A stretch of DNA of 20,717 nt from a virus. Of the stretch, positions 1-20,717 are shown in pieces (the first letter of the stretch is position 1; each line of letters begins with the position of its first letter). Below the pieces are notes generated by a model. The model made no database searches, was not told the DNA's origin, and saw nothing but the letters and a program-made list of their open reading frames with translations. The DNA is taken from the IMG/VR virus record IMGVR_UViG_3300038701_001743, positions 1 to 20,717 of that record. The stretch is one strand, 5' to 3'. A program made the position numbers and the translations under genes.

Positions 1-836
1 ATTACGCGGTTGTAGGTAAAAAAGGAGACGGAAAAACAACTATACAGCAAGTTTGTTTTTTAATGTGGTCAATTGTAAATGATTTGACATGGGTAGTTGC
101 TTTTAAAGAGAATTTGGATTGGAGTGTGAAAGTTAATTTCATGAATACGCTTTTAGGTGAAAAAGAAAGTTTAGTAAAAAAAACAAATCCGATTTTACAT
201 AAAAAAGTTAGCGAATGGGTAAACGATCATTTTATATTTTTAGATATTGACAGCATGAAAGAAGGAGTGCAAGTTTGTGAATCTTTAATTAAAGAAGGTA
301 GAAAAATACACGCTTTAGTTTTAGATCCTGCGAACTCTTTTGATAGTGGGTTTTCTAGTTCTGGTAATGAGTTTACAGACGGTAAAACAGCGGGTAAAGA
401 GTTGCTTAAACATACTGAGAAGTATTGCAGCGTGCATTTATCACAGCACCCTACAATGTCGGGGCAAAGAAAAGAGGGAGACGTTTCTTCTAATGAAGCT
501 GAGGGAGGTTGGTATTTTAACAAAGCATCTTTTACTTACAATATTAACCGAACTAGAGGTACAAGCGAAAACAGAATACAAATAGAGAATGTTAGAAATA
601 AACTGACAGGAGGAGGAGAGACGCACCCTGAACAACCATTGGTAATGCACTGGTCGCCGTATAAAATAGATTTAGAATGTGGTAGGGATTACCAAGAAGA
701 TGTTGTGCAGTATCTTAGAAAAAAACATAACCCGTTCAATGAAGTATTTACAGAGTTCAAAGAAGAAAAAAAAGAACTACCTAAAATAACGCCGAACGAG
801 GCGTTTGGTGATCCTGATGATGATATACCATTTTAA
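1..836 (+). CDS. Replicative DNA helicase / primase-helicase, C-terminal part (5' truncated by window)
   Basis: This is the RecA-like motor domain of a Twinkle/T7-gp4/DnaB-type helicase, which unwinds DNA at the phage replication fork. The frame is open from base 3, upstream of the first ATG at 63, so the true start lies outside the window; 277 residues are visible. A Walker A motif (GKKGDGKT) begins at visible residue 5. Walker B (ALVLDP, Asp at bases 324-326) is followed by the HLSQHPT motif and the GGWYFNK...NRTRG segment, the order typical of Twinkle-type helicases. A primase or TOPRIM half may lie upstream but cannot be seen. The protein ends in DPDDDIPF, matching the C-terminal tip of bacterial SSB proteins, which is unusual for a helicase. 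About 30 bases after the stop a promoter begins a new transcription unit. Family call strong; helicase rather than a related RecA-like ATPase is an inference from motif order. Confidence 0.8.
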   Translation, partial: YAVVGKKGDGKTTIQQVCFLMWSIVNDLTWVVAFKENLDWSVKVNFMNTLLGEKESLVKKTNPILHKKVSEWVNDHFIFLDIDSMKEGVQVCESLIKEGRKIHALVLDPANSFDSGFSSSGNEFTDGKTAGKELLKHTEKYCSVHLSQHPTMSGQRKEGDVSSNEAEGGWYFNKASFTYNINRTRGTSENRIQIENVRNKLTGGGETHPEQPLVMHWSPYKIDLECGRDYQEDVVQYLRKKHNPFNEVFTEFKEEKKELPKITPNEAFGDPDDDIPF

Positions 837-867
837 CGAAAAGGTAAAAAAATAAGTGTTAAATTTT

Positions 868-898
868 TTGGCGGTTACGTTTATTATGTATAATTTAG
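868..898 (+). promoter_or_regulatory. Promoter, -33 TTG / -7 TAATTTAG
   Basis: TTTGG with TTG at 868-870 is followed by exactly 20 bases and TAATTTAG at 891-898, then CTG. A GTTAAA lies just upstream, as in three other promoters in the window. The -7 box carries TTAG where the Bacteroidetes consensus has TTTG. It should drive the gene at 927 with a leader of about 25 bases lacking a Shine-Dalgarno. Confidence 0.7.
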
Positions 899-926
899 CT
901 GTAGTAATAATAAAATAAACAGTAAG

Positions 927-1139
927 ATGAAAGTTGAAGAAATACTAAAGATCATAAATAAATGTAGTACTTTGAGTGAAATGTTAATTTGTATAGATAA
1001 TGGTAATTATAAAATGCTTACAAAATACAAATTATATCATTTAGTTAGTGAGAACAAATATTATTATAGTGTATACGATGATAACAAGAGACTTGTTCAA
1101 ATGAGTAAAGTTAGGTTTAAGAAAGTTGTGGTAAATTAA
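927..1139 (+). CDS. Small hypothetical phage protein, 70 aa
   Basis: I do not recognise a family. The 70-residue product is basic and rich in Lys and Tyr. An N-terminal helical half (to about residue 27) precedes a predicted beta-rich half with YKLYHLVSENKYYYSVYDD and the end MSKVRFKKVVVN; such a pattern could be a small SH3- or KOW-like nucleic-acid-associated fold, but that is only shape resemblance. It is the only gene between the promoter at 868-898 and the next promoter at 1180-1210, so it is probably a single-gene unit. The ATG follows an A-rich leader, as elsewhere here. Real by codon usage and promoter placement; function unknown. Confidence 0.65.
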   Translation: MKVEEILKIINKCSTLSEMLICIDNGNYKMLTKYKLYHLVSENKYYYSVYDDNKRLVQMSKVRFKKVVVN

Positions 1140-1179
1140 TTATTTACAACACATTTATAAAAAACAAACGTTAAAACAT

Positions 1180-1210
1180 TTGGTGGTATGGTGGCTATGT
1201 GTTAACTTAG
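1180..1210 (+). promoter_or_regulatory. Promoter, -33 TTG / -7 TAACTTAG
   Basis: TTG at 1180-1182, a 20-base spacer, then TAACTTAG at 1203-1210 followed by CAG. The upstream block AAACGTTAAAACATTTGGT is identical to that of the next promoter near 1451-1470. It drives the gene at 1234. Confidence 0.7.
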
Positions 1211-1233
1211 CAGTGAATTAAAAAAAATAAATT

Positions 1234-1431
1234 ATGAGTAAAAAAAATACAGTAGAAAAAATAGATCAAGGTATTACTAATTGCCGTAATTGCGGCACTA
1301 AAGACGATTACAGACATACAACTATTAGTATGATAGGTTTACTAGAATTAGAAAGAAATAGGTTTTGTAATAACTGTGATGAGTTAATGGATTCATGGGC
1401 TTGCGGATATTGGGAAAGTTCAAGTAGTTAA
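1234..1431 (+). CDS. Small zinc-ribbon-like protein, 65 aa
   Basis: The product has two Cys-x2-Cys knuckles, CRNC near residue 17 and CNNC near residue 45, about 25 residues apart, the spacing of a zinc ribbon; a fifth Cys sits in DSWACGYW near the C-terminus. Such small zinc ribbons are common among phage early proteins, where they bind nucleic acid or host proteins, but no specific role can be read here. It is preceded by its own promoter (1180-1210) and an A-rich leader, and followed about 35 bases later by another promoter, so it looks like an independent unit. Zinc binding is inferred from cysteine spacing only. Confidence 0.7.
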   Translation: MSKKNTVEKIDQGITNCRNCGTKDDYRHTTISMIGLLELERNRFCNNCDELMDSWACGYWESSSS

Positions 1432-1465
1432 AATTAACCTCAAAATATAATAAACGTTAAAACAT

Positions 1466-1496
1466 TTGGTAAAACAAATAACTATCAATACATTTG
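1466..1496 (+). promoter_or_regulatory. Promoter, -33 TTG / -7 TACATTTG
   Basis: TTG at 1466-1468, 20-base spacer, TACATTTG at 1489-1496, then TAG. This is a full match to the Bacteroidetes consensus and shares its upstream AAACGTTAAAACATTTGGT block with the promoter at 1180. It drives the gene starting at 1521. Confidence 0.75.
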
Positions 1497-1520
1497 TAGT
1501 GTAATTAAAATTAAAACAAA

Positions 1521-1670
1521 ATGAATATAACATTTGATGATTTTTTAAAAAGATTTGTAAAACTTGATTATAATTGTTTTACAGATGAAAAAAACGATAA
1601 AATTTGGCACTTACAAGAATTACAGCAAGCTTTTGAAATGCTTGAGTGTGTAGGGTTGATAAAGAAATAA
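1521..1670 (+). CDS. Small hypothetical protein, 49 aa
   Basis: The ORF begins MNITFDDFLKRF and ends ECVGLIKK; it is predicted to be mostly helical, with an amphipathic C-terminal helix (HLQELQQAFEMLE). No family is recognised. Support comes from its position directly behind a consensus promoter with the A-rich leader ending TAAAACAAAATG, and from the next gene starting 13 bases after its stop. It is the first gene of the unit that continues with the genes at 1684 and 1997. Confidence 0.6.
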   Translation: MNITFDDFLKRFVKLDYNCFTDEKNDKIWHLQELQQAFEMLECVGLIKK

Positions 1671-1683
1671 ACGATAAGATAAA

Positions 1684-2022
1684 ATGAGTTTAGATGAATA
1701 TATGGAAAATCAAGAAAATTTACCAGAATTTTTAAAAGATTTTCACGACCAAAAAGATTTTTTTAAATCAATATTTAATCAATACAAAGACAGTAACGCT
1801 AAAGAGACTCTGCAAAATATTAATAGAGTTGACGCACATATATTTACTATCGATGTGTTTCTTTGGTGGATGGGGAGGCACGGTTATAAACTTCAAAAAT
1901 CAAGGAAAAAAGGAGTTGTTTTTTTAAATCCTTATGATACAATAAATTATTATACTAACAATAATAAATTAGATTATTTGAAAGATATTTTCACAAATGA
2001 TAAACCAGATTATAAACGATAA
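1684..2022 (+). CDS. Hypothetical protein, 112 aa
   Basis: The product starts MSLDEYMENQENLPEFLKDFHDQ, an acidic helical region, and has a central segment DVFLWWMGRHGYKLQKSRKKG with a basic patch that could contact nucleic acid. It ends in an Asn/Tyr-rich tail. No family is recognised. The start ATG follows an AAACGATAAGATAAA leader with no Shine-Dalgarno. Its last 26 bases overlap the next ORF in a different frame, suggesting translational coupling. Codon usage matches the neighbours. Confidence 0.65.
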   Translation: MSLDEYMENQENLPEFLKDFHDQKDFFKSIFNQYKDSNAKETLQNINRVDAHIFTIDVFLWWMGRHGYKLQKSRKKGVVFLNPYDTINYYTNNNKLDYLKDIFTNDKPDYKR

Positions 2023-2203
2023 AAACGAAATAATTTCAAGGTTGGTTTTGATAGGTAAAACAAGATACTCAATTGTCGGTACTGGCTTTGATTTAGGGTT
2101 AAAAGACACTTTAATAAACCTAGATACAGGAAAGAAAAAAGTTTTTAACAGGAAGAAATTAAAAGAAATATTAACAGAATACAAAGCAATAAAAATAAAA
2201 TAA
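1997..2203 (+). CDS. Small hypothetical protein, 68 aa, overlapping the previous gene
   Basis: The ATG lies inside the end of the preceding gene (26-base overlap). The product has a beta-rich core (RLVLIGKTRYSIVGTGFDLG, then DTLINLDTGKKKVFNRKKLKEILTEY), reminiscent of small phage proteins with an SH3-like barrel plus a C-terminal helix; this is a shape comparison, not a recognised family. Strongly basic C-terminus. A promoter begins 3 bases after the stop, so it ends its transcription unit. The alternative, a later ATG, is not available, which supports this start. Confidence 0.55.
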   Translation: MINQIINDKNEIISRLVLIGKTRYSIVGTGFDLGLKDTLINLDTGKKKVFNRKKLKEILTEYKAIKIK

Positions 2204-2205
2204 AT

Positions 2206-2236
2206 TTGCGTATGTTGATTTTAATACGTAAATTTG
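2206..2236 (+). promoter_or_regulatory. Promoter, -33 TTG / -7 TAAATTTG
   Basis: TTG at 2206-2208, 20-base spacer, TAAATTTG at 2229-2236, a full consensus match lying only 3 bases after the stop of the preceding gene. It probably drives the long run of genes from 2263 to 4966, in which no other promoter was found. Confidence 0.75.
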
Positions 2237-2262
2237 AATAAATTATAAAACGATTGACAGGT

Positions 2263-2496
2263 ATGTATCTAATATTTGAGACAGAAACAAAAACAGGCGA
2301 AAAGTGTTATTATTCCGATGTATTTACCGATATTGAGAGCGCAAATAATTGGTTTAGTAAAGTAGGGGAGAATATAGAGAGGTTATTTAACAGAAAACTA
2401 ACTCTTATCAGTATTCCTACAAAAAGATATGTTTACAGAGAGCAATTGCATTATCTTACAATACACGGAGAACTTAACGACAATACAAAAGATTAA
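2263..2496 (+). CDS. Hypothetical protein, 77 aa
   Basis: First gene of the long early unit. I take the ATG at 2263 (MYLIFETET...) rather than the in-frame TTG at 2254, which adds only three residues and has no better context. The product is a mixed alpha/beta protein with FTDIESANNWFSKVGENIERLF, a helix likely packed on the N-terminal strands, and a C-terminal strand region (RYVYREQLHYLTIHGEL). No family recognised. The next gene starts 4 bases after its stop. Confidence 0.65.
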   Translation: MYLIFETETKTGEKCYYSDVFTDIESANNWFSKVGENIERLFNRKLTLISIPTKRYVYREQLHYLTIHGELNDNTKD

Positions 2497-2500
2497 ATAA

Positions 2501-2779
2501 ATGAACAACATAATACAAAAGTTAATAAAATTACAAAGCTTTATAATACCTAAAAAAGACAAGCTTGAACATTTTTACATAGGTTTTATATATACTTTAA
2601 TAGGTTACTTAATTTATAAATTAACTGGTTTTGAATTATCTATCGTAATTCCTTCTTTTGTTTTTGGAGCTATTAAAGAAATTAACGATTATTTTGGTAA
2701 CGGTAAAACTGAGTTTTTAGACTTTTTATTTACTATTTTACCTTGTAACTTTACAATATATTGGGTTTTATGCGGCTAA
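2501..2779 (+). CDS. Small polytopic membrane protein with DK-x2-HF and KE-x2-D motifs, 92 aa
   Basis: An N-terminal amphipathic stretch (1-19) is followed by about three hydrophobic segments near residues 25-43, 47-63 and 74-90. Polar residues sit next to the membrane segments in a fixed pattern: D20-K21 and H24-F25 before the first, K59-E60 and D63 after the second, D74 in the third. This arrangement is seen in small phage and bacterial membrane proteins of the YfiM/DUF2279 type, whose function is not established. A holin or other lysis role is possible from size and topology but is not shown, and no endolysin lies nearby. The last 10 bases overlap the start of the resolvase gene. Confidence 0.65.
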   Translation: MNNIIQKLIKLQSFIIPKKDKLEHFYIGFIYTLIGYLIYKLTGFELSIVIPSFVFGAIKEINDYFGNGKTEFLDFLFTILPCNFTIYWVLCG

Positions 2780-3072
2780 ATATAAAGCCTTTATCAGTTA
2801 ATGAAGCTTGGAGAGGTAGGAAGTTTAAAACACCTAAATACAAAGAATACGAAAGAAAATTATTACTTTTACTTCCTAATAAATTTAAAGAAGATTTTAC
2901 AAAGCTAAATATAGAAATAGGAGTAAATACTCTTTTTGATATTGACAACTGCTTAAAGCCTTTAATAGATATATTACAGAAAAAATATAAATTTAATGAT
3001 AGGTATATTACAGAATTAAATATCAAAAAAGTAGTAGTAAAAAAAGGTAATGAATATATTATAATAGAATGA
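2770..3072 (+). CDS. rusA: RusA-family Holliday junction resolvase
   Basis: RusA-type enzymes are dimeric Mg-dependent endonucleases that cut four-way DNA junctions, clearing branches from replicating phage DNA before packaging. The N-terminal IKPLSVNEAWRGRKFKT segment matches the family start (P-x-S-x-N followed by a basic, Thr-containing strand). The catalytic core is present: D57, D59, N60, K63 and D67 in FDIDNCLKPLID, with D77 in FNDRYI, corresponding to the acidic cluster and lysine of E. coli RusA. At 100 residues it is slightly shorter than the usual 110-130. I chose the ATG at 2770, 10 bases inside the preceding gene, over the in-frame TTG at 2761. It overlaps the next gene by an ATGA junction. 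Strong family call. Confidence 0.85.
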   Translation: MRLNIKPLSVNEAWRGRKFKTPKYKEYERKLLLLLPNKFKEDFTKLNIEIGVNTLFDIDNCLKPLIDILQKKYKFNDRYITELNIKKVVVKKGNEYIIIE

Positions 3073-3311
3073 AACCACAACCACCACAAAACAGGACTAT
3101 AAAAAATGGAAAGTCAGTAGTAAAAACGTGCAAAAATTGTTTTTATAATCAAAACGACACTTGCGCTCTTAGTGGGTTGCATTATAAGGCTGAAAGACTA
3201 TTAAAAGGTAGTTGTAGTGCTGATTTTGATGGATGGTTAAAAAAAGAAACAACAATAAATAAAATAATAAATAAATTAAAACAATGCATAGTAATTATAA
3301 AATATTTTTAG
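3069..3311 (+). CDS. Cys-rich small protein, probable zinc binder, 80 aa
   Basis: The start overlaps the resolvase stop (ATGA), indicating coupled translation. The motif CKNCFYNQNDTC, a later GSCSADFDGW and the intervening hydrophobic/basic helix give four cysteines (near residues 21, 24, 32 and 49) that could bind one metal. Similar short Cys-rich proteins often accompany resolvase genes in Bacteroidetes phages, but no defined function is known to me. The C-terminal 15 or so residues (IINKLKQCIVIIKYF) overlap the next gene by 28 bases and may be dispensable. Confidence 0.65.
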   Translation: MKPQPPQNRTIKNGKSVVKTCKNCFYNQNDTCALSGLHYKAERLLKGSCSADFDGWLKKETTINKIINKLKQCIVIIKYF

Positions 3312-3583
3312 GTACTACACCAGTTGAGTCTCTCGGAGAACCAAGGGTAAATGTAAGAAGTTTTACGTTTGATTTACAAAACGGATTAGCGAAAATAGTA
3401 GCTGAATACAGTTGTGTAAATACAGAAACCAAAGTAAAAGAATTTAATGTAACTACACAGGAGCTTACACATACTAGTGTTGTTGATTTGGATAATTTAA
3501 GATATATATTTGATTCTGCTATAAATAATAAATCAAACAATATTTTTAAAACAATCTTTAATAAAATAAATAAACAAAAGTAA
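3284..3583 (+). CDS. Hypothetical protein, 99 aa
   Basis: The start is set by the cassette AAATAAATTAAAACAATG, which recurs identically before the next two genes; it places this ATG inside the last 28 bases of the preceding ORF. The product is beta-rich (FLGTTPVESLGEPRVNVRS, then LAKIVAEYSCVNTETKVKEF) with a C-terminal basic helix. No family recognised. Codon use is like its neighbours. Confidence 0.65.
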   Translation: MHSNYKIFLGTTPVESLGEPRVNVRSFTFDLQNGLAKIVAEYSCVNTETKVKEFNVTTQELTHTSVVDLDNLRYIFDSAINNKSNNIFKTIFNKINKQK

Positions 3584-3602
3584 AAATAAATAAATTAAAA
3601 CA

Positions 3603-3755
3603 ATGGATAAACATTATTTACAAATAAGAAAAGAATACAGGGATATCTATGACAAACCAACTGCTAAAGGAGTTTTGCAAATGGTTTGTTTTACAGATGA
3701 TTATGTTTTTTGGCTAGAAAATAAACTAAATGAATTACGTAAAAATAACAAATAA
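3603..3755 (+). CDS. Small hypothetical protein, 50 aa
   Basis: The ORF starts MDKHYLQIRKEYRDIYDKPT and ends FWLENKLNELRKNNK. It is mostly helical and charged, with a hydrophobic middle (GVLQMVCFTDDYVFWLENKL). It is bracketed by the repeated A-rich start cassette on both sides, which is the best evidence that it is translated. No family recognised. Confidence 0.6.
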   Translation: MDKHYLQIRKEYRDIYDKPTAKGVLQMVCFTDDYVFWLENKLNELRKNNK

Positions 3756-3764
3756 ATTAAAACA

Positions 3765-4016
3765 ATGGAAAGTGAAATAAAAAAGTCGATTAAAAGCAGT
3801 AAAGCTTTTTTAAAAAATGTATCAGATAATGAACTAGAAACTCTTATGCAGGAATTTGATGATTATGTAGTTGAAGAAACAATTTTTAACACAGTGAATA
3901 AACGGAAAAAAGATAAAAATACACCTACTTTAAACATTGAAAACATACCAACAAACAAAGATTGTATAAATTCAATAAAAAGACAATTAAAAAACAAAGG
4001 ATATAAAATAGATTAA
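3765..4016 (+). CDS. Hypothetical helical protein, 83 aa
   Basis: Highly charged, Lys-rich protein with an N-terminal helical half (KKSIKSSKAFLKNVSDNELE...) and a linker TPTLNIENIPTNKDC before a C-terminal basic helix. No family recognised. It uses the third copy of the A-rich start cassette and is followed after a single base by the ATG of the next gene. Confidence 0.6.
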   Translation: MESEIKKSIKSSKAFLKNVSDNELETLMQEFDDYVVEETIFNTVNKRKKDKNTPTLNIENIPTNKDCINSIKRQLKNKGYKID

Positions 4017-4017
4017 A

Positions 4018-4227
4018 ATGGATTCAAACGACAAAATAAGTATTTTTTTTATTGCACTAGCTCTTATAACTGGTTTTATACTTGGAATTACCTCTTTTAA
4101 TGGCGAAATAATATCTACAAAACAAGTGAACATAAAATATACTAAAACAGTAATAACACAAAAAGACACTGTTTATGTGTATAGTATTTCAGATATTAGA
4201 AAACAGTTAAAAGTAAATAATAATTAA
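4018..4227 (+). CDS. Single-pass membrane protein, 69 aa
   Basis: One strong hydrophobic segment lies near residues 8-27 (ISIFFIALALITGFILGITS), preceded by the charged MDSNDK and followed by a polar, Lys/Thr-rich domain ending KQLKVNNN. This suggests an inner-membrane anchor with the C-terminal part outside the cytoplasm, although an uncleaved signal peptide cannot be excluded. No lipobox is present. A spanin-like role is conceivable from topology, but no partner gene is visible. The ATG follows the preceding stop by one base. Confidence 0.6.
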   Translation: MDSNDKISIFFIALALITGFILGITSFNGEIISTKQVNIKYTKTVITQKDTVYVYSISDIRKQLKVNNN

Positions 4228-4238
4228 AATTAAAAAAA

Positions 4239-4403
4239 ATGAGTATAGAAGAACTTTATAAAAGAATCGACACATTAACAAGAATGTTAAAAATGTATAA
4301 CGAGAAAGACGTTATAGTTAATAGTAGTACTTCAGCTAAAAACATAGAATTAGCGGAAAACGAATTAAATAATCTACTTAATGTTATATCAAAAAGCTTG
4401 TAG
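4239..4403 (+). CDS. Small coiled-coil-like protein, 54 aa
   Basis: The product begins MSIEELYKRIDTLTRMLKMY and ends NNLLNVISKSL; heptad-like hydrophobic spacing in both halves suggests a short coiled coil or helical hairpin. No family recognised. The start follows an A-rich leader (AATTAAAAAAA), 11 bases after the previous stop. Confidence 0.55.
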   Translation: MSIEELYKRIDTLTRMLKMYNEKDVIVNSSTSAKNIELAENELNNLLNVISKSL

Positions 4404-4408
4404 AAATC

Positions 4409-4582
4409 ATGAGTAAAGCAAATTGTCAAAAGTGCGGAAGTGTATTTGAAATTCCAAAGAATACTACATCTATGATAGCAGGATTTTATTGTAAACCATG
4501 TATTAAAAAAGCTGCACAGAAATATACTAGTCTTTCTACTAGTAAGGTAATAAGTATAACAGCAAAATCAATCGGATTATGA
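4409..4582 (+). CDS. Small zinc-ribbon-like protein, 57 aa
   Basis: Two Cys-x2-Cys pairs (CQKC near residue 6 and CKPC near residue 28) make a compact zinc-ribbon pattern in MSKANCQKCGSVFEIP...GFYCKPCIKKA. The C-terminal 20 residues are Ser/Thr-rich. Such proteins often bind DNA or RNA, but no target can be read. The stop overlaps the next start (ATGA at 4579-4582). Confidence 0.65.
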   Translation: MSKANCQKCGSVFEIPKNTTSMIAGFYCKPCIKKAAQKYTSLSTSKVISITAKSIGL

Positions 4583-4791
4583 TTAAATATGTAGTTGAAG
4601 TTCCTAACGCTATAGAATGGGGTATTAAAAAAAAACTAAGCACAAACATAGAATATGGAGAAAAAGTCTATGATTCGTATATGGAAGCTAAAAGAGAATT
4701 GATTAATATTCTTGTCGCAGGAAGAGAGGAGTATGCAATAGCAGTAAGAGAAGCCAGAAGTGCTACAAAAGATTACTTTATGTTAGATTAA
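4579..4791 (+). CDS. Hypothetical protein, 70 aa
   Basis: Coupled by ATGA overlap to the zinc-ribbon gene. It begins with a short strand (MIKYVVEVPN), followed by a helix with MEAKRELINILVAGREEYAIAVREAR. No family recognised. The start is fixed by the overlap. Confidence 0.6.
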   Translation: MIKYVVEVPNAIEWGIKKKLSTNIEYGEKVYDSYMEAKRELINILVAGREEYAIAVREARSATKDYFMLD

Positions 4792-4795
4792 CATT

Positions 4796-4966
4796 ATGAA
4801 AAGAGATGAATTTTTAAAAAGAGTAGAATCAATTTCTAAGGCGTTTAATGATTATAACAGCAAACCTCAGAAAGATTATATAAATAATCATCAAGATGAA
4901 ATTTGTGTGCTAGGCGGAATTAAATCTAGAATTGATTTAATGATTAATCAAATTACAAACAAATAG
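4796..4966 (+). CDS. Small helical protein, 56 aa
   Basis: The ORF begins MKRDEFLKRVESISKAFNDY and ends DLMINQITNK, with predicted helices around a central polar loop (SKPQKDYINNHQDE). No family recognised. It is the last gene of the long unit begun at 2263; the next promoter begins 5 bases after its stop. Confidence 0.55.
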   Translation: MKRDEFLKRVESISKAFNDYNSKPQKDYINNHQDEICVLGGIKSRIDLMINQITNK

Positions 4967-4970
4967 TAAT

Positions 4971-5001
4971 TTACGTATTTGTGTGTAAATTGTTATATTT
5001 G
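4971..5001 (+). promoter_or_regulatory. Promoter for the small terminase gene, -7 TATATTTG
   Basis: TATATTTG at 4994-5001 matches the consensus fully. At the usual 20-base spacing the -33 position reads TTA (4971-4973) rather than TTG, so the upstream element is weak. The ATG of the terminase gene follows 17 bases after the -7 box. Confidence 0.55.
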
Positions 5002-5018
5002 TAGTAAAATAATTAACA

Positions 5019-5444
5019 ATGACACTAAAAAAAAACAAGTTTAAATTTAATATAACTAAGAACGGAAGACCCCCACATTTTGATACACCAGAAGATTTAG
5101 AAAATAAATGTTTTGAATACTTTCAACAATGTATTTTAGAAGGTGAAAAAGCATCTATTACAGGTATGACTTTATTTGTGGGGTTCTCTTCTAGGGCTTC
5201 CTGGGACGACTACGCTAAAAAAGAAGAGTTTAGATATATCGTAAAAAGAGCTAAGTTAACAGTAGAGCACTCCTACGAAATGAGCGGTACGAGTTTTGAT
5301 ATCTTCTTACTAAAGAACATGGGTTGGAGCGACAAAACAGAGGTTGAATCTACTAACATAAACGTAAACAGAGAAGTTACAAAAGAAGATTTACAAAAAG
5401 CTAATGAAGCTTTAGGGGATTTAGAAAAAGATTTTTTAAAATAA
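5019..5444 (+). CDS. terS: Terminase small subunit (gp3-like DNA packaging protein)
   Basis: TerS recognises the phage DNA and presents it to the large terminase at the start of packaging. The protein has the family start GRPPHFDTPEDLENKCFEYF (from about residue 17), then a SITGMTLFVGFSSRASWDDY segment that fits the helix-turn-helix DNA-binding part of the GP3-type packaging family, then a conserved LLKNMGWSDKTEVES (about residues 97-111). The acidic helical tail ends DLEKDFLK. At 141 residues it is of normal size. It is separated from the large terminase gene by about 1.35 kb, instead of lying next to it. Assignment rests on motif pattern and context. Confidence 0.8.
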   Translation: MTLKKNKFKFNITKNGRPPHFDTPEDLENKCFEYFQQCILEGEKASITGMTLFVGFSSRASWDDYAKKEEFRYIVKRAKLTVEHSYEMSGTSFDIFLLKNMGWSDKTEVESTNINVNREVTKEDLQKANEALGDLEKDFLK

Positions 5445-5456
5445 ATGTTAAAGTAT

Positions 5457-5487
5457 TTGGTAGTGAGGATAATTAGTTGTAGTTTAG
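5457..5487 (+). promoter_or_regulatory. Promoter, -33 TTG / -7 TAGTTTAG
   Basis: TTG at 5457-5459, 20-base spacer, TAGTTTAG at 5480-5487, then CAG. GTTAAAGTATTTGG upstream matches the extended -33 seen in other promoters here. It lies 12 bases after the terS stop and drives the genes at 5512 and 5686 and perhaps the RNA region up to the terminator at 6121-6150. Confidence 0.7.
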
Positions 5488-5511
5488 CAGTGTAATTAAA
5501 AATAAAACAAA

Positions 5512-5673
5512 ATGAAACTATTAACATCAAGAGAAAAAGAAATTATATTTAATGAATCTATTAAAACTTATTTTAAGCATGTAGAAGCTGTTTCGTTTAA
5601 AGAAAAAAAACAGGTTCTTAGTGAGTCTTTAATAGGATTGTTTACAACTAAAATAAAACAAAATAACAATTAA
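5512..5673 (+). CDS. Small hypothetical protein, 53 aa
   Basis: The ORF starts MKLLTSREKEIIFNESIKTY and is helical and basic, with a second helix around KEKKQVLSESLIGLF. No family recognised. It sits directly behind a promoter with the leader TAATTAAAAATAAAACAAAATG, and the next gene follows after 12 bases of the same A-rich type. Confidence 0.6.
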   Translation: MKLLTSREKEIIFNESIKTYFKHVEAVSFKEKKQVLSESLIGLFTTKIKQNNN

Positions 5674-5685
5674 AAACAAAACAAA

Positions 5686-5844
5686 ATGAACGATTTAAAC
5701 ACGAAAAAAATAATATCATTTGTAGGAGGAACTAATTTAGGTGTATTAATGTTTCTTTGTGATAACCCTTATTTATCTATATTCTTTGGAATTGGAGCTA
5801 TATTTCACCTTATAAACTATATGGTTTTAAGTGCAAAGAAATAA
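5686..5844 (+). CDS. Small two-helix membrane protein, 52 aa
   Basis: Two hydrophobic segments (about residues 9-25 and 28-48) are joined by a very short polar turn DNP, making a membrane hairpin with both ends probably in the cytoplasm; the C-terminus ends in KK. This is the size and topology of small holins or of superinfection/immunity proteins, but nothing identifies which. It uses an A-rich start (AAAACAAAATG). No endolysin is nearby, so a lysis role is speculative. Confidence 0.6.
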   Translation: MNDLNTKKIISFVGGTNLGVLMFLCDNPYLSIFFGIGAIFHLINYMVLSAKK

Positions 5845-5885
5845 ACGGCACTGTTTTTGATACATATAAAATAAACTCGGGGGAC

Positions 5886-5960
5886 ATGAAATACATAAAA
5901 AAAATAATTAAGTTTTTAGAGGTATGCGGTAAAGGTGCGGCATATGCTTTAAGGAACTAA
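5886..5960 (+). CDS. Possible 24-residue cationic peptide ORF
   Basis: ATG at 5886 opens a 24-codon frame reading MKYIKKIIKFLEVCGKGAAY and ending LRN. The first half is an amphipathic, Lys-rich helix. The ATG follows a G-rich stretch (CGGGGGAC) unlike the A-rich leaders used elsewhere, so translation is uncertain. It may simply be part of the structured RNA region that follows. Low confidence. Confidence 0.3.
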   Translation: MKYIKKIIKFLEVCGKGAAYALRN

Positions 5961-6150
5961 AAACATAAAGGTGTTTACTTGGAAAAAATCTTTACTTGTC
6001 GGTAAGGTCGCTAGTCGTAATGCTTGGTAGAAGTAGACAAGAATCATATCATACTGCCTAATTACGATAAGACTGCGGGGAGGAATAACGCCCAAGATTT
6101 GGTCGTAACAAATCGAATTAAAACAAGTTGTGTTTGCAGCTTGTTTTTTT
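5961..6150 (+). ncRNA. Candidate structured non-coding RNA between terS and terL
   Basis: No gene-like frame covers about 5961-6150, yet composition changes: I count 53 G+C in the 130 bases 5991-6120 (about 41%), well above the flanks. Several complementary segments are visible. CTTGTC (5995-6000) pairs with GACAAG (6036-6041), and TCGTAAT (6015-6021) with ATTACGA (6061-6067); the two helices interleave as a pseudoknot. GCTTGG (6022-6027) can pair with CCAAG (6092-6096), which can instead form a local CCAA/TTGG hairpin. GTCGTAA occurs twice (6014, 6102), so 6061-6067 has two alternative partners. The region ends in a terminator at 6121-6150. It matches no RNA family I can name; I looked for tmRNA, RNase P, group I intron and common ribozyme signatures without success. 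No own promoter is clear, so it may come from the 3' end of the 5457 transcript. Confidence 0.5.
6121..6150 (+). terminator. Rho-independent terminator
   Basis: AAACAAGTTG and CAGCTTGTTT form a stem of about 10 bp (one G-U pair) around a TGTTTG loop, continuing into a run of T. It ends the candidate RNA and is followed 10 bases later by the promoter for the receiver-like gene. Confidence 0.75.
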
Positions 6151-6160
6151 GTTAAAATAT

Positions 6161-6191
6161 TTGGTTATATAGTTTTTAAGTGTTAGATTTG
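6161..6191 (+). promoter_or_regulatory. Promoter, -33 TTG / -7 TAGATTTG
   Basis: TTG at 6161-6163, 20-base spacer, TAGATTTG at 6184-6191, then TAG. The extended upstream element GTTAAAATATTTGG is present and partly abuts the T-run of the terminator. It drives the receiver-like gene at 6217. Confidence 0.75.
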
Positions 6192-6216
6192 TAGTGTAAT
6201 ATTAAAATTAAAACAA

Positions 6217-6635
6217 ATGAAAAAATTACTTTGGTTAGACGATACAAGGAATCCTTATATCAACGATGAAAAAAAGTACCTAAAGGTAGGCATGGTAAAC
6301 AATTCAATGTAAACTGGGTAATAAATTACGAGCAATTTGTTAAATGGATAGAGTTGTACGGCTTACCTGATTCAATTTCCTTTGACCATGATTTACATGA
6401 AGAACATTATACACCTGAGTATTTCTGGAATAATTATATCGAAAGCAAAAAATTTCAAGAATGGAAGAAGCAATTTTATAAAGAAAAGACAGGAGCTGAT
6501 TGCGCTAAATGGCTTGTTAATTACTGTAATAACAACAAAAAAGAACTACCTTGCATTTATATACACTCAGCTAATCCAGTAGGTGTTGACTTTATAAAAG
6601 AAGAGTTAGAAAAAATAAAAACAAATGAATTTTAA
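6217..6635 (+). CDS. Cyclic-phosphate-processing receiver-like (cREC-type) protein, split by a -1 frame change
   Basis: The first frame starts at 6217 (MKKLLWLDDTRNP...) and runs into a stop at about 6309. The rest of the domain continues in the -1 frame, open from 6270 to 6635, with FNVNWVINYEQFVKWI, GLPDSISFDHDL and CIYIHSANPVG. Together these show the LDD-x-R-x-P start, FDHD acidic core and HSANPVG end of cREC receiver-like proteins, whose role is not settled but has been linked to cyclic or terminal phosphates. The shift falls at A_AAA_AAG (6270-6276), in frame with the upstream part; a -1 slip gives one 139-residue product. A short TACC/GGTA hairpin could follow at once. Programmed frameshifting, a sequencing or natural indel in seven A's, or a decaying gene all remain possible. 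It has its own promoter. Confidence 0.6.
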
Positions 6636-6768
6636 ATTTAAAGCAAAATTACTGTTTGAACACACAGTGAGTAGAAATTACTTTTTTATATTCAAAACAA
6701 GAGAACTAAGAAAAGAGTTTTTAAATAACTTTGAAGAAATGATTAAAAAATACTATAATATAGAGTAA
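6625..6768 (+). CDS. Small basic protein, 47 aa
   Basis: The ATG lies 11 bases inside the end of the receiver-like gene and uses the A-rich context AAAAACAAATG. The product starts MNFKFKAKLLFEHTVSRNYF and is basic and aromatic, with a charged C-terminal helix (ELRKEFLNNFEEMIKKYYN). No family recognised. It ends 12 bases before the -7 box of the terL promoter. Confidence 0.55.
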   Translation: MNFKFKAKLLFEHTVSRNYFFIFKTRELRKEFLNNFEEMIKKYYNIE

Positions 6769-6780
6769 TTTTCTTTTATT

Positions 6781-6788
6781 TATCTTTG
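6781..6788 (+). promoter_or_regulatory. -7 box (TATCTTTG) directly before terL
   Basis: TATCTTTG fits the Bacteroidetes -7 element, but no TTG stands 20 bases upstream (ATA there). Only TGGG separates the box from the terL ATG, so a transcript from it would start at or near the start codon. A late-type promoter giving a leaderless mRNA is inferred. Confidence 0.5.
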
Positions 6789-6792
6789 TGGG

Positions 6793-8268
6793 ATGAACAA
6801 ATATGAAAATTTAACCCACGAACAAATAATACTATTGCGAAGTAAATGTGACAAATCACTGTTATATTTTACTTCGCTTTTTTTTAGAGTTACGGAGAAT
6901 AAAAAATTCAAATACAACTGGCATCATGAGGAGTTGTGCGAACACTTTGAAGATTTTGCAAGCTATAAAGTTCAATTATTGAATATTAATATACCTCCGA
7001 GGTGCTCTAAAACCCTTATAATGATGATGTGTATCTGTAGGAGTATTGGTATGCGCCATAGTTCTAATTCTTTATATATAACTGCTTCTGATAACCTTAG
7101 AAAAAAGACAACTACTGACATTAGAAAAATACTTACACACCCGTTATTTAAAAGGATGTACGGTCTTGAAATATCAAAAGATCAAAACAGTAAAGATGTT
7201 ATTGGATTTGTCGGTGGTGGTTCTTTAACTACAGCTTCTATTTTTGGACAGATCACGGGATTTGGAGCGGGTGAGATGACAGACAGACCTTCTATTCTAA
7301 ATGAAGAAGACGAACGAGAATACTTAAAAGAAAATAAACACTTAAGAGGTATTGAGTTTGAAGGTGGTATTTATTGCGATGATTTGAATAAAATTAAAGA
7401 TTCAGCAGCACAAAACGCAAATAATGATGCGGTAACAGACGTAATGTTTAATACTGTTTTTTCTCGTAAAAACTCACCAGATACACCAATAGCCAACATT
7501 CAACAAAGAGCAGGTCAAACAGATGTTACCAACGCTTTAATTGACTACTATGGGGTAAATAGTAATAAAGCTAGATTTGTTGTAATGCCTGTTATTTTTC
7601 CTGATGGTCGTTTGTTATGGGAGTGGCGATATCCTTTAGATGAAATAACTAAGCTAAAACAAAGTACACATACTGCACATATATTCGAGACGCAATATAT
7701 GCAGAATCCAGTCCCTAGTGGTGATGTTGTTTTTCCTTCCACTGAATTAAATTACTTTACCATGGATGAATTAAATATCCATAATAAAGAGTATGCAGCT
7801 GGAGCAATTGACGTTGCGGACGAAGGAACAGACTCTTTTAGCTTTCCTAGCGGTGTTTTAATTGGGTCGGATTTTTACGTAACTGAATGGTTATTCACAA
7901 AAGAAAACACAGAGTACACACTCCCTTTAACAGCTGAAATAATACGAAAGAATCAAATAGATTGTACCTTAGTTGAAACAAACAACCACGGGGCGATCTT
8001 CTACAAGAATCTTTTAAATATTTCAAATGGATATGTTGGAGGAGTAAATAATTCAGCTAACAAACATGGTCGTATTATTGCCGAATCTCAAAACGTTAGA
8101 CTTAATTTTCATTTTAGGTCAGATGTTGCGCCCGATAGTGATTACGCAAAAGCAGTGACTCAATTAACTAGGTATACAAAGAAAAAAGGTAAAGATGATG
8201 ACGCACCAGATAGTATTGCTTTATTATCGAAATTAGTTAAAACGCAATTTCCTGAAAGATTTTTTTAG
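6793..8268 (+). CDS. terL: Terminase large subunit
   Basis: TerL is the ATP-driven motor and nuclease that cuts concatemeric phage DNA and pumps it through the portal. The N-terminal ATPase has the PPR-x-x-KT Walker A (PPRCSKT, residues 68-74), ITASD, and Walker B IYCDD (193-197), with the coupling segment NIQQRAGQTD (235-244). The C-terminal RNase-H-like nuclease shows AGAIDVADEG (D340, D343), VETNNHG (E395) and DDAPDSIALL (D473). At 491 residues it has full length. Walker A has Ser where Gly normally precedes the Lys. Translation begins only 4 bases after a -7 box, with no ribosome-binding site. The small terminase gene lies 1.35 kb upstream and the portal gene 2 kb downstream, with accessory genes in both gaps. 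Confidence 0.95.
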   Translation: MNKYENLTHEQIILLRSKCDKSLLYFTSLFFRVTENKKFKYNWHHEELCEHFEDFASYKVQLLNINIPPRCSKTLIMMMCICRSIGMRHSSNSLYITASDNLRKKTTTDIRKILTHPLFKRMYGLEISKDQNSKDVIGFVGGGSLTTASIFGQITGFGAGEMTDRPSILNEEDEREYLKENKHLRGIEFEGGIYCDDLNKIKDSAAQNANNDAVTDVMFNTVFSRKNSPDTPIANIQQRAGQTDVTNALIDYYGVNSNKARFVVMPVIFPDGRLLWEWRYPLDEITKLKQSTHTAHIFETQYMQNPVPSGDVVFPSTELNYFTMDELNIHNKEYAAGAIDVADEGTDSFSFPSGVLIGSDFYVTEWLFTKENTEYTLPLTAEIIRKNQIDCTLVETNNHGAIFYKNLLNISNGYVGGVNNSANKHGRIIAESQNVRLNFHFRSDVAPDSDYAKAVTQLTRYTKKKGKDDDAPDSIALLSKLVKTQFPERFF

Positions 8269-8274
8269 TTTTAT

Positions 8275-8305
8275 TTGGTAGTTACATTTATTAGTTATAT
8301 CTTAG
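8275..8305 (+). promoter_or_regulatory. Promoter, -33 TTG / -7 TATCTTAG
   Basis: TTG at 8275-8277, 20-base spacer, TATCTTAG at 8298-8305, then CAG. It belongs to the TTAG subclass with the promoters at 868, 1180 and 5457. It begins right after the terL stop and drives the winged-helix gene at 8334. Confidence 0.7.
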
Positions 8306-8333
8306 CAGGGTAAAACAATTAAAACGAAATAAA

Positions 8334-8624
8334 ATGAAGTATAATAAAATAACAAAAGATCAATTATTTAGATTTATGATTGATAATAGATTGACTGCTG
8401 ATTTTTACGAAATTCTTTTTTCTGCTAAAAAAATATCAAAATATATGAATACAAGTGTGTATCAAGCGAGGAAATATTTAAGAGAGCTTTCAAATGAAGG
8501 AAAGATAAAATACGAATGTCAAATCCATCATGATTATGGGGAGTACGGAGTTATTGAAGAAACATATCCTCCTATTTGCGGATATAGAGTAAAAGAAGAA
8601 TTTATTGATAGAAATAACAAATAA
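8334..8624 (+). CDS. Winged-helix DNA-binding protein, 96 aa
   Basis: Residues about 30-60 (SAKKISKYMNTSVYQARKYL, then RELSNEGKIKY) form a typical winged helix-turn-helix: a first helix, a turn at MNTS, a recognition helix YQARKYLREL and the wing start. The second half has YGEYGVIEETYPPICGYRV, probably wing strands. Such proteins usually act as small transcription regulators; it could control the accessory genes or the late units, but no operator was identified. It sits alone between its own promoter (8275-8305) and the next (8627-8657). Confidence 0.7.
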   Translation: MKYNKITKDQLFRFMIDNRLTADFYEILFSAKKISKYMNTSVYQARKYLRELSNEGKIKYECQIHHDYGEYGVIEETYPPICGYRVKEEFIDRNNK

Positions 8625-8626
8625 AT

Positions 8627-8657
8627 TTGGTTTTCTTAATTAAAACTATTATATTTG
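8627..8657 (+). promoter_or_regulatory. Promoter, -33 TTG / -7 TATATTTG
   Basis: TTG at 8627-8629, 20-base spacer, TATATTTG at 8650-8657, then AAG. The -33 overlaps the region just after the stop of the winged-helix gene. It drives the secreted-protein gene at 8681. Confidence 0.75.
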
Positions 8658-8680
8658 AAGTGTAATCAAAATAAAACAAC

Positions 8681-9004
8681 ATGAAAACTTTAACAACAAT
8701 AATCATTTTATTACTTTCAATAAACTTAACAGCACAGAAAGTAACGTACAACACTAACACTAACGAGATTAAAGTAAACTCAAATAAGAAGTTTTACAGC
8801 GTTGAAATTGAGTCGACGGAGTGTTACAGTATAGATAAATCCTTTTCTAGTAATATCATTGCTAAAAAGTATTTGAGAGGGTTTAACAAGACTGTAAATA
8901 TTGATAAGTTAGATAGTAATAGATATATTAGAGTTGTAGTTCATTACGCCATGAGTTATGAAGTGTTTGTAATTGACACAAATAAAAATATTAATAATAT
9001 TTAA
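8681..9004 (+). CDS. Exported protein with Sec signal peptide, 107 aa
   Basis: The N-terminus MKTLTTIIILLLSINLTAQK is a classic Sec signal peptide ending in a cleavage-type LTA-Q site, common in Bacteroidetes; there is no lipobox Cys. The mature part of about 88 residues is polar and beta-rich (VTYNTNTNEIKVNSNKKF, RYIRVVVHYAMSYEVFVID), with one Cys. It would be periplasmic or surface-exposed. A secreted protein placed among packaging genes with its own promoter suggests a cargo gene acting on the host envelope, such as superinfection exclusion, but no family is recognised. It is followed by the gene at 9006 after a single base. Confidence 0.7.
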   Translation: MKTLTTIIILLLSINLTAQKVTYNTNTNEIKVNSNKKFYSVEIESTECYSIDKSFSSNIIAKKYLRGFNKTVNIDKLDSNRYIRVVVHYAMSYEVFVIDTNKNINNI

Positions 9005-9005
9005 A

Positions 9006-9239
9006 ATGAAAGATTATTTAATAAAAGATATCAACGGTAATAAAATTAAAGAGAATGAAATATTTGATTTTACTTTTACAGTTGACTTAGATACAGATAT
9101 AGAATTAAGCGGTTATCTATACTACAACGATGAAGACTTAGCATACGAAGTAGATGTAATAAACAACGATTACTATAAAGTACTTACTTACGCAACGACT
9201 CACATTTATATGTCTAATATTAGATTAGTTACTTTTTAA
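9006..9239 (+). CDS. Hypothetical protein, 77 aa
   Basis: I start the gene at the ATG at 9006, one base after the upstream stop, instead of the in-frame TTG at 8973. The product is acidic and beta-rich, with VDLDTDIELSGYLYYNDED followed by LAYEVDVINNDYYKVLTYA. This resembles small phage proteins of unknown function that regulate or decorate host processes, but I cannot name a family. It is co-transcribed with the exported-protein gene. Confidence 0.6.
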   Translation: MKDYLIKDINGNKIKENEIFDFTFTVDLDTDIELSGYLYYNDEDLAYEVDVINNDYYKVLTYATTHIYMSNIRLVTF

Positions 9240-9309
9240 AAACAATAACAAACGAAAGTTTTCGTACATATTAAAAAATAATGAAAATTATTAACAAAAC
9301 ATTTTATAA

Positions 9310-9603
9310 ATGAAAACAAAAAACGAAATAGTAGTAGAAGTTAAATTGGCTTTACTAAAAAAACACAACATTAATAAATTAAATGACGAGTTTATTAATG
9401 ACTGTGCGGAAATTATACTAAAAGCTGTTGGTTATAGCTGTCGTTCTACAAAGTTAAAGAGTGAACCAAAAATGAATTTCGGCAACTGGAAAGACAGTAG
9501 AGGTTTAAGATACTTAGGTGGCAATACATATAGTGATGATAATGGTAGGTTGTATGATGCTGACTGCATTAATGAAATGTATGACAAATACTATGATCTT
9601 TAA
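9310..9603 (+). CDS. Hypothetical protein, 97 aa
   Basis: The first half is helical (MKTKNEIVVEVKLALLKKHN; FINDCAEIILKAVGYSC); the second half is Gly/Tyr/Asp-rich (RYLGGNTYSDDNGRLYDADC). No family recognised. The 70-base gap before it contains only AT-rich sequence with a short CGAAA/TTTCG inverted repeat and no clear promoter, so it is likely read from the 8627 promoter. Confidence 0.6.
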   Translation: MKTKNEIVVEVKLALLKKHNINKLNDEFINDCAEIILKAVGYSCRSTKLKSEPKMNFGNWKDSRGLRYLGGNTYSDDNGRLYDADCINEMYDKYYDL

Positions 9604-9635
9604 TTAACTACAATAACAATACAATTAAAATAAAC

Positions 9636-9666
9636 TTGCACACGTCAAATGTATTGCGTATATTTG
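9636..9666 (+). promoter_or_regulatory. Promoter, -33 TTG / -7 TATATTTG
   Basis: TTG at 9636-9638, 20-base spacer, TATATTTG at 9659-9666. It drives the genes at 9686 and 9925. Confidence 0.75.
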
Positions 9667-9685
9667 AGTAAATAAAATAAACAAC

Positions 9686-9910
9686 ATGAAAGAAATTAAA
9701 TACACACAACCAGTAAGAAAAGAGTTAAATTTACCTTGTTTAGTTAAGAATGATAGCGGTCATGTATTCTTAGCGACTTATGGGGTTTTGAAAAAAGATA
9801 TTTTTGTTACACTTGTGTCGGGTAGGATAGATGAAATAAAAACATTTAAGTGTAATATAAATTTTTACACACCTTTAGAAGCGGGGCACAAAATAGAGTT
9901 TACTAATTAA
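9686..9910 (+). CDS. Hypothetical protein, 74 aa
   Basis: The product is a small beta-rich protein (LPCLVKNDSGHVFLATYGV; FVTLVSGRIDEIKTFKCN) ending in AGHKIEFTN, possibly an SH3-like barrel. No family recognised. The ATG follows the promoter by 19 bases with an A-rich leader. Confidence 0.6.
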   Translation: MKEIKYTQPVRKELNLPCLVKNDSGHVFLATYGVLKKDIFVTLVSGRIDEIKTFKCNINFYTPLEAGHKIEFTN

Positions 9911-9924
9911 AACAACATAACAAA

Positions 9925-10245
9925 ATGAGAGTATCTTTAAAAACAGCTTTTTCAATTTTAGATGGTAGATTATCAACTAATATAAATGATGTATACGAAA
10001 TGCTAAACTACGTGTTTGATACTGAACTTATGAGTCATCAAATACCAGTAGGAATAAATAAATTAATTGAAACTAATCCTGATTGGTTTGAAGAAGGTAT
10101 AATACTTATAGCTGATATTAAAAGAAAAAATAACACTAACGATTTTAAAGAATTAATAGAATTGATAGATATAAATTATTCAGACCACTATATTAAACTT
10201 GGTAAAGTAGAGTCCAAAATAAGTTTTGTAGACGGGTTGCTTTAA
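9925..10245 (+). CDS. Hypothetical protein, 106 aa
   Basis: The N-terminal part (MRVSLKTAFSILDGRLSTNI; VYEMLNYVFDTELMSHQIPV; then TNPDWF) recalls a small domain frequent in phage genomes of unknown function that reads V-S-L-x-A near the start and T/S-H-x-x-P in the middle. The C-terminal 45 residues are less distinctive. Co-transcribed with the gene at 9686; the gap is 14 bases. It ends 37 bases before the hairpin preceding the portal gene. Confidence 0.6.
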   Translation: MRVSLKTAFSILDGRLSTNINDVYEMLNYVFDTELMSHQIPVGINKLIETNPDWFEEGIILIADIKRKNNTNDFKELIELIDINYSDHYIKLGKVESKISFVDGLL

Positions 10246-10275
10246 TATATTAAAACCACATAAAATAATATTTTG

Positions 10276-10283
10276 TATATTTG
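10276..10283 (+). promoter_or_regulatory. -7 box (TATATTTG) directly before the portal-gene hairpin
   Basis: TATATTTG fits the -7 consensus; the -33 position lacks TTG. The 13-base string TTTTGTATATTTG is shared exactly with the box at 16245-16257. Its last base is the first base of the hairpin at 10283-10306, so transcripts from it would start inside the left arm. Confidence 0.5.
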
Positions 10284-10313
10284 CCAATACTTAAACAAGT
10301 GTTGGCTTTTTTT
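10283..10313 (+). terminator. Rho-independent terminator abutting the portal start
   Basis: GCCAATACTT (10283-10292) and AAGTGTTGGC (10297-10306) form a 10-bp stem (one mismatch-type T-G pair) with loop AAAC, followed by seven T (10307-10313) and at once by the portal ATG. Full-length read-through from upstream would be stopped; a transcript starting from 10276-10283 would lack part of the left arm. Confidence 0.75.
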
Positions 10314-11519
10314 ATGGGTATTTTTAGTAATTTTACAAACAGAAATAAAATCAAAGTAGTTAGATTAAAGGATGGTAAATGGGTTAACATGAATTCGTCT
10401 ACCTCTTTTTCTAGTTGTGATAACATGGAGTTGGCGCTTGATTCTGATGTTTTGTTAACTTGTTTAGATATCTTTTCTGATTATGCCAGTAAAGTAAGGT
10501 TTATTGAAGAAGACGCTAACGGAAACGAAATAAAAAATAGTGAGGTAGTTAATTTACTCAATAACCCTAATCCTTATCAAACTAAAGAACAGTTTATTAC
10601 TCAATTAGTTTGGTTTACTAAAGTTTACGGATACACTTATCAAAAACCATACACACTTGGGGGGTTTGATATTCCTAAAGCTATTTACAACTTAGATACT
10701 TCTAAAATTGACCATTCGGATCAGTTTAAAAAGTCGCTTTTTTACAAGAACAACGATATAAAAAGTGTAAAAGATTTAAAGTTTAATTATACTGATATTT
10801 ATGTTATTACTTCGTTTAAATACGGTGAAATACTACCATACTACGACTTGTTTAATGGTATCGACCAAAACCCTTTTACCTCTAGGTCGAGAATTGACGC
10901 TTTAAGAAACAGGTTATCCAACCTGAGTTTAGCTACAGAAGCAGAAAATAAAATCATTAACAAGATTGGTAACGCTATGATTTACAAAGAAAAATCAAGC
11001 GACGCCATGAAAAACGCTATGCCTTTAGGGAAGAAGGAGCAAAAAGCTATCGAGGAAGGTTTTGATAGTCGAGGTGTAGCAACTGGTAACGGTATTATAG
11101 CAACTAATACAGAGTTAGGATACAAAGCCACACATATACCTTACAAGGATGGAGGTTTTAAGGAATTATTAGAAAACAATGTTCCTTTAGTGACTCAGAC
11201 TATGCGTATACCTAATGAGATTTACAAAGCTTACAAAGAAGGCGACACTTTTACCAACAAGGCAGAGGTTGAAAATAATTTTGTTGAGAATGTTATACAA
11301 CCATTTGTTAACCCTTTAGCTAAGAATATATCTAATTTAACTAACAGAAACATTAAGGCAAGTTTCGATCACTTGCCGTCAATGGCAGAAAAGAAAAACA
11401 AAAAGATTGATTCTGCTTTGAAGTTATCGCAAGCAGTTAGAAACTTAACACAAAGCGGATTATCAATAGAGCAAGCAACGCAATATCTTGATGATCTTGG
11501 TATTAAAACACACGAATAA
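10314..11519 (+). CDS. Portal protein (HK97-type)
   Basis: Portal forms the dodecameric ring at one capsid vertex through which DNA is packaged and to which the connectors bind. Features include an N-terminal region, then VLLTCLDIFSDYASKVRF and the NNPNPYQTKEQFITQLVWF segment (start of the portal wing), GYTYQKP, and the C-terminal MRIPNEIYKAYKEGDTFTNKAEVENNFVE, all typical of Phage_portal/HK97 portals. Length from this ATG is 401 residues, normal for the family. I chose ATG 10314, after the T-run, over an in-frame TTG at 10281 that lies in the promoter box. It precedes two small ORFs, the protease and the capsid gene. Strong call. Confidence 0.9.
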   Translation: MGIFSNFTNRNKIKVVRLKDGKWVNMNSSTSFSSCDNMELALDSDVLLTCLDIFSDYASKVRFIEEDANGNEIKNSEVVNLLNNPNPYQTKEQFITQLVWFTKVYGYTYQKPYTLGGFDIPKAIYNLDTSKIDHSDQFKKSLFYKNNDIKSVKDLKFNYTDIYVITSFKYGEILPYYDLFNGIDQNPFTSRSRIDALRNRLSNLSLATEAENKIINKIGNAMIYKEKSSDAMKNAMPLGKKEQKAIEEGFDSRGVATGNGIIATNTELGYKATHIPYKDGGFKELLENNVPLVTQTMRIPNEIYKAYKEGDTFTNKAEVENNFVENVIQPFVNPLAKNISNLTNRNIKASFDHLPSMAEKKNKKIDSALKLSQAVRNLTQSGLSIEQATQYLDDLGIKTHE

Positions 11520-11521
11520 TT

Positions 11522-11683
11522 ATGAAACAAAACATTGAATTAATTAAAGAGATTACAAAAGATTTAGACCTTTCTTTAGAGGCTTTAGGATTGTTAAATG
11601 AAGCTTTAATTAAGATAAATAATATTAAAAACGATGATTTAAAAGAGTTTTACACAGAAACATTTTATAGTTTTAAAAAATAA
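11522..11683 (+). CDS. Small helical protein in the head operon, 53 aa
   Basis: The ORF begins MKQNIELIKEITKDLDLSLE and is predicted to be a helical hairpin with regular Leu/Ile spacing. No family recognised. It starts 3 bases after the portal stop and ends 3 bases before the next ATG, so it is certainly within the late operon. A scaffold-like or assembly role is possible but unproven. Confidence 0.6.
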   Translation: MKQNIELIKEITKDLDLSLEALGLLNEALIKINNIKNDDLKEFYTETFYSFKK

Positions 11684-11685
11684 AC

Positions 11686-11829
11686 ATGAATAATTACAAA
11701 GACAATTTTAAAGAAGAGATTATAAAAGACTTACAAGACAAAATGTTAAAAACTGATAACGAATTGATGAGAAGAGCGTTTGAAGTTAAAATTAATGTTT
11801 TAAAAGGTAATAAAACAGTATGTAAATGA
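11686..11829 (+). CDS. Small helical protein in the head operon, 47 aa
   Basis: Starts MNNYKDNFKEEIIKDLQDKM, a charged amphipathic helix, and ends VLKGNKTVCK. The stop overlaps the start of the protease gene (ATGA at 11826-11829), indicating coupling. No family recognised. Confidence 0.6.
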   Translation: MNNYKDNFKEEIIKDLQDKMLKTDNELMRRAFEVKINVLKGNKTVCK

Positions 11830-12647
11830 TACATTGTAAAGAACTAAACGAGAGTTTCAACGATAAAGAAAGTTTATTTAAAGCTCTTAAAAACAACAAA
11901 GATTTAATTATAGCAGAGAAGAAAGCAGCTATTTATAAATCATGCGAAAAAGGGCAATCAACTAATGTTAAAGCACTAGATTTAAGTAAGTTAAATTCTA
12001 TAAACAAAGAAATAAAACTTGATCCGAAGTATCGTTATTTTGTTGTTAATAGCTCTAGAATACTAGACAGCCATAAGGATATGCACTTTGACGGTAACTG
12101 GGAGAAAACAACTAAAGAACAGCAGGGGAAGGTTTATTTAGTATTTGATCATACTTTAAAAAGAAGTGAAATAATTGCCTTAAAGGAAGATATAGAAATG
12201 TTTACTTTAGAAATACCTTTTTCTCTTTTAGGTAAGGATTATGAAGGTGATACTTATTGTTTAATATACAAGGTTAAAAAAGATAGGATAATCAATAAAG
12301 ATGCTAAAGAATGGTTAGATAACGGTTATTCTTTTGAAGCATCTGTAAGAATGCAGTATGTAAATATATTACCTTGCTTTAATTCTGATAGATTAGATGA
12401 CGTTAAAGAAAAAGAGAATTATGATAAATACTACCCTTATATAGCTAATAAGGAAGATCATGGAGAGATAGATTACTTCTGGGTAGTATTAGAAGCCAAG
12501 AATGTAAAAGAAAGTAGTTTAGTATTATTTGGAAGTAACCCAGCAACAGGAATAATTGAGCCGTCTAAAGACACTCAAAACGAAAATAAGGAAGCCGCAA
12601 ACAGCACTTCCAATTTAATTAATTTTTATAAAAGCTTAAATTTTTAA
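11826..12647 (+). CDS. Prohead maturation protease (HK97-like, serine-histidine)
   Basis: This protease processes the assembling prohead, typically removing the scaffold-like N-terminus of the capsid protein. The family order is visible: YFVVNSSRILDSHKDMHFDG near residues 71-90, the catalytic His in VFDHTL (H109), and the catalytic Ser in SFEASVRMQYV (S173), the pattern of the herpesvirus-assemblin-like fold. The C-terminal part after about residue 235 is a polar tail (EPSKDTQNENKEAANSTS). It is 273 residues, slightly longer than many HK97-type proteases. It lies directly before the capsid gene (2-base gap), as expected. Confidence 0.85.
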   Translation: MIHCKELNESFNDKESLFKALKNNKDLIIAEKKAAIYKSCEKGQSTNVKALDLSKLNSINKEIKLDPKYRYFVVNSSRILDSHKDMHFDGNWEKTTKEQQGKVYLVFDHTLKRSEIIALKEDIEMFTLEIPFSLLGKDYEGDTYCLIYKVKKDRIINKDAKEWLDNGYSFEASVRMQYVNILPCFNSDRLDDVKEKENYDKYYPYIANKEDHGEIDYFWVVLEAKNVKESSLVLFGSNPATGIIEPSKDTQNENKEAANSTSNLINFYKSLNF

Positions 12648-12649
12648 AC

Positions 12650-13855
12650 ATGACAGAAGCAGAGAAAAAAGCGGCGGATCAAATCAACAAAAGTATCGCT
12701 GATTTAAACACTAAAATCGAAAACGGAGCGACAAAAGAAGAGCTTCAAAACGAATTAAACACAATCAAAGAAGCTCAAAAAGGATTGATTTCTAAGGATG
12801 ACTTTAATAAGTTAGAGGATATCGTTAAGAATCAAGCTGAATTAATCACAGAATTAAAAGAAAGTAAAGAAGTGAGAAACAAAGATAAAGAGACTTTACT
12901 TAGTCAAATTAAGTTTAAAAAAGAGGAGTTAAAATCCTTAGTTAAAGGTACAGGTAAAGAAGTTACTTTAAAAGCACCAACATACAGAGCCTCAATAACA
13001 GACAGTAACAGTCAATATGTTTTAGGTGGTATAACTCAATTAGGGGTTAAACAAAGAAGTCTTTATGATGTTTTTAGAAAAGTATCGATTCCTAGTGGTA
13101 ATCATGCGGGTAAAATAACTTACACCGATTGGGATGAAGATACTATTGTAAGAGCAGCTGCTGCGGTTGCAGAGGGTGCGCAATTCCCTGAATCTACAGC
13201 TAAATTTAGATCTTATTCTGTTGAATTGAAAAAGATCGGAGATACTTTACCAGTTTCTGAGGAGTTCGGCGAAGATGAGGTTTCGGCAGCGGCTGAGTTA
13301 GAAAGTTTTTTAACTGTCAATATGGAAACTAAGATTGATAACGATTTAGTTAATGCAGATGGTACAGGAAATAATATTAAAGGGTTAATAAACTACGTTC
13401 CTGAATATACAGCTGTTGCAGCGGGTATTCCTTCTCCTAATATTTACGACTTAACTAAAAAAGTAAAGACAGATATTACTTTTAATAGAGGTTCTAAATA
13501 TTCTCCTAACTTTGTGGTTATGAATGACAACACAGCTGATTTACTACACTTAGAAAAAGATAAGAACGACAATTACATTTTTCCTGATAAAATGAATATC
13601 GGTAGTATTGCAATTATTATTGATAACAATATTTTAGATGATCAAATGGTTGTTGGTGATAGTCGTTTTGCTACTATCTATGAAAAAGAAGGGTTTACAT
13701 TAGAGAAAGTATATGTAAATGCACAAGCTATTGAAGATATGGCGACGTTAAAAGCTAGAAAAAGAATGTTGTTTTTAATCAAAAACGGTGACACTACTGG
13801 ATTTAGAAAAGTAACGTCTATTTCAGCAGCATTAACAACGTTAGGTACTGTTTAA
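12650..13855 (+). CDS. Major capsid protein (HK97 fold)
   Basis: The shell protein of the head. Residues 1 to about 105 form a charged, coiled-coil region (IADLNTKIENGATKEELQNE, NKLEDIVKNQAELITELKES) that corresponds to the HK97 delta domain and is probably removed by the adjacent protease. The rest begins with TYRASITDSNSQYVLGGITQ, followed by the hallmark segments AAAVAEGAQFPESTAKFRSY, LKKIGDTLPVSEEFGED, the DNDLVNADGTGNNIKGLINY loop and a C-terminal ARKRMLFLIKNGDTTGFRKV. Length 401 aa fits. Order protease then capsid supports the call. The cleavage site cannot be placed exactly. Confidence 0.9.
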   Translation: MTEAEKKAADQINKSIADLNTKIENGATKEELQNELNTIKEAQKGLISKDDFNKLEDIVKNQAELITELKESKEVRNKDKETLLSQIKFKKEELKSLVKGTGKEVTLKAPTYRASITDSNSQYVLGGITQLGVKQRSLYDVFRKVSIPSGNHAGKITYTDWDEDTIVRAAAAVAEGAQFPESTAKFRSYSVELKKIGDTLPVSEEFGEDEVSAAAELESFLTVNMETKIDNDLVNADGTGNNIKGLINYVPEYTAVAAGIPSPNIYDLTKKVKTDITFNRGSKYSPNFVVMNDNTADLLHLEKDKNDNYIFPDKMNIGSIAIIIDNNILDDQMVVGDSRFATIYEKEGFTLEKVYVNAQAIEDMATLKARKRMLFLIKNGDTTGFRKVTSISAALTTLGTV

Positions 13856-13856
13856 T

Positions 13857-14000
13857 ATGATAGAAGTAGTTTTTACAAGTGATTTTGCAACATACAAAGC
13901 TAAAGAAAAAGCTTTTTTTAAAAGTAATTTAGCTTCTTTAATAGTTAGTAAAGGTGTTGCAAAATTAACAACAAAAAAAAAACCAACTAAACAAAAATAA
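13857..14000 (+). CDS. Small basic protein after the capsid gene, 47 aa
   Basis: Starts MIEVVFTSDFATYKAKEKAF and ends with a Lys-rich tail (TTKKKPTKQK). It begins one base after the capsid stop and ends 2 bases before the next gene. Short basic proteins with this FxSDF-K start commonly follow capsid genes in Bacteroidetes phages, as far as I recall, but their role is unknown. Alternatives: head decoration, assembly factor. Confidence 0.6.
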   Translation: MIEVVFTSDFATYKAKEKAFFKSNLASLIVSKGVAKLTTKKKPTKQK

Positions 14001-14002
14001 CA

Positions 14003-14650
14003 ATGTTAACAGACAACTCATTTCATAAAAAAGGTAGGTACTTTATACCAAACACTAGTAATAGTATCAGTGTTAGACTAGAAGGTGATAACAATTCAGA
14101 AACATCTTTAGAATACTTTATTGATATTTATGAGAGAGAGTTTTCAATTAACTGTTTAAGTGTTGAGTTGTATGATGAGTTAGAAACCGTTTTACCAAAT
14201 ATTGAAGATGCGGGGAACGAAAAATGGTATAATTTGGTGAACGGTACTAACTACGTTAAGGATGAGGTTACATATAGGTTTGATGGTTTACTGGGTTATA
14301 ACAAGAATAGTTTGATATCTGCTTTTATTTACTGTAAATACTTGGAAAATGATAATAGTTATTACACTACTACAGGTGTTAAAAAAGTAAATAAAACAGA
14401 TAAATCAATTAGCTTTGATCCATCACAGAAATACATTGCCGCTTATAATGATTTTTTAACTAAGTATCAAGACGATTATACAGTAGATAATTACCCGTAT
14501 ATTAGTAATTGTGGTAGTTTTATAGATTACTACAACGAACAGGATAATAATTTAATTGTAACACTTGAAACTTATCTAAGAGACCATAAAGAAGATTTTG
14601 AAGGATATAATTTTAAGAAATACGAACCTTTAAATTCTTTCGGTGTATGA
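14003..14650 (+). CDS. Putative head-tail connector protein, 215 aa
   Basis: Position between the capsid gene and the tail genes suggests an adaptor or connector that docks on the portal. The product is acidic and Tyr-rich. A central DELETVLPNIEDAGNEKWYN and a GLLGYNKNSLISAFIYCKYL helix are reminiscent of head-tail connector families with an alpha-helical bundle (DUF6712-like), though I cannot confirm this from sequence. It overlaps the next gene by ATGA. Moderate confidence in the role, high that it is a real gene. Confidence 0.55.
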   Translation: MLTDNSFHKKGRYFIPNTSNSISVRLEGDNNSETSLEYFIDIYEREFSINCLSVELYDELETVLPNIEDAGNEKWYNLVNGTNYVKDEVTYRFDGLLGYNKNSLISAFIYCKYLENDNSYYTTTGVKKVNKTDKSISFDPSQKYIAAYNDFLTKYQDDYTVDNYPYISNCGSFIDYYNEQDNNLIVTLETYLRDHKEDFEGYNFKKYEPLNSFGV

Positions 14651-15132
14651 TAGTTACAGAGCACAGGTTAAGGGATTTAGTCAATTTATTTCCTTCTTTA
14701 CTTATAAATGGTAACGAAAGGAGTATTTTCTTTGGCTGGGGTACAAAAGACGAATTATTAAGAACTCAAAAAGAGTACATGAGTTCTATTTATCCACTAA
14801 TTTGGTTATTACCAACTAATGAAAAATACAATACTAAAACTAAAAAAACTGTTAAGAATTGCGTGTTTATTATATCTACCATTGAAGATTCAAAAGAGTA
14901 CTTGAACTCTGACAGATATATAAGGAGTTTTGACTATGTATTAAATCCGTTAGCAGATAGATTGGTAGAGTGTATAGACAAATCAAATGTAACTAGACTA
15001 CTTAGCGAAGTAGATATTTTAAAATACCCTAATTATAGCGATGAAAGCCTGGACTCTTGGGACGCTTTAAAATTAGAGATTGAAGTAGAATTTAACGACA
15101 ACTGCATAAGAGAGATAAAATGGCAGAAGTAA
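14647..15132 (+). CDS. Putative head closure or tail-completion protein, 161 aa
   Basis: Coupled by ATGA to the connector gene. Sequence features are FPSLLINGNERSIFFGWGTK, followed by SIYPLIWLLP, VKNCVFIISTIED and a C-terminal LKLEIEVEFNDNCIREIKWQK. This mixed alpha/beta layout and the position in the gene order fit a tail-completion or head-closure factor that joins neck and tail tube. No family is recognised directly. Its last 13 bases overlap the next small ORF. Confidence 0.55.
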   Translation: MIVTEHRLRDLVNLFPSLLINGNERSIFFGWGTKDELLRTQKEYMSSIYPLIWLLPTNEKYNTKTKKTVKNCVFIISTIEDSKEYLNSDRYIRSFDYVLNPLADRLVECIDKSNVTRLLSEVDILKYPNYSDESLDSWDALKLEIEVEFNDNCIREIKWQK

Positions 15133-15266
15133 AAAAGAAATATACTATTAAGATGGGGTTTTCCTATTTTGATAAAGATAAAAAAGTAGTTACCTTAAAA
15201 AAAGGTGACGAAGTGAAGCTAACAAAAGAGTTAGCTAAAAATTACAAATTAAAAAACTTTATTTAA
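15120..15266 (+). CDS. Small basic protein, 48 aa
   Basis: Starts MAEVKKKYTIKMGFSYFDKD inside the end of the preceding gene (13-base overlap) and ends KNYKLKNFI. The middle KKVVTLKKGDEVKLTKELAK looks like a short beta hairpin of a KOW/SH3 type. It lies 7 bases before the tail-tube gene. No family recognised; it was too short for routine calling but is supported by coding-like composition and context. Confidence 0.55.
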   Translation: MAEVKKKYTIKMGFSYFDKDKKVVTLKKGDEVKLTKELAKNYKLKNFI

Positions 15267-15273
15267 AAAAGAA

Positions 15274-16194
15274 ATGGCAATAAAAGATATTATTAATAAG
15301 GGTGCTTGCGGATTAGGCGAGCAAAAAGGATTTAATGTTAATAAGGGTTGTCCTATTCCTTTCAAAGACATAGACACGCTATGGGTAACACCGTATGATA
15401 TTACTTTTGATGGATCAGTTGATTTAACAGAGGCATATGTTAAACAAGTACAACAAGACGGAAATTTAACAATACTTAAAAATATCGTTTCTTTTGACGC
15501 TCAAAACACCGAAGTACAGACTTCTACAACACCAAGAGGTTACAAAGAAAAGGCGATTGAGGGTATTTATGAGTTTAAAGCAATGTTTAATGAAAATATT
15601 TGGTTCAATGCTTTACTTGGTACTTTAGAAGGTAAAAGAAATAAAAGAGTATTGATGCTTTCAAATGGTACTATTTACGGTACTGAATACAAAGCAGACG
15701 GTTCTTTTCGTGGTATGGGTGCGTACTCGATTATTAGAGATTTACAAACATTCACACAGGGAACAGATGCAGCATCACAAGGCTTAATGATTCAATTTGA
15801 AGATCACAAAGAATTAGATGATAAGCCTGTCGTTATTTCTCCTGATGTTTTAGAATTTGATCCTGCAATGATTGAGCCAATAGTTCAAACATATATTGAC
15901 TTCACTGTTTTACCAAGCACAGGAGGCAATAGTTTTGCAGTTAGTGCAGTAGTTGACAGAGGAAGAAAGACAAGCATTAGCTCTTTAGATTTATCTTTTT
16001 TAGTGTCTGTCAACGGAAGTTATGAAACTGTTACGGGAGTTGAAGGGGTTAACGGATATACATTGACATTTGATACATACACTTTATCTGCTGGTGACTT
16101 AGTAAAGGTGTCTTTAGACGGTGTAGTAGATGTTGATGGGGATTGCTTGTATACAAGTAACACAGCATCATATCAAGTAGTTACATTACTTTAA
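15274..16194 (+). CDS. Putative major tail (tube) protein with C-terminal Ig-like extension
   Basis: Position after the connector genes and before the tape measure suggests the tube subunit. Residues 1 to about 200 contain CGLGEQKGFNVNKGCPIPFK, VTPYDITFDGSVDLTEAYVK and GYKEKAIEGIYEFKAMFNEN, a plausible beta-sandwich tube domain. A proline/acidic linker near 187-205 is followed by about 100 residues of regular beta strands (FTVLPSTGGNSFAVSAVVDR; DGVVDVDGDC), resembling an Ig-like decoration domain. The gene is followed by a strong terminator, which ends the head/neck unit. Tail-tube assignment is from order and shape; an alternative is a fibre-like structural protein. Confidence 0.6.
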   Translation: MAIKDIINKGACGLGEQKGFNVNKGCPIPFKDIDTLWVTPYDITFDGSVDLTEAYVKQVQQDGNLTILKNIVSFDAQNTEVQTSTTPRGYKEKAIEGIYEFKAMFNENIWFNALLGTLEGKRNKRVLMLSNGTIYGTEYKADGSFRGMGAYSIIRDLQTFTQGTDAASQGLMIQFEDHKELDDKPVVISPDVLEFDPAMIEPIVQTYIDFTVLPSTGGNSFAVSAVVDRGRKTSISSLDLSFLVSVNGSYETVTGVEGVNGYTLTFDTYTLSAGDLVKVSLDGVVDVDGDCLYTSNTASYQVVTLL

Positions 16195-16213
16195 TTTAAT
16201 TACTAAATAACTT

Positions 16214-16248
16214 AAATCTACCTGTGAAATATTACGGGTAGATTTTTT
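16214..16248 (+). terminator. Strong rho-independent terminator after the tail-tube gene
   Basis: AAATCTACCTGT (16214-16225) and ACGGGTAGATTT (16234-16245) pair over 12 bp with one G-U, around loop GAAATATT, with a T run ending at 16248. It closes the head/neck transcription unit. Confidence 0.85.
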
Positions 16249-16249
16249 G

Positions 16250-16257
16250 TATATTTG
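16250..16257 (+). promoter_or_regulatory. -7 box (TATATTTG) between terminator and next ATG
   Basis: Consensus TATATTTG starts one base after the terminator T/G run and ends 4 bases before the ATG at 16262. The -33 position is inside the terminator hairpin and has no TTG. A leaderless transcript for the pre-tape-measure unit is inferred. Confidence 0.55.
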
Positions 16258-16261
16258 TATT

Positions 16262-16708
16262 ATGTTAGAAGGATTGATAAATAAACTTGAAAAAATAAGG
16301 GACGACCTACCAAAAGAAGCTGAAAAAATTGCAATAAAACAAAAAGATCGTATTTTAGATTACATTCGAGAGAAGCAATTATTCAGTGAAGGTGTAGACG
16401 GGGACGGTAATATATTAGGTACATATTCATCTACATATGACGGGAATGGTAAAGGATATCCAAAGATAAAAGGAACTAGATATAATTTTTTTGATACAGG
16501 TGGATTGACCGCTAAAATGGATTTAATTTTCACAGATCAACACGTCATAGGTGTTTTTTCTATAGATGATAAGTACCCAGTTTTAATTGAAGATCACCCA
16601 AGTATGTTTTCATTCACAGAAAGAAACCGAGAGAAAATAGACAAAGAAATATTTGAAACAAATTTAGTAAAATGGTCAATAAAAAAAATAAACTCTATCA
16701 AGATTTAG
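16262..16708 (+). CDS. Putative minor tail / virion morphogenesis protein, 148 aa
   Basis: The start is ATG 16262 (MLEGLINKLEKIRDDLPKEA), not the in-frame TTG at 16247, which lies in the promoter box. After an N-terminal helix come QLFSEGVDGDGNILGTYSST, the conserved-looking FFDTGGL, and SIDDKYPVLIEDHPSMFSFT. The DTG motif with a following K-x-x-x-L and late F-x-x-T resembles HK97 gp10-like or virion-morphogenesis proteins. In Bacteroidetes phages this type of protein often lies before the tape measure. It overlaps the next gene by 37 bases; a run of eight A at 16681-16688 lies in the overlap. Confidence 0.5.
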   Translation: MLEGLINKLEKIRDDLPKEAEKIAIKQKDRILDYIREKQLFSEGVDGDGNILGTYSSTYDGNGKGYPKIKGTRYNFFDTGGLTAKMDLIFTDQHVIGVFSIDDKYPVLIEDHPSMFSFTERNREKIDKEIFETNLVKWSIKKINSIKI

Positions 16709-17253
16709 ACGAACTACCTATATATAATTTTCATAAATGCTTTAAAGGTGAATTAAAATTCCTGTATTCTGATAGAATTATAGCGAATGAAAATGAAGCA
16801 TCTGAAACTTGGGAGAAACTATACAACAAGTATTGTGAATTAACGTTTTCAAACACTTCATTAAGGTATTATAGATTAATCGGTGAAATAGAGTTGTTAA
16901 AAAACAAACAAATATTTGTACCTGTGCTTCTTGATTTATTACTCAAAACACCTAAAGAAGATACGGTAGATATATATGAGGAGTTAAAGAAATTCGGTGT
17001 AAGGTTAAACAAGAATCAAGATATTTCAAAACAAATTGAACGAGGTTTAAAGAACATTAAAGGTTCTGAAAACAAATTAAATAGAAAAGTAGACGAATTA
17101 GACAGGATTAATAACAAGCCTGTTGTTAGTTTGACTTTACAAGAGCAAAAAGCGAAATTACATAAAATACTTGGTTTTGCAATTGATTTACACAATACAA
17201 GTGTATCGGAATGGCTTGCGTACTGGGAAGAGGTTAAAAATATAAAAGAATAA
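16672..17253 (+). CDS. Putative tail assembly chaperone, 193 aa
   Basis: The gene lies directly before the tape measure, the usual place of tail assembly chaperones, and overlaps the preceding gene by 37 bases in the -1 frame. Its product starts MVNKKNKLYQDLDELPIYNF and is almost wholly helical (YNKYCELTFSN, IELLKNKQIFVPVLLDLLL, KQIERGLKNIKGSENKLNRK). The start LxDLP-x-x-x-F and a central LYNKY segment are recurrent in pre-tape-measure proteins of Bacteroides and Flavobacterium phages as far as I recall. Own ATG at 16672 is usable, so frameshifting is not needed for expression. Role from context. Confidence 0.5.
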   Translation: MVNKKNKLYQDLDELPIYNFHKCFKGELKFLYSDRIIANENEASETWEKLYNKYCELTFSNTSLRYYRLIGEIELLKNKQIFVPVLLDLLLKTPKEDTVDIYEELKKFGVRLNKNQDISKQIERGLKNIKGSENKLNRKVDELDRINNKPVVSLTLQEQKAKLHKILGFAIDLHNTSVSEWLAYWEEVKNIKE

Positions 17254-17260
17254 GATAGAA

Positions 17261-20116
17261 ATGGCTAATAATATTGAAAGCGTAAAAGAAATACAAAAAG
17301 AGATTGACAAAATTATTGATAAAATAAAAGGGATCAATAAAGAGATAGTCGACTCTTCAAAAGCTGCAAGAACTTTCTCGGATGAAATAAAAAAAGCTTC
17401 TTTCCCTAATCAAGTTAATGAACAAATTGAAAAAATAAAACAAAGTCAATCCCTATTGATTGAACAGACAAGAGAAAGGCAGAAACAACAAAGAAATTTA
17501 ACACAAATAACCGCACGACTAGAATTAGTTGAAACCGATTTAAATAAGGCTTTAGTAAAACAACGTGTTGAATTGCAGCAACAAAACAAAATAATAAAAG
17601 AAACTGCGGTTATTAGTAGTAGGTTCTCTACTTTGTTGCAAAAAACATCAGCTTTAAGAAACAAAGAAGCTAGAATTATACAAGATTTAAACGTTAAAAA
17701 AGCCTTAGGGTTAAAATTGTCTGACAAGGAACAAAAAGAGTTAAAACAAAGCGAGTTAGCGTTTAAAAAGTATGATAAAGCTGTAAGATCAGCAAAAGAA
17801 AGCGTAGGTAGATTTCAAGAAAACGTAGGTAATTACCCGAAGTTGTTAGGTAGTATTACAGATCTAACAAAAGGGTTGATAGGTTCGTTCGGTGTTATCG
17901 AGGGAGTTCGTTTAGCTTTTGATTTCGCTACAGAATCCTTAGAGCTGGCAAGAGAAGCGAGAGGTGTTGAATTCGCTTTTAAAAGATTAGGGTTTGAAGG
18001 TGAGGAAGCATTTAATAAAATTAAAAGAAGTACAAGAGGTTTATTGTCTGACTTAGATATTAAGAGGTCTTTAAATGAATTTAACAATTTTAATATATCT
18101 TTAGAACAAACAGATACTTTGTTTGAGTTTTTAGCAGTAAGAGCAGCGCAGACAGGACGAAGTGTAGACAGTTTAAAAGATTCGTTGGTAGAAGGTTTGT
18201 CGAAAGAAAGTAAGTTAAGAATTGATAACTTAGGTATTTCAGCAGCTAAATTAAACAAGGAGTTAGAGAAAACACCAGATTTCGTGCAAGCAGTCGCGAA
18301 CATAGCAAAGGAAGAAATATCAGTTGCGGGCAATATACTAGACGAGGCAGCATCTTCACAAGAAAAATTTAACGCTGCCTTAGAAAATTTAAAAGTAAGT
18401 GTAGGTAGTGGATTTATAGGGGATTTAGCGAATTTATTTTTTGATGTATCTACAAATATACTATCGATGGTTAGCAGTTTGAATAATGCTTATGATGTGA
18501 TGGCAAAAAAACCAAAAGAAGGGTCTTTTATCTCTACATTACTAAAATCTTTAAACCCTGCAAGTGGATTATCTGCATTTAACGACCTTCTCCAAAACTC
18601 AAAAGACATTGACGCTTTAGATAAAGAGTTTTTAGAATTAGATAAGAATAGTATCAACGAATTAAACGCTGCTGTAGATAGTTATAGACTACTACAAGAA
18701 GAAGTTGGAAAAGATAGTGATTTATTTTTTATTTTAGAGCAACAAATCGGTAAAGTAGAAAAAGCGATAACAGCATATTACGAAAGAGCGCAAGAAGAAT
18801 ATAATAAAAATAAATTAAACACCGAAAAAGAAGCTTTATCTATAAGAGAGTTAAGAGAAGAAATAAAGAGACTTAACTCAATGAAAGAAGAATTAACTAT
18901 TAACGATATAAAAAGACGTGTCAGTATAGATAAGGAAATTAAAAAGAATCAAGATTTAATTGATACAATTTTAGGTGTTAACAAGGCTTATAAAAAAATA
19001 GAAACTCTCACTGATCCATTTAAAAAAGCTCTTGAAACATCTGTAAAACTACGTAAAGTGTTTAATGATTTGTTTGAAAAAGATTTAAAAATAAATCCTG
19101 AAATTGATATCGATGAAGAAGCTTTACAGAGATACAGGGAACAGGTAATTAAAGACGATGAAATTATTAAGTTAGACAAAGAGACGTTGGAAAATGCTTT
19201 TAGCGACTTATCGGGAACAATTGAACAATTTACAGGTGCAAATTCTCAAGTATTTGATAAGTTTTTTGAAGGTATTAGAAACGGATTCGAAGATATCCCA
19301 GATATTGCGACTTCATCACTTGACGTTATTGGAGAAGTTACAAATGCTTTTTACAACAGTTCTATTGACTCAATAAACGCGCAGTTAGACGCTAACAATG
19401 AGTATTACGATAAAATAATAAGCAACGAAGAACTATCTGATGAAGTAAGAAAGAAAGCAGAAAAAGACAGAGAAGACAGAGAGAAGAAGTTATTACAAAA
19501 AAGAAGAAAAGAACAGAAGAAGCAAGCGGAAATAAACAAAGCTTTAGCAATTACCGATATATTAATAAATACAGCAGTAGGAATAGTAAATGCGTTAAAA
19601 ACTGGTAATGTTCCGTTGGCAATCACCGTTGGAGCTATAGGAGCTGCACAGTTAGCAATCGCAGCTACAACACCAATACCACAGTTTAAAGACGGACATT
19701 TACAAGGTACTTATGAAGGTGCGGCAATGATTAACGACGCAAAAGGAAATAACTACGTGGAATTAATTGAAAGAAAAAACGGTAATTTAGAAGCTTACAA
19801 ACAAAGGAATCAATTAATTCACATGAATAAAGGGGATAAGGTACATAAAGCTAGTAGTAATAAAGCAAAAGAGTATTTATCTAGTGTAAGTAATAGTGAT
19901 TTAATAAGCAACCTTAATAACCATACTATGATGGCGAGCTTACAAGGAAATATAAATAGTTTACTTAAATTAGAAAGAAAGCAAACAGTAAGCGAGTACA
20001 AAACGCAAACAGATAGGTTAATTAATGCTTTTAAGAAACATAAAACTCCAATTATATTAAATAACAATAATTCAATAGGTGACGACCTTGATTTTTTAAG
20101 TAAATTAAACTTTTAA
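17261..20116 (+). CDS. Tape measure protein, 951 aa
   Basis: Long, largely helical protein that sets tail length and is ejected with DNA. The N-terminal 150 residues are coiled coil with regular charged heptads. Two hydrophobic stretches lie near residues 201-225 (LTKGLIGSFGVIEGVRLAFD) and 760-808 (INTAVGIVNALKTGNVPLAI, GAIGAAQLAIAATT), the latter typical of the membrane-interacting region. The C-terminal QFKDGHLQGTYEG, NDAKGNNYVELIE and MNKGDKVHKASS segments are typical of Bacteroidetes tape measures. At the usual 0.15 nm per residue the tail would be about 140 nm, an estimate. Gene placement before the tail-tip gene fits. Confidence 0.9.
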   Translation: MANNIESVKEIQKEIDKIIDKIKGINKEIVDSSKAARTFSDEIKKASFPNQVNEQIEKIKQSQSLLIEQTRERQKQQRNLTQITARLELVETDLNKALVKQRVELQQQNKIIKETAVISSRFSTLLQKTSALRNKEARIIQDLNVKKALGLKLSDKEQKELKQSELAFKKYDKAVRSAKESVGRFQENVGNYPKLLGSITDLTKGLIGSFGVIEGVRLAFDFATESLELAREARGVEFAFKRLGFEGEEAFNKIKRSTRGLLSDLDIKRSLNEFNNFNISLEQTDTLFEFLAVRAAQTGRSVDSLKDSLVEGLSKESKLRIDNLGISAAKLNKELEKTPDFVQAVANIAKEEISVAGNILDEAASSQEKFNAALENLKVSVGSGFIGDLANLFFDVSTNILSMVSSLNNAYDVMAKKPKEGSFISTLLKSLNPASGLSAFNDLLQNSKDIDALDKEFLELDKNSINELNAAVDSYRLLQEEVGKDSDLFFILEQQIGKVEKAITAYYERAQEEYNKNKLNTEKEALSIRELREEIKRLNSMKEELTINDIKRRVSIDKEIKKNQDLIDTILGVNKAYKKIETLTDPFKKALETSVKLRKVFNDLFEKDLKINPEIDIDEEALQRYREQVIKDDEIIKLDKETLENAFSDLSGTIEQFTGANSQVFDKFFEGIRNGFEDIPDIATSSLDVIGEVTNAFYNSSIDSINAQLDANNEYYDKIISNEELSDEVRKKAEKDREDREKKLLQKRRKEQKKQAEINKALAITDILINTAVGIVNALKTGNVPLAITVGAIGAAQLAIAATTPIPQFKDGHLQGTYEGAAMINDAKGNNYVELIERKNGNLEAYKQRNQLIHMNKGDKVHKASSNKAKEYLSSVSNSDLISNLNNHTMMASLQGNINSLLKLERKQTVSEYKTQTDRLINAFKKHKTPIILNNNNSIGDDLDFLSKLNF

Positions 20117-20118
20117 TA

Positions 20119-20717
20119 ATGTACAACAAAAAAAAATATAAATTAGTTAACCTAGATACTAAGCAAGTTATTGAATTAGACGGTTTAGATAATAATGTAG
20201 AGCCTAAGAATTGGCAAGATTCTGAATTTACGTACGTTAGAAGCCCTAAAAACCTAACAGAAACCAGAACTTTCTCTAAAAATATAGAGTTCACAAAGAA
20301 TGGAGCTAAATTCTTAAGAGACGCTTATTTTTTTATGGATATCGAGGCAAATGTTGAAATGTACGAAATACGTTTTAACCCTAAAACTAGCGTACCGTAT
20401 GATTATTTTATAGGTTCATTTGATTTTAGCACCTATAAAACAGATAAAACAACCGTTAAAATAGCTATAGAAAGTGGAGGGTTAGAAAAGGTTTTAAAGT
20501 CAAAAGGTAATAATAAATTTGAATTAGACAGGGACACAGATATAAATGGGGAGTCAATCACAGATTTAAGATATAATAAATTCGAGGTTATAAATAGACC
20601 TATTCCTTTGAATAGTTTACTTGAAACGGATTCAGAAGATAATAGTTCTTCTGTTTTTAGAATGCGTTATGGAGATGATAGGCGTTTAGGTTACTATTCG
20701 TTACCTTTTAACGTTCC
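20119..20717 (+). CDS. Tail-tip/distal tail-type structural protein, N-terminal part (3' truncated by window)
   Basis: ATG at 20119 starts 2 bases after the tape measure stop; the frame is open to the window end, showing 199 residues. The start MYNKKKYKLVNLDTKQVIEL and the region FTYVRSPKNLTETRTFSKNI followed by FFMDIEANVEMYEIRFNP and YDYFIGSFDFSTYKTDKTTV describe a beta-rich N-terminal domain like those of distal tail or baseplate-hub proteins that follow tape measures. Family not recognised with certainty; the role comes from gene order. Confidence 0.55.
   Translation, partial: MYNKKKYKLVNLDTKQVIELDGLDNNVEPKNWQDSEFTYVRSPKNLTETRTFSKNIEFTKNGAKFLRDAYFFMDIEANVEMYEIRFNPKTSVPYDYFIGSFDFSTYKTDKTTVKIAIESGGLEKVLKSKGNNKFELDRDTDINGESITDLRYNKFEVINRPIPLNSLLETDSEDNSSSVFRMRYGDDRRLGYYSLPFNV

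Follow-up and report, generated by a model that had tools for sequence, protein, structure and literature searches.

A Conserved RNA with a Predicted Pseudoknot Fold in a Flavobacteria-Type Phage and Its Relatives in Phages, Proviruses and Flavobacteriales Chromosomes

Introduction

The ToxI RNAs of type III toxin-antitoxin systems consist of tandem repeats ahead of a toxin endoribonuclease gene. They are, like the RNA considered here, pseudoknotted RNAs of phages and plasmids that sometimes lie directly before a gene; the present RNA differs from them in having a single copy of its motif in the window (the whole 20.7-kb stretch of viral DNA analysed) and no downstream protein shared among its copies. 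The SAM-II long loops riboswitch (RF01726), whose listing covers Bacteroidetes and marine sequences, shares the H-type pseudoknot with it, as do other riboswitches of that fold, but the window RNA matches no Rfam model and precedes no consistent gene. The 6S-flavo (RF01685) and Flavo-1 (RF01705) RNAs are likewise structured RNAs of Bacteroidetes, with covariance models that do not match the window RNA. Also comparable is the Rfp series of small RNAs in F. psychrophilum, from the same bacterial family. They are short (median 176 bp) and independently transcribed, and some are conserved and strongly structured; TAnnTTTG promoters are associated with them. The available part of that description mentions neither phage copies nor a pseudoknot (PMC9723704). 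The series, compared here by description only, could include a relative of the window RNA.

Comparison of six copies indicates that window positions 5972–6093 on the plus strand encode a conserved, structured, non-coding RNA predicted to fold as a pseudoknot. When Rfam 15 models were run against the window and the five relatives, up to E-values of 1–10, only unrelated chance matches were returned and none at the RNA, in keeping with the initial annotation, which had found it to fit no familiar RNA family; ARAGORN found no tRNA or tmRNA gene in the window. By these comparisons, which extend to the Rfp RNAs by description only, it is a new RNA family of the structured small RNA kind, absent from Rfam 15, in a group of bacteria and phages whose non-coding RNAs are little understood.

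Setting of the RNA in the Phage Record

The record carries genes for the small terminase, the large terminase, the portal and the major head protein, together with flavobacterial-type TAnnTTTG promoters (consensus as given in PMC9723704), and belongs to a Flavobacteria-type phage. The initial annotation had seen a G+C-rich stretch between the terminase genes, devoid of gene-like frames and closed by a good terminator, and each of these elements was borne out. Gene annotation of the record confirms the position, an ORF check found no gene-like frame across 5961–6150, and G+C content reaches 44% in 5990–6093 against 29.5% for the whole window, about 1% of 104-nt windows being equally high. The terminator-like hairpin has 12 bp followed by a T run and is the sole match, rightly placed (Table 1); shuffles of the 3.5-kb region yield about as many such hairpins. 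Judging from a promoter-like box, the next transcript appears to start shortly downstream of it. A promoter-plus-leader motif, TAnnTTTG(T/A)AGTGTAAT, recurs in the window at 1489, 4994, 6184 and 8650, ahead of several small groups of phage genes. The gene at 6217–6635, resembling a cyclic-phosphate processing receiver (cREC-like; PF20274, phrog_1479), seems to carry a frameshift that puts the N-terminal part out of frame with the remainder, through sequencing error or decay.

Taken singly, the window copy is unremarkable. The fold z-score of the stretch is −1.97 with the terminator and −0.93 without it, many other stretches of the window score more strongly, and its minus strand folds no better than its plus strand. 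Among Markov controls, repeated 7-mers were equally frequent in 24%, 6-bp helices in 11% and 7-bp helices in 19%. Single-sequence evidence is thus mostly within chance and could not settle the question; the RNA stands above chance because its relatives show compensatory changes. A covariance model built from one sequence, combined with a motif search, can therefore bring to light a genuine RNA with unremarkable folding energy.

Table 1. Features of the RNA locus and its flanks (window coordinates, plus strand)
Feature	Positions	Strand	Remarks
Micro-ORF, 24 aa (MKYIKKIIKFLEVCGKGAAYALRN)	5886–5960	+	Belongs to a conserved micropeptide family, distinct from the RNA family
P1a, pseudoknot helix, 5' strand (UGUUUACUU)	5972–5980	+	9-bp helix with 6031–6039
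P2 hairpin, CUUUAC-UUGUCG-GUAAGG	5990–6007	+	Hardly varies among the six copies; one pair covaries between A-U and G-C
Linker, UCGCUA	6008–6013	+	UNGCUA in all copies
P3a, UCGUAAU	6015–6021	+	Pairs with 6061–6067
Possible P4, GGUAG (6026–6030)/CUGCC (6054–6058)	6026–6058	+	Tentative; encloses P1b
P1b, pseudoknot helix, 3' strand (AAGUAGACA)	6031–6039	+	Within the P3 loop in all copies
P3b, AUUACGA	6061–6067	+	Pairs with P3a
Conserved AAGACUG (RAGACKG)	6069–6075	+	GAGACGG in L239
P5 region (GGGGAGGAAUAACGCCC)	6077–6093	+	GGAAUAA in the window copy
Hairpin with second GUCGUAA (6102–6108) in its loop	6096–6114	+	Window-specific; not found in relatives
Intrinsic terminator-like hairpin	6120–6147	+	Sole match, rightly placed
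−7 box TAGATTTG of the next transcript	6184–6191	+	Consensus from PMC9723704

Relatives of the Window RNA

Neither the window copy nor its relatives gave anything notable in DNA similarity searches of phages and plasmids, exact window patterns matched in IMG/VR at chance level only, and blastn and nhmmer found no copy of the RNA at the TerL-relative loci. A covariance model built from the window copy alone (R1), run over 84 loci, retrieved one match besides itself (21.7 bits), at positions 2218–2041 on the minus strand of L162, a 56-kb IMG/VR virus record that had entered the sample for its micropeptide gene and not for the RNA. Both helices P2 and P3 differ from those of the window by compensatory changes, P2 reading CUUUGC-UUGUCG-GCAAGG and P3 CAGUUAU/AUAACUG. 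A search of Flavobacteriales genomes with the P2 and linker motif yielded four more copies, L237 (genome G130), L239 (G597), L240 (G480) and L241 (G701); the reversed pattern, run as a control, gave no match at up to two mismatches. The family is known from these six copies, and the tools for searching it are a second model, R2, and the pattern CTTTRCTKGTCGGYAAGGTNGCTA.

The RNA is rare. Within the sampled genus of G130, 4 of 390 genomes carry it, and a search of 131 of these with the model yielded no diverged copy with a credible score; it is absent from 40 genomes of the genus of G074, from the TerL-relative phage records examined and from phages JQ, PTm5 and pT24. Four weak model matches (L248, L249, L250 and L252) were rejected on inspection: none has an intact invariant motif, and all lie in sequence that resembles coding DNA.

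A model made from the five relatives, with the window left out, retrieved the window copy at 59.6 bits (E 1.6e-10), the next match scoring 9.7 bits; part of this score is expected, since the relatives were collected through the window's own motif. From this recovery, together with the conserved helices described below, it follows that the window RNA is a real member of a conserved family with a predicted pseudoknot.

Structure and Covariation

All six copies share one order of elements: P1a, P2, the linker, P3a, a P3 loop of variable length holding P1b, then P3b, RAGACUG and the P5 region. P2 follows the consensus CUUURC-UUGUCG-GYAAGG, with the loop UGGUCG in L239. P3 forms seven of seven pairs in every copy, in a single register, and four of its pairs have changed on both sides. 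In the joint alignment of P2 and P3, 100% of cells are paired and five pairs show double changes; the covariation score of 0.395 compares with 0.177 in shuffles, none of 500 reaching it, and pairing drops to 33–53% when the registers are slid. The result is the same when the window copy is left out. The compensatory changes that the initial annotation proposed to seek among homologues are thus present, and its central claim of a structured non-coding RNA is upheld. P4 remains tentative, its observed mean being reached by 86 of 3000 shuffles. In the relatives, P5 is a hairpin with GGAAAGA in its loop; L237, L239, L240 and L241 have a U run after it.

P1 crosses P3 and so lies outside the covariance model, for which reason it was tested separately. 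Taken as the best uninterrupted helix, it has 8–11 bp per copy, with P1a 8–10 nt before P2 in all six. Its sequence differs in every copy and its pairing is rebuilt each time: UGUUUACUU/AAGUAGACA in the window, UUCGACUCAG/UUGAGUCGGA in L162, GCCAUUAAUCG/UGAUUAAUGGU in L237, UAUUCCAU/GUGGAAUA in L239, AUGUGCUAAUA/UAUUGGCACAU in L240 and GUGUCAACA/UGUUGACAC in L241. The mean score of 20.6 compares with 13.7 when strands are swapped between copies and with a maximum of 17.9 in 2000 shuffles. P1 and P3 constitute independent evidence, since four of the five relatives were found through P2 and the linker only. Sequence is free to vary in P1 and P3 so long as pairing is kept, whereas the P2 hairpin, the linker and RAGACUG keep their sequence.

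A pseudoknot had been proposed from the window copy by interleaving a 7-bp helix, UCGUAAU/AUUACGA, with a 6-bp helix, CUUGUC/GACAAG. Both exist, and the 7-bp helix is conserved as P3; the helix that crosses it in all copies is P1, and the 6-bp pairing was rejected, CUUGUC being the invariant P2 loop region and its partner GACAAG not being conserved. The duplicated GTCGTAA, read at first as giving one strand two alternative partners, does have its second copy in the window. Such alternative pairing is not conserved: the reading as an RNA switch is unsupported because the other five copies lack the duplication and a repeat of this size is to be expected by chance.

No conserved protein frame across the stretch is shared by the copies. 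The constancy of P2 and the linker could nevertheless reflect the remnant of a small protein, with a frame SLLVGKVA passing through both; this frame is kept in all six copies and the differences in P2 and the linker are synonymous. Such a peptide is very unlikely because four of the six copies have no start codon and a stop lies two to three codons upstream in L239 and L240. The pairing of P1 and P3, moreover, falls mostly outside the conserved block and covaries.

Genomic Contexts and Probable Mode of Action

The initial annotation had taken the RNA for a phage RNA. Copies do lie in phages and proviruses, but two of the six (L240 and L241) are chromosomal genes and the family is not phage-specific. 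These two occupy the same chromosomal place, with the downstream gene convergent to the RNA. This gene looks like a UbiA-type prenyltransferase from its sequence, with no Pfam match, and a 2OG-Fe(II) oxygenase gene (Pfam match for the L241 copy) is nearby. A −7 box precedes P2 by 62 nt in L241, where it is perfect, and by 47 nt in L240, where it has one mismatch; in both, the P5 hairpin and its U run are terminator-like. The layout is that of a stand-alone gene with a putative promoter and terminator. In L240, the RNA gene lies between the two copies of a 78-nt direct repeat (1328–1405 and 1657–1734; 76 of 78 positions identical), which corresponds to the 3' end of the prenyltransferase-like gene; the repeat is absent in L241, and an insertion or local duplication in L240 is possible.

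L237 and L239 lie in prophage-looking regions, whose genes include head-protease, HNH and methylase-type ones, and the ORF behind the RNA differs between the two. The L239 RNA precedes two similar genes resembling the targets of diversity-generating retroelements and a reverse transcriptase. This provirus-like region (L239 2639–2726, L242 51–1595) likely holds a diversity-generating retroelement or similar system, as the two similar genes with a GSRLC motif and the reverse transcriptase gene suggest; an RT-17 RNA match there is below threshold (34.4 bits against a cut-off of 40.4). The L162 RNA begins directly after a perfect TATATTTG box 26 nt before P2 and has an unrelated ORF downstream and no U run. 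The window copy follows the micro-ORF, lacks a strong promoter of the TAnnTTTG type (no clear box between 5000 and 5990) and is separated from the next gene by the terminator and a new promoter. Judged by such signals, L241 has a putative promoter and terminator of its own and L240 largely so, L162 has the box, and the window copy has the terminator.

The place of the window copy between the two terminase genes would suit a DNA-packaging RNA or a cis packaging signal working with the adjacent terminase. We consider this role highly improbable: the other copies do not lie beside terminase genes, two being chromosomal, the six as a set show no recurring link with terminase or portal genes, and the RNA is missing from the closest TerL relatives that were examined, Tenacibaculum phage JQ among them.

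A cis-acting leader, either a riboswitch or a protein-responsive attenuator, would have the pseudoknot sense a ligand and the P5/U-run hairpin end or permit transcription of the next gene. L162, L237 and L239 directly precede an ORF, with a start codon at most about 30 nt behind the RNA, and in L237, L240 and L241 the P5 hairpin and U run right behind the pseudoknot resemble an expression platform. Such a leader is nonetheless unlikely: the genes downstream of L162, L237 and L239 are mutually unrelated, L240 and L241 offer no cis target because the next gene is convergent, and in the window a terminator and another promoter lie between the RNA and the next gene; the copies do not recur before one functional class of genes, as those of a riboswitch would. 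Less probable still is an element in the 3' UTR of the upstream operon, protecting or processing the mRNA that runs from the small terminase to the micro-ORF. The stop of the micro-ORF 11 nt before P1a, the terminator downstream and the want of a clear promoter box would agree with it; the perfect −7 boxes 26 and 62 nt before P2 in L162 and L241 speak against it, and no relative sits behind a micro-ORF.

On balance we favour, from these comparisons, a discrete trans-acting small RNA common to host and phages. The fold is conserved independently of the neighbouring genes, and trans action is favoured because hairpin, linker and RAGACUG persist next to flanking genes that vary, and because two copies have no downstream gene. 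The molecule has a core of about 120 nt and, in the window, probably ends at the terminator; P1 joins a segment ahead of P2 to the loop of P3, giving a predicted H-type pseudoknot. We infer that this pseudoknot is a scaffold on which the invariant elements are offered to a partner, either protein or RNA, and hence that the RNA would act in trans. In some Flavobacteriales it is a separate gene of the chromosome, and in phages it lies in operons; on this conjecture, the phage copies would most likely imitate, titrate or replace the host RNA during infection. Against trans action stand the start codons close behind three copies, as in a cis-acting leader, the window copy, which has no strong promoter and may be the end of an upstream operon mRNA, and the small number and rarity of the copies. 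It is plausible, and we put it forward tentatively, that the family is an undescribed class of pseudoknotted RNA, a host regulator in some Flavobacteriales that several unrelated phages have captured to imitate or titrate the partner of the host RNA. Hijacking of a host RNA by phages is directly testable here, because host chromosomes and several different phages and proviruses carry the RNA.

Micropeptides and Other Observations

The micro-ORF upstream of the window RNA belongs to an unannotated family of micropeptides of about 24–37 aa, in which the conserved C terminus (C/G)(A/G)KGASYA(L/I)(R/Q/N/K)(N/H) abuts the stop. A literature search found no publication on it and there is no Pfam or PHROG match. 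Besides the window (5886–5960, plus strand), its loci are L002 6555–6632, L129, L130, L153–L181, L147–L151 and L223–L236; L131 was rejected as a chance match of the micro-ORF pattern. Hosts include Tenacibaculum phages JQ, PTm1/PTm5 and pT24, about 25 IMG/VR contigs and Flavobacteriales chromosomes; chromosomal genes form clusters of up to nine copies, many of which have a promoter-like box and a terminator to themselves, and 12 of 60 genomes of one genus carry them. Behind a further phage micro-ORF of the family, which ends at 3111 on the minus strand of L157, the non-coding sequence looks structured and contains GCTATACA motifs several times over; it gives no match to the window RNA model. 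In Tenacibaculum phage JQ (L002), positions 2400–2480 hold a near-perfect inverted repeat (CCTAACCGTAT...ATACGGTGTTAGG), and similar CCTAAC/GTTAGG arms surround neighbouring small ORFs.
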